Assembly (NCBI GenBank): GCA_947476185.1
Contig: CANJPX010000011.1
Location: 1-64,000, forward strand
Direction: 5' to 3'
DNA length: 64,000 nucleotides
DNA from: Bacteroidota bacterium
Lineage (GTDB): Bacteria; Bacteroidota; Bacteroidia; 2-12-FULL-35-15
The notes beneath the pieces are model-generated. The model did not search any database and was not told the DNA's origin. It worked only from the letters and a program-made list of their open reading frames with translations. How positions within the stretch are numbered: position 1 is the first letter of the stretch; every line of letters begins with the position of its first letter. This document shows positions 1 to 64,000 of this stretch, piece by piece. Made by a program: the position numbers and the translations under genes.

Positions 1-1671
1 AATGGAACTTGGAATTTAATGATTCGAGATCAAACAGTAACTGAAGTCGGAAATGTCATTTCCTGGAGTATAAAATTTAGTAATACACCAGCAGGATATA
101 TTAATTTGTCAAGTAGTAATTTACCAATCGTTATTATTAATACTGGAGGAGTTGCAATACCAAGTGAACCTAAAATAAATGCAACAATGGGAATCATTTA
201 TAATGGTGTTGGAGTAAGAAATTACTTAACAGACCCATTTAATAATTACAACAACAAAATTGGAATCGAAACAAGAGGATCAAGTTCTTCCAGCTTTCCA
301 CAACAAAGTTATGGAATAGAGACACGAGATGTAAATGGAACTCAAAAGGACACAATGATTTTGGGAATGCCTGTTGAGCACGATTGGATTTTATATGCGC
401 CATATGATGACAAAACATGTATGAGAAATGTATTGAGCTACGATGTCGCAAACAAAACAGGACACTATGCTTCTCGAACTCAGTTTTGTGAATTGTTGCT
501 TGATGGACAATACAAGGGTATATACGTGATGATGGAAAAAATAAAAAGGGATGGTAATAGAGTGAATATAGCAAATTTATTACCTACAGATATAACTGGC
601 GATGATGTAACAGGAGGCTATATCATTAAAGTTGACAGAGACTATGGAGCTGGAAGCTATTGGACATCAAGCTATCCTTCTGCTGCGGGTTCCGCTATTA
701 AATTTGTTCACGAATACCCTAAAAATGGAACAATCGTTCCTCAACAAAGAGCCTACATTCAATCTTATATGGATACAGTTGAAAATGTGTTGAATAGTTC
801 AACCTTTGCTGATCCAATTAATGGTTATAGAAAATATATAGGAGTAAATTCATTTATTGATTATTTTATTTTAAATGAAGTAAGTAAAAATGTTGATGGC
901 TACCGCCTAAGTGCATTTTTATATAAAGATAAACAAAGCAATGGAGGTAAAATTAAAGCCGGTCCAGCTTGGGATTATAACTTAGCTTGGTGGAACGCTG
1001 ATTATTGTGCAGGCAGTGATACTACTGGTTGGGCTTACGATTTTTCATCTGTTTGTGGTTCCGATACATGGCAAGTACCTTTCTGGTGGGGAAAATTATT
1101 ACAAGATCCTTCTTATACCGCCCAATTAAGATGCAGATGGGATGAATTACGTTTAACAACATTAAGCATTCCGGTATTAAATAATTACGTTGATTCAATA
1201 GCTGCCTACCTTGACGAATCTAAAACAAGGCATTTTACAGTTTGGCCTATTTTAGGAGTATATACGTGGCCAAACCCGAGTCCGCTTCCAACAGATTTTT
1301 CTGGTGAAATTACTGCTCTGAAAACATGGATAAACGACCGGATAATTTGGATGGATTCCAATATTCCTGGTGTTTGTAATGTTGGCATAAACGAAGCCGT
1401 TTTTAATGAATCGAACATTTATATTTATCCTAATCCCTCTAGTAATTTATTTCACGTTCAATTCTATTTAGCACACACAGAATCTTTAAAAATTGTAGTT
1501 CGCGATCTATTAGGAAAAGTAGTTAAGACTATAGATCAAACATCATTTTCTTCTGGCGAAAATGACTTTGAAATAAATTTTGAGGATTCAAATTTAAAGA
1601 ATGGAATGTATATTTTAAATATACAATCAAGCAGGGGGCAAGTTTCTAAAAAGATTTCAATAATTAGATAA
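1..1671 (+). CDS. CotH-family secreted protein with T9SS sorting domain (5' end outside window)
   Basis: The frame is open from base 1, so the first ATG at 19 is internal: the residues around it (NGTWNLMIRD) align with the end of the P-domain of the next gene. The main body is a CotH kinase-like domain, with RGSSSSSFPQ, the GMPVEHDWILYAPYDDK stretch and the GPAWDYNLAWWNADYC metal-site region. CotH proteins are atypical kinases related to spore-coat CotH; the substrate here is unknown. The last 80 or so residues (IYPNPSS...GMYILNI) are a type A T9SS sorting domain, so the product should be surface-bound or secreted. It is a close paralogue of the next gene, written with more AT-rich codons. 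A strong hairpin follows. Confidence 0.9.
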   Translation, partial: NGTWNLMIRDQTVTEVGNVISWSIKFSNTPAGYINLSSSNLPIVIINTGGVAIPSEPKINATMGIIYNGVGVRNYLTDPFNNYNNKIGIETRGSSSSSFPQQSYGIETRDVNGTQKDTMILGMPVEHDWILYAPYDDKTCMRNVLSYDVANKTGHYASRTQFCELLLDGQYKGIYVMMEKIKRDGNRVNIANLLPTDITGDDVTGGYIIKVDRDYGAGSYWTSSYPSAAGSAIKFVHEYPKNGTIVPQQRAYIQSYMDTVENVLNSSTFADPINGYRKYIGVNSFIDYFILNEVSKNVDGYRLSAFLYKDKQSNGGKIKAGPAWDYNLAWWNADYCAGSDTTGWAYDFSSVCGSDTWQVPFWWGKLLQDPSYTAQLRCRWDELRLTTLSIPVLNNYVDSIAAYLDESKTRHFTVWPILGVYTWPNPSPLPTDFSGEITALKTWINDRIIWMDSNIPGVCNVGINEAVFNESNIYIYPNPSSNLFHVQFYLAHTESLKIVVRDLLGKVVKTIDQTSFSSGENDFEINFEDSNLKNGMYILNIQSSRGQVSKKISIIR

Positions 1672-1677
1672 AAATTA

Positions 1678-1721
1678 TTTTAAGGGAAAGTCAATAGTTG
1701 CAAATTGACTTTCCCTTAAAA
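1678..1721 (+). terminator. Perfect 18-bp hairpin after the first CotH gene
   Basis: The arms 1678-1695 and 1704-1721 are fully complementary around an 8-nt loop, just after the stop codon. The 3' side lacks a long T run on the plus strand, so termination is inferred from position and stem strength. Confidence 0.7.
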
Positions 1722-1800
1722 TAAAAGGAGTGCTAAAATTGTCAGAAGTTAGGTTCTGTAATTTGTTAATTTAATCCTACTTTAGTGTAAAAATAGGTAA

Positions 1801-3876
1801 ATGAAAAAAATTACACTGCTAAGTATTTTAGTGTTTGCGATAATGATTTCTAAAGCGCAAACATATACCAGTTTTGCTGGCGGTTCCATTCCTGATGCTG
1901 GTCCGCAAGTTCAATTTCCTATGACTGTTTCAGGATTATCTCCGGCTACGATCGATACTATTTTTGGATTAGAAACAGTATGTATCACCATAACTCATAC
2001 CTGGGATGCCGACCTGAGTATCGCCCTTCAAGCACCTGACGGCTCGATTGTGGATCTGTCAATATCAAACGGAAATGATGGTGATGGTTATACCACCACC
2101 TGCTTTAATGCCTACGCAGCAAATTCAATTGTTACAGGTACTGCTCCATTCACAGGAACATTTCGTCCGCAAGGATTTATTGGCGCATTGAATAACGGCC
2201 AAGTTGGAAATGGGATCTGGAAATTACTTGTACAAGATAGTTATGGCGCCGATACAGGAAGTGTGATTAATTGGAGCATCACTTTTGGAAATACGCCTGC
2301 TAAACCTTTCCTTTTTAAATCATCGAATTTACCTATAGTAGTAATAAATACAGGAGGATCAAATATTCCCAATGAACCTAAATTACAGGTACAGATGGGA
2401 ATTATTTTTAATGGTGCCGGCATACGGAATTACTTGACAGATCCATTTAATAATTACAATAATAAAGTGGGAATAGAATTGCGGGGGTCCAGTTCATCCA
2501 GCTTTCCGCAAAAGAGTTATGGCTTTGAAACACGCGATATCAATGGAACACAAAAAGATACGATTGTATTGGGAATGCCTACTGAACACGACTGGGACTT
2601 AATTGCTCCTTATGATGACAAAACATGTTTACGAAATGTATTGTCGTACGATGTTGCCAATAAAACGGGACATTATGCTTCACGCACACAATCGTGTGAA
2701 CTGGTTATCAATGGGCAATATCAAGGAATATACACATTGATGGAAAAAGTAAAACGGGGCAATAACCGCGTGAATATTTCAAAACTTCTTCCAACAGATA
2801 TTACCGGTGACCAACTTACAGGTGGATATATCATAAAAGTTGACCGAGATGACGGACCGGGAAGCTACTGGACATCACCTTATCCGGCAGTTGATGGATC
2901 GAGTATAAATTATGTGCATGTGTATCCTCAAAACGGAACCATAGTTACTCAGCAACGAAATTATATCATGGCGTATGTCGATACCGTTGAAAATGTTTTG
3001 GCAAGTGCGTCGTTTGCAGATCCGATAAATGGTTACAGAAAATATATCGGAGTAAATACGTTTATTGATTATTTCATTTTAAATGAAGTGAGTAAAAATG
3101 TGGATGGTTATCGGTTAAGCACGTATTTCTTCAAAGACAAACAAAGTAGTGGTGGTAAATTAAAAGCCGGCCCGGTATGGGACTTTAACTTAGCCTGGTG
3201 GAATGCGGATTATTGCGGAGGAGATCAAACAACAGGTTGGGCGTACGATATTGCTACTGTTTGTACAGGAGGATGGCAACCAAATTTCTGGTGGGCGCGT
3301 TTGTTACAAGATCCAACGTACACAGCTCAGCTAAAATGCAGATGGGAAGAATTAAGAGCAACAACATTAAGTATTCCTGTTCTTAACTATTTTGTAGATT
3401 CTATGGCCAACTATTTAGAAGAGGCGCAAGTCCGCCATTTCACAGCTTGGCCGATCTTAGGAACATACACATGGCCAAATCCTAGTCCTATTCCATCTGA
3501 TTATGCCGGAGAGATATCGGCATTAAAAACATGGATCTATGACCGCATCACCTGGATGGATGCCAATTTACCGGGTACCTGTAATGTTGGTATTCACGAG
3601 AACACATTGACTGAAAGTAATATTGTTTTGTATCCGAATCCATTCAGAAATTCATTTCATCTGCAATTTTATTTGCCTCATTCAGAAAAAATAAAAATTG
3701 AGATCACCAATATGTTAGGGAAAGTGATAAAACGTATCGATCAAAAAGACCTTTTTGAAGGAGAGAACAATCTTGACATTTCCTTTGACGAAGGAGAATT
3801 AAAAAACGGAATGTATCTGTTGACTATTATTTCTGATACCGGTATAGTTGTAAAAAAAATGACCAGAGTGGAGTAA
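1801..3876 (+). CDS. CotH-family protein with P-domain and T9SS sorting domain
   Basis: A complete 691-residue protein. It has a signal peptide (MKKITLLSILVFAIMISKAQ), a proprotein-convertase P-type beta-sandwich at about 30-167 (THTWDADLSIALQAPDG; GNGIWKLLVQD), a CotH kinase-like domain at about 195-560 (RGSSSSSFPQ, LIAPYDDKT, GPVWDFNLAWWNADYC) and a T9SS type A domain from about 607 (VLYPNPF...NGMYLLTI). Family knowledge suggests an extracellular ATP-dependent protein kinase-like fold; the target cannot be read from the sequence. Its near-identical architecture to the upstream partial gene indicates tandem duplication. Confidence 0.93.
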   Translation: MKKITLLSILVFAIMISKAQTYTSFAGGSIPDAGPQVQFPMTVSGLSPATIDTIFGLETVCITITHTWDADLSIALQAPDGSIVDLSISNGNDGDGYTTTCFNAYAANSIVTGTAPFTGTFRPQGFIGALNNGQVGNGIWKLLVQDSYGADTGSVINWSITFGNTPAKPFLFKSSNLPIVVINTGGSNIPNEPKLQVQMGIIFNGAGIRNYLTDPFNNYNNKVGIELRGSSSSSFPQKSYGFETRDINGTQKDTIVLGMPTEHDWDLIAPYDDKTCLRNVLSYDVANKTGHYASRTQSCELVINGQYQGIYTLMEKVKRGNNRVNISKLLPTDITGDQLTGGYIIKVDRDDGPGSYWTSPYPAVDGSSINYVHVYPQNGTIVTQQRNYIMAYVDTVENVLASASFADPINGYRKYIGVNTFIDYFILNEVSKNVDGYRLSTYFFKDKQSSGGKLKAGPVWDFNLAWWNADYCGGDQTTGWAYDIATVCTGGWQPNFWWARLLQDPTYTAQLKCRWEELRATTLSIPVLNYFVDSMANYLEEAQVRHFTAWPILGTYTWPNPSPIPSDYAGEISALKTWIYDRITWMDANLPGTCNVGIHENTLTESNIVLYPNPFRNSFHLQFYLPHSEKIKIEITNMLGKVIKRIDQKDLFEGENNLDISFDEGELKNGMYLLTIISDTGIVVKKMTRVE

Positions 3877-3944
3877 GTATGCTCAGCTGAAATTCTTTAG
3901 TTGCTATACTTTTTTATTATTGGCATAGAAAAATAACAAAGAAA

Positions 3945-4706
3945 TTATTTTTTTAATTCATTGTTCTTATAATTCTCTGTCTTGATCAGCTTCCCGTTTT
4001 CATCAAACTCTTTCCAAGAGCCCTCCTTTTTTCCATGAACATATTTTCCTGACATTTTCATTTTGCCATTTTCAAAATATTCATGACACTCCCCTTCTTC
4101 CAAATTATTTACTGTAGTTACTTCTGAATTTACATTTCCATTTTTAAAAAATGTTTTTTGAACACCGTCTTGCTTCCCTTTCTTATATTGATATTCAACA
4201 CTAAGTTGTCCTTCGGCAAAGAACCATTTTACTGAACCATCACGCAAATTGCCTCTATAGTGTCCTTCCTCCTGCAATTTACCATCAGAATAATATACTT
4301 TCTTAAGACCATTTAAGACACCCATAGTATAATCTGTTTCAGATTTTACTTTTGCGCCCGGAAAATAGGCCATGCTTTTACCGTTCAAGGAATCATTTAT
4401 ATACGTTTCCTTTTGGTATAAAAAGCCTGTCTTATCAATTAGAATACTATACCCATTTTTAAATCCGTTTTTATATTCATCCATATTGGATATCACACCA
4501 TTTGCATGGTAGCCAACCCAAAGTCCTTCTTTTTTATCATTTACATAATTTCCATAATAATCTGATTGCCCTAATCTTTCTTTCCAGATACCTGTTTTTT
4601 TTCCTGAATTATCAGTTTTATTGGTATCGGAGATCATTAATGTCGCTGCATTAACAGAAATAGTAAGGCAAACGATCGACACAAATAATAAGAATCTTGT
4701 TTTCAT
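3945..4706 (-). CDS. Secreted MORN/YwqK-repeat protein
   Basis: A 253-residue protein with a signal peptide (MKTRFLLFVSIVCLTISVNA) followed by about nine MORN-like repeats of the type YxNGxxxxxGxYxxGKKxG (YHANGVISN, YFENGKMKMSGKYVHGKKEG). Databases often call this family the antitoxin YwqK, but no toxin-like gene lies beside it and the export signal argues against a cytoplasmic antitoxin. It is probably a periplasmic or surface repeat protein of unknown role. It lies 18 bp downstream of corA on the same strand and may be cotranscribed. Confidence 0.85.
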   Translation of the reverse strand: MKTRFLLFVSIVCLTISVNAATLMISDTNKTDNSGKKTGIWKERLGQSDYYGNYVNDKKEGLWVGYHANGVISNMDEYKNGFKNGYSILIDKTGFLYQKETYINDSLNGKSMAYFPGAKVKSETDYTMGVLNGLKKVYYSDGKLQEEGHYRGNLRDGSVKWFFAEGQLSVEYQYKKGKQDGVQKTFFKNGNVNSEVTTVNNLEEGECHEYFENGKMKMSGKYVHGKKEGSWKEFDENGKLIKTENYKNNELKK

Positions 4707-4724
4707 TTTAATAATTAATTTAAT

Positions 4725-5813
4725 TTACAACCATTTTTTTCTTCTAAAATATATCAATAAGGAGATCATTATGGTAAGCATAGCCGCCCAGGTAAGCGGA
4801 TAGCCCCATTTAGAACGCAGTTCCGGCATATCTTCAAAATTCATTCCATATACACCGGCTATAAAAGTAACAGGAACAAAAACAGTAGTAATGATGGTTA
4901 AAACCTTCATCACTTCATTCATTTTATTACTAACACTCGACAAATAAATATCCATCATTCCTGATAGGAGATCACGGTATGTTTCAACCGTATCAATTAC
5001 ACGGATTGTGTGATCATGAACATCTCTAAGATAAATATCTGTTGAAGGTTTTATTAGTTCCGTTTCACTTCTTTCCATATTGTTGATCAATTCACGCATT
5101 GGCCAAACCGATTTCCTTAAGAAGATCATTTCACGTTTCATTTCGTGCAAATGACGCATGGTTTCTTTGGTTGGTTCATCTATCAGATTCTCCTCCAACA
5201 ACTCTATTTTATCCCCAACTTTTTCTAAAATTCCAAAATAACAATCCACAACAGCATCTATTAATGCATATGCTAAATAATCGGCACCCATTTTCCGGAT
5301 GCGACCTTTTCCCGTACGGATCCTGTTCCTAATCAGATCAAAGGCGTCTCCACCATGGGATTCTTGAAAAGAAACAACCATTTTATCCATTAATACTACA
5401 CTTAGTTGCTCCGACAACAATTCAGAATTGTAGTATAACATTTTCATTATCGCGACCACATAGTTATCGTAGTCTTCGAATTTCGGTCGCTGATTCGTAT
5501 TTACAATATCCTCAAGTGTAAGCGGATGGATATTAAACCGTTTACCGATGGCTTCAATAAATTCTACATTATGAATCCCATCCACATTGATCCATCTAAC
5601 CATTTCAAAGTTGACATGATCCATACATTCCGACAGGTCATGAAATTCTTTTTCAATGAATTCCGTTTCATTGTATTCAATCAATGAGATCTTAACTCTG
5701 TCTGTTTGTTTCTCTCCATGATACACTACTGTTCCGGGAGGAGCGCCAATTTTATTCGTTTTGTTCAAAATTTTTACACTATTAAGTATGTTCTTCCGAT
5801 TCATGCTTTTCAA
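4725..5813 (-). CDS. corA: Magnesium/cobalt transporter CorA
   Basis: A 362-residue inner-membrane divalent-cation channel. A large cytoplasmic domain is followed by two C-terminal transmembrane helices. The family signature GMN sits at 323-325 in YGMNFEDMPEL at the end of the first helix, and the protein ends in the usual basic tail (FRRKKWL). Its first codons overlap the end of rsmI by 32 bp; a second in-frame ATG three codons later would still overlap. CorA forms pentamers that import Mg2+. Confidence 0.95.
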   Translation of the reverse strand: MKSMNRKNILNSVKILNKTNKIGAPPGTVVYHGEKQTDRVKISLIEYNETEFIEKEFHDLSECMDHVNFEMVRWINVDGIHNVEFIEAIGKRFNIHPLTLEDIVNTNQRPKFEDYDNYVVAIMKMLYYNSELLSEQLSVVLMDKMVVSFQESHGGDAFDLIRNRIRTGKGRIRKMGADYLAYALIDAVVDCYFGILEKVGDKIELLEENLIDEPTKETMRHLHEMKREMIFLRKSVWPMRELINNMERSETELIKPSTDIYLRDVHDHTIRVIDTVETYRDLLSGMMDIYLSSVSNKMNEVMKVLTIITTVFVPVTFIAGVYGMNFEDMPELRSKWGYPLTWAAMLTIMISLLIYFRRKKWL

Positions 5814-6495
5814 TATTAACGTCCTTCATTTTATTTCCTTCCACCACAATCACAATTTCTCCTTTTACTGTTTTTGTTTTAAAATAATCGGCCAGTTCAA
5901 GCAGCGTTCCTCTTTTATTTTCTTCAAACATCTTTGATAATTCGCGGGAGACAGATGCTCTTCTTTCTGCACCAAAATATTCTATGAACTGCTCCAATGC
6001 TTTTACCAAGCGATGTGGAGATTCATAAAATATCATTGTACGATGTTCATTTACCAATGATTTTATTTTTGTTTGTCGCCCTTTTTTCTGAGGAAGAAAA
6101 CCTTCGAAACAAAAAGTATCACTTGGCAATCCTGAATTCACCAATGCTGGAACAAAAGCGGTAGCACCCGGCAAACATTCAACCTCAATGCCTTTAGAGA
6201 TACATTCACGAATCAATAAAAAACCGGGATCGGAAATTCCTGGCGTGCCTGCATCTGTTATCAAAGCAATCTTTTCTCCATTGGCGATACGCTCCGAGAT
6301 CATTTCTACAGTCTTGTGCTCATTGTGCATATGATGCGAAAACATCTTTTTATTAATTCCTAAATGCTTTAATAATATTCCTGATTTGCGGGTATCTTCT
6401 GCTAGGATCAAATCGACTTCATTTAAAATACGAATCGCCCGGAGAGTAATATCCTCAAGGTTTCCAATAGGTGTAGGGATTATGAATAGTTTCAA
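5782..6495 (-). CDS. rsmI: 16S rRNA (cytidine(1402)-2'-O)-methyltransferase RsmI
   Basis: A 237-residue SAM-dependent tetrapyrrole-methylase-fold enzyme that 2'-O-methylates C1402 in the decoding centre of 16S rRNA. Visible motifs are IPTPIGNLEDITLRA at the N-terminus, LAEDTRKSG, the glycine-rich TDAGTPGISDPG and the PGATAFVPAL loop. Length is normal for Bacteroidota. The 3' end overlaps corA, suggesting a shared transcript. Confidence 0.95.
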   Translation of the reverse strand: MKLFIIPTPIGNLEDITLRAIRILNEVDLILAEDTRKSGILLKHLGINKKMFSHHMHNEHKTVEMISERIANGEKIALITDAGTPGISDPGFLLIRECISKGIEVECLPGATAFVPALVNSGLPSDTFCFEGFLPQKKGRQTKIKSLVNEHRTMIFYESPHRLVKALEQFIEYFGAERRASVSRELSKMFEENKRGTLLELADYFKTKTVKGEIVIVVEGNKMKDVNIEKHESEEHT

Positions 6496-6556
6496 GTTTG
6501 AAGTTTTAAAGTTCTGTGTTTATTTTGCTTTGTATTATTGGAACGCAGATATTGTT

Positions 6557-7843
6557 TTACTGTTGCAAATAATCACCAAAAGCGGTGATCAATTTAAACA
6601 GGTTTTCAAATTCATTCAAAGGTAATGTTTCTGCACGATCATAAATATCGTGATAAGCTTTAATTCCACCCATAGAATAAATAAAAAAAGCTTTTACCCC
6701 TTTTTCAGAAAAACAATAATGATCGCTATTCGCTGCCTTCCCGCGAATTTTTACATCTTTAATAAAATTATTCTGAGTGTTTATTTCTTTTAGTTTATCA
6801 AACTCATTTTTAAAAACAGAGCCATTCACAACAGTTATTCCATCCTCACCGGTTCCCATAATATCCATATTTAAAACAAATTTTATATTTTTCAGAGGGA
6901 ATACCGGGTGTTCTGTATAATATTTGGATCCAAGTAAACCAGCTTCTTCACCACAAAATGCAATAAAAGCAACGGAACATTTTGGCTTGTGTTCCGGCAT
7001 AGAATAATATCTTGCCAGATTCAAGAGCATGGCAGAACCGCTTGCGTTATCATTTGCTCCCGGAAAAAAGATCTCTTGCCCCATCTGTCCGAGATGATCA
7101 TAATGAGCTGTATAAACGATAAATGAATCGGGGAAAACAGAACCCTGCACATAACCTATAACATTTTGAGTAGAATGATTGGGAATGAATTTGTTTTTTA
7201 TATCAAACGTAATTTGTTTAGGATTTTTATCAATAGAAGTTCTTAAAATTTCAATTAAAGCATAATCATTAGTTGTTTGAGCTGCAGTAAATGTAAGTTT
7301 ATCTTTTAATGAGATGATCGCTTTTGCTTTGATACCGTTACCTAATATATTATTCAGTTCCTTTGTTTGTTTTCCCGTATCGTTTACAATGACCACTTTA
7401 TTTCTAAAGTCTTGTTTGAGAAATTTATTAAATTTTCTGGGGGTTTTCGTCAATAGATCATCCGCCAGTCCAATCTTACAAGTTCCACTTGATGAAGGTG
7501 AATGCGCGTAAATGATGAAATCTTTTCCAGGCACCAATTGCTTTCCATCTATCTGCACTAAAATAGTATTGGGATATGTATTTACAGGAAAACTAAGCTT
7601 CTGATAATAACCTGTTTCAAACGATCTTAAACCGATTTTCATAAACTCTTCCCTGATGAAATTTGCTGCAATACTATCGCCTCCATTAACATAACCTCTA
7701 CCATGCATACTTTCGGAAGCCATGGTATCAACGATCTTACGGGCATAAGAATAAACTTCTCCTTTTTTTATTTCCTGAGAAAAGAGATTGCATGAGAATA
7801 GAAAATAAAGAAAAACTGTAAAAAATAATTTGGCGTGCATCAT
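6557..7843 (-). CDS. M28-family zinc aminopeptidase, secreted
   Basis: The start is placed at the MMHAKLFFTVFLYFLFS signal peptide (7843); the frame is open to 7885, but the upstream part looks non-coding. About 428 residues. The M28 di-zinc site is visible: TAHYDHLG (His), GANDNASGSAM (bridging Asp), FCGEEAGLLGS (Glu-Glu), LNMDIMG (Asp) and AYHDIYD (His). A PA-type insert is probable before the peptidase domain. The likely role is periplasmic or extracellular peptide trimming. The next gene upstream, 7893-8540, is on the same strand. Confidence 0.92.
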   Translation of the reverse strand: MMHAKLFFTVFLYFLFSCNLFSQEIKKGEVYSYARKIVDTMASESMHGRGYVNGGDSIAANFIREEFMKIGLRSFETGYYQKLSFPVNTYPNTILVQIDGKQLVPGKDFIIYAHSPSSSGTCKIGLADDLLTKTPRKFNKFLKQDFRNKVVIVNDTGKQTKELNNILGNGIKAKAIISLKDKLTFTAAQTTNDYALIEILRTSIDKNPKQITFDIKNKFIPNHSTQNVIGYVQGSVFPDSFIVYTAHYDHLGQMGQEIFFPGANDNASGSAMLLNLARYYSMPEHKPKCSVAFIAFCGEEAGLLGSKYYTEHPVFPLKNIKFVLNMDIMGTGEDGITVVNGSVFKNEFDKLKEINTQNNFIKDVKIRGKAANSDHYCFSEKGVKAFFIYSMGGIKAYHDIYDRAETLPLNEFENLFKLITAFGDYLQQ

Positions 7844-7892
7844 GTTTTTGTAAACGAGTAAATTCAAACAACAAATAACGAACAACCAATAA

Positions 7893-8540
7893 TTAACTGT
7901 ATCTTCTGTCCACCATATTTAACAATCGTTTTACGGCATCCTTCTCAGTATCCCATTCATATAATTGTTGCAAATTGCTGAAATAATCCATTGCCGACGC
8001 CAGTGATTCTGCCGAATTCAATTGCTGGATTGCAATATTATATTCCTGCATATTACCGCCGAACAATTCATTGGCAAACAAAAATTTATCATTCAATGCA
8101 ATCGCTTTCGTGATATCGGCAATAGCCGGACTTTGAACATTTTTCTCAACAGCCTTTTCTTCCCTTTTCTCCGTCTTTTTTTCAATCTTCGTTTTTTCCG
8201 TTGGAGGAGGAAGTTCGCTTCCAAAAAGATCAATAGGTTTATCAATGATCTCAGCAGGTTTCTCAATTTCCTTTTTCAAGTCAGGTTTGGGCGTCTGAAT
8301 TATCAGAGTTTCTTTTTTAGCATCTTCCATTTTCAAAGATGAATTACCATTATCTGAAGACTTGGGAAGCGAATTTAAATGATTAAAAACAATCGATTTT
8401 TGATATAATTTTTCAATTTTATGAAGGATAAGCTCCAATTCCAATTGCGGAATATGTTCTTTATTGCCGATATTATCGGAATGTTCCTTAATGCTGTTTA
8501 TTAAAACCGAGATCTCCTTTCTGATGTTCGCCTTATCCAT
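7893..8540 (-). CDS. Conserved hypothetical cytoplasmic protein
   Basis: 215 residues with no signal peptide or membrane segment. The N-terminal 60 residues look helical (IRKEISVLINSIKEH...LELELILHKIEKLYQ). A charged, proline- and lysine-rich linker spans about 70-135. The conserved-looking C-terminal block contains IALNDKFLFANELFGGN and ends AVKRLLNMVDRRYS. I do not recognise a catalytic motif. It resembles a protein of unknown function found across Bacteroidota. It sits 50 bp upstream of the M28 peptidase start. Confidence 0.75.
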   Translation of the reverse strand: MDKANIRKEISVLINSIKEHSDNIGNKEHIPQLELELILHKIEKLYQKSIVFNHLNSLPKSSDNGNSSLKMEDAKKETLIIQTPKPDLKKEIEKPAEIIDKPIDLFGSELPPPTEKTKIEKKTEKREEKAVEKNVQSPAIADITKAIALNDKFLFANELFGGNMQEYNIAIQQLNSAESLASAMDYFSNLQQLYEWDTEKDAVKRLLNMVDRRYS

Positions 8541-8732
8541 AATTATATTTTAACAGGTTAAAAAACAAAACGCTTTTTTGACTAATTTTGTTGTTCAATA
8601 AAACAAGGTTCATTTCAAAAAATAATCCGTAGATTTAGAAATCCCTAACATTTTGATCCAGGACCTTATTTGCAATAAAAATACATTAAAATTGCGAATA
8701 TTAAAATAAGATTTTTCAAACAAAACAACAGC

Positions 8733-9308
8733 ATGTTCCTCGAAAACAACATTCAACAGAATAAACGCAAAGGCTCCATTGAGGTCATTTGCGGCTCCAT
8801 GTTTTCTGGAAAAACAGAGGAACTCATCCGTAGAATGAAACGTGCACAATATGCAAAACAAAAAGTAGAAATTTTTAAGCCTGAAATTGATACCCGATAC
8901 GATGATGTTAAAGTAGTATCGCACGAAGGCAATTCCATACATTCTACACCTGTCCCGGCCTCCTCACACATTTTATTATTAGCCGATGATGTTGCTGTCG
9001 TTGGAATTGATGAAGCACAATTTTTTGATGCAGGACTTACTGATGTATGCAATCAACTTGCCGACAGTGGTATCCGGGTAATTGTTGCCGGACTGGATAT
9101 GGATTATTTAGGAAAACCTTTCGGACCAATCCCTTCGTTATTAGCCGTTGCAGAGCATGTTACCAAGGTACATGCCATTTGCATGCGCTGCGGAGATATT
9201 GCAAATCACTCCCACCGCATCACAAATGAAGAAGCACTGGTTTTACTCGGAGAAACAAATAATTATGAGCCACTCTGCAGAGATTGTTTTATTGAAGCAA
9301 AAAAATAG
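8733..9308 (+). CDS. tdk: Thymidine kinase
   Basis: A 191-residue type II thymidine kinase that phosphorylates thymidine in the salvage pathway. The P-loop is [14 protein letters not shown] near residue 23, the Asp-Glu Walker B region is [11 protein letters not shown], and the structural zinc is held by CMRCG and CRDCF near the C-terminus. It is followed 3 bp later by murF-alr and probably shares its transcript. Confidence 0.96.
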
Positions 9309-9311
9309 ATC

Positions 9312-11795
9312 ATGAGCTACTCCATCTCCAGCATATCTGCTATAATAAATGGAAACATCAGCGGCAACGGAAACCCTGCTTCACGGATAAAAAATCTGTT
9401 GATCGACAGCAGAAAATTGTCCAATGCAGATACTTCATTGTTTTTCGCTATTGTTGGTGAACGTCATGATGGACACGCCTACCTCAGCGATCTGTTTGAA
9501 AAAGGTGTCCGTAATTGTGTCGTTTCTACTTTACCTCAGAATCTTTCTGACTTTGAAAACACGAATTTTATTTTAGTACCCAATACCCTGCTTGCACTAC
9601 AACAACTTTGTGCGTTTCACCGGCAACAATATAAAATTCCCGTTATCGGAATCACCGGAAGTAACGGAAAAACGATCGTGAAAGAATGGCTTTTCCAACT
9701 TTTGCGTGATGATAAAAATATTGTGAGAAGTCCGAAAAGTTTTAATTCCCAAGTAGGTGTGCCACTTTCTGTTTGGCAAATCACTGCTGAACACGACCTG
9801 GGAATTTTTGAAGCAGGTATTTCTCAGCCGCAGGAAATGAAATTGTTGGAACACATCATCCGCCCAACGATAGGACTTATCACCAATATCGGTCAGGCAC
9901 ATGATGAAAATTTTGAAAATCAAAAACAAAAAGTAAACGAAAAACTGAAATTATTTTTGAATTCGGAAGTGATCATTTACTGCAAAGATTATTTATCTAT
10001 TCAGGAAGAAATATCTCATAACAAAACACTGAATGAATTAAAAACATTTACCTGGTCTAAAAAATTACGTGCCGATCTGTTGATCGGAAGAATTACAAAA
10101 ACAGAAACCGATACTGAAATACAAGGAGTATATAAAAATGATTTTATCCGTATCACTATCCCGTTCACGGATGAAGCTAGCATCGAAAACACTATCCATT
10201 GTTGGGCAACGCTCCTTTATTTAGGTTATGAGAACACGGTAATAAACGAACGTATGCGATTTTTGAGTCCGGTGGCCATGAGACTGGAACTAAAGGAAGG
10301 GATCAACAACTGCTCCATTATCAACGACAGTTATAATTCTGACCTAGGCTCACTTGCAATAGCGCTTGACTTTTTGAATCAGCAAAAACAGCATCCCAAG
10401 AAAACACTTATTTTATCTGATATTCTTCAAAGCGGACATAATGATGAAACACTTTATAAAGAAGTCGCGGAACTGATAAACAAAAAAGGAATTTCACGAT
10501 TGGTGGGTATCGGAGAAGGAATTTCAAGTCAGGCAGCACAATTTAACATTGAGAAAAGTTTTTACAAATCGACTGCAGATTTTATACAACAATTCAATAA
10601 CTCCTTCTTCAGGGATGAAACAATTCTGTTGAAAGGAGCCCGAGCATTCAGTTTCGAGGCTATCAGCAAGATCATTCAGCAGAAAGCACATGAAACAGTT
10701 TTGGAAATTAATTTAAATGCGATCGTTCATAACCTCAACTATTATCGTTCGAAAATAAAAGCGGATACCAAGGTAATGGCAATGGTAAAAGCATTTTCAT
10801 ACGGCAGCGGAAGTTTTGAGATCGCAAACATTCTTCAGTTTCACCGCGTAGATTATCTGGCAGTCGCTTATGCGGATGAGGGAATAGAGTTACGAAAAGC
10901 AGGAATAACCATGCCGATCATGGTCATGAATCCTGAAGAGCAAAGTTACGATGCGATGATCCAATATAATCTGGAGCCTGAGATCTATAGTTTCCGTGTT
11001 TTGAATTTGTTTGAAGAAACACTAAAACGAAGTGAGCGCAACAATGTTCAGCCGATCCCTATCCACATAAAACTGGACACAGGAATGCACAGGCTGGGAT
11101 TTGATGAAGATGAAGTGAATGAATTGATTGTAAGGATCAGCAACAATAAACATCTGACCATCAAATCCATATTTTCACATTTGGCCGGTAGTGATGAAAG
11201 TGAGCACGATGATTTTACCTGGCAACAGATAAAAAAATTGAATGTGATGAGTGAAAAAATAAAATCTCACTTTTCATATCCTATCTTAAAACACATTTTA
11301 AATTCAGCGGGTATTTCCCGTTTTCCTGATGCACAATTTGATATGGTACGCTTAGGTATTGGCTTATACGGCATTGGAGCAAATGCAACTGAACAAGCAC
11401 AACTACAAAATGTAAGCACCTTAAAAACAAGTATCTCCCAGATAAAAAATATTTCTGCGAAGGAAACGATAGGCTACAGCAGAAAAGGCGTCGCTACACG
11501 TGACATGCAAATTGCTACTGTTCCAATCGGATATGCCGATGGGCTGAGCCGCAAATTAAGTAATGGGAAAGGCAAGATGATCGTGAAAGGCAAGATAGCA
11601 CCTATAGTTGGTAATGTTTGTATGGATATGTGCATGATCGATATTACAAATATTCAGGCGAATGAAAATGATGAAGTAATTATTTTTGGTGATGCCAATC
11701 CAATTGCTGATGTAGCAAAAGATATAGGAACGATTCCGTATGAAGTGTTAACGAATGTTTCCAGAAGAGTAAAGAGGGTTTATTATCAGGAGTAA
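9312..11795 (+). CDS. murF-alr: Bifunctional MurF ligase / alanine racemase
   Basis: An 827-residue fusion. The N-terminal half is UDP-MurNAc-tripeptide:D-Ala-D-Ala ligase, with the ATP loop GITGSNGKTIVKEW and the NDSYNSDLGS region. The C-terminal half from about 465 is PLP-dependent alanine racemase, with the cofactor lysine in MAMVKAFSYGSG, the catalytic tyrosine region TIGYSRKG and the VPIGYADGLSR motif. One polypeptide would make D-Ala and attach D-Ala-D-Ala to the peptidoglycan precursor. This fusion is typical of Bacteroidota. Confidence 0.95.
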   Translation: MSYSISSISAIINGNISGNGNPASRIKNLLIDSRKLSNADTSLFFAIVGERHDGHAYLSDLFEKGVRNCVVSTLPQNLSDFENTNFILVPNTLLALQQLCAFHRQQYKIPVIGITGSNGKTIVKEWLFQLLRDDKNIVRSPKSFNSQVGVPLSVWQITAEHDLGIFEAGISQPQEMKLLEHIIRPTIGLITNIGQAHDENFENQKQKVNEKLKLFLNSEVIIYCKDYLSIQEEISHNKTLNELKTFTWSKKLRADLLIGRITKTETDTEIQGVYKNDFIRITIPFTDEASIENTIHCWATLLYLGYENTVINERMRFLSPVAMRLELKEGINNCSIINDSYNSDLGSLAIALDFLNQQKQHPKKTLILSDILQSGHNDETLYKEVAELINKKGISRLVGIGEGISSQAAQFNIEKSFYKSTADFIQQFNNSFFRDETILLKGARAFSFEAISKIIQQKAHETVLEINLNAIVHNLNYYRSKIKADTKVMAMVKAFSYGSGSFEIANILQFHRVDYLAVAYADEGIELRKAGITMPIMVMNPEEQSYDAMIQYNLEPEIYSFRVLNLFEETLKRSERNNVQPIPIHIKLDTGMHRLGFDEDEVNELIVRISNNKHLTIKSIFSHLAGSDESEHDDFTWQQIKKLNVMSEKIKSHFSYPILKHILNSAGISRFPDAQFDMVRLGIGLYGIGANATEQAQLQNVSTLKTSISQIKNISAKETIGYSRKGVATRDMQIATVPIGYADGLSRKLSNGKGKMIVKGKIAPIVGNVCMDMCMIDITNIQANENDEVIIFGDANPIADVAKDIGTIPYEVLTNVSRRVKRVYYQE

Positions 11796-11804
11796 AACAT
11801 TCGC

Positions 11805-11830
11805 TACAAAGGCGCTAAGACTCGAAGTTT
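11805..11830. repeat. Short dispersed-repeat-like sequence
   Basis: The intergenic string around 11808-11827 (CTACAAAGGCGCTAAGACTC) resembles the widespread ACAAAGGCxCTAAGxC repeat found between genes in many Bacteroidota and Chlorobi genomes. Only one copy is visible here, so the call rests on recognition. Confidence 0.4.
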
Positions 11831-11860
11831 ATATATGTTTCTATTATAAATCGAATCTTG

Positions 11861-11890
11861 TCCCCCTTCGAAGGGGCAGGGGGATGAAGG
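11861..11890. repeat. Palindromic repeat, CTTCGAAG class, intergenic
   Basis: CCCCTTCGAAGGGG (11863-11876) is a perfect 14-bp palindrome followed by CAGGGGGATGAAGG. The same core and tail pattern occurs inside leuS at 35340-35368. It lies between the convergent murF-alr and meaB genes, 8 bp from the meaB stop. Confidence 0.8.
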
Positions 11891-11897
11891 CAAATTA

Positions 11898-12800
11898 TTA
11901 GTTCAATCCTTTTACAAAACGATATAAATTAAAATCTTTCTTTTTTAATGCTTCTTCGATCTGACTTTTCAGATCAATTTTTGAAACGCCTTTCATTTTA
12001 TTATTCTGGATCAAACGGTAAGCCTTTTCAGCCAACAGATATGAGCGTTTTGTATTTATGCCAACCTTATTGTGTTTATCAATTGCTTCCACCAATTCAT
12101 CCACTCCTTCACCTTTTGTCGCAATTCCTTTTATCACCGGGATATTCCAGGAACTTGCCTCCTTCGAATGAACCAACTGAACAATATTTTTTATAAATGT
12201 ATTCGCCCCGTCTCTATCCGATTTATTAACAACAAATACATCTGCAATTTCCATGATCCCGGATTTTAGTGCTTGCACATCATCACCTGATTCGGGAACT
12301 AAAACCAAAACTGTTGTATCCGCTAAACCAACCACTTCCACCTCACTTTGCCCGACACCTACCGTTTCAACAATAATATAATCAAAGGCAAAAGCACGCA
12401 TCACATCAACGATCTCAATTGTTTTTGCCGACAAGCCACCCAAGGAACCCCGCGTAGCTAATGAACGGATAAATACTTTTTCATTTGTAAAATGTTCTGC
12501 CATCCGCAATCTGTCACCTAACAAAGAACCATAATTAAAAGGAGATGTCGGATCTATGGCGATAACGCCAACCGATTTTTTTTCATCCGTCAGCTTTTTT
12601 ATAACAGCATTGATCAACGTACTCTTTCCGGCTCCGGGAGGACCAGTAATACCAACTACAGGAATATTCAAATCAAATTTAATAGATGTTAAAATTTCTT
12701 CGTAGCCTTCTAACTCATTTTCAACTATGGTGATACATCGCGCCAAAGCTTTTTTATCGCCTTTTTGCAATTGCTGAATGAGTGTTTGAATAGTTGACAT
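11898..12800 (-). CDS. meaB: Methylmalonyl-CoA mutase-associated GTPase MeaB
   Basis: A 300-residue G3E-family P-loop GTPase that protects and reloads adenosylcobalamin on methylmalonyl-CoA mutase. Motifs are the Walker A GITGPPGAGKSTLINAV near residue 50, AIDPTSPFNYGSLLGDR, the ETVGVGQSEVEV switch and the NKSD guanine-specificity motif. The mutase subunits are not in this window. A minus-strand promoter element lies just before the start codon, implying a very short leader. Confidence 0.94.
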   Translation of the reverse strand: MSTIQTLIQQLQKGDKKALARCITIVENELEGYEEILTSIKFDLNIPVVGITGPPGAGKSTLINAVIKKLTDEKKSVGVIAIDPTSPFNYGSLLGDRLRMAEHFTNEKVFIRSLATRGSLGGLSAKTIEIVDVMRAFAFDYIIVETVGVGQSEVEVVGLADTTVLVLVPESGDDVQALKSGIMEIADVFVVNKSDRDGANTFIKNIVQLVHSKEASSWNIPVIKGIATKGEGVDELVEAIDKHNKVGINTKRSYLLAEKAYRLIQNNKMKGVSKIDLKSQIEEALKKKDFNLYRFVKGLN

Positions 12801-12807
12801 TGGTATA

Positions 12808-12815
12808 CAAATATA
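12808..12815 (-). promoter_or_regulatory. Candidate -7 element for meaB
   Basis: The minus strand reads TATATTTG, matching the Bacteroidota TAnnTTTG -7 element, 8 bp before the meaB ATG. Transcription would start almost at the start codon. No clear -33 TTG is seen. Confidence 0.45.
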
Positions 12816-12932
12816 GTGTATAAAAATGAAAAAATAAATTTCATACTGATACTTTGTAGCAGCCTGTTATCTAACAAGAAATACAGAGCACAGCGTTATA
12901 AAATCAATATTTCGATGTGTTTAAAATTGTGT

Positions 12933-12940
12933 TACTTTTG
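12933..12940 (+). promoter_or_regulatory. Candidate -7 element for the glycosyltransferase operon
   Basis: TACTTTTG matches TAnnTTTG and lies 22 bp before the chosen ATG at 12963. It supports that start over the longer open frame from 12816. Confidence 0.6.
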
Positions 12941-12962
12941 TATATCAATAACAAAGAAACAA

Positions 12963-13712
12963 ATGCCACAACTTTCGGTTGTCATCATTACTTTTAATGA
13001 GGAAAAAAATATCGGACGCTGTCTTGAATCTATTCAGGATATTGCTGATGATGTGGTGGTAGTAGATTCTTTCTCAACAGATACAACAGAAAGTATCTGC
13101 AAAAAATACAATGTCAACTTTATTCAACATAAATGGGAAGGATATTCTGACACCAAGAATTTTGCAAATGCTCAGGCTAAATTTGATTGGGTATTATCGC
13201 TGGATGCCGATGAAGCATTATCTGAAGACTTAAAAAGATCGATCTTAAAAATAAAAGAAGAAAAGGAATTAAAGACCTGCAAGTTTAATCGCCTCACCAA
13301 CTATTGCGGCTCTTGGATCAAACATTGCGGATGGTATCCCGATACAAAGACCAGGATCTTCGACAGAAGGATCACCAAATGGGAAGGCTTGATCCACGAA
13401 AAATTAGTGATCGATTCGAAGCAGGAAGCTTTATTGCTAAATGGCGATTGTCTGCACTATAGTTATGCAACAACAGACCAACACCTTCTGCAAACAGAAA
13501 AATTTACAACCCTTTCCGCAAAGGACCTTTTCAGCAAGGGAAAAAAATCTGATTTTATAAAGTTATATTTTAGTCCGGTTATAAAATTTATCAGGAGTTA
13601 CATATTTCAATTAGGAATTCTTGATGGTTACCATGGATTTTTAGTATGCAAAATATCTGCTTATTCAACCTTCTTAAAATATTATAAATTACATCAATTG
13701 CACAAAAAATGA
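12963..13712 (+). CDS. Glycosyltransferase family 2 (LPS-core type)
   Basis: 249 residues. The start is set at MPQLSVVIITFNEE because a promoter element lies at 12933-12940 and the upstream 49 codons look like translated intergenic DNA. The GT-A fold motifs are VVVVDSFSTDTT (nucleotide binding) and the DXD-like LSLDADEAL. It resembles WaaE/KdtX-type enzymes that add a sugar to lipopolysaccharide core. The C-terminal part carries a possible membrane-associated stretch (FIRSYIFQLGILDGYHGF). It is the first gene of a three-gene overlapping set. Confidence 0.9.
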   Translation: MPQLSVVIITFNEEKNIGRCLESIQDIADDVVVVDSFSTDTTESICKKYNVNFIQHKWEGYSDTKNFANAQAKFDWVLSLDADEALSEDLKRSILKIKEEKELKTCKFNRLTNYCGSWIKHCGWYPDTKTRIFDRRITKWEGLIHEKLVIDSKQEALLLNGDCLHYSYATTDQHLLQTEKFTTLSAKDLFSKGKKSDFIKLYFSPVIKFIRSYIFQLGILDGYHGFLVCKISAYSTFLKYYKLHQLHKK

Positions 13713-14755
13713 AACGTGTATTTATAGAAATGGAGAAGCTCAAAAATCCTAATAGTGGTTTAGGGCAGTTCTGTATTAACCTTGGAAAGGGCTATCAGAA
13801 ATTAGACCCTAAAGATCTGTTACTTGATTTTTATTTACCTTATAATCAGAAAAATATTTTTGGAGATAAATTCAATTATATAAAACAATCATCCTTACAC
13901 AAATTTTTACCAATCGACAGCAGCAAATATGATGTTTGGCATTGCCTGCAACAAGACTCCTACTTCCTACCTAACAATAAAAAAACAAAACTTCTTTTAA
14001 CGATCCACGATTTAAATTTTTTAGAAAACTACAAAGGAAAAAAACAAAAACGGAAATTAATCAGTCTTCAAAAAAGGATCGACAAAGCAAATGCTATAAC
14101 GGTTATCTCAAAGTTTACAGAAACAATCGTCAGGGAAAATCTGAAACTAAATGAAACACCAGTTCATGTAATATATAACGGAAATTCGTTGATAATAAAT
14201 GAGAATACGTCCAAGCCGGAGTTTATCACATTTTCTGATTTTATTTTTTCAATTGGAATAATTTCACCGAAAAAGAATTTCCATACATTGCTTCCGATAT
14301 TGCAGAAAAACAAACAAATTCATTTGGTTATTGCAGGTGACAAAAGCTCCGAATATTCAAAACAAATTCTTTCCTCCGCAGAAAAAACAGGTGTCTCAAA
14401 ACAACTGCATTTTCCTGGAATAATTAATGATGATGAAAAATATTGGTTATTCAAAAACTGTAAGGCGTTTGTCTTCCCTTCCTTAAGGGAGGGGTTCGGA
14501 CTGCCAGTTGTTGAAGCCATGAGTCTGGGGAAACCCGTCTTTCTTTCTAACCTGACAAGTTTGCCTGAAATAGGAGGTGCAGAAGCATTCTATTGGCACA
14601 ATTTTGAACCCCAGCATATTGTTGACGTTTTTGAAAAAGGAATGAAAGATTTTGTACTTGACAAAGGAAAGCCTGAACGTTCAATCAATTGGGCAAAACA
14701 ATTTTCATGGGAAAATGCAGCTAAGGCATATCTCCATCTATACGAAACCTTATGA
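13709..14755 (+). CDS. Glycosyltransferase family 4 (GT-B)
   Basis: A 348-residue retaining glycosyltransferase. The donor-binding half carries the family motif FPSLREGFGLPVVEAMS at about 259-275, and the linker region reads SIGIISPKKNFHTLL. The start codon overlaps the previous stop as ATGA and the next gene overlaps in the same way, so the three transferases are translationally coupled. Acceptor and donor sugars cannot be assigned from sequence. Confidence 0.92.
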   Translation: MKRVFIEMEKLKNPNSGLGQFCINLGKGYQKLDPKDLLLDFYLPYNQKNIFGDKFNYIKQSSLHKFLPIDSSKYDVWHCLQQDSYFLPNNKKTKLLLTIHDLNFLENYKGKKQKRKLISLQKRIDKANAITVISKFTETIVRENLKLNETPVHVIYNGNSLIINENTSKPEFITFSDFIFSIGIISPKKNFHTLLPILQKNKQIHLVIAGDKSSEYSKQILSSAEKTGVSKQLHFPGIINDDEKYWLFKNCKAFVFPSLREGFGLPVVEAMSLGKPVFLSNLTSLPEIGGAEAFYWHNFEPQHIVDVFEKGMKDFVLDKGKPERSINWAKQFSWENAAKAYLHLYETL

Positions 14756-15837
14756 TAAAAATAGGAATAGAAGCAACTACATTATGTACACCGAATAAAT
14801 CGGGTATAGCACAATATGCTGCAAGTTTGCTCGAAGCATTATCAGATGATAAAGAATTTAAAGAAAATTATGAAATAGAATTACTATATAAATTATCACG
14901 TTTTAAAAAAAGAAAATATTGCTATAATACAAGCAAATATCCTCCAAAATGGCATTTCAAAGGGCTTCTTCCCTTAATAAAAAACTATCAAATTGTTCAT
15001 TCGCTTGACAACATATTTTTAGACTTTAGGAAGGTGAAAAAAATTGTAAGTGTTTATGATCTGGCCATTTTCAAAGAAGAAAATAATTTTGAAGGGTATA
15101 CGGATGAGGCATTCAAAAATAAAACTTATAGTTTTTTAAAAAATGTAACTAAAAAGGCAGATGCGATAATTGCGATTAGCGAAAGCACAAAAAAAGATCT
15201 TCTGCATTATTTTAATTTTCCTGAAGAAAAGGTATTTGTAACTCATTTAGGGGTGCGCCTTCCAAAAATATTTGAATCCAATTCCGGTATTTTAGAAAAA
15301 CACAGTTTAGAGACAAAAAAATATTTTTTGTTTGCCGGAATGATCTCTATTCGAAAAAACTTACTGAATCTTATAAAGGCATATAAAGAATCCGGTATGC
15401 ATAAAGAATATAAACTTGTACTATCAGGCGGAGCAAGTATGGGTTATGACACGATTATAGCTGAAGTAAAAAAAGCCGGACTTGAAAAAAATGTGCTATT
15501 TCCAGGATTTGTTTCTGACAACGAATTAAGTGACCTATTTATCAATGCAAAAGCATTTTTATTCCCCACCTTTTACGAAGGGTTTGGAATGCCTATAATA
15601 GAGGCAATGCATTATAATGTTCCAGTATTGATCGGAGATAGAGGAGCCGCACCGGAAGTGGCAGATAATCATGCAATACTTTCTAATCCATTTGATGTCG
15701 ATTCGATTGCTGATGGAATAAAAAAAGTAGCTACAATGAATGACCTTTCTATTTCAAATGCAGCCAATCATGCAGCAAAATTTACCTGGGAAAAGTGCGC
15801 CAAAGAGACAATGGCTGTTTATAATAAAATACGTTAG
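14752..15837 (+). CDS. Glycosyltransferase family 4 (GT-B)
   Basis: 361 residues, with the GT4 donor-site motif FPTFYEGFGMPIIEAMHY and the hinge segment FAGMISIRKNLLNLI. The N-terminal Rossmann half contains NKSGIAQYAASLLEAL. It is the last gene of the overlapping trio and probably acts in the same surface-glycan pathway. It converges on the ligase-like membrane protein downstream. Confidence 0.92.
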   Translation: MIKIGIEATTLCTPNKSGIAQYAASLLEALSDDKEFKENYEIELLYKLSRFKKRKYCYNTSKYPPKWHFKGLLPLIKNYQIVHSLDNIFLDFRKVKKIVSVYDLAIFKEENNFEGYTDEAFKNKTYSFLKNVTKKADAIIAISESTKKDLLHYFNFPEEKVFVTHLGVRLPKIFESNSGILEKHSLETKKYFLFAGMISIRKNLLNLIKAYKESGMHKEYKLVLSGGASMGYDTIIAEVKKAGLEKNVLFPGFVSDNELSDLFINAKAFLFPTFYEGFGMPIIEAMHYNVPVLIGDRGAAPEVADNHAILSNPFDVDSIADGIKKVATMNDLSISNAANHAAKFTWEKCAKETMAVYNKIR

Positions 15838-15897
15838 TCAAATGGATATTTTCCTGAGCAAAATAGGTACGCAGCATTTATGTAAATGCTTCAAATA

Positions 15898-17469
15898 TTA
15901 TGTTTCTGACTTTCTGAAAATAAAAAGGAAAAAAGAATTGAAGAATGCGAAAAATGTCACTCCGGCTTGGGTTTCGAGAGTATCCTCTGTTAAAAAGGAA
16001 ACCAGAGCAATAATTAAAAAAGTACAATATAAATAGTCTACATTTTTTTCGAGCAAAAACATCGGATAAAAAAGTGTGATCAAAAACCAGATCAATCCAA
16101 CAATTCCAAAGGCAACAGTGATGGACAAATATTGATTGTGTGAACGCAATCTCCACTCTTTTAAAAGTGGCGAATCCATCTCAACATACTGTTGATCGAA
16201 TGCAATTTGAATATCACCTGTGCCTACACCAAAAATAAAATTTTCTTTTATAATTCCAAATGCCGCCTTCCAAAATTCAAACCGTTGTGTAAGTGAATGT
16301 CCGTTAGGATCACCCGTTTTATTATAAAGATCTAACTCCCATGCGATCTGATGTAAGCGTCCATTTAAACTGGAAAGGCCCTGATAACTTACATTTACTA
16401 TACCACGTTCAACAGCCTTGATTTCTGCATCCGTCAGAGTATTGATAGCATCTGCATCTTTTCTTAATCCTTTTGAGGCAAGGAAACGAACCAGCGTAAA
16501 ATGAATATTATTTCCCTTCAGATCCTTTTCATCAAATTTAATTTTACTTCTTTTGCTCCAGGCTTCTTCCAATTCTTTATTACAGAAATAGATCCAAATG
16601 TAATGTCCGTTTTCGGTCAACTTACTGTTTAAATCATGTTCGTAGGCTTTTCCACGAGAAGTAGTTTTTTCAAGTTTTGAAAAATCAATTTTTTCAGGTT
16701 CAACAATTCCATTATTTATCTGCATCAGAAAATAGGAGATCAAAATTCCGATCAAAAAGACAATGAATAAACTTGAATATTTTATGAGTTTACTTTCCGA
16801 TGTAAAAACAGCATAGGCAGCTATCACAAGAATAGCCATTGAGAGCGCAGCAAGACCGGTTATGGAATCTACTAAAAATAAAAAATATATCAGCCAAATT
16901 CCGATCGCTACCCACACTAATTTTATTCCTTTTTGAGTAGCATTATAAAAGAAATAACCTGAAATAAATATCGCGACACATATCAGTAAAGCAAACCGAA
17001 TGTGCGAAATAAAAATAGAAACACTACGGATATCTACTATTTCACGGTGAATGCCACCTGCCAAGATCAGCACACTGATAAATGTTCCACTAATAATAGC
17101 GCCAACAAAAAATTTCATAATGGTGTCTGTAATTTTTTGTGATATCGGTTTTGATGTAGATAAAATAAGTGGCAAGATCAGAAGCGGTGCTTTTATCCGG
17201 ATGTCTTTAAAAGCGTAATCAAAATCGGTTGTATATAATAAACCTAGTATATGCAACAAGAGCAGGGAGCTAACAATAAGGGCGGCTTTATTATTTTTAA
17301 AAGCGATGAGCTTATTTTTTAATCCTCCTTCAAGTGCCCAATTACAGAATAAAATTATCTGGGAGGCACTCATTAAAAATTTTGAAAGAGGCATCCCTAC
17401 CACCAAAAGAACTAAGGCGAATACATAAACATATGAATGATACTTTTCAGGGAGTAGCGATTTTCTCAT
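15898..17469 (-). CDS. O-antigen ligase-family membrane protein (Wzy_C type)
   Basis: About 523 residues if started at MRKSLLPEKYHSYV (17469); the frame is open to 17529. It has roughly ten hydrophobic segments and a large hydrophilic loop at about 250-430. The loop carries the family features FGVGTGDIQ and LRSHNQYLSITVAFG, containing the conserved His-Asn. Such proteins join or polymerise undecaprenyl-linked glycans in the periplasm. Its position opposite the three glycosyltransferases supports a surface polysaccharide role. Confidence 0.85.
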   Translation of the reverse strand: MRKSLLPEKYHSYVYVFALVLLVVGMPLSKFLMSASQIILFCNWALEGGLKNKLIAFKNNKAALIVSSLLLLHILGLLYTTDFDYAFKDIRIKAPLLILPLILSTSKPISQKITDTIMKFFVGAIISGTFISVLILAGGIHREIVDIRSVSIFISHIRFALLICVAIFISGYFFYNATQKGIKLVWVAIGIWLIYFLFLVDSITGLAALSMAILVIAAYAVFTSESKLIKYSSLFIVFLIGILISYFLMQINNGIVEPEKIDFSKLEKTTSRGKAYEHDLNSKLTENGHYIWIYFCNKELEEAWSKRSKIKFDEKDLKGNNIHFTLVRFLASKGLRKDADAINTLTDAEIKAVERGIVNVSYQGLSSLNGRLHQIAWELDLYNKTGDPNGHSLTQRFEFWKAAFGIIKENFIFGVGTGDIQIAFDQQYVEMDSPLLKEWRLRSHNQYLSITVAFGIVGLIWFLITLFYPMFLLEKNVDYLYCTFLIIALVSFLTEDTLETQAGVTFFAFFNSFFLFIFRKSET

Positions 17470-17566
17470 ATTTAAATTCAACGTAAACCCTTCAAATAAA
17501 TTGCATGAAAACAATAAAAAAACACCCATTAAAAAATGAATGTTCTTCTATGAAATTTGTCTTGGA

Positions 17567-19294
17567 CTAATTCTCTTTTGGCTTCTTGCTATCCTTTAAT
17601 TTATCTGCATTGTAAAGAGGTTTATCGGCCTTTCCAATGGTGGTTAATATTTTAGTATACTTTTCAGAATCGTTCAATAAGGCGAATGCTTCTTCCACCT
17701 CTTTATCATCTTTTAAAGAAGCCTCCAATCGGCCATTTTGAAAATAATAACGTGAAGCGATCTCTTCTTCTAAAAATTGTTTAATCTCCGCTTTATATTT
17801 TACAAGGTCCTCTTTTTTATTATGCATGATCTTGTTTTTCAATGCGTCAATATCTGGCCCAATAAGATCTATCGACTTATCTGCCTTTGCATCATTCCTA
17901 AACTCTTCTAAAGCTTTTTCAGTTTTTGTAGTATAATCATACTCCTTATTTGCTAGAAATGCTGAAAACTGATCGTACTCCGCATCTGTTATTTTAAATT
18001 CTTTAGCAGGAGCTATCGTTGCATGTGCAATACGATATTTTGTTGCATAATCAAAAATCAGATTTTTTGTGATGAGGCTTCCCAAAATACCACTGAATTT
18101 CTGTGGTTCAACAGTAATATCAGGCGCAATTCCTCCGCCATCATAAACGATTCTTCCGCCTTTTGTTTTAAATGCCGTAATTAATGAATCGGGAACTTTG
18201 TCTACACTTCCATCTTCATTACGATGTGAATAATCCAAAGCCTGGATGCATCTTCCGCTAGGAGTATAATATTTTGCTACAGTAACTTTTAACTGTGCAT
18301 TATAACTTAGCGGTCGTGTTTGTTGAACAAGCCCTTTCCCATAAGAACGCTGACCGATCACAACTCCTCTATCCAGATCCTGCAACGAACCGGATACAAT
18401 TTCGGAAGCAGACGCAGAACCTCTGTCAACTAAAACCGCAATTGGAATAGCAATATCTATCGGGGAATTATTCCCTTTGTAAACTTTATCCCAATCTTTT
18501 ACTTTACCTCTTGTGCTTACAATTTCAGTCCCTTTTTCTTCAAATAGATTTACTATTTCAATCGCCTCTTTAAGCAGTCCGCCAGGATTTCCACGCAAAT
18601 CGAATATCAAAGATTTCAGCTCCGGATTCTTCTTCAATTCCAATAAAGCACTTTTTACCTCACCTGCAGCATTTTCTGTAAATCCGGTAAGTTTAATATA
18701 ACCGATATTTTTTGTGATCATTCCGGAATAAGGAACACTTTTGATCTTGATCTCTTCCCGATTGATCGTTTTTTCAATAGGCTTATCTTCGCCTTCACGC
18801 TCTATCAATAATTTTATAATGGTGCTTGCTTGTCCTTTCAGATATTTACTGATGTCATCTGTTTTCTTTCCCTTTACATCAATATCATTCACTTTTAAAA
18901 TTTTATCTCCGGCTCTGAGATCCGCCTTTTGTGCAGGAAATCCTTCATATGGTTCGGAAATTATCACGTAATCGCCTTGCTGACGAACAAGCGCACCAAT
19001 GCCACCATACTGTCCTGTGGTCATATATCGATAATCTTCTATTTCTGATTCCGGGATAAAATTTGTGTAAGGATCCAATGACGACAACATATTATCAATC
19101 CCCTTTTTCATCAGGTCACCGGGATTTGTTTCATCGACATAATAGATATTCAATTCACGAAAGAGCGTAGCAAAAATGTCGAGGTTCTTGGATACTTCAA
19201 AATAGTTATCTACAAAGCTGTAGGAAATCATTGCGTATCCAGCAAAAACAATCGCAATAAATAACAATTTAAATTTTTTGAAAAACACTTTCAT
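17567..19294 (-). CDS. C-terminal processing peptidase, S41 family
   Basis: The start is placed at MKVFFKKFKLLFIAIVFAGY (19294), an N-terminal membrane anchor; the frame is open to 19336. About 575 residues. The order is anchor, PDZ domain (GIGALVRQQGDYVIISEPYEG), then the S41 catalytic domain with DLRGNPGGLL, the nucleophile region DRGSASASEIVSG and the catalytic lysine in GQRSYGKGLVQ. It acts in the periplasm on protein C-termini. It follows yidD on the same strand. Confidence 0.93.
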   Translation of the reverse strand: MKVFFKKFKLLFIAIVFAGYAMISYSFVDNYFEVSKNLDIFATLFRELNIYYVDETNPGDLMKKGIDNMLSSLDPYTNFIPESEIEDYRYMTTGQYGGIGALVRQQGDYVIISEPYEGFPAQKADLRAGDKILKVNDIDVKGKKTDDISKYLKGQASTIIKLLIEREGEDKPIEKTINREEIKIKSVPYSGMITKNIGYIKLTGFTENAAGEVKSALLELKKNPELKSLIFDLRGNPGGLLKEAIEIVNLFEEKGTEIVSTRGKVKDWDKVYKGNNSPIDIAIPIAVLVDRGSASASEIVSGSLQDLDRGVVIGQRSYGKGLVQQTRPLSYNAQLKVTVAKYYTPSGRCIQALDYSHRNEDGSVDKVPDSLITAFKTKGGRIVYDGGGIAPDITVEPQKFSGILGSLITKNLIFDYATKYRIAHATIAPAKEFKITDAEYDQFSAFLANKEYDYTTKTEKALEEFRNDAKADKSIDLIGPDIDALKNKIMHNKKEDLVKYKAEIKQFLEEEIASRYYFQNGRLEASLKDDKEVEEAFALLNDSEKYTKILTTIGKADKPLYNADKLKDSKKPKEN

Positions 19295-19342
19295 ACCTTC
19301 TATCTTAAATATTTTACTCACTAACCTTTTGATCAAAACTAA

Positions 19343-19573
19343 CTATGGCACAGGATCATGACCGTGACTGCCCCAAGGGTGACATTTTGAAATACGTTTT
19401 ATCGTTAACACAAACCCTTTGATTGCTCCATGCTTTTTAAATGCTTCTACTCCATACTGCGAACACGATGGCTCAAATCTACATGCAGGACCAAATAACG
19501 GTGAAATCGTATATTGGTACACTTTTATCAGACCGATAAATAAATAACTAATTGGAATACTAATCAATTTCAT
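19343..19573 (-). CDS. yidD: Membrane protein insertion efficiency factor YidD
   Basis: A 76-residue small protein with the family signature: [19 protein letters not shown] in the middle and the basic, Cys-containing [16 protein letters not shown] at the end. It helps insertion of membrane proteins with YidC. Its start overlaps the rnpA stop by 4 bp, the usual rnpA-yidD arrangement. Confidence 0.95.
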
Positions 19574-19950
19574 TTTAATTCGGTGACCAGTGTCTTACCT
19601 AAACGATTTAATGCTTCAATTGTTTTTTGTTCTAACTCTTTGAATTCCAACTTTGCTTTTGCTGTATAGATCAGAATCAGCACTATTTTTTTTTCTCCTA
19701 AGACATCATATAGATTTTGCTTTTCCTTTCGATAAATCTCTCTGATCTGACGTTTTAGTTTATTTCGATCAACCGCTTTTTTAAAAGAACGTTTCGGAAC
19801 ACTGATAACTACTCGAATGGGTGCCGGACTTTCTGCAATCTCCAACCAACTGATTCGAACAGGAGAATGGTGAAAGGATTTGCCACTCTCAAACAACCGA
19901 TCAATTAATATCTTGCTGCATAAACGCTCGTTTTTTGAAAAAGTTTGCAT
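19570..19950 (-). CDS. rnpA: Ribonuclease P protein component
   Basis: A 126-residue basic protein that binds RNase P RNA and helps mature the 5' end of tRNA. The diagnostic motif is [14 protein letters not shown] at about 64-77, preceded by [15 protein letters not shown]. It overlaps yidD. The rpmH gene, often next to rnpA in other phyla, is absent here. Confidence 0.95.
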
Positions 19951-20041
19951 TTCAAGTATAAAAGTAAAATTAAAAAAACATTGTCACAACACAATTGTGA
20001 CCGGAGTACTTAAGAAATGTTAAACGGTGTAAAATGCCTGA

Positions 20042-20791
20042 TTATTTTGCCTTATTTGCTGCAGTAATATATTGCTCCAAAGCCATTGTCATTGAAGGCG
20101 CTTTCGGGTTAGGTGCGTGAATATCCAGATTTAATCCTGCTTCTTTCACCGCTTTAGCAGTGGTAGGGCCAAAACAAGCAATGCGGGTCTTATTTTGTTT
20201 GAATTTCGGGAAATTTTTGAATAACGATCTGATCCCGGCTGGAGTGAAAAACACCAAAATATCGTAATTTACATTTGCAAGATCGCTCAAATCGCTTGCA
20301 ACAGTACGAAACATCACAGCTTTAGTATATTTTATCTTTGCCTCGTCCAATTTATCTGCAATTTCTTCTTTGGCAATATCTGAGCAGGGTAATAAAAAAT
20401 TTTCTTGTTTATGCTTTTTAATCACCTCCATCAGGTCTGTCACAGTTTGTTTTCCGTGGAAGATCTTCCGTTTACGATACAAAACATACTTCTGAAGATA
20501 AAATGCTGTTGATTCTGAAACACAGAAATATTTCATCGTTTCAGGCACCGTAACGCGCATTTCCTGGCACATCCTGAAATAATGATCAACTGCATTTCTA
20601 CTGGTCATGATAACGGCAGTATGTTCTGAAATATTAACCTTATCTTTTCTGAAATCTTGAGCAGAAACACCTTCTATCTGAATAAATTGGCGAAAGTCTA
20701 TTTTGACATTGCACTTTTTTGCAAGGTCATAATACGGTGATTTTTCCCCTTCAGGCTTAGGCTGAGAAACAAGTAAAGTTTTTACTTTCAA
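20042..20791 (-). CDS. hemD: Uroporphyrinogen-III synthase
   Basis: A 249-residue two-domain enzyme that cyclises hydroxymethylbilane to uroporphyrinogen III for haem. Sequence conservation in this family is low. Recognition rests on VIMTSRNAVDHYFRMC in the first domain, LPCSDIAKEEIADKL, and VFFTPAGIRSLF followed by IACFGPTTAKAVKEAG in the second. Its placement between DUF4271 and rnpA is the common Bacteroidota order. Confidence 0.88.
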   Translation of the reverse strand: MKVKTLLVSQPKPEGEKSPYYDLAKKCNVKIDFRQFIQIEGVSAQDFRKDKVNISEHTAVIMTSRNAVDHYFRMCQEMRVTVPETMKYFCVSESTAFYLQKYVLYRKRKIFHGKQTVTDLMEVIKKHKQENFLLPCSDIAKEEIADKLDEAKIKYTKAVMFRTVASDLSDLANVNYDILVFFTPAGIRSLFKNFPKFKQNKTRIACFGPTTAKAVKEAGLNLDIHAPNPKAPSMTMALEQYITAANKAK

Positions 20792-20841
20792 TTGTGTTGC
20801 TTTTAGGTGAAATAATATAAAATTCTACTTTTCGCAAAGGG

Positions 20842-21633
20842 CTATTTTACATTTTGAAAAAATAACTTAACCATAATTACAAAGGGCAGTATTTCAAAGG
20901 TGCAAAGATACAAAAATAAATAGAATCTGGAAACACTATTACTGTTTATACCAATTATCACACCCCGTAACAGTCTAATACAAAGGAATAAGGCGGAAAC
21001 GCCAAAGCCACTATAGATGAAAATAAGGGGAGAAACATCCTTTACAAAAGCCAAACAAACAACGATCGGTAGCAAAAACAAGCCAAGAGTATTACAAAAA
21101 AGGAAGATCATCATAGCATAATCTCCCGCCTCTTTCTGTTTTTGGAAAATATAGCCAAAGATCCTTATCACCATCATCTTTATGCCATATATGAAGCAAA
21201 TTATAAGTGAAATCTCAAAATAAAGAATCGCTCTATTGACATTAAAAAAATAGGAATAATGATCCGCAACCTGAACAATAAACAATGTACCGGTAATAAC
21301 AAATAAAAGAGATAAAAAAACAGACACTCTGTTTCCAAGAGAGATCTCATCCCTTCCCAACTGATTAGAATGCCTGCTTATATAAAACGCTTTTATAACC
21401 TGACTCAACCTTTTTCTGTTGGAAGCGAAAAGCCAAACGAATAAAATAAAAGCTAACAGCAGAACAGCAGCCACACCATAATCGTATTTTGTATAATGCA
21501 GTTGCAGCTCATCTGTCTTTTTCGTTAAAAGATTATCCTTAAACAATGACGTTGTATGAAGGGTGTCTATTACAGGCACCTTTGAAGTAATATTATTGGA
21601 AGAAGATGTAATATTATTTGATTGAGTTAACAA
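20842..21633 (-). CDS. DUF4271-domain membrane protein
   Basis: 263 residues. A hydrophilic N-terminus of about 50 residues is followed by about six transmembrane helices. The RKRLSQVIKAFYISRHSNQ segment after the first helix and FCIRLLRGVIIGI-like helices fit DUF4271, which in Bacteroidota is almost always encoded beside hemD. Function is unknown. A -7 element lies 8 bp upstream. Confidence 0.85.
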   Translation of the reverse strand: MLTQSNNITSSSNNITSKVPVIDTLHTTSLFKDNLLTKKTDELQLHYTKYDYGVAAVLLLAFILFVWLFASNRKRLSQVIKAFYISRHSNQLGRDEISLGNRVSVFLSLLFVITGTLFIVQVADHYSYFFNVNRAILYFEISLIICFIYGIKMMVIRIFGYIFQKQKEAGDYAMMIFLFCNTLGLFLLPIVVCLAFVKDVSPLIFIYSGFGVSALFLCIRLLRGVIIGINSNSVSRFYLFLYLCTFEILPFVIMVKLFFQNVK

Positions 21634-21640
21634 AGCACAA

Positions 21641-21648
21641 CAAAGTTA
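21641..21648 (-). promoter_or_regulatory. Candidate -7 element for DUF4271-hemD
   Basis: The minus strand reads TAACTTTG, a match to TAnnTTTG, directly before the DUF4271 start. No -33 TTG is found at the expected distance. Confidence 0.4.
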
Positions 21649-21670
21649 ATGATTTCCATACAAATAAAAA

Positions 21671-21694
21671 GAGGTCATCCTGTTGAATGACCTC
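21671..21694 (-). terminator. Rho-independent terminator after the DUF5777 gene
   Basis: The 8-bp arms GAGGTCAT/ATGACCTC surround an 8-nt loop and are followed on the minus strand by TTTTTAT, 20 bp after the DUF5777 stop. Confidence 0.85.
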
Positions 21695-21713
21695 ATTATT
21701 TATGTGTGAACCC

Positions 21714-22688
21714 TTATTTATGCTTTTTCCGCCCCCCGATATTGAATACGCGGGAAACGTTGAATCCAAATTTATATCCTCCTTTTAACCAGTTGTCGGT
21801 AGTATATGGAATAAAATTATTTTCTACAATTCCGGAGGCATTCGTGAAATTAAGATGAAAAACGTGGCCGCCGGTTTCTACTTCAAATCCAACAGCTAAA
21901 GGATTGTAAAATGGATTAACGGGGTTGTTTTTTCTGTAATCAGAAAAAGTATAAAAATAATCAGCAATAAATGCAAAACGCTTGGTGAATTTGAAGCGGA
22001 AGCCAATCCCCATGGACATAAGATCATTCGTTTCCACTTTTCCATTGTCCGAATTAATAGTTGCTAAAATAAAATTGCGGTGCTGATAAGTTGGGATTAA
22101 TTGCATTGAAAAGCGCCAACCGAATTTGCGGGCGATCAACAATTGTGTGGTGTAGGAAAAACGATGAATATCGTTTTGTTTAAATGTAGAATCGGCTGCC
22201 ATTCCACTATAAAATTGATTCGCAAGTTGAGGAGTGTAGCCCATATCAGCATAAATTGCTAATGAAATAGGAATATGATTATCCAATGTTTGAGTAAGCA
22301 TTCTATACTTCACAAAACCATCGACCAACTCTCTTTGTTTGCTTCTCCCGATTCCGATTGTCAGATCATTGGTGATTCCAAAATCAAAACCAAATCTTAC
22401 ATCAGTAACTCCATCCAACCCGTATAAGGTATGTCCGCCACCATTACTCGCAGTTCCCATATTTCCAAAACGGTGAGTGATACTAAAATCATATGTATTA
22501 GCTTTAACAGTTTCTGTTGATTGGGCATTTATTATTTTCGACCCTTTGAAAGTTGCCATTACTTTTTCATGTGTCTTTTTGCCACCGATAGAGTCTAACA
22601 ATCCAAGCATGTCGTCTTGTGCGAAAATACCAAAGGATAGCGTAACAAACGCTACCGTTACATTTAATCTTTTAAAGCTAATTTTCAT
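21714..22688 (-). CDS. DUF5777-family beta-barrel outer-membrane protein
   Basis: 324 residues with a signal peptide ending near TLSFGIFAQ. The body is an alternating beta-strand pattern (THRFGNMGTASNGGGHTLYGLDG; DVRFGFDFGITNDLTIGIG) typical of the DUF5777 barrel. The predicted location is the outer membrane. It follows a YceI gene by 2 bp and so is translationally linked to it. Its recurrent company with YceI proteins and small cytochromes suggests a periplasmic redox or quinone-like lipid role, but this is inference. Confidence 0.85.
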   Translation of the reverse strand: MKISFKRLNVTVAFVTLSFGIFAQDDMLGLLDSIGGKKTHEKVMATFKGSKIINAQSTETVKANTYDFSITHRFGNMGTASNGGGHTLYGLDGVTDVRFGFDFGITNDLTIGIGRSKQRELVDGFVKYRMLTQTLDNHIPISLAIYADMGYTPQLANQFYSGMAADSTFKQNDIHRFSYTTQLLIARKFGWRFSMQLIPTYQHRNFILATINSDNGKVETNDLMSMGIGFRFKFTKRFAFIADYFYTFSDYRKNNPVNPFYNPLAVGFEVETGGHVFHLNFTNASGIVENNFIPYTTDNWLKGGYKFGFNVSRVFNIGGRKKHK

Positions 22689-22690
22689 AA

Positions 22691-23239
22691 TTACTTCTTT
22701 TTATAAGGTTCAAGTGTTGCAGTGATCTTCACGTCAGTATCTTCAGGGATTATCAAAGCATATAAAGTCGGGATCTCAACATTATGATCTGCAAATTTTA
22801 TTTTAAAATTTGATGAGATGGAAATCACACCACCTTTAACTGAAACAAGACCATCAATCGTTCTGTCTTTTTCAACACCATGAATATTAAGTTTTCCTGT
22901 TACAGTTACCTTGTAATCACCATCTTTTGTATACTCAATTTTCTCATTTATTTTTCCTTTGAAGATCGCATAGGGAAACTTTTCACTTTCCACATAATTT
23001 TCATTGAAATGCTCTTGCATCAGCGGCTTTTCGAACACAAAACTTGTCATTGCAATTTTCATTTGAATATCCCCGGTAGCAATATTAAGCAAGGGGGTGG
23101 TTGATTTGTTTACTGCATCAATATTTTCAACAGTGGTTTTGGAAAAAAAGCTGATCTCACATGTTTTCCCGATATAGATCTGAGAAAATGAACTCGCTCC
23201 AATAACCATTGAAATTCCGAATAATAATACCTTTTTCAT
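22691..23239 (-). CDS. YceI-family periplasmic protein
   Basis: The start is set at MKKVLLFGISMVIGASSFSQ (23239), a clean signal peptide; the frame is open to 23275. The 182-residue product has the YceI lipocalin-like fold signature: EISFFSKTTVENIDAVN, FPYAIFKGKI and VTGKLNIHGVEKDRTI. YceI proteins bind polyprenyl or quinone-like lipids in the periplasm. A paralogue lies at 23818-24366, and the DUF5777 barrel is directly downstream. Confidence 0.92.
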   Translation of the reverse strand: MKKVLLFGISMVIGASSFSQIYIGKTCEISFFSKTTVENIDAVNKSTTPLLNIATGDIQMKIAMTSFVFEKPLMQEHFNENYVESEKFPYAIFKGKINEKIEYTKDGDYKVTVTGKLNIHGVEKDRTIDGLVSVKGGVISISSNFKIKFADHNVEIPTLYALIIPEDTDVKITATLEPYKKK

Positions 23240-23300
23240 TGTTTTTTTTTTAGTGAATAAGACAAATGATGGCAATAACTATGCCTGTAAAAAATGGCCC

Positions 23301-23645
23301 TTAATTATTAGGAGCCCCTTGTTCAAGCCAACAATTCAATTTCCCTAACTCACCCTCCGTAAGTGGAGTTGAGCCGGCTGATGGCATATCTTTCAAAACA
23401 AATACCCTATTTTTGAAAGATCCATTATCCACTTTCCCTTTTATTTCAGAATATACTGCAAAATCACCTCCTGCAGCAGCTCCTGCAAAATGACATCCTA
23501 CACAAGCTGCATCTATAATGGGTTTTACATCAGTTGCAAAATAAATTGTTGAGGAGCATCCAACTGACAAGGGCTGCTCTTTATCTGAGGTGCATGAAAC
23601 AAGAAAAATGGAAATTCCGATAAAAGCGATGATTACTTTTTTCAT
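23301..23645 (-). CDS. Small c-type cytochrome-like lipoprotein
   Basis: 114 residues. The N-terminus MKKVIIAFIGISIFLVSC ends in a lipobox, so the protein is probably lipid-anchored. One haem-binding CXXCH motif, CVGCH, lies near residue 49 after YFATDVKPIIDAA, and KDMPSAG near residue 91 offers a possible axial methionine. This matches the single-haem cytochromes placed next to YceI and DUF5777 genes in Bacteroidota. The electron partner is unknown. Confidence 0.83.
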   Translation of the reverse strand: MKKVIIAFIGISIFLVSCTSDKEQPLSVGCSSTIYFATDVKPIIDAACVGCHFAGAAAGGDFAVYSEIKGKVDNGSFKNRVFVLKDMPSAGSTPLTEGELGKLNCWLEQGAPNN

Positions 23646-23817
23646 TTTTTGTTGGGGTTTAATTTAGTACTCATAAATCGGCAACAAGTCTACTAAAAGT
23701 TTATTTAAATTACTATATTTTAATTGTTAAATCTTTGATGAGGACCACATGATTATTATCATATCGCTTTACCCCAAACTATAAATCAGGGAGCAATTTA
23801 AAACCTCTGGATAATTC

Positions 23818-24366
23818 CTATTTCTTTTTAAAGGGAAGTAATACGGCATCTATTTTCACATCAACATCTTCTGCAATATTTTTAATATATAAACTTGGAA
23901 CTTTGATACCGTAATCTGCCACATGAATTTTAAATGCAGAAGCAATATCAATTTCTTTTCCTTTAATTATTACAGTTCCATCTACAGTTATTTTTTTTTC
24001 TACACCATGTATTGACATCATTCCGGTCACCGTTACGGTATACTCACCATCCTTTTTCCAATCAATACTGTCATTGATCTTTCCTTTGAAAATAGAATAT
24101 GGGAATTTTTCACTCTCCATATAATTTTCATTGAAATGTTCTTGCATCAATGGCTTGACAAATACAAAACCCGTATTTGCGATCTTTATCTGAACCTCAT
24201 TTGTAGAAGTATTAATCAAGGGTCTCGAAGATTTATTGACCGCATTGATATTTTCGACAGGAGTTTCAGAAAAGAAACTTACTTCGCAGGATTCTGCCAA
24301 AAAAATCTGTGCAGAAACAGTTGTATGAATTACAACCACCGAAAGGAACAATAATAATTTTTTCAT
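23818..24366 (-). CDS. YceI-family periplasmic protein, second copy
   Basis: 182 residues, signal peptide MKKLLLFLSVVVIHTTVSAQ, then the YceI fold with EVSFFSETPVENINAVN, EKFPYSIFKGKIND and VTGMMSIHGVEKKITV. It is collinear with the copy at 22691-23239, a local duplication interrupted by the cytochrome gene. Confidence 0.92.
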   Translation of the reverse strand: MKKLLLFLSVVVIHTTVSAQIFLAESCEVSFFSETPVENINAVNKSSRPLINTSTNEVQIKIANTGFVFVKPLMQEHFNENYMESEKFPYSIFKGKINDSIDWKKDGEYTVTVTGMMSIHGVEKKITVDGTVIIKGKEIDIASAFKIHVADYGIKVPSLYIKNIAEDVDVKIDAVLLPFKKK

Positions 24367-24463
24367 GGATCGTATATGTTAAGAACAAACAAATACAATA
24401 ATAAATCAAATCGAAATTAGAAGAAATTTCAAATTACAGCAATAACTGTAATTGAAAACATTG

Positions 24464-24907
24464 CTATTTCGAAAAAGTTTTAGTATCAACTAATTTTCCG
24501 GATTCATCCCAAAAGGTCCATTTACCACTTTCCTTATCGTTAGTATAAAAGCCTTCGTAGCGTTTGTTTCCATTCTCATACCAGGTGGTTGTCTTTCCGT
24601 TTTTTATTCCGGCAGTAAAAATAGATTCACTCCATTGTGTTCCGTTCTCATAAAAACTCTTCCATAAACCGTCCCGCTTTCCGTCCTTCATTCCTCCACG
24701 CATTTTAACTGCCCCATTTTCATACCGCATGATACTTTCACCGTTTTTTATTGTGGTGTCCTGTTTTGAAATTATTGTAAATGTGGTTGAATCAGGATTG
24801 GGTACAATTTCTTTTTTCACCTCCACCTGAGGCTTTTCTAAGGATTGGTTGGAACAAGCCAGTAATCCACAAATAATTGAAAAAACTAAAATGAGCTTTG
24901 TTTTCAT
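24464..24907 (-). CDS. MORN/YwqK-repeat lipoprotein
   Basis: 147 residues. The lipobox is in MKTKLILVFSIICGLLAC. Four MORN-like units follow (YENGAVKMRGGMKDGKRDG, FYENGTQWSESIF, WYENGNKRYEGFYTN). It is the second member of this family in the window and is also exported, so the antitoxin label attached to YwqK proteins is unlikely to describe its role. No partner toxin is adjacent. Confidence 0.82.
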   Translation of the reverse strand: MKTKLILVFSIICGLLACSNQSLEKPQVEVKKEIVPNPDSTTFTIISKQDTTIKNGESIMRYENGAVKMRGGMKDGKRDGLWKSFYENGTQWSESIFTAGIKNGKTTTWYENGNKRYEGFYTNDKESGKWTFWDESGKLVDTKTFSK

Positions 24908-24964
24908 TAGTATATTTTTGAATTAATATTTTGCAGTAGTATTCATATTTCTTCCCTGTATTTA

Positions 24965-25936
24965 TTAATTTTTTCGCTCTGTAGTATATCTTACCAATCC
25001 TTCCAATGAAGCTTTTGATGAACTGTCCGGAAAATGGGAAAGAAGTTGAAGCGCCTTATTCTTATACTCGTTCATCCGTGATTCAGCATATTCTATTCCT
25101 CCGCTTTTTATAACAAAATCAATCACTTCCGCTACCTTCTTCGGATTGTTATTATTGTTCTTTACAATATTTATAATCCTTCTTTTTTCTAAAAATGTTG
25201 CATTGTTCAATGCAAAGATCAATGGTAATGTCATCTTTTTTTCCTTGATATCGATCCCTGTCGGTTTACCGATATTGGAACCATCGCCATAATCAAATAG
25301 GTCATCTTTTATCTGAAAAGCAATGCCGACAGCCTCACCAAAAGCACGCATCTGCTCAATGGCAAGTTCATCTTTTGTTACAGAAGCCGCCCCGCAGGCA
25401 CAACAAGACGCAATCAAAGAAGCCGTCTTTTTACGGATAATGTCAAAATAAACAGCTTCATCAATATCAAGTTTTCTCGCTTTCTCGATCTGCAATAATT
25501 CCCCTTCACTCATTTCACGGACGGCATTTGAAACAAGACCCAACAAATGAAAATCTTTATTATCTACCGAAAGCAACAGTCCCCTTGACAACAAAAAATC
25601 ACCAACTAATACAGCGATCTTATTTTTCCAAAGTGCATTTACCGAAAAAAAACCTCTGCGTTCATTTGAATCGTCCACAACATCATCATGCACCAAAGTA
25701 GCTGTGTGCAATAATTCTATCAGTGAAGCTGCCCGGTAGGTTGAATCGTTCATTTCGCCAACAACTTTGGCCGATAAAAAAACAAACATCGGACGCAATT
25801 GTTTTCCTTTTCGTTTAACAATATATCGTGTTATCTTATCGAGTAATGGAACAGAACTTTTCATTGAAGACTTAAACTTCAATTCAAATTCCGCCATTTC
25901 ATTTTCAATCGGTGCTTTTATTTCGTTGACTGTCAT
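24965..25936 (-). CDS. Trans-polyprenyl diphosphate synthase
   Basis: A 323-residue all-helical prenyltransferase. The first aspartate-rich motif is in LVHDDVVDDSNERRG (about residue 89), the second is QIKDDLFDYGDG, and GKQLRPMFVFLSAK gives the IPP-binding region. The likely product is the octaprenyl or similar tail of menaquinone, though chain length cannot be read reliably. rlmN lies 25 bp upstream on the same strand. Confidence 0.93.
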   Translation of the reverse strand: MTVNEIKAPIENEMAEFELKFKSSMKSSVPLLDKITRYIVKRKGKQLRPMFVFLSAKVVGEMNDSTYRAASLIELLHTATLVHDDVVDDSNERRGFFSVNALWKNKIAVLVGDFLLSRGLLLSVDNKDFHLLGLVSNAVREMSEGELLQIEKARKLDIDEAVYFDIIRKKTASLIASCCACGAASVTKDELAIEQMRAFGEAVGIAFQIKDDLFDYGDGSNIGKPTGIDIKEKKMTLPLIFALNNATFLEKRRIINIVKNNNNNPKKVAEVIDFVIKSGGIEYAESRMNEYKNKALQLLSHFPDSSSKASLEGLVRYTTERKN

Positions 25937-25961
25937 ATCAATTTCACGCGCTTGTATAGTA

Positions 25962-27038
25962 TCAAATCGCCTTTTTCATTTTTCTCGTCCCAAAACCTTC
26001 TTTATTCTTATTCGCCAATTGTCCGCATGCTGCGTCTATATCTTTCCCTCTGCTTCTGCGGACATTCACTATAATATTTTTACTTTCCAGATAATTTGCG
26101 AAAGCATCCAACCGCTCCGAAGTTGTTTGCTGAAACTCTCCATCATCGATCGGATTGTATTCAATAATATTTACTTTACATGGAATGTGCTTACAGAACT
26201 TTGCCAGATCTTTTGCATCCTCCAGGCTATCATTAAAATCTTTGAATGCGATATATTCATAAGTAACACGGGTTCCCGTTTTCTCATAAAAATATTTCAA
26301 TGCTTCTGCCAAAGCATTCAACGTATTTGTTTCATTTATCGGCATGATGTGATTTCTTTTTTCATCACTGGCTGCATGCAATGATAATGCTAAATTGAAT
26401 TTCACTCCATCATCACCTAATTTCATTATCATTTTTGACACGCCTGCTGTACTAACAGTAATGCGTTGTGGCGACATATTCAAACCTTCCGGAGAAGTGA
26501 TCTTATGAATGGACTCCATCACGTTTTGATAATTTAGCAACGGCTCACCCATTCCCATATATACAATATTCGTCAAGGGAACATTGTACTTTTCTTCTGC
26601 TTGATTTTTTATCAGAACAACCTGATCGTAAATTTCTCCAGCATTTAAATTTCTCAACCGCTCCAATTTACCGGTTGCACAAAACTTACATGATAAACTA
26701 CAACCAACCTGACAAGAAATACAGGCTGTCATACGTGTTGTACTCGGAATCAAAACCCCCTCAACAATATTGCTATCGTATAATTTAAAAGCATTTTTAA
26801 TTGTACGGTCGCTGCTGATCTGCATATCCTCCACCACAACAGCGTTGATAATAAAATGTGTATTCAGCAGTTCACGTGTGGATTTTGAAAGATTGGTCAT
26901 TTCATCAAATGTACGAGCCGACTTTTTCCAAAGCCATTCATGGACTTGTTTTGCCCGAAATGCCTGATCACCGTTTTCTACAAAAACGGCTTTTAGTTCT
27001 TCGAGAGAAAGTGCTCGTATATCCTTCTTCGTTTTCAT
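25962..27038 (-). CDS. rlmN: 23S rRNA/tRNA adenine-C2 methyltransferase RlmN
   Basis: A 358-residue radical-SAM enzyme that methylates A2503 of 23S rRNA and A37 of some tRNAs. The [4Fe-4S] cysteines lie in CQVGCSLSCKFCATG near residues 113-127. The methyl-carrying cysteine of the C-terminal region appears in DIDAACGQL, and VYMGMGEPLLN is a further signature. A -7 element lies just upstream. Confidence 0.96.
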   Translation of the reverse strand: MKTKKDIRALSLEELKAVFVENGDQAFRAKQVHEWLWKKSARTFDEMTNLSKSTRELLNTHFIINAVVVEDMQISSDRTIKNAFKLYDSNIVEGVLIPSTTRMTACISCQVGCSLSCKFCATGKLERLRNLNAGEIYDQVVLIKNQAEEKYNVPLTNIVYMGMGEPLLNYQNVMESIHKITSPEGLNMSPQRITVSTAGVSKMIMKLGDDGVKFNLALSLHAASDEKRNHIMPINETNTLNALAEALKYFYEKTGTRVTYEYIAFKDFNDSLEDAKDLAKFCKHIPCKVNIIEYNPIDDGEFQQTTSERLDAFANYLESKNIIVNVRRSRGKDIDAACGQLANKNKEGFGTRKMKKAI

Positions 27039-27050
27039 TTTACAGAATCA

Positions 27051-27058
27051 CAAATTTA
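27051..27058 (-). promoter_or_regulatory. Candidate -7 element for rlmN
   Basis: The minus strand reads TAAATTTG, a TAnnTTTG match, 13 bp before the rlmN ATG. It would drive rlmN and the polyprenyl synthase gene. No convincing -33 TTG. Confidence 0.45.
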
Positions 27059-27123
27059 CAAATAGATATTGATATATCGAGCAGATTATAATTTCGTAAT
27101 TTCGTGCTTTAGACCAACTATTT

Positions 27124-28299
27124 ATGCGCAAAATTTCTGCTGATCATATTTTTCCGGTTTCATCTGAACCAATTAAAAATGGGGTAATTACCATTGATGA
27201 CAAGGGAATGATCGTAAATATCGAATCAGGAACTGAAGCTCAACTATCCGGAATTGAATATTATTCAGGGATCATTTGCCCTGGATTCATTAATGCACAT
27301 TGCCATTTAGAGTTGTCACACCTGCATGCTCAAGTTTCTGAAAAAACCGGAATGACGGGTTTTATCAAAGAATTAATTGATAAACGGACTTCATTTACCA
27401 CACTTGAAATACAGCATGCAATTGAAAAGGCGGAAGCAGAAATGAAAAAGAACGGAATTGTTGCGGTTGGCGATATTTCCAATAACAACAGTACTTTTCA
27501 GCAAAAAGAAAAAAACAATCTGAGTTATCATACGTTCATTGAGATCTTCAGTATGGATCCAGCAAAAGCGGAAGAAACAATTAAAAAAGGTATAAAATTA
27601 AGTGCGGAACTTTCCAAACTAAATCTCCGAAACTCAATCGTTCCACATGCTCCCTATACGATGTCGGAGAGCCTATTGGATCTGATAAATCAACATGCGC
27701 TCGAAAACAACAGCATTTTATCTATCCATAATCAGGAAAGTGAAGGAGAAAGTGAGCTCTTTATTTCCAATTCAGGTGTGATGTTCGACACATTCACATC
27801 CATGGGAATAAACCCAAGCCTGATGCGTAAAACAGGGCTAAATTCTTTGATGTCAACTTTGCCTCATTTAAACAATGCTTCAAAATTACTGTTAGTTCAT
27901 AATACATTTACTTCCAAAGAAGATCTTGATTGGATAAAACTTAATCTCTCCTCTCAAATCTACTTTTGTACTTGTCCGAATGCAAATATTTACATTGAAA
28001 ATAAATTACCCGACTATAATTTATTTATACGAGAGAATGCCGCAATGTCCATTGGGACAGACAGTCTGGCCTCTAATTGGGGATTATCTATTCTTGATGA
28101 ATTAAAAACAATCACAAAAAATTATCCAAAAATTCCTTTACAAACTATACTTACTTGGGCAACAAAAAACGGTGCCGATTTTTTAGGATTCAACAAATTA
28201 GGCACTATCGAAAAAGGGAAAACACCCGGACTGAATTTATTAAAAAATGTAGATGGAATGATGATCTCTGATAAAACTGAAGTGCTGAAATTGGTTTAA
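27124..28299 (+). CDS. Amidohydrolase-superfamily deaminase-like protein
   Basis: A 391-residue metal-dependent hydrolase. The N-terminal beta-sandwich is followed by the metal pair in GFINAHCHLELSHL, then LSIHNQESEGE, LLVHNTFTS and the metal-ligating Asp in SIGTDSLASNWG. The spacing fits the chlorohydrolase/S-adenosylhomocysteine-adenosine deaminase subgroup. The substrate is uncertain; an aminodeoxyfutalosine or nucleoside deaminase is possible. Its stop overlaps that of ispD by 4 bp in convergent orientation. Confidence 0.85.
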   Translation: MRKISADHIFPVSSEPIKNGVITIDDKGMIVNIESGTEAQLSGIEYYSGIICPGFINAHCHLELSHLHAQVSEKTGMTGFIKELIDKRTSFTTLEIQHAIEKAEAEMKKNGIVAVGDISNNNSTFQQKEKNNLSYHTFIEIFSMDPAKAEETIKKGIKLSAELSKLNLRNSIVPHAPYTMSESLLDLINQHALENNSILSIHNQESEGESELFISNSGVMFDTFTSMGINPSLMRKTGLNSLMSTLPHLNNASKLLLVHNTFTSKEDLDWIKLNLSSQIYFCTCPNANIYIENKLPDYNLFIRENAAMSIGTDSLASNWGLSILDELKTITKNYPKIPLQTILTWATKNGADFLGFNKLGTIEKGKTPGLNLLKNVDGMMISDKTEVLKLV

Positions 28300-28958
28300 C
28301 GCATCAACGCTTCCGCGATGATCAGATCATGCTGAGTAGTAATTTTTATATTCTCCCGATTCCCTTCAATCAAATTTATTTTTTCTCCGAAAGCCTCCAG
28401 AACACTTGCATCATCAGTAAATTCGGGCTTATATGCTTTTAAAAATGCCTTTCTTATCAGATCCGAATGAAAACATTGTGGTGTTTGAATGATGGAGTAT
28501 TGAGTTCTGTCCACTGCACAATTTTCCTTCCCTTTCAAAAAACGAATCGATTCATTCAAAGGAATTGCAGGAGATGCGTTTCCTAATTTTTCTGCTGTTT
28601 CAAATGCTTTCAAAATAGTTTCTTTGCTCACCAAAGGGCGGGCTGCATCATGAATGCCAACAATGCAAGCATCTGGAACAAGTGTCAAACCATTTTTAAC
28701 GGAATGATAACGTGTTTCTCCGCCATCCATTAATTGATGTAAAATGGAAAAATTGTGTTTCATGCAAAGTTTTTTCCAATCCTCGTTTAACTGCTTTGCA
28801 AGAACAACAACAATGTTAATATCCGGAATAGAATCCTTGAATTTTTCTATCGTATGCATTAGGATAGGTTTTTTCTGCAACTCCATGAATTGCTTAGGAA
28901 CAGCATTGTTCATCCGTGTTCCTGTTCCTCCCGCTACTATGATAACGTATTTTTTCAA
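28296..28958 (-). CDS. ispD: 2-C-methyl-D-erythritol 4-phosphate cytidylyltransferase
   Basis: A 220-residue MEP-pathway enzyme that forms CDP-methylerythritol. The nucleotide-binding N-terminus reads IVAGGTGTRMNNAVPKQFM, and the central motif is IHDAARPLVS. The C-terminal ENIKITTQHDLIIAE is also characteristic. Length is normal. It lies downstream of queA, separated from it by a strong terminator. Confidence 0.95.
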   Translation of the reverse strand: MKKYVIIVAGGTGTRMNNAVPKQFMELQKKPILMHTIEKFKDSIPDINIVVVLAKQLNEDWKKLCMKHNFSILHQLMDGGETRYHSVKNGLTLVPDACIVGIHDAARPLVSKETILKAFETAEKLGNASPAIPLNESIRFLKGKENCAVDRTQYSIIQTPQCFHSDLIRKAFLKAYKPEFTDDASVLEAFGEKINLIEGNRENIKITTQHDLIIAEALMR

Positions 28959-28993
28959 CAGACTAGATTTAATGATCTATTTATTAAAAAAAA

Positions 28994-29040
28994 GATGGTT
29001 AATAATTATTGAACACTTTCGCCAACAACTATTAACCATC
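28994..29040 (-). terminator. Rho-independent terminator after queA
   Basis: The 11-bp outer arms (28994-29004 and 29030-29040) extend inward through a further seven pairs with G-U wobbles. On the minus strand the stem is followed by eight T residues, 14 bp after the queA stop. Confidence 0.9.
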
Positions 29041-29054
29041 CACTAACAACTATA

Positions 29055-30104
29055 TTATAATATTAACATTGCATCTCCATAGGTATAGAAATGATATTTT
29101 TCTTTGATCGCTTCTTTGTATGCTTTCATCATCAAATCGTATCCGCCAAATGCACAAACCATCATCAACAATGTTGATTCAGGTGTATGAAAGTTTGTTA
29201 TCATACAATTTGCCACACTAAAATCATAAGGAGGAAAAATAAACTTGTTTGTCCAACCATCATACGGTTTAACATAACCATCTGTACTCACCGATGTTTC
29301 AATAGCACGCATTGAAGTTGTTCCAACACAACATACTTTTTTCTTTGTTTCACGTGCTTTATTGATAATCTTACAATCGTTTTCAGAAATATAAGCTTGC
29401 TCCGAATCCATCTTGTGTTTAGTTAGATCCTCTACTTCAACAGTTCTGAAAGTTCCAAGACCAACGTGTAAGGTAACATTTGCAAAATTTACTCCTTTAA
29501 GCTCAAGACGTTTCAATAACTCACGGCTGAAATGCAGACCTGCTGTAGGAGCTGCTACTGCACCTTCATTTTTTGCATATACTGTTTGATAACGGTCTTT
29601 GTCTTCTTCAGTTGGTGCACGTTTAATATATTTAGGAAGCGGTGTTTCGCCCATATCGTTCAATGTTTTACGGAACTCTTCGTAAGAACCATCAAACAAG
29701 AAACGTAACGTACGTCCACGGGATGTAGTATTATCAATTACTTCAGCGACTAATGTATCATCATCACCAAAATAAAGTTTATTTCCGATACGGATCTTAC
29801 GGGCAGGATCTACCAATACGTCCCATAAACGACTTTCAGCATTTAGTTCACGTAACAAAAACACTTCGATCTTTGCACCGGTTTTTTCTTTATTTCCGTA
29901 CATACGTGCAGGAAAAACTTTGGTATCATTTAAAATCATACAATCTCCATCTCCAAAATAACTCAAAACATCTTTGAATGATTTATGCTCGATCTTCCCG
30001 GTTTTACGGTGAATAACCATCAATCTAGCTTCGTCACGGGTTTTAGCAGGCGTTTCAGCAATTAATTCTTTCGGAAGATTAAATTTAAATTGTGATAATT
30101 TCAT
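29055..30104 (-). CDS. queA: tRNA preQ1(34) S-adenosylmethionine ribosyltransferase-isomerase
   Basis: A 349-residue enzyme that transfers the ribosyl of SAM to preQ1 in tRNA, making epoxyqueuosine. Visible family motifs are [23 protein letters not shown] at the N-terminus, [25 protein letters not shown] and [18 protein letters not shown]. It appears monocistronic: its own promoter at 30214, a structured leader and a terminator after the stop. Confidence 0.96.
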
Positions 30105-30124
30105 ATATTTTTTTGTTTTTTTGA

Positions 30125-30179
30125 GTAAGGTGGTCTGGAATTACGAAGCAGGACGCTCCGGCAATTTCATAAATCTTAC
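30125..30179 (-). promoter_or_regulatory. Candidate structured RNA leader of queA
   Basis: Within the roughly 105-nt 5' leader, a 55-nt stretch is markedly GC-richer than its surroundings. It can form three nested helices: an outer GUAAG/CUUAC (30175-30179 with 30125-30129), a middle AAUU/AAUU (30163-30166 with 30139-30142) and an inner GGAGC/GCUUC hairpin with loop GUCCU. An A-rich stretch follows before the ATG. I could not match it to preQ1-I or known SAM riboswitch consensus. A regulatory role is inference. Confidence 0.4.
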
Positions 30180-30213
30180 GGGATTTATTTATGTATTTCG
30201 ATTAACAAGGGCG

Positions 30214-30244
30214 CAAAAATAAGCTTTCGAAGAGGCGATGTCAA
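30214..30244 (-). promoter_or_regulatory. Promoter of queA
   Basis: On the minus strand, TTG (30242-30244) is followed by a 20-bp spacer and TATTTTTG (30214-30221), a full match to the Bacteroidota TTG/TAnnTTTG pattern. It predicts a leader of about 105 nt. Confidence 0.6.
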
Positions 30245-30381
30245 TAAAAATCGTGTTTATTTTTCTGAAATGTTTAATTGTAGGACTTTGAGACCTATAC
30301 TAAAGCCAAAAGAAAAAGAATCTAACTCCAACCTATCAATGAATTGATTCAGAAACATCTAAACATCTCTGGAATGTAGGC

Positions 30382-31101
30382 CTAAATATCGGTGGATATT
30401 TCTGTTTTTAAGCTGCTTTCAAACGCCTCAATACTCAACGCATCCTCTAATTTATATTCCCCGATACGCGTCCGGCATAATTTAATTAGATGTCCTCCGC
30501 TTTTTAATGCAAAGCCAAGATCTCTTGCCAGTGAACGAATATACGTTCCTTTACTGCAAACAATTCTAAAATCGATCTCCGGCAGAGCAATTCGGGTAAT
30601 TTCAAATTCTGAGATGGTAATTTCTTTTGGTTTTATCTCCGCTGTTTCTCCTGCTCGAGCAATATCATAAGCGCGTTTGCCATTAATTTTTATAGCCGAA
30701 TAGATAGGCGGTGTTTGTTGAATGGTTCCAATAAATTGTTTGGTGGTGGCTAAGATCAACTCATCCGTTATATGATCTGTCGGATAATAAGCATCAATCT
30801 CTTTTTCCAGATCATAACATGGAGTAGTTGCTCCGAGGTAAAAGGTGCCGGTATACTCTTTCTCTTGTGCCTGATACTTCTCGATATTTTTTGTTTGTTT
30901 CCCCGTGCAAACGATCAGTAAGCCTGTAGCTAATGGATCCAGCGTTCCTGCATGACCAATTTTCGGCTGTACTCTTTTTCCTTCCAAAATTAAAGAAGGA
31001 TGATCTTTGATCAACCACTTCATTTTATTCACTACTTGAAAGGATGTCCAACGAAGTGGTTTTTGAATAAGGATGACTTCTCCGGTTCTGAAATCTGACA
31101 T
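30382..31101 (-). CDS. truB: tRNA pseudouridine(55) synthase
   Basis: A 239-residue enzyme that isomerises U55 in the T loop of tRNA. The catalytic Asp lies in KIGHAGTLDPLATGLL near residue 54. Other landmarks are LIQKPLRWTSFQVVNK at the N-terminus, TPPIYSAIKINGKRAYDIAR and CSKGTYIRSLARDLG. It lies 6 bp downstream of uppP. Confidence 0.96.
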   Translation of the reverse strand: MSDFRTGEVILIQKPLRWTSFQVVNKMKWLIKDHPSLILEGKRVQPKIGHAGTLDPLATGLLIVCTGKQTKNIEKYQAQEKEYTGTFYLGATTPCYDLEKEIDAYYPTDHITDELILATTKQFIGTIQQTPPIYSAIKINGKRAYDIARAGETAEIKPKEITISEFEITRIALPEIDFRIVCSKGTYIRSLARDLGFALKSGGHLIKLCRTRIGEYKLEDALSIEAFESSLKTEISTDI

Positions 31102-31107
31102 GAATTA

Positions 31108-31899
31108 TTATGCAGTTAGGTGTAATCCGGTACTTAATGCGTATGCAAGAAAAAGTACTCCGAGAATTATGCGGTAATATCCGAAATGTTTAAATCCGAA
31201 TTTCGTTAAAAAGGCGATAAATGCTTTCACAGCAACAATGGCAATTACAAATGCTACAAAACCGCCTAGCAATAATATGGCAATATCTGCACTATGGATA
31301 TTATCTTTCTCTTTTAACAGATCATACCCCGAAGCAGCAAACATCGTTGGTATAGCCAGCAAAAAAGAAAATTCAGCTGCTTGCCGGCGGTCAAATCCTG
31401 CAAAAACACCACCGAAAATTGTTGCTGCAGCACGCGAAACACCGGGCACCATCGACACACATTGTATCAATCCGATCTTCAGTGCTCCTAAATAACTAAT
31501 GTCCTCCACTTGTTTGTATTCCGATCTTTTACGCTCACTCCATTTATCCAGCAAGATCAAAACAACACCTCCTACTATCAATGAAATACTAACAGTAATC
31601 GGATTAAACAAATAATGCTTGATGGTTTTATATGCCAAGAAACCAATGATCCCGGTAGGAAGAAACGCCACACCTAATTTCAAATAGATGTCCAAGCCAA
31701 CAAAAAAACGTTTGAAATAGATCAGTACGACAGCCATAATAGCTCCCAGCTGAATAACGATCTCAAAGGTATTTGCAAAGTTCGGATCTTTCACATCCAT
31801 CAGGGATTGCGCAAGGATCATATGTCCGGTTGATGATACAGGTAAAAATTCTGTAATACCTTCAATGATCGCAATAATAATAGCTTGGATGTAAGTCAT
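31108..31899 (-). CDS. uppP: Undecaprenyl-diphosphate phosphatase
   Basis: A 263-residue integral membrane enzyme that dephosphorylates undecaprenyl diphosphate to recycle the carrier lipid. The two signature segments are EGITEFLPVSSTGHMIL near the N-terminus and MVPGVSRAAATI in the middle. There are about eight hydrophobic helices. It belongs to the minus-strand block ftsX-DUF3098-uppP-truB. Confidence 0.96.
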   Translation of the reverse strand: MTYIQAIIIAIIEGITEFLPVSSTGHMILAQSLMDVKDPNFANTFEIVIQLGAIMAVVLIYFKRFFVGLDIYLKLGVAFLPTGIIGFLAYKTIKHYLFNPITVSISLIVGGVVLILLDKWSERKRSEYKQVEDISYLGALKIGLIQCVSMVPGVSRAAATIFGGVFAGFDRRQAAEFSFLLAIPTMFAASGYDLLKEKDNIHSADIAILLLGGFVAFVIAIVAVKAFIAFLTKFGFKHFGYYRIILGVLFLAYALSTGLHLTA

Positions 31900-31979
31900 G
31901 ATGTGCAGATGTGCTGATTAGTAGGTATGCAGAAAAACATTTTTGTGAGAAAATCGGTACATCAGCAAATCGGTATATC
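31900..31979. repeat. Octamer-periodic GATnTnCn inverted array
   Basis: The left part on the plus strand reads GATGTGCAGATGTGCTGATT in 8-bp units. The right part repeats the same unit on the minus strand (GATATACC, GATTTGCT, GATGTACC, GATTTTCT). The halves are imperfectly complementary across about 20 bp and can fold into a long hairpin between DUF3098 and uppP. Confidence 0.5.
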
Positions 31980-31982
31980 AAA

Positions 31983-32228
31983 TTAGTCTTTCGATTTTTT
32001 CATGATGCCATAAAGTACCACTACAAAACCTGCTAAAATAACAATTGGAGATAAAGTGATCCTTCGGAAACTAAAGATCTCATCTGCATGAAATTCATTC
32101 GGGTTTTCAGACCCTCCGCCTACCATCAGCATATAGCCGATAGCAACAATAACAACTCCAACGATAAGTATCCGATAGTTTTCTTTTGTGAAAGCAAAAC
32201 CCGGTTGTTTTTTAGTTTCTTTACTCAT
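31983..32228 (-). CDS. DUF3098-domain small membrane protein
   Basis: 81 residues with two hydrophobic helices (ILIVGVVIVAIGYMLMVGG and IVILAGFVVVLYGIM) separated by a short loop ENPNEFHADEIFSFRRI. This matches DUF3098, a Bacteroidota family usually encoded directly after ftsX, as here. Function is unknown; its conserved neighbour suggests a link to cell division or cell-wall hydrolysis control. Confidence 0.88.
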   Translation of the reverse strand: MSKETKKQPGFAFTKENYRILIVGVVIVAIGYMLMVGGGSENPNEFHADEIFSFRRITLSPIVILAGFVVVLYGIMKKSKD

Positions 32229-32298
32229 TTGATGAATCTATTTTATATCGCAAATGTAATATAATTTAAATAAAAAAAATGTTAAAAAAACTGAAGAG

Positions 32299-33168
32299 TT
32301 AATAATACAATTCATCCGATTTTAAACGCAAGTATTTGCGCACAGCCAAGGAAGTGCTTATCCAGGAGATAATGATGCCCAACAATATTACAATTCCGAA
32401 TAGAGAAGCTAACATATTAGGATCTTGTAAGTCCGCTAATTCAGGCAATTGCTTCTGAATAAAAAATAAAAAACCGATCAACATCGCTATCGCTATACCA
32501 GCTCCGTATATGCCATGCCGTATACCTTTTAACACAAATGGCCGCCTGATGAACCCTTGCGTTGCACCAACCAATTGCATTGTTTTAATAATAAACCGTT
32601 TACTGTAAATGGTTAATCGGATGGTATTGTTTATGAGCGCCAGTGCGATAAACATCAATACACTGCTGATTATCAATACCCATAAACTGATCGTTTTTAC
32701 ATTTTCATTGATACTGTTTACCAAAGATTTCTGATAGATCACTTCCTTCACCAAATTGGTTTCCAACAACTCTTTTTCGATCCAGGCCAAACTATCCGCA
32801 TTCGCATACCCGGCCTTTAAACGCACTGTTATCGAAGCCGACAATGGATTAAATCCAAGAAAATCAATGAAATCTTCTCCGATATCTTTCTGTAATTTTT
32901 TTGCTGCTTCATCCTTTGAGATCGATTGCGTAGACTTCACATAATCGGATGCATCCAATGTTTTTATCAGATGCTGAACATCCACTTCCTTCGCATTATC
33001 ATTGATAACCACCTGAATACCGATACTCTCTTTAAAATTATCAGACAGTTTGCGTGTGTTCAATATGATGATGCCTAAAAAACCCAGCATGAACAATACC
33101 AATGAAAGACTTACAATTGTAGTGATCGATGACCCTGCTAACCTTCGTTTTGAATATTTATCCGACAC
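32299..33168 (-). CDS. ftsX: Cell-division ABC transporter permease FtsX
   Basis: About 289 residues from a GTG start at 33168, which gives the usual N-terminus MSDKYSKRRLAGSS; the frame runs open to 33285 but that stretch looks non-coding. Four transmembrane helices surround a large periplasmic domain. The cytoplasmic coupling region NTIRLTIYSKRFIIKTMQLVGAT is well conserved. FtsX works with the ATPase FtsE to activate peptidoglycan hydrolases; ftsE is not in the window. It is divergent from leuS. Confidence 0.92.
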   Translation of the reverse strand: MSDKYSKRRLAGSSITTIVSLSLVLFMLGFLGIIILNTRKLSDNFKESIGIQVVINDNAKEVDVQHLIKTLDASDYVKSTQSISKDEAAKKLQKDIGEDFIDFLGFNPLSASITVRLKAGYANADSLAWIEKELLETNLVKEVIYQKSLVNSINENVKTISLWVLIISSVLMFIALALINNTIRLTIYSKRFIIKTMQLVGATQGFIRRPFVLKGIRHGIYGAGIAIAMLIGFLFFIQKQLPELADLQDPNMLASLFGIVILLGIIISWISTSLAVRKYLRLKSDELYY

Positions 33169-33291
33169 AATATTATTTTTCGTTTGTGTAAAAATATAGC
33201 TTTTATACCTTTTGCTCTTGCTTAAATAAAATTGAAATAAACAATTCAACGTTAATAACCTGATACAATTCAAAAATTCCCTCACATTTTG

Positions 33292-33299
33292 TATATTCG
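33292..33299 (+). promoter_or_regulatory. Candidate -7 element for leuS
   Basis: TATATTCG, one base off TAnnTTTG, lies 32 bp before the leuS ATG in the divergent ftsX/leuS region. Confidence 0.4.
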
Positions 33300-33331
33300 C
33301 AACCTTATAATTTCAGCAGAATAACAAATAA

Positions 33332-36300
33332 ATGGAATACAATTTCAGAGAAGTAGAAAAGCGGTGGCAGGCCTTTTGGGCGGAAAATAAAACGTTTCGT
33401 GCTGAAGACAGATCGTCCAAACCAAAATATTATGTATTGGACATGTTTCCTTATCCAAGCGGTGCGGGATTGCATGTAGGTCACCCATTAGGATATATCG
33501 CTTCCGATATTTTTGCACGTTACAAACGTCTGAAAGGATATAATGTATTGCATCCGATGGGTTACGACTCCTTTGGACTTCCTGCAGAGCAATATGCAAT
33601 TCAAACAGGACAACATCCCGAAATAACTACTAAAACAAATATTGCACGTTACCGCGAGCAATTGGATAAGATCGGATTTTCATTTGACTGGGACAGGGAA
33701 GTGCGCACTTCAAATCCCGATTATTACAAATGGACACAGTGGATCTTTATTCAACTTTTTAATTCATGGTATAATCCCGAAACGGATAAAGCAGAAAATA
33801 TTTCTACGTTAATAGAAAAATTACGGAGCAATACCCTCTCCTTTGGAGAGGGCCGCGGTGAGACATTCTCCTCTCTTTCCGAAAAGGAACAATCTGATCT
33901 ATTGTTAGAACACCGGCTTGCATATCTAAGCGATACAATGGTGAACTGGTGTCCGCAATTGGGTACTGTACTCGCTAATGAGGAAGTGAAAGATGGTGTT
34001 TCTGAACGTGGCGGTTATCCCGTTGAACGGAAGTTGATGAAACAATGGAGCATGCGTATCACCGCTTATGCGGATAGATTATTGAAAGGTCTGGATGGCA
34101 TCGACTGGACAGAATCTATCAAGGAAGCACAACGAAATTGGATAGGAAAAAGTGAAGGAACAAGTTTAAAATTCAGCCTCGCCCCTAATCCCTCTCCAAA
34201 GGAGAGGGGAAGCGAACCCGGTTATCATACTGCTAATAAAAAAATATGGGAAATATTAAAAGAGCATTCCAGAGAAAATAGAAAAAATCAAACTGAATCA
34301 GAACAAATACTTTGGGAAAAGGTTCGTGATAGCAGACTAGGTTTTAAAATAAGGAGACAACATGCAATTGATAATTTTATTGCAGATTTTGCTTGTCTTG
34401 AAAAAAAATTAATTATCGAAGTCGATGGTAAGATACATGATTCTCAGCAAGAATATGACGAAGGAAGAACATATCGTTTAGAAGAAATAGGATATAATGT
34501 TATTCGTTTTTCAAATGATTCTGTGAAAAATAAAATTGATTGGGTGTGCAGCGAAATTGTTAAGGCGTTGCAATCACCCCTCTCCTTTGGAGAGGGGCAA
34601 GGGGGTGAGGCTTTTATTGAAGTATTTACCACAAGACCCGACACGATCTTCGGAGTTTCTTTTGTTACGCTTGCTCCGGAGCATGAATTAGTTTCACAAC
34701 TTACCACACCTCAACAAAAAAAAACAGTTGATGAATATATCCTGTTTGCAAAAAATCGCAGTGAACGCGAACGAATGGCGGATGTAAAAAAGATATCCGG
34801 AGTTTTTACCGGAGCCTATGTTCTTCATCCCTTCACCGGAAAACAAATTCCGATCTGGATCGGTGATTATGTGTTGGCCGGTTACGGAACAGGCGCTGTA
34901 ATGGCGGTTCCCGGACACGACTCGCGCGACTATGCCTTTGCAAAACATTTTGAAATTGATATTATTCAAGTTGTTCTCCCCCCTTCTCCTTTGGAGAAGG
35001 GGCCGGGGGATGAGGCCTACGATGCAAAGGAAGGCAAATTAATAAATTCCGATTTCTTAAATGGATTGGAAGTGAAAGCAGCTGTTAAAAAAGCAATTGC
35101 TGTTATTGAAGAAAAATCTTTAGGAAAAGGCAAAACGAATTTCCGTTTGCGCGATGCTGTTTTTGGCCGTCAACGTTATTGGGGTGAACCAATTCCTGTA
35201 TATTATGAAAATGGTATTCCGAAAGTTTTAGATGAAAATGAATTGCCATTAGTACTTCCTGAAGTAGATAAATATTTACCAACCGAAAGCGGTGAACCAC
35301 CATTGGCACGTGCTACAAATTGGAAGTACAGGCCAAAATCCTCCTTCGAAGGGGGCAAGGGGGATGATGCCTATGCATACGAACATTCTACAATGCCCGG
35401 ATGGGCAGGCTCATCCTGGTATTTTTTACGATACATGGATGCACACAACCGGAAAGAATTTGTGAGCAAAGAAGCCGTTGATTATTGGCAAAATGTTGAC
35501 CTATACATTGGTGGTGCAGAACATGCAACAGGACATTTATTATACGTTCGTTTCTGGACAAAATTTTTAAATGATCTTGGATTAATTCCTTTTTCAGAAC
35601 CCGCTAAGAAGTTGATCAATCAAGGGATGATACAGGGGGTGAGTAGTTTTGTATACAGAATAGAAAATTCAAATAAATTTGTTTCAATTGGCTTAAAAAA
35701 AGATTTTGAAACTACAGCACTTCACGTTGACGTAAATATTGTAAACAACAATACATTAGATATAGACGCTTTCAAAAACTGGAGAGAAGAATATAAGGAT
35801 GCAGAATTTATTTTGGAAGATGGGAAATACATCTGCGGAAGTGAAGTAGAAAAAATGTCCAAATCGAAATGGAATGTTGTGAGTCCGGATCTGATGGTTG
35901 AACAATACGGCGCAGACTGTTTGCGCTTATATGAAATGTTCCTCGGTCCGCTTGAACTTTCCAAACCATGGAATACAAACGGAATTTCAGGTGTTTCAAA
36001 TTTCATCCGTAAACTTTGGAGGTTGTATCAAAAGGACGAGACATTTTCTGTTTCCAACGAAGCTGCAACAAAACCGGAACTAAAAGCATTACACAAAACC
36101 ATCAAAAAGATCATTCATGATATTGAAAATTTCTCTTTCAATACTTCTGTGAGTAGCTTTATGATCTGTGTAAACGAATTAACAGATCTGAAATGCAATA
36201 AACGTGAAATTTTAGAACCGCTAGCCATCATCATTGCTCCGTATGCACCTCATCTTGCAGAAGAACTCTGGAAAAACTTGGGTCATGCAGAAACGATCAC

Positions 36301-36532
36301 CTACGCTGCTTTCCCTGAATGTATCGAATCGTACCTCGTTGAAAGCACTTTCAGTTATCCCGTTTCCTTTAACGGGAAAACGCGCTTTTTTCAGGAATAC
36401 GACCTTTCATTGAACAAAGAACAAATAGAAAAAGAAGTATTGACCCTTGAACAAACTCAGAAATACCTAGATGGAAAAGCACCTAAAAAGGTCATCGTGG
36501 TTCACAATAAGATCATAAATATTGTCGTTTAA
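33332..36532 (+). CDS. leuS: Leucyl-tRNA synthetase with in-frame palindromes and a DUF559 nuclease insertion
   Basis: 1066 residues, well above the 920-950 usual in Bacteroidota. Class I synthetase that charges tRNA-Leu. All key motifs are present: HVGH in [21 protein letters not shown] before the CP1 editing domain, the editing motifs FTTRPDT and [17 protein letters not shown] and [10 protein letters not shown]. Five GC-rich repeats are translated in frame at about residues 168-178, 282-294, 416-427, 549-562 and 670-680. Residues about 303-414 form a DUF559/Vsr-like nuclease domain. All insertions fall in variable surface loops, so the enzyme may still be active. A frameshift or assembly artefact is unlikely because the frame is intact throughout. 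Confidence 0.95.
33834..33863 (+). repeat. Palindromic repeat A inside leuS (CTCTCC-TTT-GGAGAG class)
   Basis: CCCTCTCC (33834-33841), TTT, GGAGAGGG (33845-33852), then a GC-rich tail CCGCGGTGAGA. It is read in the leuS frame as [11 protein letters not shown], in the variable stretch before the [15 protein letters not shown] motif. Confidence 0.88.
34177..34210 (-). repeat. Palindromic repeat B inside leuS, inverted, left boundary of nuclease insert
   Basis: Tail CCTCGCCCCTAAT followed by CCCTCTCC-AAA-GGAGAGGG (34190-34208). The orientation is opposite to repeats A and C. The leuS frame reads it as [12 protein letters not shown]. It forms the left end of the DUF559 insertion. Confidence 0.88.
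34577..34610 (+). repeat. Palindromic repeat C inside leuS, right boundary of nuclease insert
   Basis: CCCCTCTCC (34577-34585), TTT, GGAGAGGGG (34589-34597), then CAAGGGGGTGAGG. It is the same class as A and the inverted partner of B. Read as [13 protein letters not shown], it ends directly before the [11 protein letters not shown] editing motif. Confidence 0.9.
34980..35015 (+). repeat. Palindromic repeat D inside leuS (CTTCTCC-TTT-GGAGAAG class)
   Basis: CCCCTTCTCC (34980-34989), TTT, GGAGAAGGGG (34993-35002), then CCGGGGGATGAGG. Perfect 10-bp stem. Read as [13 protein letters not shown] in the late part of the CP1 domain, before the [14 protein letters not shown] motif. Confidence 0.9.
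35340..35368 (+). repeat. Palindromic repeat E inside leuS (CTTCGAAG class)
   Basis: CCTCCTTCGAAGGGGG (35340-35355, one G-T wobble) followed by CAAGGGGGATGATG. It belongs to the same class as the intergenic copy at 11861-11890. The leuS frame reads [11 protein letters not shown], just before the [13 protein letters not shown] motif. Confidence 0.85.
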
Positions 36533-36553
36533 AGATAAACGCGGTAAATAATT

Positions 36554-36584
36554 GAAAAAGGAGCGTTTTTAATGCTCCTTTTTC
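36554..36584 (+). terminator. Rho-independent terminator after leuS
   Basis: GAAAAAGGAGC and GCTCCTTTTTC pair over 11 bp with a 9-nt loop, 21 bp after the leuS stop. Confidence 0.9.
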
Positions 36585-36672
36585 CGTTTCTAACCTTTTG
36601 ATACCCTATTTCGTAAAAAAACCAGGATTTGGCATAAGGTTTGGATTAGTCTATTCAACTAAACTCAATACA

Positions 36673-37497
36673 ATGAAAAAGTTTGTTTTAATAGGAACAG
36701 TAACAATGATTGCAGGTATTGCCTGTTTATCATTTCAGAAAGAAAAAGAATTGCCTCAGGTAAACATTGAAGGTCCTGTAAAAGAACTTCCAATAGTAAA
36801 TAATGAAGCATTCAAACGTGGTGAATTATTAACCTTCCGTATGCACTACGGGATCATTGAGGCTGGTATTGCAACGCTCGGAATTACAGAAGAGGCAAGA
36901 GAAATTGCCGGAAGAAAAACATATCACGTAGTTGGATTAGGTGAATCAAGAGGTGCTTTCGACTTTTTTTATAAAGTACGTGACCGATACGAAACATTCA
37001 TTGATGAAAAATCGATTGTGCCTTGGGTTTTCTTGCGTCACGTGAATGAAGGCGGTTATACCATCAATCAAAGTTATGTGTTCAACCGTTATAGCGAAAA
37101 TGTAAATGTCGGGAATGGTGAAACATTCAAAGTTGAACCGAACATGCAAGATATGTTATCAGCTTTTTATGCAGCCCGCAATTTAGATCTGGGGGGTGCA
37201 AAACCAGGCGAAACATATGCTATCAATTGTTTTATGGATAAAGAAGTTTGGCCCTTAAAAGTAAAATTCATCGGCCGTGAAACAATTACTACCGATCTTG
37301 GAACATTCAAATGCCTGAAATACAGACCTATTGTTCAACAAGGTCGTGTTTTTAAACATGAAGAAGATGTGAATATCTGGATTACAGACGATAAAAATCA
37401 CATTCCTGTTTTAGGTCAAGCCGATGTTTTAGTAGGTTCTATCAAAGCAGAACTAAAATCCTATAAAGGTTTAGCAAACCCTGTTTCAAAAATTTAA
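36673..37497 (+). CDS. DUF3108-domain protein
   Basis: 274 residues from the ATG at 36673; the frame is open to a TTG at 36598, but the extra 25 codons cover the leuS downstream region. The N-terminus MKKFVLIGTVTMIAGIACLSFQ is a signal peptide or anchor. The core has the DUF3108 pattern GELLTFRMHYGIIEAGIATLGI, YHVVGLGESRGAFDFFYKVRD and the ITDDKNHIPVLGQADVLVGSI end. Predicted periplasmic beta-rich protein of unknown function, widely present in Bacteroidota. Confidence 0.88.
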   Translation: MKKFVLIGTVTMIAGIACLSFQKEKELPQVNIEGPVKELPIVNNEAFKRGELLTFRMHYGIIEAGIATLGITEEAREIAGRKTYHVVGLGESRGAFDFFYKVRDRYETFIDEKSIVPWVFLRHVNEGGYTINQSYVFNRYSENVNVGNGETFKVEPNMQDMLSAFYAARNLDLGGAKPGETYAINCFMDKEVWPLKVKFIGRETITTDLGTFKCLKYRPIVQQGRVFKHEEDVNIWITDDKNHIPVLGQADVLVGSIKAELKSYKGLANPVSKI

Positions 37498-37518
37498 TTA
37501 AGCAATATCCCCATATGC

Positions 37519-37557
37519 AAAAATGCCTCCCTCTGTTAATCTGAAGGAGGCATTTTT
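37519..37557 (+). terminator. Rho-independent terminator after the DUF3108 gene
   Basis: AAAAATGCCTCC (37519-37530) pairs with GGAGGCATTTTT (37546-37557), giving a 12-bp stem ending in a T run. Confidence 0.92.
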
Positions 37558-37681
37558 ATTTACAGCCCCAAAATTTGCATCATCGCGATGGAGCTGCCAT
37601 TATTAAAAAGCTCTTCCTGAAAAACATTTTTTATTATTTCTACCTTTTAACTATCTTGCAATCGATTAAAAAAAAATTACA

Positions 37682-38650
37682 ATGAAATTAAAACCGGAAA
37701 TAGTTGACCGCATAAAATTATTGGATGAGAAATTTCAAACAATGGGACAAGATCTTGCATCTTATCTAGATGGATTGTTATACGCTGATTACCTGACTTA
37801 TTGGGATTACATTCACCTCGACACATTATTAAGTCTGCAGAGTCCGAAAACAAAAATACCGGATGAAGAGATCTTTATCATGTACCACCAAATTACAGAG
37901 TTGTATTTTAAACTTTGTTTACACGAATACAATCAGCTTGCGGAAAAAAAAGATATTGATGTTAAATTTTTAACCGACCGCATCAATCGTATCAATCGCT
38001 ATTTCGAAGGATTAATTTCTTCTTTTGATATCATGGTGGATGGAATGGATCCAAAACAATTCCTGAAATTCAGAATGAGCTTATTACCCGCAAGTGGCTT
38101 CCAATCCGGACAATACAGAATGATTGAAATATGTTCTACCACTTTCAAAAATTTGGTTGCGAAGGATATCCGCGATACTTTTAATGATGATCTGAATGAT
38201 GAACAGATCGCGAAAATGTATGAACATATTTACTGGAAGGCTGGAGCAACGGAGCTTGCAACAGGTAAAAAAACATTGACACTTATTCAATTCGAAGAAA
38301 AATATCAAAAAATATTTATTGAACTGGCACAAAGATTCAAGCACACCAATTTGTTAGCACTCTACAAATCAATGTCGGAAGAGGATCAGAAAAATGAAAA
38401 CCTGGTGATGGCACTCCGTCAAATGGATGTGAATGTAAATATCAACTGGCCTTTGTCGCATTACAAATCTGCTGTTCGTTATCTTCAAAAAGACCCGGAA
38501 GATATCGCTGCAACAGGTGGAACAAACTGGCAAAAATATCTGCCTCCGCGTTTCCAAAAACGTATTTTTTATCCTGAATTATGGAATGATATCGAAGTGG
38601 ATGAATGGGGTAAAACCTGGGTAAAATCTGTAGCCTTCGGAATAAAATAA
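37682..38650 (+). CDS. kynA: Tryptophan 2,3-dioxygenase family protein
   Basis: 322 residues, all helical. TDO opens the indole ring of tryptophan to N-formylkynurenine with haem. Landmarks are YADYLTYWDYIHLDTLLSLQ, the MYHQITELYFKLCLHE substrate-side helix, LPASGFQSGQYRMIE and ATGGTNWQKYLPP. The catalytic His of the TELYFK region is retained as H in YHQITEL. No kynureninase or formamidase lies nearby, so the extent of the pathway is unknown. It converges on the DAHP synthase gene. Confidence 0.92.
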   Translation: MKLKPEIVDRIKLLDEKFQTMGQDLASYLDGLLYADYLTYWDYIHLDTLLSLQSPKTKIPDEEIFIMYHQITELYFKLCLHEYNQLAEKKDIDVKFLTDRINRINRYFEGLISSFDIMVDGMDPKQFLKFRMSLLPASGFQSGQYRMIEICSTTFKNLVAKDIRDTFNDDLNDEQIAKMYEHIYWKAGATELATGKKTLTLIQFEEKYQKIFIELAQRFKHTNLLALYKSMSEEDQKNENLVMALRQMDVNVNINWPLSHYKSAVRYLQKDPEDIAATGGTNWQKYLPPRFQKRIFYPELWNDIEVDEWGKTWVKSVAFGIK

Positions 38651-38701
38651 ATTTACCCCTGCTTAAAGTCCTTCTCCCTCAGAGAGCGACTTAGGCTGAG
38701 G
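38649..38701 (-). repeat. Palindromic-like repeat forming the 3' end of the DAHP synthase gene
   Basis: On the minus strand, CCTCAGCC is followed by AAGTC-G-CTCTC-TGA-GGGAG-AAG-GACTT, a hairpin of the same style as the leuS repeats, and then a short GC-rich tail. It encodes the final residues PKSLSEGEGL and the stop codon. Confidence 0.6.
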
Positions 38702-39787
38702 TTTGTTCATCACATCTGTTTGTCGAAAGATAGATTCATCATGAATCAACTGATAGACACCTTTTATAAAATTTTCGCGCAATCCCAATTGGTTAGCTGT
38801 TTCTATGCTCGACTCGATCAGTTTTGACCAATGAAAAACTTGTAATATTGTAATATTATTATCGCGTTTGTATTCCCCGATCTCTGTAGAAACGGCCATC
38901 CGCTTAGCGAGAAGCTCTAAAAGATCTTTATCCAATTTCCCGATTATCGATCTCAGTTCATCTAATTTGGTCTGCAACTCCCTGCTTTCAATTGATGCAG
39001 AACGTATTTTAAGATCATCAATTATTACTTTAAGCTCAGCAGGCCTTACTTGTTGCTTCGCATCACTCAGTGCAACTCCGGGATTTATATGTGTCTCGAT
39101 CATCAAACCGTCCATTTCCAAATCCATCGCTTTTTGTGCGATATAAGGAATTAGATCCGGTGTTCCACCGATATGTGAAGGATCACAAATCATCGGTAGG
39201 TCAGGACAAGCCGCTTTCAGATCGATCGCTAATTCCCATTTCGGAGAATTCCGGAAAGGACCATTATCATATGAATTAAAACCACGGTGAATGGCAGCAA
39301 TTTTTTTTATTCCGGCATTATTTATTCTTTCCAAAGCTCCTGCCCATAATTGCAAATCGGGATAAATTGGATTTTTTACAAATAGCGGAATATCTACACC
39401 TTTTAATGCATCCGCAATTTCCTGAACAGAAAAAGGATTTACGGTTGTTCTGGCGCCAATCCACAAAATATCGATTCCTGCTTTCAGACATTTTTCAACA
39501 TGGTCGGCAGTAGCAACTTCTGTAGCAGTAAGCAATCCCGTTTGCTGCTTAACAAGCTTCATCCATTCCAAGCCAACATCGCCAATCCCTTCGAATGTGT
39601 TCGGACGGGTACGCGGCTTCCATAAACCTGCACGGAAAATACTGTTTGGAAAAAATGTTGCAATTCCTTTTGCTGTCGCCAGCATTTGCTCTTCGCTTTC
39701 TGCACTGCAAGGACCGGCAATAAGCAAGGGCTTATTATTTTTTGGAAACCATTCTTTTAATGGTAATATGTCAAGGTCTAATTTCAA
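38663..39787 (-). CDS. Bifunctional DAHP synthase / chorismate mutase
   Basis: 374 residues. The N-terminal 265 residues are a KDO8P-synthase-like type I-beta DAHP synthase (LLIAGPCSAESEEQM, FRAGLWKPRTRPNTFEG, CDPSHIGGTPDLI). It condenses PEP and erythrose 4-phosphate at the entry of the shikimate pathway. The C-terminal 90 residues are an AroQ-type chorismate mutase helix bundle (LDELRSIIGKLDKDLLELLAKRMAV). The last ten residues derive from a palindromic repeat and are probably not part of the fold. It follows the deoxyhypusine-synthase-like gene by 11 bp. Confidence 0.94.
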   Translation of the reverse strand: MKLDLDILPLKEWFPKNNKPLLIAGPCSAESEEQMLATAKGIATFFPNSIFRAGLWKPRTRPNTFEGIGDVGLEWMKLVKQQTGLLTATEVATADHVEKCLKAGIDILWIGARTTVNPFSVQEIADALKGVDIPLFVKNPIYPDLQLWAGALERINNAGIKKIAAIHRGFNSYDNGPFRNSPKWELAIDLKAACPDLPMICDPSHIGGTPDLIPYIAQKAMDLEMDGLMIETHINPGVALSDAKQQVRPAELKVIIDDLKIRSASIESRELQTKLDELRSIIGKLDKDLLELLAKRMAVSTEIGEYKRDNNITILQVFHWSKLIESSIETANQLGLRENFIKGVYQLIHDESIFRQTDVMNKPQPKSLSEGEGL

Positions 39788-39798
39788 ATCATATAAAG

Positions 39799-40773
39799 TT
39801 ACCAGCCAAGGATCCAGGCAAACATTAATGGTGCAACAATGGTAGCATCACTTTCCACAATAAATTTAGGCGTATGAATATCTAACTTACCCCAAGTGAT
39901 CTTTTCGTTTGGAACAGCTCCTGAATATGAACCATAACTTGTTGTTGAATCAGAGATCTGACAAAAATAACTCCAGAAAGGAACATCGTGCATTTCCATA
40001 TCCTGATAAAGCATCGGAACAACACAAATAGGGAAATCTCCTGCAATACCACCACCAATTTGGAAAAAACCAATTCCTTTTCCACCGGAATTTTTCGGAT
40101 ACCAATCCGCTAGCCAAGCCATGTATTCAATCCCAGATTTCATGGTGGAAGCCTTTATCTCTTTTTTTATTACATAAGAAGTAAAGATATTGCCCATCGT
40201 AGAATCTTCCCAACCCGGAACTACAATAGGTAAATTACGCTCTGCAGCAGCCAACATCCAGGAATCTTTAGGATCAATCTCGTAATATTGTTTCAATTCT
40301 CCACTCAACAATATCTTATACATATATTCATGCGGAAAATAACGTTCACCGGCAGTATCTGCATCTTTCCATATTTTATGGATATGCTTTTGCAATCTGC
40401 GGAATGCTTCTTCTTCCGGAATACAGGTGTCTGTAACACGATTGTAATGATTTTCCAAAAGGTCCCATTCATCTTGCGGAGATAGGTCACGATAATTCGG
40501 GACACGTTTATAATGTGAATGTGCCACCAAATTCATGATATCTTCTTCTAAATTCGCTCCTGTACAAGAAATAATATCAATTTTCCCCTGACGGATCATT
40601 TCTGCCAATGATTTACCCAATTCCGCAGTACTCATGGCACCGGCAAGGGTAACCATCATTTTTCCTCCTTCGGTTAAATGTGTTTCGTATCCTTTGGCAG
40701 CATCAACCAAAGCTGCAGCGTTAAAGTGTTTATAATGTTTTTCAATAAAGTTAGAAATAGGTCCTTTGCTCAT
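39799..40773 (-). CDS. Deoxyhypusine synthase-family protein
   Basis: A 324-residue NAD-dependent enzyme of the deoxyhypusine synthase fold. The lysine equivalent to the eukaryotic active-site lysine is kept in ITWGKLDIH; the NAD-side motifs GGKMMVTLAGAMSTAELG and SCTGANLEEDIMNL are clear, and GGGIAGDFPICVVPML follows. Bacteria lack eIF5A, so the usual substrate is absent. A homospermidine-synthase-like or other polyamine activity is the common suggestion. It leads the operon with DAHP synthase from a good promoter. Confidence 0.9.
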   Translation of the reverse strand: MSKGPISNFIEKHYKHFNAAALVDAAKGYETHLTEGGKMMVTLAGAMSTAELGKSLAEMIRQGKIDIISCTGANLEEDIMNLVAHSHYKRVPNYRDLSPQDEWDLLENHYNRVTDTCIPEEEAFRRLQKHIHKIWKDADTAGERYFPHEYMYKILLSGELKQYYEIDPKDSWMLAAAERNLPIVVPGWEDSTMGNIFTSYVIKKEIKASTMKSGIEYMAWLADWYPKNSGGKGIGFFQIGGGIAGDFPICVVPMLYQDMEMHDVPFWSYFCQISDSTTSYGSYSGAVPNEKITWGKLDIHTPKFIVESDATIVAPLMFAWILGW

Positions 40774-40811
40774 GGCTTTTGAATTTAATTTTTATCTTAT
40801 TATTAGGGATG

Positions 40812-40840
40812 CAAAAGTAATAGATAATTAAAAATACCAA
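40812..40840 (-). promoter_or_regulatory. Promoter of the deoxyhypusine synthase-like/DAHP synthase operon
   Basis: On the minus strand, TTG (40838-40840), an 18-bp spacer and TACTTTTG (40812-40819) form a full Bacteroidota promoter, about 39 bp upstream of the ATG. Confidence 0.7.
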
Positions 40841-40903
40841 GCTACTTATGTTAAAAATATGTTATCTGTTCATTATCTGTTAATTACTGTTGAAAAATAG
40901 GAA

Positions 40904-40933
40904 TTGTCATCTAAAAAAAAGATAGTACATTTG
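40904..40933 (+). promoter_or_regulatory. Promoter of the lamin-tail gene with long leader
   Basis: TTG (40904-40906), a 19-bp spacer and TACATTTG (40926-40933). Transcription would start near 40940, leaving a leader of about 100 nt. The leader can form GAATTCTTC/GAAGAGTATTC and CCGAA/TTCGG hairpins (about 40968-41013) before the ATG. Confidence 0.7.
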
Positions 40934-41041
40934 TTGGGTACTAAATAAGGGAGCGAACAACCTACAAGAATTCTTCAATCGAAGAGTATTCCGAAACCGC
41001 TTCCGTTCGGCATTTAAACAATTTATTTAAAACAAAACATC

Positions 41042-41983
41042 ATGAAGAAACTTTTACTCTCAGTTTTCGCGCTAACGGTGTGTTCGGCTGTTAATGCACA
41101 ATGCAATGAACTTTTCATTTCCGAGTATGTTGAAGGAGGCGGAAACGATAAAGCAATTGAAATTTATAATCCAACTAGCAATCCGATCAATCTAGCAAAC
41201 TATATCGTTGCTCGTTTTGGAAATGGTTCTTCAACTTGGGTTAATTCATCAACTGGCGGGATTGATACGACTCATCTTAGAGGTATGATACCTGCGCACG
41301 GAGTATGGGTATTAGCAAATGGGCAAACTACTGGTGGAACTAGCTCTCCAGCTTGCAGCCCAGTATTACAAGCTTTAGCGAACCAATTAGACCATGCGTA
41401 TACTGCCCCAACCTATATGAACGGAAATGATGCTATTGTATTATTTAATGGTGCAACAATTATCGATATTTTTGGAAAAACAGGCGACGCTGCAATGACT
41501 CCATCAACTGCAAATGGCTGGAGTCAGAACTCTCCTTATGATGGTTCCCCTGGCTCAGGAGTTGTCTGGACACAAGACCATACACTTTTTCGTCATTCAA
41601 ATGTGACGCAGGGTGTTACGGTTAATCCTTCGCCGGAATTTATTGTAACTACTGAGTGGGACTCATTAGCAAAGAATACATGGACAGGTCTTGGTTCACA
41701 CACTTGTAATTGCTTTACAGGAATTAAGGAAATTGACAATGCTGTTTCAGTATTAGTGTATCCAAACCCAAGTAATTTAGAGTACGTAAATGTTTCAACA
41801 TCAGAAGCAATTATTTCTGTGCACGTTTTCAACACAATCGGTCAAGAAGTTATTGTAAAAGAAGGAAACAAAATTGAAAAAACAATGACCCTTGAAACTA
41901 CTAAACTTCCGAAAGGGGTTTACATAGTGAAAGTGCTATTTGATAAAGGAAAATCCACTGTTGTAAAGCTCTCCATACAGTAA
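41042..41983 (+). CDS. Secreted lamin-tail-domain protein with T9SS sorting domain
   Basis: 313 residues with signal peptide MKKLLLSVFALTVCSAVNAQ. The lamin-tail domain covers about 20-225 (CNELFISEYVEGGGNDKAIEIYN; GNDAIVLFNGATIIDIFG). This version is the one found in large extracellular nucleases of the ExeM/NucH type, but no nuclease domain is present here. A T9SS type A domain follows from about 235 (VLVYPNPSNLEY...KGVYIVKVL). Its gene neighbours, a TonB-dependent receptor and an endonuclease, point to a surface nucleic-acid role. Confidence 0.9.
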   Translation: MKKLLLSVFALTVCSAVNAQCNELFISEYVEGGGNDKAIEIYNPTSNPINLANYIVARFGNGSSTWVNSSTGGIDTTHLRGMIPAHGVWVLANGQTTGGTSSPACSPVLQALANQLDHAYTAPTYMNGNDAIVLFNGATIIDIFGKTGDAAMTPSTANGWSQNSPYDGSPGSGVVWTQDHTLFRHSNVTQGVTVNPSPEFIVTTEWDSLAKNTWTGLGSHTCNCFTGIKEIDNAVSVLVYPNPSNLEYVNVSTSEAIISVHVFNTIGQEVIVKEGNKIEKTMTLETTKLPKGVYIVKVLFDKGKSTVVKLSIQ

Positions 41984-41994
41984 TTAAGAACAAG

Positions 41995-42025
41995 AACTGC
42001 TAACGTAAAACATGCGTTAGCAGTT
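41995..42025 (+). terminator. Hairpin terminator between lamin-tail and receptor genes
   Basis: AACTGCTAACG and CGTTAGCAGTT pair perfectly over 11 bp and are followed by TTTT. The receptor start is only 17 bp further, so this may be a partial terminator that lowers receptor expression relative to the first gene. Confidence 0.85.
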
Positions 42026-42042
42026 TTTTATTTATTATTTGC

Positions 42043-44766
42043 ATGAAAAAAAACCTCCTTCTCCTATTCTATTTCTTTTTTAGTAGTTCCATTTTTGCTC
42101 AGTCCAGCGGAGAAATAAATGGAACGATAAAAGATGCCCTTACCGGTGAGACAGTTATTGGTGCAAGCATTGTAGCTGCCGAAGGAAAAGGTACTGTAAC
42201 TGATATCAATGGAAAATATTCATTAAAGCTTGACTCCGGACAATACATTGTTACCATTTCTTATGTTGGTTTTGAGCCTCAAAAACAAAAAGTTAAAGTA
42301 GGAAACAAACCTGTTACACTAAATTTTTCTTTAGAAACAAAAACGCTTACTGAGGTGGAGATTGTTGCCGATGTAGCAAAGATTAGAGAAACTCCTGTAG
42401 CCTTTTCTACCATATCGATAAAACAAATCAAAGAAGAACTCGGAACAAGGGATTTACCGATGATATTAAATTCCACACCTGGTGTTTACGCAACTGAACA
42501 AGGAGGAGGAAGTGGCGATGCCCGAGTAAGTATCAGAGGGTTCGACCAACGAAATGTTGCAGTGATGGTTGATGGTGTTCCTGTAAACGATATGGAAAAT
42601 GGCCAAGTTTATTGGAGCAATTGGGACGGATTAGGTGATATTACTCAAACCATGCAAGTGCAAAGGGGGCTAGGAGCATCCAAATTAGCTATTGCATCTG
42701 TTGGGGGAACAATTAATATTATAACAAAAGGAATTGATAGCAAATTTGGAGTAAGCGTAAAACAAGAAGTTAATAATTATGGATTGTTTAAATCCTCTTT
42801 CGGAATCAATTCAGGACAGCTAAAAGGCGGATGGGGCATTACCCTTGCAGGTTCCCGAAAATGGGGAAATGGATTTGCTGATGCTACTTTTGATGATGCC
42901 TGGTCGTATTTTTTTAAGATTCAAAAAAGATTCAAAAAACAATTATTGAGTTTTAGCGCAAGTGGAGCTCCTCAATCGCATGGGCAGCGTTCAACTCCTT
43001 TATTACCGATTGCAATATATAGTAAAAAGCTTGCACAGGATCTAGGTGTCAATGTTGATTCAGTTTATGGGGCTAGCCCTTACACAACAGTGTTTCAAGG
43101 GGAACGCGGTATAAAATACAATTCAAATTGGGGAGATCTAAATGGTGATGTTTATAATGAAAAAATTAATTATTTCCATAAACCACAATTTAACCTTTCG
43201 CACTTTTGGACTCCAAATGAAAAGCTAAATGTCTCTACCGTTCTTTATATGTCAATTGGCAAAGGTGGTGGCACAGGCTTAAAAGGCTCAGTGCTAAGAG
43301 ATACTGCAAATGGACAATTAAATTTCCAACAAGCCTATGATTACAACACAAGTTCATTGGCCATCAATTCTTTTTATAATCCTACCGAACATATTTCGAA
43401 TACCTATTTGAGATCATCAGTTAATAATCATATTTGGTATGGATTGATATCCACATGGAATTATAAAATCAATAAAAATGTTTCATCATTATTAGGAATA
43501 GATGCACGTTATTACAAAGGAACACATTATCAAAGTGTCTATGACCTATTAGGTGGTGACTATACATTAGATTTTTCAGACAAAAACCAGCCTTTTGCTT
43601 CGGTGGATAAAAATTCAGCCATAAAGAAGGTCGGTGATAAAATAAGTTATTACAACGATGCGATTGTTATGTGGGGAGGAGCATTTGCGCAAGTGGAATA
43701 CAAAAAAAACAAATGGAGTACATTTTTAACTGCAACAATTTCAGAAACAGGTTATCAACGAATTGATTATTTTAAAAAGAAAGACCTTGTTTTACCTGAT
43801 ACAATTATCCCACAGGTCCTTGGTTATGGAGATACCTATACCTACAATGGAGTAGCTTATGATCATAATTCAGCTGAAGCAAAAACATCAACAACAAAAC
43901 GTAAATGGTTTTTAGGGTATACCATAAAAGGCGGAGCAAATTATAATATTAATGAGCATCAAAATGCATTTTTGAATCTTGGTTATTTGAATATGGCTCC
44001 TAGAATGAATGTTGTATTCGACAATAATAATAAAACATTTTTGCATGTAAAAAATCAAAAAGTTTATGCTATCGAAGGAGGTTACGGATTTCACAATGCC
44101 AAATTTGCGACAAATGTAAATCTCTATTATACTTTATGGAAAAACAAACCACCATCGTATACACCTACTATTCCTGATATAGTAAATGGCGGTGTGTTAT
44201 CCTATAACATTAATGGCTTAGATGCTTTGCACAAAGGAATCGAAATCGATTTTATTTATAAGTTATTGAAAAATTTGGATGTTGAAGGAATAGCCTCTTT
44301 TGGCGATTGGAAAACTATTTCAGGAGAAAAAGTTTACATAACAAATGAAGAAGGTATTGTTCAGGATTCAGTTGATTTCAGTGCAAAAGATGTTCATGTC
44401 GGAGATGCCGCACAAATCCAGATTGGTGGTAGCGTCAGGTATGAAATAATTAAAAATTTATACATCAAACCACGCTTCACCTACTTTGCAAAAAACTATG
44501 CAAACTTCGACCCCATTAAATTAGTAGGTGTTGACAAAGATCGCGAGTCCTGGAAAATGCCGAATTATGCTTTATTGGACCTATATGCCGGATACAATTT
44601 AAAGTATTGGAAATTAAATTTTGACCTGTCAGCCGGTATATTAAATATACTAAATGCAACCTATATAACAGATGCGCAAAACGGAGCAAAATTCGACCCA
44701 ACAACCGCAACAGTTTTTGTTGGTATGGGAAGAAGATTTAACCTAGGATTAAAAATTACCTTTTAA
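42043..44766 (+). CDS. TonB-dependent outer-membrane receptor
   Basis: 907 residues. Signal peptide ending at SSIFAQ, then a carboxypeptidase-regulatory-like domain at about 22-105 (GTIKDALTGETVIGASIVA), a plug domain at about 120-230 (STPGVYATEQGGGSGDARVSIRGFDQ; GGTINIITKG) and a 22-strand-type barrel ending in the aromatic C-terminus GLKITF. No SusD-like partner is adjacent, so it is not a classical Sus pair. Position between a lamin-tail protein and a secreted endonuclease suggests uptake of nucleic-acid breakdown products; this is inference. Confidence 0.93.
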   Translation: MKKNLLLLFYFFFSSSIFAQSSGEINGTIKDALTGETVIGASIVAAEGKGTVTDINGKYSLKLDSGQYIVTISYVGFEPQKQKVKVGNKPVTLNFSLETKTLTEVEIVADVAKIRETPVAFSTISIKQIKEELGTRDLPMILNSTPGVYATEQGGGSGDARVSIRGFDQRNVAVMVDGVPVNDMENGQVYWSNWDGLGDITQTMQVQRGLGASKLAIASVGGTINIITKGIDSKFGVSVKQEVNNYGLFKSSFGINSGQLKGGWGITLAGSRKWGNGFADATFDDAWSYFFKIQKRFKKQLLSFSASGAPQSHGQRSTPLLPIAIYSKKLAQDLGVNVDSVYGASPYTTVFQGERGIKYNSNWGDLNGDVYNEKINYFHKPQFNLSHFWTPNEKLNVSTVLYMSIGKGGGTGLKGSVLRDTANGQLNFQQAYDYNTSSLAINSFYNPTEHISNTYLRSSVNNHIWYGLISTWNYKINKNVSSLLGIDARYYKGTHYQSVYDLLGGDYTLDFSDKNQPFASVDKNSAIKKVGDKISYYNDAIVMWGGAFAQVEYKKNKWSTFLTATISETGYQRIDYFKKKDLVLPDTIIPQVLGYGDTYTYNGVAYDHNSAEAKTSTTKRKWFLGYTIKGGANYNINEHQNAFLNLGYLNMAPRMNVVFDNNNKTFLHVKNQKVYAIEGGYGFHNAKFATNVNLYYTLWKNKPPSYTPTIPDIVNGGVLSYNINGLDALHKGIEIDFIYKLLKNLDVEGIASFGDWKTISGEKVYITNEEGIVQDSVDFSAKDVHVGDAAQIQIGGSVRYEIIKNLYIKPRFTYFAKNYANFDPIKLVGVDKDRESWKMPNYALLDLYAGYNLKYWKLNFDLSAGILNILNATYITDAQNGAKFDPTTATVFVGMGRRFNLGLKITF

Positions 44767-44785
44767 ATTTTAATAACAACTCAAC

Positions 44786-47056
44786 ATGAAAAAATTATTA
44801 CTTACTTCAATTGCAACAGTTTGCATAGCAGTTCTAAGTATTGCACAAGCAACCTTGCCAGTATCGTGGGGCTTCCACACCACTACATTACCAACAGGCT
44901 GGTCAGCTGCACCTGCATTGGCCTATTATTCAGGGTCTGGCTCCCCTGCACCAGCAGCTAAATTTACAACTACAGGAGCTACTCTAACCATTGCTTTTGT
45001 TGGAACTCCGGGAACTTTATCCTTCGAGTTAGCTGGAAATCCTCCACCTTCTTTAACTTGGGCAGGAACTTTCAGGGTTGAAGAATCTGTGAATGGAACA
45101 ACCTGGACCACAGTTGGAACGGCCTATACCACATTGCCGCCAACTTATACTAACTATAGCAACACATTGCTGAGCGCAAGTCGTTATGTACGCTTTAATT
45201 TTGTAACACATACAACTGGAAATGTTGGATTGGACTCTGTAAAAATCGGAACAGGCGTTTCTACAACACAACAAATTAATGTACAACAAAGCGCTTCAAC
45301 AATTGTGAATGGTGGAACTTATGCATTAAGCTCTCCTGTAAGTACAATGTTACCTACCACTTTTGTAATACAAAATACTGGAACTGTTGGAACATTGAAT
45401 GTATCAGGTGTAACAATAACAGGACCTGCTGCTGCTGATTATTCAGTAGCATCTTTTCCATCAACTGTTGCTCCATTAGGAAGCGGTAATATGGTAATTA
45501 ACTTTACTCCGTCTGTTGCAGGTTCACGTATCGCTGCGATTAATATTGCTAATAATGATCCTACTGCAACAACTTATATAATCAATTTATATGGTGTAGG
45601 AGGAACTCTTGCTTCTGAGCCTACAGCACAACCTAGCAGCTTTGTTTTTTCTACTATTAAATCATATCAATTTACAGCTAATTTTACAGCAGCATCACCA
45701 GCCCCAGATGGAGGATATCTTGTTTTGAGAAGAACAGGTTCAGCCGTTACTGATTTACCAGTTGATGGAGTTGATTATCAAAGAGGGGATGTAATCGGAA
45801 ATTCAAAAGTAGTTTACAGTTCTTCTGCATCCGGTTTTTATCCAAATGAACTAGTTGCCAGCACAACGTATTATTTTGCTGTTTTCTCATATAACGGCCC
45901 AGGTGTTTATCGTAATTATTTAACAACTTCTCCTTTAACAGGAAGTGCGACAACTTTGGGTTCGATGCAACCCGCTTCGTATTATAGCACAGTTTCAACT
46001 GCAAGTCCATCATTTGTTACTGACTTACATAATAAAATTAATCCTCACACAATACAATTTTATAGTAGTTATGGACCATTAATGGTAGAACGAATTTATA
46101 ATCGTGATACTACAGCTGGTCAACGCGTAGTAACTTGTGTTTACAGTGGTTTAAATAAAGTTTACAATGACCCTTTTGATTGGACAACAGATGACTTTAG
46201 CCGTGAACACACGTATTGCCAAAGCTGGCAAGTAACGGTTAACGCTCCTACCTTCCAAAGTTTACCTGAGTATAACGATTACCATATGATTACCCCTACA
46301 AATCAACCATTAGTAAATGGTGTTCGTAGTAATTATCCTTTAGGTGAAGTTGTAACTCCAATCTCTAGTTACTTAGGAAGTAAATTTGGTTATGATGCTG
46401 CCGGAAATAAAGTATTTGAACCTCGCGATTCTGATAAAGGAGATGCTGCACGTTGTATGTTATATCAATGTATTTGCTACACGGGTGTTCCTTATTCTGG
46501 ACCAGCAAACACAAATGTTGTTTACGCTTCAGGTGCTGCAACATGGTCTTTACCGAAGATTATAAATAGCTCCCCTATTCCTTATGGTCAAGATCAGGAT
46601 GTATTGAAAAGATGGAACTACCAAGATCCTCCTTCTAAATTCGAAATCGCTCGCAACGATTATGTTGACTCATTGCAGGGAAATCGTAATCCGTTTATTG
46701 ACAGTATGCAATATGTTTGTTACATAGATTTCAGCACAATGACAAAAATTGCAGGTTCACCTGCACCATGCAACACGGCAAGTATTGCAGACCATGATAT
46801 GAATAACGATATCATCACATTGGCTCCAAATCCAAACAACGGAAATTTTACAGCACACTATTCTTCTTCTCAAGAACAAAAGGTAACTGTAAGATTATTT
46901 GATGTAACAGGAAGAGTTGTTTATTCTGATATCATCAAAGTAAATATTGGAGACAATCCGATTGAAATGCAATTACAAAATTTAAATAAAGGAATTTATC
47001 TATTTGAGTTTACAACCCAAAAAGGCAAACAGAACGTGAAGTTGATGATTGATTAA
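44786..47056 (+). CDS. Secreted endonuclease I family protein with T9SS sorting domain
   Basis: 756 residues with signal peptide MKKLLLTSIATVCIAVLSIAQA. Order: N-terminal adhesin-like beta domain, a choice-of-anchor D-like Ig domain at about 160-275 (FVIQNTGTVGTLNVSGVTITG), a fibronectin-like stretch, an endonuclease I (EndA/NucM, beta-beta-alpha metal) domain at about 397-650 with SREHTYCQSW near 473, NDYHMITPTN near 498 and VNGVRSNYPLGE, then a T9SS domain (LAPNPNNGNF...KGIYLFEF). It should cleave DNA or RNA outside the cell. It starts 19 bp after the receptor gene. Confidence 0.92.
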   Translation: MKKLLLTSIATVCIAVLSIAQATLPVSWGFHTTTLPTGWSAAPALAYYSGSGSPAPAAKFTTTGATLTIAFVGTPGTLSFELAGNPPPSLTWAGTFRVEESVNGTTWTTVGTAYTTLPPTYTNYSNTLLSASRYVRFNFVTHTTGNVGLDSVKIGTGVSTTQQINVQQSASTIVNGGTYALSSPVSTMLPTTFVIQNTGTVGTLNVSGVTITGPAAADYSVASFPSTVAPLGSGNMVINFTPSVAGSRIAAINIANNDPTATTYIINLYGVGGTLASEPTAQPSSFVFSTIKSYQFTANFTAASPAPDGGYLVLRRTGSAVTDLPVDGVDYQRGDVIGNSKVVYSSSASGFYPNELVASTTYYFAVFSYNGPGVYRNYLTTSPLTGSATTLGSMQPASYYSTVSTASPSFVTDLHNKINPHTIQFYSSYGPLMVERIYNRDTTAGQRVVTCVYSGLNKVYNDPFDWTTDDFSREHTYCQSWQVTVNAPTFQSLPEYNDYHMITPTNQPLVNGVRSNYPLGEVVTPISSYLGSKFGYDAAGNKVFEPRDSDKGDAARCMLYQCICYTGVPYSGPANTNVVYASGAATWSLPKIINSSPIPYGQDQDVLKRWNYQDPPSKFEIARNDYVDSLQGNRNPFIDSMQYVCYIDFSTMTKIAGSPAPCNTASIADHDMNNDIITLAPNPNNGNFTAHYSSSQEQKVTVRLFDVTGRVVYSDIIKVNIGDNPIEMQLQNLNKGIYLFEFTTQKGKQNVKLMID

Positions 47057-47076
47057 ATTATGTTAATTGAGAAAAG

Positions 47077-47102
47077 AACGTCATACAGAAATGTATGGCG
47101 TT
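47077..47102. terminator. Bidirectional terminator between convergent genes
   Basis: AACGTCATACA pairs with TGTATGGCGTT (one G-U pair) around GAAA, with a T7 run on the plus strand. It lies between the endonuclease stop and the stop of the minus-strand hydrolase. Confidence 0.88.
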
Positions 47103-47105
47103 TTT

Positions 47106-47891
47106 TTATTTTATAAACTTCATTACTGTTTCAAAAAACTCTTTTGGCTTTTCAGCATGAAGCCAATGACCAGATCCGGCAACAGTTTCAAGAATACTAT
47201 TTGGAAATAATTCTTTGATGGAAAGGATGTCCTCATCTAAAATATAATTCGAATATTCCCCTCTGATGAATAAAGCAGGAACTTCACAAATCATATCTTT
47301 TGGAGTAGCGTCGCCAATATGCGCAACTTCTTGACCTACATTTTCTATCTGTTGAATGATCACTTTTAAATTAAATCGCCAAGCCATTTCCGTTTCATCC
47401 ACCCAAAAAATATTTTTCAATAAAAATTGCTTCGTTCCAAAATCAGAAATATATTTAGATAAGACTTCTTCTACTTCTTTCCTGGTTTTTACAACATTAA
47501 AATCAACGGCTTGTAATCCTTCCATAACACCTTGATGATGCAGCGGATAATATTTTGGCGCGATATCAGCAACAATTAATTTATCCAGATTTTCGGGATG
47601 ATCAATAGCAAATTGCATGGCCGTTTTTCCACCCATAGAATGCCCGAGTAAGATCACATTTTTTAATTGATGCTCTTTTATCAACTCGAAAATATCCTCA
47701 CTCATCGCTTTAAAATCCCAAACATCACTGTGCGGAGAAAGCCCGTGGTTACGTTGATCTACGGCATATGCCTCAAACCCTTTTTCAGCAAACAATTTTG
47801 CATGTGTATTCCAATTATCACTTTGCCCGAACAGTCCGTGCAAAATAATCATTGGTTGACCTTCCCCGAATTTTCGATAAAATAATTTCAT
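47106..47891 (-). CDS. Alpha/beta-fold hydrolase (YbfF-like)
   Basis: 261 residues. The catalytic triad is visible: Ser in LLGHSMGGKTAMQ near residue 98, an acid in the FIRGEYSNYI region, and His in SGHWLHAEKP near the C-terminus. The oxyanion region is LHGLFGQSDNWN. It resembles YbfF-type esterases; the substrate is unknown. It is on the same strand as pdxJ, separated by a degenerate palindromic repeat. Confidence 0.88.
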   Translation of the reverse strand: MKLFYRKFGEGQPMIILHGLFGQSDNWNTHAKLFAEKGFEAYAVDQRNHGLSPHSDVWDFKAMSEDIFELIKEHQLKNVILLGHSMGGKTAMQFAIDHPENLDKLIVADIAPKYYPLHHQGVMEGLQAVDFNVVKTRKEVEEVLSKYISDFGTKQFLLKNIFWVDETEMAWRFNLKVIIQQIENVGQEVAHIGDATPKDMICEVPALFIRGEYSNYILDEDILSIKELFPNSILETVAGSGHWLHAEKPKEFFETVMKFIK

Positions 47892-47907
47892 AAAAAAATT
47901 TGTTCAG

Positions 47908-47951
47908 CTTCCCTTCTCCAACTGGAATATTTTTCAGAAGGACGGATGAGG
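47908..47951. repeat. Degenerate palindromic repeat, intergenic
   Basis: CTTCCCTTCTCCAACTGGA followed by a disrupted arm and GAAGGACGGATGAGG. It has the parts of repeat D of leuS (CTTCTCC arm, GGATGAGG tail) with an insertion in the centre. It lies between the hydrolase and pdxJ. Confidence 0.5.
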
Positions 47952-48671
47952 TTATTTTAATTCTCTTAAATAAAGTTGAATTGTATTTTCCAAACCAAAA
48001 TACAATGCATCCGAAATCAATGCATGACCAATAGAAACTTCTAAAAGACCTTCGATGTTCTTTGCAAAAAAATTTAAATTCTGAAGATTCAGATCATGCC
48101 CCGCATTTATTCCTAACCCTAGTTCATTCGCTCGCTTTGCGGCAGCGACAAATGGAGCGATGGCTTTTTCCCTGTTATCAGAATAATATTTTGCATAATT
48201 TTCGGTATACAATTCTATTCTGTCGGCACCGGTTTCCAATGCACCTTCAATCATTTTTATATCCGCATCCACAAAAACAGAAGTACGTATCCCTGCATTT
48301 TTAAATACTGAAATTATTTCTGATAAATATTTTTTATGTGTTATCGTATCCCATCCATGATCTGAAGTCAGCTGCCCAAGACCATCAGGAACCAACGTAA
48401 CCTGAGTAGGTTTATTTTCCAATACTAGTTCAATAAACTTTTGCTCTTTCGGATTTCCTTCAATATTAAATTCAGTATGAAGTAATGGCTTCAATTCTTT
48501 CACATCTTTATACCGAATATGTCGCTCATCCGGTCGGGGATGCACTGTAATACCCTGCGCACCAAATCGTTCGCAATCCATTGCTACCGTCAAGAGATCA
48601 GGAGTATTTCCTCCTCTTGAATTGCGAATTGTCGCAATTTTATTGATATTTACACTTAACTTTGTGATCAT
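47952..48671 (-). CDS. pdxJ: Pyridoxine 5'-phosphate synthase
   Basis: A 239-residue TIM-barrel enzyme that makes pyridoxine phosphate from 1-deoxyxylulose 5-phosphate and aminoacetone phosphate. Motifs are [17 protein letters not shown] at the N-terminus, [35 protein letters not shown] and [14 protein letters not shown]. Length is normal. Divergent from the CBS-domain gene. Confidence 0.96.
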
Positions 48672-48686
48672 AAATCGTAAAATAAA

Positions 48687-48714
48687 TTGCTAAGCTAAAA
48701 AATTAGTAAGTTTG
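48687..48714 (+). promoter_or_regulatory. Promoter of the CBS-nadK genes
   Basis: TTG (48687-48689), a 17-bp spacer and TAAGTTTG (48707-48714) match the Bacteroidota promoter. The predicted leader is about 65 nt. Confidence 0.65.
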
Positions 48715-48783
48715 TGTAATAAGATTGACAATTAATTGTTTTAAATATACGAAACAATTAATACAAATTGAGAGATAATAAAC

Positions 48784-49446
48784 ATGTTAGCAAAAGATCT
48801 AATAACAGACGAAATACCTCCACTGAAAACCTCAGACACCGGATTAATGGCAATTAACTGGATGGATGAGTTCAAGGTTTCGCAACTGCCGATTGTAAAT
48901 AAACACGAATATCTGGGACTAATTTCCGATACAGATATCCTGGACCATAATATTACAAATGAAGAATTAGGAAAAAATAAACTTTCTTTACTACGGCCAT
49001 TTGTTTTTGAAGGTCAGCATATTTATGAAGTAATTAAAATGGTTTCAAGCATGAAACTTTCTGTATTGCCCGTGTTAAATGAACATCAACATTATGTTGG
49101 ATTGATTCCTGTTTCGTCTTTGATCCATCAATTTGCAACTTTGGCTGCAACACGTGAGCCAGGCGGTATTGTGGTGTTAGAAATGAATGTGCATGATTAT
49201 TCAATGACACAGATTGCACAAATTGTGGAAGGGAATGACGCGAAAATATTAAGTTGTTATTTAAATTCCATGTCGGATTCTACAAAAATTGAGGTCACTT
49301 TAAAACTCAATAAAGAGGATCTTTCAGGAATATTACAAACGTTTTATCGATACAACTACATCGTGAAAGCATCCTTTCAACAAAGTGAGTTTTCTGACGA
49401 TATGAAAAATCGTTTTGATTCTTTTATGAATTATATTAATATTTAA
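48784..49446 (+). CDS. CBS-domain protein with ACT-like C-terminus
   Basis: 220 residues, cytoplasmic. Two CBS motifs fill about 1-125 (QLPIVNKHEYLGLISDTDIL and LSVLPVLNEHQHYVGLIPVSSL). The C-terminal 90 residues (GGIVVLEMNVHDYSMTQIAQIV...YIVKASF) have the beta-alpha-beta look of an ACT domain. It probably senses an adenine nucleotide or amino acid. It stands directly before nadK, a conserved pairing in Bacteroidota. Confidence 0.87.
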   Translation: MLAKDLITDEIPPLKTSDTGLMAINWMDEFKVSQLPIVNKHEYLGLISDTDILDHNITNEELGKNKLSLLRPFVFEGQHIYEVIKMVSSMKLSVLPVLNEHQHYVGLIPVSSLIHQFATLAATREPGGIVVLEMNVHDYSMTQIAQIVEGNDAKILSCYLNSMSDSTKIEVTLKLNKEDLSGILQTFYRYNYIVKASFQQSEFSDDMKNRFDSFMNYINI

Positions 49447-49504
49447 TTCCAAACTAATAAAGGGTCTTAAATGGATTTCTTCATTTTAATACTTTTATAA
49501 CATT

Positions 49505-50383
49505 ATGCGAATAGCAATATACGGTCGCTCTACAAATGACAATACTTCCGAGTATATTCAAACGCTATTTCATAAACTTAACGAATACAAAACCGAAATA
49601 GTTGTTTATGAACCTTTTTATAATTTCATAAAACAAAAACTTGAATTGGTAGGTAATATCAAAACATTCTCTTCCCATTCCGATCTTTCGGGCAAAATAG
49701 ATACCATGCTTAGTGTTGGCGGAGATGGTACTTTTCTTGAAACATTGTCCTTTGTGAGAAATTCGGGAATCCCGATTTTAGGGATAAATACGGGAAGATT
49801 GGGCTTTTTGGCGAATGTTGCCAAATCTGAAATTAATATAGCAATTGAAGCAATTGCCGAAAAAAGGTACAGTATCGAAAAACGCTCTTTACTCAGCGTT
49901 TCCGGTCCTAAAGGTATTTTTGGAGATGTCAATTACGGTCTAAATGAACTGACGGTGCTAAAAAAAGACACGTCGGCCATGATTACCATTAATGCCTATA
50001 TCAATGGCAATTACCTGAACTCCTATTTTGCAGATGGGCTAATTATTGCAACACCCACCGGCTCAACAGCATACTCGTTAAGCTGCGGTGGACCATTAGT
50101 GATGCCCGGCTCCGAAAATTTTGTCATAACGCCCATCGCCCCACATAATTTAAATGTCCGACCTTTGGTCATTTCAGATAATAACATCATCACATTAAAA
50201 GTAGAAGGACGAAGTCCTAACTTCCTTGTAACGCTTGATTCAAAAAGCGAAGTGATCGAATCCAATATCGAGCTTACTATCAAAAAAGCAGATTTTTCGA
50301 TCAACCTGATTATTCTTGAAAATCAAAGCTTTTTCTCGACTATGAGAAACAAGCTACTATGGGGATTAGACAAGCGTAATTAA
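49505..50383 (+). CDS. nadK: NAD kinase
   Basis: A 292-residue enzyme that phosphorylates NAD to NADP. The catalytic GGDGT motif is in LSVGGDGTFLETL near residue 76, followed by ILGINTGRLGFLANV, and ATPTGSTAYSLSCGGPLVMPG forms the substrate site. Length is typical. Confidence 0.96.
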   Translation: MRIAIYGRSTNDNTSEYIQTLFHKLNEYKTEIVVYEPFYNFIKQKLELVGNIKTFSSHSDLSGKIDTMLSVGGDGTFLETLSFVRNSGIPILGINTGRLGFLANVAKSEINIAIEAIAEKRYSIEKRSLLSVSGPKGIFGDVNYGLNELTVLKKDTSAMITINAYINGNYLNSYFADGLIIATPTGSTAYSLSCGGPLVMPGSENFVITPIAPHNLNVRPLVISDNNIITLKVEGRSPNFLVTLDSKSEVIESNIELTIKKADFSINLIILENQSFFSTMRNKLLWGLDKRN

Positions 50384-50418
50384 CTAATTTTAACAGGTCT
50401 AAATAAGCAAAAATCTAC

Positions 50419-50426
50419 TATATTTG
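50419..50426 (+). promoter_or_regulatory. Candidate -7 element for the DUF6089-uppS-bamA block
   Basis: TATATTTG is an exact TAnnTTTG match, 67 bp before the GTG start of the DUF6089 gene. A TTG at the expected distance is not seen. Confidence 0.55.
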
Positions 50427-50493
50427 CCTTCCCCAGCAAAAAATGCAATAAAAACCCATTTTTCGAGTTATTAAAAGGGAACATTAAAAAATC

Positions 50494-51336
50494 GTGAAAA
50501 AACATTATTTAATTCTTCTTTTCACTCTATTAGCAGGCCTTCCTAGCCAAGCGCAACGCCATAAAAAAAGCGCAGAAATTGGCGTATTTTTAGGTGGCTG
50601 TTATTATATTGGCGAATTAAATCCGACTGCTCACTTTAATCAATTCACAAAACCTGCCGGAGGATTCGTTTTTCGCTATAATTTCAATCCCAGACTTTCA
50701 GCAAGAGCGAATTTTATATTCGGAAGCATAGAAGGACACGACTCTTTTTCAAATTCTCCTGCAGCGCAGCAGCGCAACCTGAGTTTCAAATCCCCTATTA
50801 ACGAACTATCTGCACAATTGGAATTCAATTTCCTTGATTATCAAATTGGAAACGAGAAATATAAATTTTCACCTTATCTCTTTTTTGGAATTGCAGGGTT
50901 TAAATTTAATCCGCAAGGGCAGCTAAACAACAATTGGGTAGCATTACAACCTTTAGGAACAGAGGGGCAGGGCCTTGACGGAGGAGCATCAAAAAAGAAA
51001 TATAAATTGATCCAAATGTCTATTCCATTTGGAGTTGGCGCTAAAGCGAACCTATCGAAGAACATTGGAATTTCATTTGAATGGGGCATGCGAAAAACCT
51101 TCACCGATTATTTGGATGATGTAAGTAAAAAATATTATGATCCTATAATTTTAGCATCTGCACGCGGAGGTACGGCCGCAGTAATGTCTGACCCAAGTAT
51201 TGGGACAGATCCTGCATATCGTAATACAGGCCGACAAAGAGGAAATCCTACTAACAAAGATTGGTACTCGTTTGCCGGAATCGCATTGACAATAAAGCTA
51301 AAAGAAAAAAGAGAAACGTGTCCGGGTGTGCAGTAA
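50494..51336 (+). CDS. DUF6089-family outer-membrane beta-barrel protein
   Basis: 280 residues from a GTG start; no ATG precedes the signal peptide (KKHYLILLFTLLAGLPSQAQ). The mature part begins SAEIGVFLGGCYYIGELN, a hallmark of this family, and contains RYNFNPRLSARANFIFGSI and strand-like segments ending in KLKEKRE. Predicted small outer-membrane barrel. It precedes uppS and bamA, the standard order in Bacteroidota, suggesting a link to envelope assembly. Confidence 0.88.
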   Translation: MKKHYLILLFTLLAGLPSQAQRHKKSAEIGVFLGGCYYIGELNPTAHFNQFTKPAGGFVFRYNFNPRLSARANFIFGSIEGHDSFSNSPAAQQRNLSFKSPINELSAQLEFNFLDYQIGNEKYKFSPYLFFGIAGFKFNPQGQLNNNWVALQPLGTEGQGLDGGASKKKYKLIQMSIPFGVGAKANLSKNIGISFEWGMRKTFTDYLDDVSKKYYDPIILASARGGTAAVMSDPSIGTDPAYRNTGRQRGNPTNKDWYSFAGIALTIKLKEKRETCPGVQ

Positions 51337-51359
51337 AGTAACAAAACCAAGGTAGAAAA

Positions 51360-51378
51360 CGTTCTGTGATACAGAACG
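51360..51378 (+). terminator. Hairpin terminator after the DUF6089 gene
   Basis: CGTTCTG and CAGAACG pair around TGATA and are followed by ATTTTTATTTTT, 23 bp after the stop. uppS would then need its own promoter or read-through. Confidence 0.85.
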
Positions 51379-51537
51379 ATTTTTATTTTTACTAACTGAT
51401 TGAGAATAGAAATTATTTACTAAAAACGATCTGAAGATCGTGTTAACAAAAATAACGGATCCCAGATTTTATAAGGGAGGAATTCGGCTAAAGGTTTCAT
51501 CAGTGAATCTCACCAATGAAAACAAGTCACATTAAAA

Positions 51538-52299
51538 ATGGAGTTGAAAGAAAAAATAAACCTTGAAAAATTGCCACAGCACATTGCTATCATTATGGAT
51601 GGCAACGGAAGGTGGGCAAAGCAACATGGTGAGCCACGCATCTTTGGTCACGAAAATGGCGTAAGATCAGTTCGAGAGGTTGTTGAGGCTGCCGCAGAAC
51701 TTGGTGTAAAATACCTTACGCTTTATGCTTTTTCTACTGAAAATTGGAATCGCCCGCAAGAAGAGGTTATTGCATTGATGCAACTTTTGGTACATACTAT
51801 TTCTGCTGAAACAAAAACCTTGAATGAAAATAAGATCCGCCTTCAAGCGATAGGAAATTTAAACAGCCTTCCGGAAGACTGTTTCAACGAATTACATGAT
51901 GCCATCGAGAAAACGAAGAATAATGAACGCACAACATTAGTGCTGGCATTAAGTTATAGCTCCCGTTGGGAAATTACAAATGCGATAACAAATATCGCGA
52001 AACAAATAGAAGACAAAACACTTACCTCCTCAGAAATTACCGAGGATATAGTTAATGCTAATTTGTGTACTGCCGGGATCCCTGAACCAGAACTAATGAT
52101 CCGCACAAGCGGGGAACACCGAATCAGCAATTTTTTATTATGGCAGTTAGCCTATTCGGAGCTTTATTTTACGGAAAAGTTATGGCCCGATTTCAGAAAA
52201 AATGATTTTTATGAGGCAATATTGGATTACCAAAACCGTGAACGCAGATTCGGGAAAACAAGTGAACAGTTAAATCAAAATAATATGGCAGGTCAATAA
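51538..52299 (+). CDS. uppS: Isoprenyl transferase (undecaprenyl diphosphate synthase)
   Basis: A 253-residue cis-prenyltransferase that makes the C55 carrier lipid. The active-site segment is IIMDGNGRWAKQHGEPR near residue 18, with LTLYAFSTENWNRP and the C-terminal IRTSGEHRISNFLLWQLAYSE that binds IPP. The recycled carrier is dephosphorylated by UppP encoded at 31108. Confidence 0.96.
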   Translation: MELKEKINLEKLPQHIAIIMDGNGRWAKQHGEPRIFGHENGVRSVREVVEAAAELGVKYLTLYAFSTENWNRPQEEVIALMQLLVHTISAETKTLNENKIRLQAIGNLNSLPEDCFNELHDAIEKTKNNERTTLVLALSYSSRWEITNAITNIAKQIEDKTLTSSEITEDIVNANLCTAGIPEPELMIRTSGEHRISNFLLWQLAYSELYFTEKLWPDFRKNDFYEAILDYQNRERRFGKTSEQLNQNNMAGQ

Positions 52300-52345
52300 T
52301 CTGTGTTTAACAAACAGTCTGAAAAACTGTTATACAAAATATAAT

Positions 52346-54904
52346 ATGTACAAAAAAATTAGAATTCTTTTCTTCCTTTCAATAGCTGCTTTTTCTGTGA
52401 ATGCTCAGGAAGTAGTCAAACTTGGTGGCGATTCCGCAGATATTGATTTTTCCGTTCCAAGAGAATATAAAGTTGGTGGCGTAATTGTTAAAGGAGCCGA
52501 ACACCTGGATCAAGGCGTACTGGTTCTCCTTTCAGGATTAGCGAAAGATGAGAAAGTGCAGGTACCCGGAGAAAAATTTTCTACAGCTATTTCCAACCTT
52601 TGGAAACAGGGCTTATTTGAAGATGTGAAAATTACTGGAAGAGTACAAGGAGAAAATATTTTTGTAACGATAACGGTTGTTGAGCGCCCCCGCCTAAATA
52701 AATTTTCTTTAAAGGGAATGACAAAGAGTGACGCAGATGACCTTCGTGAAAAAATAAAATTATACAAAGGAGTTGTTGTGACAGATAGGTTAGTTGCTGC
52801 CACCTCCCAAAAAATAAAAGATTTTTTTATTACAAAAGGGTATATGGATGTGAAGGTGGAAATCAAACAAGAAAAAGTTGAAAAAGCTGACAACCAGGTT
52901 ATTCTTGCTATCAATGTCGATAAGGGTAGCCTGATCCGCATTAAGGATATCAATCTTGTAGGAACCGGCAGCATTAAAATGTGGAAGCTGCGCAGAACTT
53001 TTGATGAAACAAAACGCAGATTCTGGTGGAATCCTTTCAACTCAGGAAAATTTGATGAGGATAATTATGAAAAAGATAAAAAAGCTTTGATCGCCAAATA
53101 CAATGAAAAGGGATTCAGAGATGCGAAAATCTCAAAAGATTCGATCTACAGAACACCGGGATTTAAGAAGCGGATCAGCATTGATATTGTCATTTCAGAA
53201 GGTAATAAATATTATTTCCGTAACGTAAATTGGGTAGGAAACAGCAAGTACACCGCTAAAACATTAGCTGATGTTTTTGGAATTAAAAAAGGTGATGCTT
53301 ATGATCAGGCAGAGTTAGATCAGAAATTATTCATGAATCCAAATGGAAACGATATCAGCTCACTTTACATGGATGAAGGGTATTTGTTTTTCAATGTTAG
53401 CCCTGTTGAAACAATGGTTTCAGGAGATTCAATTGACATTGAAATGCGAATTTATGAGGGAAAACAAGCTACGATCAATAAGATCAGCATTGTTGGAAAC
53501 ACAAAAACGAATGACCATGTTATCTTGCGTGAGATTAGAACGAAGCCGGGGCAACTGTTTCGCAGATCCGATGTCATACGTTCACAACGGGAACTTTCGC
53601 AATTAGGATATTTTGATCCTGAGAAAATGAATGTGACACCAACTCCAAATCAAGCTACAGGAACGGTAGACATCGAATATACTGTAGAAGAAAAACCATC
53701 AGACCAAATCGAATTATCAGGTGGATATGGGGGAGGACGCGTTGTTGGTACATTAGGTGTGTCGTTCAACAATTTTTCCGGAAGGAATTTTTTCAAAAAA
53801 TCTGCATGGCGACCATTGCCATCAGGTGACGGACAGCGCTTAAGCGTGCGTGCTCAATCAAATGGATTGTATTTTCAATCCTATAATATTTCATTTACAG
53901 AGCCTTGGCTAGGAGGGAAAAAACCAAACTCTTTAAGTGTTACCGCATATTACTCCGTTCAAACAAACGGACAAAAGAAAACGATCACCAGCAATGGCGA
54001 AAAAATTGAAAACCCCTTGCGTCAATCACTTGATATTTTTGGTGTTTCACTTGGTTTAGGTAAACGATTGAAACGCCCTGATGATTATTTCACTTTATAT
54101 CAGGAGTTAAATTATCAATATTATACTTTAAATAACTTTAACTCTATCTTCTCTTTCAGCAAAGGTTATTCAAATAACATTTATTATAAGGCAACGATCC
54201 AGCGGAACAACATCGACAAACCAATCTTTGAAACACGCGGTTCTCAAGTATCTTTAACAGGGCAATGGACTCCTCCATATTCATTGTTCGATAATAAGGA
54301 TTATGCTAGTTCAGCAATGACAGACCAAGAGCGCTATAAATTCGTAGAATATCATAAATATAAATTCACAACTGCTTTTTACACCCCTATTACCAACAAG
54401 CGAGGAGAAGATGGAAAAGAGGCACGCAATTTGATTCTTAAAACGTCAGCAGGATTTGGGTTTCTGACTTCATACAATACCAAAGTTGGAATTTCTCCTT
54501 TTGAACGCTTTTATTTAGGAGGTAGCGGTTTAACCGGATTTGCATTGGATGGAAGAGAAATTATTGCATTAAGAGGATATGACGATCAATCGTTATCACC
54601 AAGAACAGGTGCCGCATTCATTACAAAATATTCGGCAGAATTAAGATTCCCGGTGACCTTAAATCCGCAGGCAACAATTTATGTACTTGGATTTGCCGAA
54701 GCAGGTAATTCTTGGGAAAAGGCAAAACAATTTAACCCGTTTAATGTATACCGATCTGCAGGAGTTGGTATTAGGGTATTTTTACCAATGTTCGGATTGT
54801 TAGGATTTGACTATGGCTGGAGATTGGATGATGTTCCTTCAAATTTAGGAATGCAAAAAGGTCAATTTCACTTCACCATCGGAGCGTCTATTGGAGAATT
54901 ATAA
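52346..54904 (+). CDS. bamA: Outer-membrane protein assembly factor BamA
   Basis: 852 residues, signal peptide MYKKIRILFFLSIAAFSVNAQ. Five POTRA domains occupy about 35-455 (VIVKGAEHLDQGVLVLLSGL; INKISIVGNTKTNDHVILREIR), followed by the Omp85 barrel from about 465 with GYGGGRVVGTLGVSFNN and the lid-loop region FYLGGSGLTGFALDGRE. It inserts beta-barrels into the outer membrane. The two ompH-like chaperone genes directly follow. Confidence 0.96.
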   Translation: MYKKIRILFFLSIAAFSVNAQEVVKLGGDSADIDFSVPREYKVGGVIVKGAEHLDQGVLVLLSGLAKDEKVQVPGEKFSTAISNLWKQGLFEDVKITGRVQGENIFVTITVVERPRLNKFSLKGMTKSDADDLREKIKLYKGVVVTDRLVAATSQKIKDFFITKGYMDVKVEIKQEKVEKADNQVILAINVDKGSLIRIKDINLVGTGSIKMWKLRRTFDETKRRFWWNPFNSGKFDEDNYEKDKKALIAKYNEKGFRDAKISKDSIYRTPGFKKRISIDIVISEGNKYYFRNVNWVGNSKYTAKTLADVFGIKKGDAYDQAELDQKLFMNPNGNDISSLYMDEGYLFFNVSPVETMVSGDSIDIEMRIYEGKQATINKISIVGNTKTNDHVILREIRTKPGQLFRRSDVIRSQRELSQLGYFDPEKMNVTPTPNQATGTVDIEYTVEEKPSDQIELSGGYGGGRVVGTLGVSFNNFSGRNFFKKSAWRPLPSGDGQRLSVRAQSNGLYFQSYNISFTEPWLGGKKPNSLSVTAYYSVQTNGQKKTITSNGEKIENPLRQSLDIFGVSLGLGKRLKRPDDYFTLYQELNYQYYTLNNFNSIFSFSKGYSNNIYYKATIQRNNIDKPIFETRGSQVSLTGQWTPPYSLFDNKDYASSAMTDQERYKFVEYHKYKFTTAFYTPITNKRGEDGKEARNLILKTSAGFGFLTSYNTKVGISPFERFYLGGSGLTGFALDGREIIALRGYDDQSLSPRTGAAFITKYSAELRFPVTLNPQATIYVLGFAEAGNSWEKAKQFNPFNVYRSAGVGIRVFLPMFGLLGFDYGWRLDDVPSNLGMQKGQFHFTIGASIGEL

Positions 54905-54920
54905 TAAATTACTAAATTCG
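54891..54920 (+). promoter_or_regulatory. Candidate promoter for the ompH pair
   Basis: TTG (54891-54893) inside the last codons of bamA, a 19-bp spacer and TAAATTCG (54913-54920), one base off TAnnTTTG. It would give the ompH genes a promoter independent of bamA. Confidence 0.45.
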
Positions 54921-55002
54921 CACCGTCATTAGGGCAAATTTTGATCATAAATAAATGAAATTGAAATGCGAAGCATTCATAAATATCAAAAACCTAGAAA
55001 GC

Positions 55003-55566
55003 ATGATTAGAAAACTAATTTTATCGCTAAGCATTGTACTTGTAACAAGTATTGCTTCATTCGGACAAAAATTCGCTTACGTTGATACGGAATATATTTT
55101 AGGGCAAATACCCGAATACAAGGCCGCTCAAGCTGAATTGGATAAAACATCCATTCAATGGCAAAAAGAAATTGAAGCAAAGTATGCAGAAATTGATAAA
55201 ATGTATAAAGCATATCAGGCAGAACAAATTTTGCTGACAGAGGATATGAAAAAGAAACGTGAGGCGGATATTGTTGCAAAAGAAAAAGATGCAAAAGACC
55301 TTCAAAAACAACGCTTTGGAGTAGATGGCGAATTATTCAAAAAACGTCAAGAATTAGTTAAGCCTATTCAAGATAAAGTATTTAATGCGGTTAAAGCTGT
55401 TGCCGAAAAAGGAGCTTATTCAATTATTTTCGACAAAACAAGCGACATTACAATGTTATATGCAAGTTCAAAATTAGACAAGAGTGATGATGTTTTAGCT
55501 CAATTGGGATATAAAGCAGGCGGCGGAACTAAAACAGGATCAGGAACAACAAAAAAACAAAACTAA
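55003..55566 (+). CDS. OmpH/Skp-family periplasmic chaperone
   Basis: 187 residues from the ATG at 55003, which begins the signal peptide MIRKLILSLSIVLVTSIASFGQ; the frame is open to 54955. The mature N-terminus KFAYVDTEYILGQIPEYKAAQAEL is the OmpH signature, followed by a long charged coiled coil (about 55-130) and a C-terminal beta part. Skp proteins hold unfolded outer-membrane proteins for BamA, which is encoded upstream. The Gly/Thr/Lys-rich tail is low complexity. Confidence 0.92.
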   Translation: MIRKLILSLSIVLVTSIASFGQKFAYVDTEYILGQIPEYKAAQAELDKTSIQWQKEIEAKYAEIDKMYKAYQAEQILLTEDMKKKREADIVAKEKDAKDLQKQRFGVDGELFKKRQELVKPIQDKVFNAVKAVAEKGAYSIIFDKTSDITMLYASSKLDKSDDVLAQLGYKAGGGTKTGSGTTKKQN

Positions 55567-55613
55567 TTCCAAAATAAATTAAAAAATAAATTAAAAACCA
55601 AAAATCAAATACT

Positions 55614-56162
55614 ATGAAGAATATTTTTAAAATAGCAGTTGTAGGAGTAGCACTAGTAATTTGCTCGTTTACTGCAACAGCGCAAAAAATTGCTCACGTA
55701 AATTTAGATTCATTAATTACTTTAATGCCTGAATCTAAAGTAGCACAACAATCTGTTCAGGATTATGCAAAACAATTGGAAATGCAAGTGACTGCAATGC
55801 AAACAGAACTGCAGACCAAATATGAGGCATTTCAAAAGGATTCTCCGAATATGGCTCCTATCGTAAAGGATTCTAAAGAAAAAGAGTTAAACGATCTTAA
55901 CCAACGTATCACTGATTTTCAACAACAAGCTCAAGCTGATTACCAAAAGAAAAGTACAGAGCTTTCTAAACCGGTATACGAAAAAGCTAAAAAAGCAATT
56001 GACCAAGTTGCAAAAGATAACGGGTATAAATATGTGTTAGATACAAGTACAGGATTAGTTTTATATAGCGAGCCAACGGATGATATCATCGGATTGGTGA
56101 TCAAAAAATTAGGAATAACTATTCCTCCTGCTTCTACTACAATAGCACCTCCAAAGAAATAA
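55614..56162 (+). CDS. OmpH/Skp-family periplasmic chaperone, second copy
   Basis: 182 residues, signal peptide MKNIFKIAVVGVALVICSFTATAQ. OmpH-type start KIAHVNLDSLITLMPESKVAQ, coiled coil with QQAQADYQKKSTELSKPVYEK, and a C-terminal segment KYVLDTSTGLVLYSEPTDDI. It lies 47 bp after the first copy, a tandem duplication typical of the phylum. Confidence 0.92.
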   Translation: MKNIFKIAVVGVALVICSFTATAQKIAHVNLDSLITLMPESKVAQQSVQDYAKQLEMQVTAMQTELQTKYEAFQKDSPNMAPIVKDSKEKELNDLNQRITDFQQQAQADYQKKSTELSKPVYEKAKKAIDQVAKDNGYKYVLDTSTGLVLYSEPTDDIIGLVIKKLGITIPPASTTIAPPKK

Positions 56163-56187
56163 CATATTATTTTACATTACACTTTCT

Positions 56188-56217
56188 AAAGCCCCATGGT
56201 ATTTATCACGGGGCTTT
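56188..56217 (+). terminator. Rho-independent terminator after the ompH pair
   Basis: AAAGCCCC (56188-56195) pairs with GGGGCTTT (56210-56217) and is followed by TAT, 25 bp after the second ompH stop. Confidence 0.85.
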
Positions 56218-56222
56218 TATTG

Positions 56223-56230
56223 TATATTTG
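56223..56230 (+). promoter_or_regulatory. Candidate -7 element for murI
   Basis: TATATTTG, an exact TAnnTTTG match, 19 bp before the TTG start of murI and directly after the upstream terminator. Confidence 0.5.
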
Positions 56231-56249
56231 AATCATAATCAATTCTAAA

Positions 56250-57074
56250 TTGAGCACAAAAAAACCTATAGGCGTATTTGATTCCGGATTTGGGGGCTTA
56301 ACTATTTTAAAAGAAATTGTTAAGCAATTGCCTGAATACGACTATTTATACTTAGGTGATAACGCCCGTGCACCTTATGGCACCAGATCCTTTGAAACAG
56401 TTTATGAATACACGCTGGAATGTGTCAAGCAACTGTTTTCAATGAATTGTGAACTGGTAATATTGGCATGTAATACCGCTTCGGCAAAAGCATTGCGCAA
56501 CATTCAACAGATCGATCTACCGTTAATTGCCCCTGATAAAAGAGTCTTGGGAGTAATTCGCCCGACAACCGAAGTAGTTGGAAAACATAGCAAAACAGGA
56601 CATGTTGGAGTTTTAGGAACAACCGGCACGATCACGTCTAACTCGTATCCAATTGAGATCGCTAAATTTTATCCGAATTTAATTGTTCATCAGGAAGCTT
56701 GTCCGATGTGGGTACCTATTGTAGAAAATAATGAAATTGAAAGTGAAGCAGCAGATATTTTTATCGAAAAAAATTTGAATCACTTACTTTCGAAAGACAA
56801 GAACATCGATACTATTATTTTAGGTTGTACACACTATCCCTTATTAATTAATAAGATCAGGAAACATCTGCCGGCAAACATTAAATTATTATCGCAAGGT
56901 GAAATTGTTGCTGATGGCTTAGTCGATTATTTAAAGCGGCATCCTGAAATGGAACAAAAATGCAGCAAAGGAAAAACGATTGAATTTTATACCACCGACT
57001 CACCTGAGAATTTTGATAAAGCAGCCAGTATGTTTTATGGGAAAGCAATAAGATCAAACCATTTGGAGTTATGA
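56250..57074 (+). CDS. murI: Glutamate racemase
   Basis: 274 residues from a TTG start; no better in-frame ATG exists before the conserved N-terminus PIGVFDSGFGGLTILKEI. It converts L- to D-glutamate for peptidoglycan. The two catalytic cysteines lie in LACNTASAKALR and GCTHYPLLI. YLGDNARAPYG is also diagnostic. It has a likely promoter of its own. Confidence 0.95.
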   Translation: MSTKKPIGVFDSGFGGLTILKEIVKQLPEYDYLYLGDNARAPYGTRSFETVYEYTLECVKQLFSMNCELVILACNTASAKALRNIQQIDLPLIAPDKRVLGVIRPTTEVVGKHSKTGHVGVLGTTGTITSNSYPIEIAKFYPNLIVHQEACPMWVPIVENNEIESEAADIFIEKNLNHLLSKDKNIDTIILGCTHYPLLINKIRKHLPANIKLLSQGEIVADGLVDYLKRHPEMEQKCSKGKTIEFYTTDSPENFDKAASMFYGKAIRSNHLEL

Positions 57075-57135
57075 CTAGTAATGAGATGATTTCACCTCAG
57101 CAATTACCCCCTTTTTCATTTCCAATTAAAAAAGA

Positions 57136-57657
57136 TTACGCTTCGTCCTTGAACCAACTACTATACATGATGTAATTATCCGCAATGCGATTAATTTCAC
57201 CTTTAATTAATTCCTGATTTATTTCTTTCACTTTCTTTGCAGGAACTCCAGCATAGATCACTCCTGGTTCAACTTTTGTATTTTCAAGAACTACGGCTCC
57301 TGCTGCGATGATCGTGTTACTTCCTATCTCGCAATTATCCATAACAATGGCGCCCATCCCGATCAAAACATTATCATGGATAGTACAACCGTGTACCAGA
57401 GCATTGTGACCAATCGAAACATTATTTCCAATATTCACTTTAGTTTTTTCATACGTACAATGTATCACTGCTCCATCCTGAACGTTGACCTTATTGCCCA
57501 TCCGAATCGAATTTACATCACCACGCACAACAGCGTTGAACCAAATACTGCATTGGTCACCCATTATTACATCTCCTACTACAGTTGAATTTTCTGCAAG
57601 ATAGCAATCGTTTCCAAATTTCGGATGGATACCTTTGACCGGTTTTATTAATGCCAT
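57136..57657 (-). CDS. Gamma-class carbonic anhydrase-family protein
   Basis: 173 residues from MALIKPVKGIHPKFG (57657); the frame is open to 57675. Left-handed beta-helix of hexapeptide repeats (SIWFNAVVRGDVNSIRMGN; HNALVHGCTIHDNVLIG). The three candidate zinc histidines are in VIHCTYEK, SIGHNALVHG. It belongs to the YrdA/CaiE-like branch, where carbonic anhydrase activity is not always present. Confidence 0.9.
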   Translation of the reverse strand: MALIKPVKGIHPKFGNDCYLAENSTVVGDVIMGDQCSIWFNAVVRGDVNSIRMGNKVNVQDGAVIHCTYEKTKVNIGNNVSIGHNALVHGCTIHDNVLIGMGAIVMDNCEIGSNTIIAAGAVVLENTKVEPGVIYAGVPAKKVKEINQELIKGEINRIADNYIMYSSWFKDEA

Positions 57658-57745
57658 TGTAACTATTTTAGTCACTCTCCGCCTGGAAAGTTCAAATTAA
57701 ATTTATTTTAGTGAAAAGCTTAAGAGCGATAGCCCGAATAGAAAA

Positions 57746-58114
57746 TTACTTTTTTTCCATTTCGGCATTCTCTTTTTTGCAACAACCGGCTAATTTGTCA
57801 TAGGCCTTTGGATCTGCTTTCACCTCATCAGCATCGTATCCGCTTTTTGAAACTGCCAAACGGATCTTTTCAGGAGTTGTTTTTTTAGGATCATAATTCA
57901 CAGTAAGAATTTTAGTATCAACATCCAGACTTGATTTACTTATCCCCTTTTCGGTAGCGAGGTGTTTCTCTATTGTCTTTTTACACATCGTGCAAATAGA
58001 AGAAGTTTTGATCTTTAATTCGGCAGAAGACGCATTTTGTGCAGTAACTGAATTAGTAAATAATACCAACACGACAATTGCACCGGCAAATAAAATTTTT
58101 TTTAGATTTTTCAT
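57746..58114 (-). CDS. Secreted heavy-metal-associated (HMA) domain protein
   Basis: 122 residues; starts at 58120 or 58114 are equally possible (MIMKNLKK). A signal peptide or anchor (ILFAGAIVVLVLFTNSVTAQ) precedes an HMA fold with the metal site TSSICTMCKKTIEKHL (CxxC). A C-terminal GCCKKE could add ligands. Periplasmic copper or similar metal handling is likely. No copper ATPase is adjacent. Confidence 0.87.
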   Translation of the reverse strand: MKNLKKILFAGAIVVLVLFTNSVTAQNASSAELKIKTSSICTMCKKTIEKHLATEKGISKSSLDVDTKILTVNYDPKKTTPEKIRLAVSKSGYDADEVKADPKAYDKLAGCCKKENAEMEKK

Positions 58115-58120
58115 GATCAT

Positions 58121-58506
58121 TGTTTTTATTTATTAATAGATGATTCTTTTTGTAAATTTCTTATTCTCCTTAGTGATAAATTTTCTTCATTAAAACAGCC
58201 AGTTATGCAAAGCGAAAATAGTTCTAAAAGGTTTTTTTATGCTAATTATCAAATCCATTTATTTTTGCCTCAGATCAATTTCAGCAGCTAAATGTATTCA
58301 AAAAAAATTGTTTTTTCCGAAGAAAAGGAGTGTTTAATTACGAATATCCGTTTAGTCATCTTCTCAAATTTATCACACAACAATTTACATATAACAAAAA
58401 CAACAGCACCTTTCGAACGAATTTCGCTTTCCAAAACTTATGGCAGTCAAAATAAATCCCCCATCAGAATAAAATTTTACCTTTGCACCTCAAATAAAAA
58501 TATCTT
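58121..58506. other. Intergenic region between the HMA gene and metB
   Basis: 386 bp, very AT-rich, without a convincing gene. A 99-codon open frame at 58292-58591 overlaps metB and has no recognisable features. The only structured signals are TATTTTTG at 58260-58267 and TACCTTTG at 58478-58485, both promoter-like on the plus strand. No tRNA, hairpin terminator or repeat was seen. Confidence 0.6.
58478..58485 (+). promoter_or_regulatory. Candidate -7 element for metB
   Basis: TACCTTTG matches TAnnTTTG, 21 bp before the metB ATG. A -33 TTG at the right distance is not apparent. Confidence 0.5.
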
Positions 58507-59664
58507 ATGGCAGAAACATCAAAATTCGGTTTTGGAACCAAAGCAATACATGCTGGTCAGGAGCCCGATCCTACAACAGGAGCTATTATGACTCCTATCT
58601 ATCAAACTTCAACCTATACCCAGGAAAGTCCGGGTAATCATAAAGGTTATGCTTATGCCCGTGGTAAAAATCCTACACGTAATGCATTGGAAAAATGTCT
58701 GGCGGAATTAGAAGGAGCTAAATATGCTTTATGTTTTTCTAGCGGTATGGGCGCAATTGATGCGGTTGCAAAATTACTCCGTCCAGGAGATGAATTGATC
58801 ACCGGAGATGATCTTTATGGAGGAACATATAGAATGTTCACCAAAGTATTTGCAAACTTTGGTATCAAATTCCATTTCATCGATATGAAAGATGCTAATA
58901 ACATCAAAAATTATATCAATGCAAATACTAAAATGGTATGGCTGGAAACACCCACAAACCCAACCATGCAGATTATTGATATCGCAGCGTGTGCCAAGAT
59001 TGCAAAAGAAAATAAATTGATATGTGCAGTTGATAATACATTTGCTTCACCTTATTTACAAAACCCCTTGGCATTGGGTGCTGATATTGTAATGCATTCG
59101 GTTACAAAATATTTAGGCGGACACAGTGATGTGATAATGGGTGCCTTATGTTTAAGTGATGAAAACTTATATACCCAGCTTGCATTTATCCATAACAGCT
59201 GTGGAGCAACTCCCGGACCAATGGACAGCTTCCTTGTATTACGTGGTATCAAAACGCTACACATACGTATGGAGCGTCATTGTTATAATGGACGGAAGGT
59301 TGCAGAATTTTTAAAAACACATCCAAAAATAGATAAATTGTATTGGCCAGGCTTTCCTGATAGCCCTAACCACGACATTGCGAAAAAACAAATGCGCGAT
59401 TTTGGTGGGATGATCTCATTTTCTTTGAAAGGAAATAAACAAGAAGACGCATTCAAAATTGCTTCCAGCATGAAGGTTTTTTCCTTGGCAGAATCATTAG
59501 GAGGCGTTGAATCCTTGATCAACCATCCAGCAACAATGACACATGCTTCTATACCAAAAGAAGATCGTGATAAAGCGGGTGTTGTAGAATCACTCTTACG
59601 GTTAAGTGTAGGAATTGAAGATATCGATGACCTGATCGCTGACCTGAAACAAGCATTGGCATAA
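58507..59664 (+). CDS. metB: Cystathionine gamma-synthase (PLP-dependent)
   Basis: A 385-residue Cys/Met-metabolism PLP enzyme. The cofactor lysine is in MHSVTKYLGGHSDV near residue 200. Other landmarks are SSGMGAIDAVAKLL, GDDLYGGTYRMF and SLAESLGGVESLINHPATMTHA. It joins an activated homoserine ester with cysteine, or acts as a gamma-lyase; sequence alone does not separate these activities with certainty. Confidence 0.92.
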   Translation: MAETSKFGFGTKAIHAGQEPDPTTGAIMTPIYQTSTYTQESPGNHKGYAYARGKNPTRNALEKCLAELEGAKYALCFSSGMGAIDAVAKLLRPGDELITGDDLYGGTYRMFTKVFANFGIKFHFIDMKDANNIKNYINANTKMVWLETPTNPTMQIIDIAACAKIAKENKLICAVDNTFASPYLQNPLALGADIVMHSVTKYLGGHSDVIMGALCLSDENLYTQLAFIHNSCGATPGPMDSFLVLRGIKTLHIRMERHCYNGRKVAEFLKTHPKIDKLYWPGFPDSPNHDIAKKQMRDFGGMISFSLKGNKQEDAFKIASSMKVFSLAESLGGVESLINHPATMTHASIPKEDRDKAGVVESLLRLSVGIEDIDDLIADLKQALA

Positions 59665-59670
59665 TAGAGC

Positions 59671-59714
59671 GTCGTCATATTGAGCTTGTCGAAATAGCTG
59701 CGAAGGATTTCTGA
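59671..59714. repeat. Dispersed repeat-like sequence after metB
   Basis: The segment contains CGTCATATTGAGCTTGTCGA followed by AATAGCTGCGAAGGATTTCT. I recognise it as a common intergenic repeat of Bacteroidota genomes. Only one copy is in the window. Confidence 0.5.
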
Positions 59715-59720
59715 TATTAT

Positions 59721-59753
59721 AAAAAGCAAGAGCTTAAAAAGCCCTTGCTTTTT
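59721..59753 (+). terminator. Rho-independent terminator after metB
   Basis: AAAAAGCAAG pairs with CTTGCTTTTT, with an internal GC/GC pair, ending in a T-rich run. Confidence 0.85.
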
Positions 59754-59796
59754 TTCTTTTATATGATTATCTTTATTGAACTTAAAAGAAAACACG

Positions 59797-60540
59797 TTGA
59801 ACTATTATTACATTACAGGCACAAGCAGAGGAATTGGTAAAGCATTTGCAATGCACTTATTAGAAAATCCAACCAATTTTGTGATTGGGATTTCCCGCAA
59901 CAGAAGCATCGAGCATCCGAATTACAGACATTCCTATTTGGATCTTACCGATGTAAATGCATTGGTCGAATTCAAATTTGACTTACACGCAAAGGCAAAA
60001 AAAATATATCTGATCAACAATGCAGGAGTTTTGGGTTTTATTAAACCTGTGGGCAAATTAGATGCTTCAACCATTGCAAAGAATTATACTGTGAATTTAA
60101 TTGCGCCTTCTATACTTACAAATGAATTTATTAACTGTTACGATTCAACGGATGCAGAAAAGGTAATTTTAAACATCAGTTCGGGTGCAGGAAAGAATCC
60201 TATAGATGGTTGGGCTGTTTATTGTGCCTCAAAAGCAGGATTAGATATGTTCAGCCGTGTTGTAGATTCAGAACAAAAAATACGGGCAAAAACTCCCTTA
60301 GAGAGTATTCACAAAGGGTTTCACATTTTTTCTATAGCACCAGGAGTGGTCAACACAAACATGCAGGAAGAGATAAGAGCTGCCCACAAAGAAGACTTCA
60401 GCAGGTTAGAAGATTTTATAGGTTATAAGGTCAATAATCAGTTGTCGGAGCCGCAATTAGTATCCAAAAAATATATCAATATCTTGGCTAATATATATAG
60501 CATCAAAGAGGTGCTGTCTTCTATAAAAGATTACGAATAA
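59797..60540 (+). CDS. Short-chain dehydrogenase/reductase
   Basis: 247 residues from a TTG at 59797 giving MNYYYITGTSRGIGKAFA; an in-frame TTG also exists at 59776, and there is no ATG near. Rossmann motif TGTSRGIG, NNAGVLG, and the catalytic YCASKAG (YxxxK) with the Ser in LNISSGAGK. The overall pattern resembles the sepiapterin-reductase-like SDR branch. The substrate is unknown. Confidence 0.9.
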   Translation: MNYYYITGTSRGIGKAFAMHLLENPTNFVIGISRNRSIEHPNYRHSYLDLTDVNALVEFKFDLHAKAKKIYLINNAGVLGFIKPVGKLDASTIAKNYTVNLIAPSILTNEFINCYDSTDAEKVILNISSGAGKNPIDGWAVYCASKAGLDMFSRVVDSEQKIRAKTPLESIHKGFHIFSIAPGVVNTNMQEEIRAAHKEDFSRLEDFIGYKVNNQLSEPQLVSKKYINILANIYSIKEVLSSIKDYE

Positions 60541-60588
60541 TAAAAACCTATCTCTAAACTATTATATTTAATAATTAATTTTTTCAAA

Positions 60589-62688
60589 ATGAATAAAATA
60601 ACAACCTTGCTAAGTGCTGCCTTTTTATCGGCACTTACAACAAGTGTATCAACTGCACAGGAACTGAAACCCTGTGGAACGACAGAAATGACGCAAAAAT
60701 ATTTTAATAAAAATCCTGAAATAAAAAAACAATATCTGGCAGAAGAACAGTTGCGTGATCAAAAAGATCAGGTTGATTTTGCGAATGAATATAAAGAAGG
60801 TGATGGAAAAGCACTGGTTCCTATTTATACTATTCCTGTTGTATTTCATATTCTTCATGAAGGCGGACCTGAAAACATTTCGGATGCACAAATTATGGAT
60901 GAAGTACGTATCTTAAATGATGACTACCGCAAATTAAATTCTGATATTTCTGCTGTTGTCCCTGCATTCACATCTATTGCCGCTGATTGCGAAATTCAAT
61001 TTCGTTTAGCACAAAAAGATCCATCGGGGAATTGTACAAATGGCATCGACCGTATTTATTCTTCTCAAACAAATATTGGAGACGATGGTTCTAAGCTAAA
61101 TCAATGGCCAAGAAATCAATATTTAAATGTTTGGGTAGTGAAAACCATTACCAGCGGTGCAGCTGGATATGCGTATTTACCGGGAACAACCGCATCTGCA
61201 AATGACGGGATCATGATATTATCCACTTACATTGGAAGCATTGGTACAGGGCATGTTGCTACATCACGTGCATTAACACATGAGATCGGACATTATTTAA
61301 ATTTGAATCATACTTGGGGAGGAACAAATAACCCCGGAGTAGATTGTACAGGTAGTGATTCAGTAACGGATACTCCAAAAACAATTGGCTGGACCACTTG
61401 CAACCTTGCAGGTTCATCCTGTGGCAGTCCCTTGGATAACGTGCAGAATTATATGGAATATTCGTATTGCAGCAATATGTTCACTGCCGGACAAAAGTCT
61501 AGAATGAGATCGGCATTAACTGCTACCACAGGCTTAGGAGGATTTGCCCAGCGGTATAATTTATGGACCACAGCCAACTTAGCAGCGACTGGAATTAGTC
61601 TTCCCGCAGTATTGTGTTTGGCTGATTTTCAATCGAGCACATCAACAAATACTGTTTGCCAGGGTGATAGTTTAACGTTTACTGATCTTTCCTGGAATGG
61701 AACACCAACTAGCTGGGCATGGACATTCGCCGGAGGAACACCTGCAACATCAACGGATTCTATTCCTGTTATTACTTATAATACTCCGGGTGTTTACAAT
61801 GTTTCAATGACTGTAGCGAATGGATCAGGCTCCGTTAGTGCAACGAAAACATCTTATATCACTGTTTATCCAAACACTGCAACATACACAGGAACATTTT
61901 ATTCGGAAGGATTTGAAGGAAGTGCCATTCCAAATGTGGACTGGAATGTTTACAATGCTAATTCAGGAAGTAATACCTGGACACAAACAACAACAGCAGC
62001 AGCAACAGGTACTAAATCTGTCCGCATAGTAAATGCACCAACTTATTCCGGAAATGTGGATGAATTGGTCAGTCCGCCAATTGACATTACCGCTATTGGC
62101 GGTTCCCCTTCATTAACCTATAAAGTGGCACATGCCCAATTAACATCCACATCAACAGATAAATTGCAAGTTTATGTTTCAAGTAATTGCGGACAAACAT
62201 GGTTGTTACGACAAAGCATATCAGGTGCGATTTTATCTACAGCAGGTGTTGTAGCTTCTTCCTTTGTTCCAACAGCAAGTCAGTGGGTAACTAAAACGGT
62301 AAATCTTGCATCAGTAGCAACAGAAACAAGTTTATTAGTAAAGTTCAAATTTACCAGCAACGCAGGAAACAATATTTATTTAGATGATATTAATATTCTT
62401 GGTGGTGTTGGAATTGATGAATTGGCGAACAACATTCATTTTAATGTTTATCCAAACCCCGCCGAGGACAATACAATTATCTCCTTCAATTTATTAGAAA
62501 CTAACAAAGCGGATATTAAAATTTATGATGTAGTAGGGCGGGAAATATCATCTGTGTTCACAGGAAGTCTGGGAGCAGGAGAACATCAGTATTCAATTGC
62601 AGAAAACACCAAATTGGCTGCAGGTGCATATTTTATAAAATTAACGGTAGGTGGAGAAAATTTCACAAAGAAGTTGATTGTGAAATAA
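60589..62688 (+). CDS. M43-family zinc metalloprotease with PKD and T9SS domains
   Basis: 699 residues, signal peptide MNKITTLLSAAFLSALTTSVSTAQ. Pappalysin-like catalytic domain at about 85-325: the zinc motif THEIGHYLNLNH (HExxHxxxxxH) near 230 and the Met-turn NYMEYSYCSNMFT. A PKD domain follows at about 350-425 (WAWTFAGGTPATSTD; TYNTPGVYNVSMTV), then a jelly-roll-like domain (SEGFEGSAIPN) and a T9SS type A domain (FNVYPNPAEDN...GAYFIKLTV). Extracellular protease. Confidence 0.94.
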   Translation: MNKITTLLSAAFLSALTTSVSTAQELKPCGTTEMTQKYFNKNPEIKKQYLAEEQLRDQKDQVDFANEYKEGDGKALVPIYTIPVVFHILHEGGPENISDAQIMDEVRILNDDYRKLNSDISAVVPAFTSIAADCEIQFRLAQKDPSGNCTNGIDRIYSSQTNIGDDGSKLNQWPRNQYLNVWVVKTITSGAAGYAYLPGTTASANDGIMILSTYIGSIGTGHVATSRALTHEIGHYLNLNHTWGGTNNPGVDCTGSDSVTDTPKTIGWTTCNLAGSSCGSPLDNVQNYMEYSYCSNMFTAGQKSRMRSALTATTGLGGFAQRYNLWTTANLAATGISLPAVLCLADFQSSTSTNTVCQGDSLTFTDLSWNGTPTSWAWTFAGGTPATSTDSIPVITYNTPGVYNVSMTVANGSGSVSATKTSYITVYPNTATYTGTFYSEGFEGSAIPNVDWNVYNANSGSNTWTQTTTAAATGTKSVRIVNAPTYSGNVDELVSPPIDITAIGGSPSLTYKVAHAQLTSTSTDKLQVYVSSNCGQTWLLRQSISGAILSTAGVVASSFVPTASQWVTKTVNLASVATETSLLVKFKFTSNAGNNIYLDDINILGGVGIDELANNIHFNVYPNPAEDNTIISFNLLETNKADIKIYDVVGREISSVFTGSLGAGEHQYSIAENTKLAAGAYFIKLTVGGENFTKKLIVK

Positions 62689-62711
62689 TAGCTGAAGAAT
62701 CTAAAATTATC

Positions 62712-62741
62712 AAAGCCATCACAATAAAACGTGGCGGCTTT
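62712..62741. terminator. Terminator between convergent genes
   Basis: AAAGCC...CAC pairs with GTG...GGCTTT around an AT-rich loop, with a T-rich run on the plus strand. It lies between the M43 protease and the minus-strand hypothetical. Confidence 0.85.
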
Positions 62742-62755
62742 TTTTATTAATAAGA

Positions 62756-63205
62756 TTAGCCCTTTTTAAATCCAACCATAACAGAAACACATCCGGAAGG
62801 AGGAATAGTGCTAGTAGATTCAGATTGCGGCACTTGTACCTCGACAATAAATTCCTGGGTATTCTTTACTTTGAAGTCCCAGAAATCGGGTGAATCATTT
62901 TTTTGGCTATCAAAGATCACTTTGTGTTGCAAGTCCATTATCCGAAATGTAACATCGCCAAGATCTTCTTGGGCGCAAACAAGTATTCGATAATCTTGTC
63001 CGGAATAAAAAGTCAGGTTTAAAGTAGTTTTTTGTCCTGCACTAAGTGTAGAAGTATTCATTTGTCCGTTTTGAGTAAACGGGGCAATTTTTGGCAAACA
63101 TTTCTTTTTTACAAAGGTATTGCATTGAGCAATAGTGACTGTTGAAGAGAAAGCGATGAAGCCGATGGCAACAAAAGCTTTCATAAAGTAGTTATGTTTC
63201 ATCAA
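62756..63205 (-). CDS. Secreted hypothetical protein
   Basis: 149 residues with a signal peptide (MKAFVAIGFIAFSSTVTIAQ within the first 27 residues; the exact Met is uncertain among three). The mature part begins CNTFVKKKCLPKIAPF and looks beta-rich (LNLTFYSGQDYRILVCAQEDLGDVTFRIMD). A similar short protein is found next to the family of the next gene in Bacteroidota, but I cannot assign a function. It lies 14 bp downstream of that gene. Confidence 0.8.
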   Translation of the reverse strand: MMKHNYFMKAFVAIGFIAFSSTVTIAQCNTFVKKKCLPKIAPFTQNGQMNTSTLSAGQKTTLNLTFYSGQDYRILVCAQEDLGDVTFRIMDLQHKVIFDSQKNDSPDFWDFKVKNTQEFIVEVQVPQSESTSTIPPSGCVSVMVGFKKG

Positions 63206-63219
63206 CTGCCTTTTACGGG

Positions 63220-64000
63220 CTATTGTATGATTTTGTTTCTTATTTCAGTAGATTTATCTGTGATCAGTTTCAATTGTTCAGGAGTAATAGTAAAAGTACT
63301 ACCATTACCAACCGTAGTAACACCTTTTTCTTTATCCGTTGTTACTGTAGTTTCAGCTGTTGTAACCGGTATCGCATCAAATATCTTTTTCAGTTCGCCA
63401 AGTCCTTTTAAAAGTTCAGGAATTGATTCATTGTCCGCTTTATTGCTTTCCAATAAGGCGATCAGGTTATCCAAAGACAATTTTTGTTCTCCTATTCGGG
63501 TAACAATTGTTGCATTTTTGGTCGTTTTCGCGATCTCGGTAGCAATGTATAAGCCTTCGATCCAGCCACCTGCAACAATAAGAGCAGATACACCCGGTTG
63601 ACCGTTATCTTTTAAATAGGCATCAGCAGTCCAATATGAATCAGAAATAATAGCCAATAAAGAATCTCTATTTTCCAAGTTCGCTTCAATACGTGAAGTT
63701 GTTTTTTCATCAAAAGCACCGCTGATCCCTAATCCTGTAGCCAATTTATTGGTGCATTTCAGGTATAACATAGATTCCTGAGTTTGGTCAAATATGCTAG
63801 TCAAACTAAGATCAGATCCATAAATACCCAAATTCAATGCTTTTGAAGCAGCCGTTGCATATTTAGAAACATTTTCAATCGGGTTCAACAGTTTAGCGTT
63901 GTATTTTGCACCAGCCGCTTTTAGAAGCGTTGTAGTTTCGACAGGAGAAGGAATAGAATAAAAAACATTTTGCGCCTTAACATCTTTCACTTTTGTATCA
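63220..64000 (-). CDS. Conserved Bacteroidota hypothetical protein (5' end outside window)
   Basis: The frame is open to the window edge; the GTG at 63990 is an internal Val codon (residues DTKVKDVKAQN run across it). The visible 260 residues include NVFYSIPSPVETTTLLKAAG, the KALNLGIYGSDLSLTSIFDQ block, a helical middle (LISDSYWTADAYLKD-like) and GVSALIVAGGWIEGLY. I recognise it as a family common in Bacteroidota, often with an N-terminal lipobox, but with no known activity. It is probably cotranscribed with the short secreted protein that follows. Confidence 0.8.
   Translation of the reverse strand, partial: DTKVKDVKAQNVFYSIPSPVETTTLLKAAGAKYNAKLLNPIENVSKYATAASKALNLGIYGSDLSLTSIFDQTQESMLYLKCTNKLATGLGISGAFDEKTTSRIEANLENRDSLLAIISDSYWTADAYLKDNGQPGVSALIVAGGWIEGLYIATEIAKTTKNATIVTRIGEQKLSLDNLIALLESNKADNESIPELLKGLGELKKIFDAIPVTTAETTVTTDKEKGVTTVGNGSTFTITPEQLKLITDKSTEIRNKIIQ

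What the first reader, a model, noticed from the sequence alone, without database searches (positions are those of the whole stretch)
34177..34610. A DUF559 nuclease domain flanked by inverted palindromes is inserted in frame in leucyl-tRNA synthetase
Seen directly: a 434-bp block inside leuS has related 34-35 bp inverted repeats at its ends and encodes a Vsr/PD-(D/E)XK-like domain with the expected D352, E363/D365 and H369. The leuS frame runs through it without a stop. It lies between WIGKSEG and the FTTRPDT editing motif, at the CP1 junction. DUF559 is a known nuclease-clan family. Inference: this is a composite mobile unit in which two copies of a short palindrome mobilised a nuclease gene, or a nuclease drives spread of the palindromes, much as a homing endonuclease does but without splicing.
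Basis: partly seen in the sequence, partly recalled or inferred. Interest (0 to 1): 0.92.

Follow-up and report, generated by a model that had tools for sequence, protein, structure and literature searches.

The report
In-frame mobile nuclease inside essential genes
A small nuclease gene bounded by DNA palindromes sits in frame inside the essential leucyl-tRNA synthetase gene of a Bacteroidia bacterium, is missing from the same gene of the closest relative found, and recurs inside unrelated genes of other Bacteroidota, so it is likely a mobile element that would spread by cutting DNA while the enzyme around it is predicted to keep its fold.

Summary
leuS (33332-36532) reads without a stop through a DUF559 nuclease domain bounded by inverted palindromes. 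A sister genome 97% identical over leuS lacks the block: alignment breaks at 34175/34614, with 21 nt in place of 438. In the same pair, one metH site carries DUF559 inserts only 45% identical inside 97%-identical MetH protein. The same kind of unit lies in frame in acs, ileS, recJ, recG, IcmF, chorismate synthase and others, also in records not labelled as metagenome-assembled. Of 67 scored DUF559 elements, embedded or free, 58 have matched palindromic ends (random positions 1 of 268), and the ends vary with the nuclease lineage. Catalytic residues are invariant in 54 LeuS compared; dN/dS is 0.04-0.24 where measurable. The domain is homologous to homing endonuclease I-Bth0305I; Rfam shows no intron above threshold and Pfam no intein domain. 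I read it as a splicing-free, gene-embedded, homing-like element with cognate palindromes. Mobility rests on direct comparison. Cutting, target choice and copying route are inferred. Limits: a tree test does not reject one origin for the metH inserts, and leuS inserts show some vertical signal.

The parts
33332..36532 (+). leuS (leucyl-tRNA synthetase), 1066 aa, one open frame containing the insert
   Evidence: ORF; Pfam tRNA-synt_1, editing domain and Anticodon_1; model matches LeuRS structures
34176..34613 (+). the inserted block: 438 nt where sister genome G044 has 21 nt; the leuS frame runs through it
   Evidence: BLASTN alignment breaks at 34175 and 34614
34176..34209 (-). left palindromic end: outer arm then hairpin (CCCTCTCC-AAA-GGAGAGGG at 34190-34208)
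   Evidence: single-strand DNA fold -8.8 kcal/mol, z -1.82, 10 of 200 shuffles as good
34259..34573 (+). DUF559 nuclease domain (LeuS residues 310-414; D352, E363, D365, H369)
   Evidence: model pLDDT 90; 3hrl and I-Bth0305I matches
34577..34611 (+). right palindromic end: hairpin (CCCTCTCC-TTT-GGAGAGGG at 34578-34596) then outer arm
   Evidence: single-strand DNA fold -10 kcal/mol, z -2.35, 3 of 200 shuffles as good
33834..33861 (+). solo palindrome in frame in leuS, shared with sister G044
34981..35009 (+). solo palindrome in frame in leuS, absent from sister G044
35335..35363 (+). solo palindrome variant in frame in leuS, shared with G044; the same leuS site carries a whole DUF559 unit in G038

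Best explanation
The block at 34176-34613 is one copy of a palindrome-bounded DUF559 nuclease unit that lies in frame inside unrelated housekeeping genes across Bacteroidota, and it likely spreads as a splicing-free homing-like element whose nuclease would cut a target site and be copied into the break. Shown: the unit is [outer arm-hairpin]-DUF559-[hairpin-outer arm]; it reads through in frame; its active site is conserved and under purifying selection; it is absent from a near-identical sister; at one metH site the two sister genomes carry different lineages with no visible transfer of flank; and nuclease lineages tend to have their own palindrome types. Predicted: the palindrome-encoded peptides are flexible linkers, so host enzyme and nuclease both fold. 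Inferred: the nuclease, made as part of the host protein, cuts or nicks a resident palindrome or the empty host site, and repair copies the unit in; only in-frame events in tolerant loops survive; solo palindromes are targets, derivatives or remnants.
For: Empty site in a sister 97.2% identical over leuS (2682 of 2759 aligned nt), with the spacer length of most empty genomes (16 of 22, G044 included). metH G000 vs G044: flanks 97% aa, and 98% and 95% DNA in the 90 nt beside the insert; inserts 45% aa with different palindromes. acs site: 4 of 30 read are occupied, 26 have a short spacer. Matched ends: 58 of 67 scored elements vs 1 of 268 random positions; own left-right pairing beats another element's in 335 of 372 and 383 of 432 comparisons. 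Cognate association: palindrome family (a) at 6 or more copies, own ends included, in 8 of 8 genomes with that DUF559 type vs 3 of 28 without, Fisher p 5.5e-6; end similarity follows nuclease similarity, 0 of 999 permutations as high. Invariant catalytic residues and dN/dS 0.04-0.24 in the 16 of 19 domain pairs with finite dS. Homology to homing endonuclease I-Bth0305I. LeuS model: linkers 285-299 and 416-426 under pLDDT 50, DUF559 and LeuRS folds kept. Recurrence in many hosts.
Against: No cutting, transposition or homing has been observed. The AU test does not reject a single clade for the nine metH inserts (p 0.318). Over 2926 LeuS pairs insert and host identities correlate weakly but positively (rho 0.34), so part of the distribution is vertical. 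No target duplication was seen; the insert replaces host bases. In a wider set only 31 of 63 embedded units reach the inverted-repeat threshold (random 0 of 269). Mismatched ends of different elements also reach it in 77 of 300 and 48 of 300 trials, because palindrome types are shared. Some genomes have the palindromes without the matching DUF559 (G003, G042, G016, G001), and two have embedded DUF559 but none of the exact core (G049, G011). The gain in G000 leuS came at an empty site, not a solo palindrome, which fits homing into palindromes less well than allele-to-allele homing or direct insertion. Several dS values exceed 1 and are rough.
Confidence: 0.72

Rival explanations
1. Palindrome-bounded transposon: the palindromes are terminal inverted repeats, and DUF559 (or an unknown transposase acting in trans) moves the unit by cut or copy and paste into any loop; selection keeps the in-frame copies.
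For: Matched inverted ends; insertion at an empty leuS site; many host genes; inverted pairs of family (a) about 125 bp apart in G043.
Against: No target duplication seen; host bases are replaced at the insert; sites are re-used: leuS ~277, leuS ~516 and one metH site are occupied in many genomes, metH by different lineages; the closest characterised relative is a homing endonuclease.
Confidence: 0.25
2. Old domain insertion inherited with the host genes and often lost; present patchiness is loss.
For: leuS-site inserts of the genus form one supported group together with G029; insert and host identities correlate, rho 0.34; AU test does not reject one metH clade; in-frame decay exists (G008 metH).
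Against: G000 and G044 differ at 97% identity, and G044 keeps the common empty length and sequence type, not a scar; their metH inserts are 45% identical between 97%-identical flanks; the same domain sits in many unrelated genes.
Confidence: 0.06
3. The domain is useful to the host, for example adding a nucleic-acid or defence function to the enzyme.
For: dN/dS well below 1 and invariant active site; the free-standing relative L012 has weak matches to a restriction enzyme model (7.7e-7) and to DpdF (2.1e-6).
Against: The hosts share no function; most orthologues read lack it; G022 metH has lost the histidine and its palindromes, and G008 metH has lost most of the domain, both in frame.
Confidence: 0.05
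4. Assembly chimera or mis-binning.
For: The window comes from a draft genome in 220 contigs; reads were not available.
Against: Same architecture at the same leuS site in independent genomes and in leuS of Flavobacterium rivuli DSM 21788 and Daejeonella sp. H1SJ63, whose records are not labelled as metagenome-assembled; conserved reading frame.
Confidence: 0.01
5. The insert is removed from RNA or protein, or skipped by ribosomes.
For: Hairpins at both ends.
Against: No Rfam family above its gathering score in 33000-36700 (one sub-threshold match); Pfam reports no intein domain; all five palindromes in this leuS keep the frame and the domain is under purifying selection as protein, which excision or skipping would not require.
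Confidence: 0.04

Closest known systems
EDxHD (Vsr-like) homing endonucleases, type I-Bth0305I
   Same: Homologous catalytic domain: Foldseek E 7.7e-5, profile E 2.8e-6; occupied and empty alleles at one site
   Different: Known ones in the passages I read sit in self-splicing introns or inteins or are free-standing (PMC3943268, passages); this one is read as part of the host protein and has matched palindromic ends
REPtrons: RAYT transposase with REP palindromes
   Same: Gene flanked by palindromes, solo copies elsewhere in the genome (PMC3733652, passages); here palindrome types also follow the nuclease lineage
   Different: DUF559 nuclease instead of an HUH tyrosine transposase; no GTAG or CGTC tag at the window's two ends; embedded in frame in host genes
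Rickettsia palindromic elements (recalled; listings only)
   Same: Palindromes inserted in frame in protein genes, like the solo palindromes here
   Different: As I recall, no nuclease gene is known for them; here a nuclease-bearing version exists
NGO0050 endonuclease-like protein, PDB 3hrl
   Same: DUF559-type protein, profile E 3.2e-33, 104-residue chain
   Different: Deposited as a short stand-alone chain; role not stated in the entry title

Membership tests
DUF559 (PF04480) | Pfam score over the curated cut-off | tested here: met
   114.1 bits against 20.6
EDxHD homing endonuclease | homologous nuclease domain with conserved acidic and His residues | tested here: met
   that these residues are the family's E-D-H motif is recalled
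EDxHD homing endonuclease | occupied and empty alleles at one site | tested here: met
   leuS G000 vs G044; acs 4 of 30 occupied
EDxHD homing endonuclease | cuts the empty allele and is copied into it | not testable with these tools
   needs enzyme and homing assays
EDxHD homing endonuclease | carried by a self-splicing intron or intein (common, not obligatory) | tested here: not met
   open frame, no Rfam family over its gathering score, no intein domain in Pfam
REPtron (RAYT/REP) | palindromes flank the gene | tested here: met
REPtron (RAYT/REP) | HUH tyrosine transposase | tested here: not met
   DUF559 nuclease by Pfam and fold
REPtron (RAYT/REP) | GTAG or CGTC tag on the palindrome | tested here: not met
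   read from the window's ends at 34176-34209 and 34577-34611; not checked for every element
Inverted-repeat transposon or MITE | terminal inverted repeats | tested here: met
Inverted-repeat transposon or MITE | target-site duplication | tested here: not met
   438 nt replace 21 nt in the sister, no flanking duplication seen; one junction pair only
Rickettsia palindromic elements | palindrome inserted in frame in protein genes | tested here: met
   five in leuS; 9 of 25 in G007 lie in frames of 200 aa or more
Rickettsia palindromic elements | sequence relationship to the Rickettsia families | not tested
   no comparison made

The most novel reading that the evidence does not exclude
A class of mobile elements that lives as an extra translated domain inside essential proteins: no intron, no intein, apparently no start codon of its own, tolerated because its palindromic ends encode flexible linkers, and driven by a DUF559 nuclease that homes into palindromes or host sites. 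The solo palindromes scattered through Bacteroidota genomes would be its targets and debris, making DUF559 to these palindromes what RAYT is to REPs. Most embedded copies form a lineage apart from the free-standing ones, as if specialised for life inside genes.
Probability: 0.6. Interest if true: 0.95.

Novelty: categorically new. Interest (0 to 1): 0.9.

Why it matters
[quoted passage not shown] Here a relative appears to persist in conserved genes by being translated as a tolerated domain. If true, it suggests a driver for palindromes that spread through Bacteroidota genomes, a source of new protein domains, and a natural catalogue of insertion-tolerant loops in leuS, metH, acs, recG and others. 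It also makes an open question testable: which enzyme moves short intragenic palindromes.

Tried and rejected
Tried: assembly chimera (judged unlikely: independent genomes; no reads to map); intron or intein (nothing found); phage carriage (19 distant matches in viral contigs, best near-full-length 40% identity); plasmid carriage (38 records, all under 60% identity; in the 12 listed the annotation is a stand-alone endonuclease, none, or missing, and frames were not checked); defence-system role (insert: one weak match, to a model named homing endonuclease; free-standing L012: restriction enzyme model 7.7e-7 and DpdF 2.1e-6, not followed further); separate origin of the two metH groups from the tree alone (AU p 0.318, not rejected). 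Two second DUF559 hits in LeuS (P0014, P0057) are short with very long branches and I do not count them as firm. The Rfam PYLIS_3 match (23.4 bits against a gathering score of 38) is taken as chance. The match of the L060 frame to the BadF family is below that family's cut-off.

Full report
OBSERVATION. leuS (33332-36532) is a single open frame of 1066 codons. Pfam places DUF559 at residues 310-414 (E 3.7e-33, 114.1 bits, cut-off 20.6) between the catalytic part and the editing domain. The ends are inverted palindromes, 34182-34209 against 34577-34604 (89% complementary), and three further related palindromes lie in the same gene (33834, 34982, 35335). A scan of the 64-kb window with up to five mismatches found the core at two mismatches or fewer only inside leuS, plus one five-mismatch match at 38670. 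In the whole draft genome the core with any three-base loop occurs at four places: three in leuS and one at C9:3746, which lies in the metH frame carrying a second in-frame DUF559.

EMPTY SITE. The closest genome found, G044, aligns to the window at 98.4% over 33099-34175 and 95.6% over 34614-38030, and the alignment breaks exactly at the block; G044 has 21 nt there. Over leuS the identity is 2682 of 2759 aligned nt. At this site 33 of the 36 genomes of the genus were read: 5 carry the full unit (G000, G004, G013, G019, G021), 4 a solo palindrome of this family (G002, G010, G050, and a degraded one in G022), 2 another or partial palindrome (G015, G016), 22 no recognisable one. Of these 22, 16 including G044 have the same short spacer length; the others are somewhat longer. 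G001, G018 and G042 were not read. The solo palindrome at 34981 is also absent from G044, whereas those at 33834 and 35335 are shared. In both differences bases are replaced rather than simply added, and I saw no target duplication.

OTHER HOST GENES. The insert finds in-frame relatives inside other long frames. In 9 frames sent, Pfam shows methionine synthase, acetyl-CoA synthetase, RecJ, an IleS-type synthetase, an aldehyde dehydrogenase-MaoC fusion, a SpoIIE-type regulator, HsdR and a CoA-transferase around DUF559, and a BadF-type match below cut-off. In 10 more: three leuS, two RecG, an Lhr-type helicase, RecQ (DUF559 N-terminal), an IcmF-type mutase, chorismate synthase and a glutamine amidotransferase (DUF559 C-terminal). 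Records not labelled as metagenome-assembled include Flavobacterium rivuli DSM 21788 and Daejeonella sp. H1SJ63 (leuS), Flavobacterium difficile KDG-16 and Tenacibaculum gallaicum DSM 18841 (recG), and Mucilaginibacter sp. OK268 (Lhr-type). A search with the insert among proteins of 0.55-1.75 times the length of LeuS returned 238 proteins at E <= 1e-3 of 351 candidates; 120 were listed. By their Pfam lists 101 of the 120 are LeuS (the window's own included), 16 MetH, 2 IcmF (inserted at two different positions) and 1 IleS-type. Ten of the 120 have two DUF559 hits, eight of them clear doubles in LeuS at about residues 277 and 516 of the empty reference.

SITE HISTORY. metH: of 31 genes read (36 genomes searched), 9 have the unit at one site, 1 (G008) an in-frame internal deletion of it, 4 a solo palindrome (G004, G012, G046, G050), 17 short spacers; G046 has a unit at another metH position. 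acs: 30 read, 4 occupied, 26 with a short spacer. metH of G000 and G044: the flanking 636 aa are 97% identical and the DNA 98% and 95% in the 90 nt on either side, yet the inserts are 45% identical and bear different palindromes; G000's resembles G045, G043 and G049 (76-82%), G044's resembles G015, G018 and G005 (70-80%). So one was exchanged or gained without visible flank transfer. Trees: a quick tree of 146 inserts needs 24 changes of host or site label where 11 is the minimum. A careful tree of 85 rows puts 44 embedded inserts, excluding the badF and hsdR ones, on one side of a branch (97/92). Against me: the AU test does not reject one metH clade (p 0.318), and across 2926 LeuS pairs insert and host identity correlate at rho 0.34, with 34 pairs in which the host is more alike by over 25 points and 4 in which the insert is more alike by over 10. 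Some inheritance is vertical.

ENDS. For 67 of 70 DUF559 domains (genus and some relatives) with enough flank, the best inverted pair in 160 nt either side reached the threshold in 27 of 31 embedded and 31 of 36 free ones, against 0 of 143 and 1 of 125 random positions. Ends of different elements paired at the threshold in 77 of 300 and 48 of 300 trials, since types are shared; an element's own ends matched better than another's in 335 of 372 and 383 of 432 comparisons. 'Embedded' here means a frame of 300 aa or more, so an out-of-frame insertion would be counted as free. In the 80-locus set it was 31 of 63 embedded and 9 of 17 free, random 0 of 269. Embedded units mostly have the extra arm outside the hairpin (20 out, 1 in, 3 both, 9 unclassed); free ones more often inside or both (2 out, 9 in, 12 both, 14 unclassed). 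In the alignment rows shown, embedded domains begin in a linker and several free ones near their own Met; the window's insert holds no Met, though GTG or TTG starts were not excluded.

COGNATE PALINDROMES. Family (a), the ends of the free DUF559 at G000:C12: 6-103 copies (own ends included) in the 8 genomes with that DUF559 type (counting a stop-interrupted copy in G048 and a broken one in G009), against 3 of 28 others with 6 or more; Fisher p 5.5e-6; the backwards control pattern gave 0. Family (b): 3-5 copies in the three genomes whose DUF559 has both such ends (G003, G010, G048; two copies are its own ends), one beside the DUF559 of G015, and one each in G001 and G016. The leuS-type core: 0-55 copies per genome, control 0, more in genomes with embedded DUF559 (Mann-Whitney p 0.0067), with exceptions both ways. 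Five of the 36 genomes have no DUF559; of these G001 still has 6 core copies and G042 11 of family (a). Over 59 elements and 1656 pairs, leaving out elements with weak ends and pairs at one host site, end similarity follows nuclease similarity (rho 0.32, 0 of 999 permutations as high). In G007, 9 of 25 core palindromes lie in frames of 200 aa or more.

PROTEIN. D352, E363, D365 and H369 are invariant in 54 LeuS that I chose from those listed with the insert at this site; in 54 of the 70 embedded and free domains D, E and D are invariant and H is kept in at least 90%. dN/dS is 0.04-0.24 for 16 of 19 domain pairs; in the other three dS was saturated, and several finite dS exceed 1. The domain model (pLDDT 90) matches 3hrl (E 3.3e-7) and the homing endonuclease I-Bth0305I (E 7.7e-5), as does the sequence profile (3.2e-33 and 2.8e-6). 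The full LeuS model (pLDDT 81.5) keeps the LeuRS fold (TM 0.81 to 2bte by target length). Its stretches under pLDDT 50 are 285-299 and 416-426, which lie at the palindrome-encoded linkers around a folded DUF559, 171-176 and 673-676 at two solo palindromes, and 43-49. G022 metH has lost the histidine and its palindromes, which looks like decay in frame rather than domestication.

MECHANISM (inferred). A nuclease related to a homing endonuclease, made as part of LeuS, cuts an empty allele or a resident palindrome; repair copies the unit; copies that keep frame in a tolerant loop survive. The leuS gain in G000 fits allele-to-allele homing, or direct insertion, at an empty site; its nearest listed relative is another leuS insert (P0002, insert 86%, host 81%). 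The shared ends offer homology for jumps to new genes that carry solo palindromes: leuS ~516 has a solo palindrome in G000, G010 and G016 but a full unit in G038. Loss leaves remnants or solos.

PRIOR ART. Searches for DUF559 with palindromes, transposition, endonuclease or tRNA synthetase, for in-frame palindromes in Bacteroidetes, for Rickettsia elements and for Vsr-type homing endonucleases listed no paper that, by title and abstract start, describes this; the library holds open-licence papers only, so subscription papers are not excluded. Read in passages: PMC3733652 and PMC3943268; all others as listings. Rickettsia palindromic elements are otherwise recalled.

Noticed in passing
G000:C9:5088-5399 (locus L010): A second in-frame DUF559 in metH of the same genome, of another lineage and with different palindromes
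   Followed up: yes
L012 and L011 (G000:C12, G000:C13): Free-standing DUF559 genes flanked by their own palindromes, arms pointing inward
   Followed up: partly
L360 and L361 (G043): Many family (a) palindromes in G043 come as inverted pairs about 125 bp apart; the AT-rich DNA between them differs in the two pairs read
   Followed up: partly
L071 (G016 leuS): At the same leuS site a different palindrome (starting GTCATCCTGAGC) has inserted in frame, and family (b) occupies another leuS site at G016:C76:31439
   Followed up: no
L146 (G049:C11): A DUF559 frame runs on into a tandem array of palindrome-encoded peptides, about seven copies
   Followed up: no
L339 (G007:C19): A solo palindrome sits in frame just before an ATTRPE motif, which by eye looks like valyl-tRNA synthetase, a position like the leuS site
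   Followed up: no
L273, L308, L323, L328, L329: DUF559 relatives in records labelled Aminicenantes, Nomurabacteria, Anaerolineales, Chloroflexi and Rhizonema: wider spread or mis-binning
   Followed up: no
window 34418-34514: Sub-threshold Rfam match to PYLIS_3 (23.4 bits, gathering score 38), taken as chance
   Followed up: no
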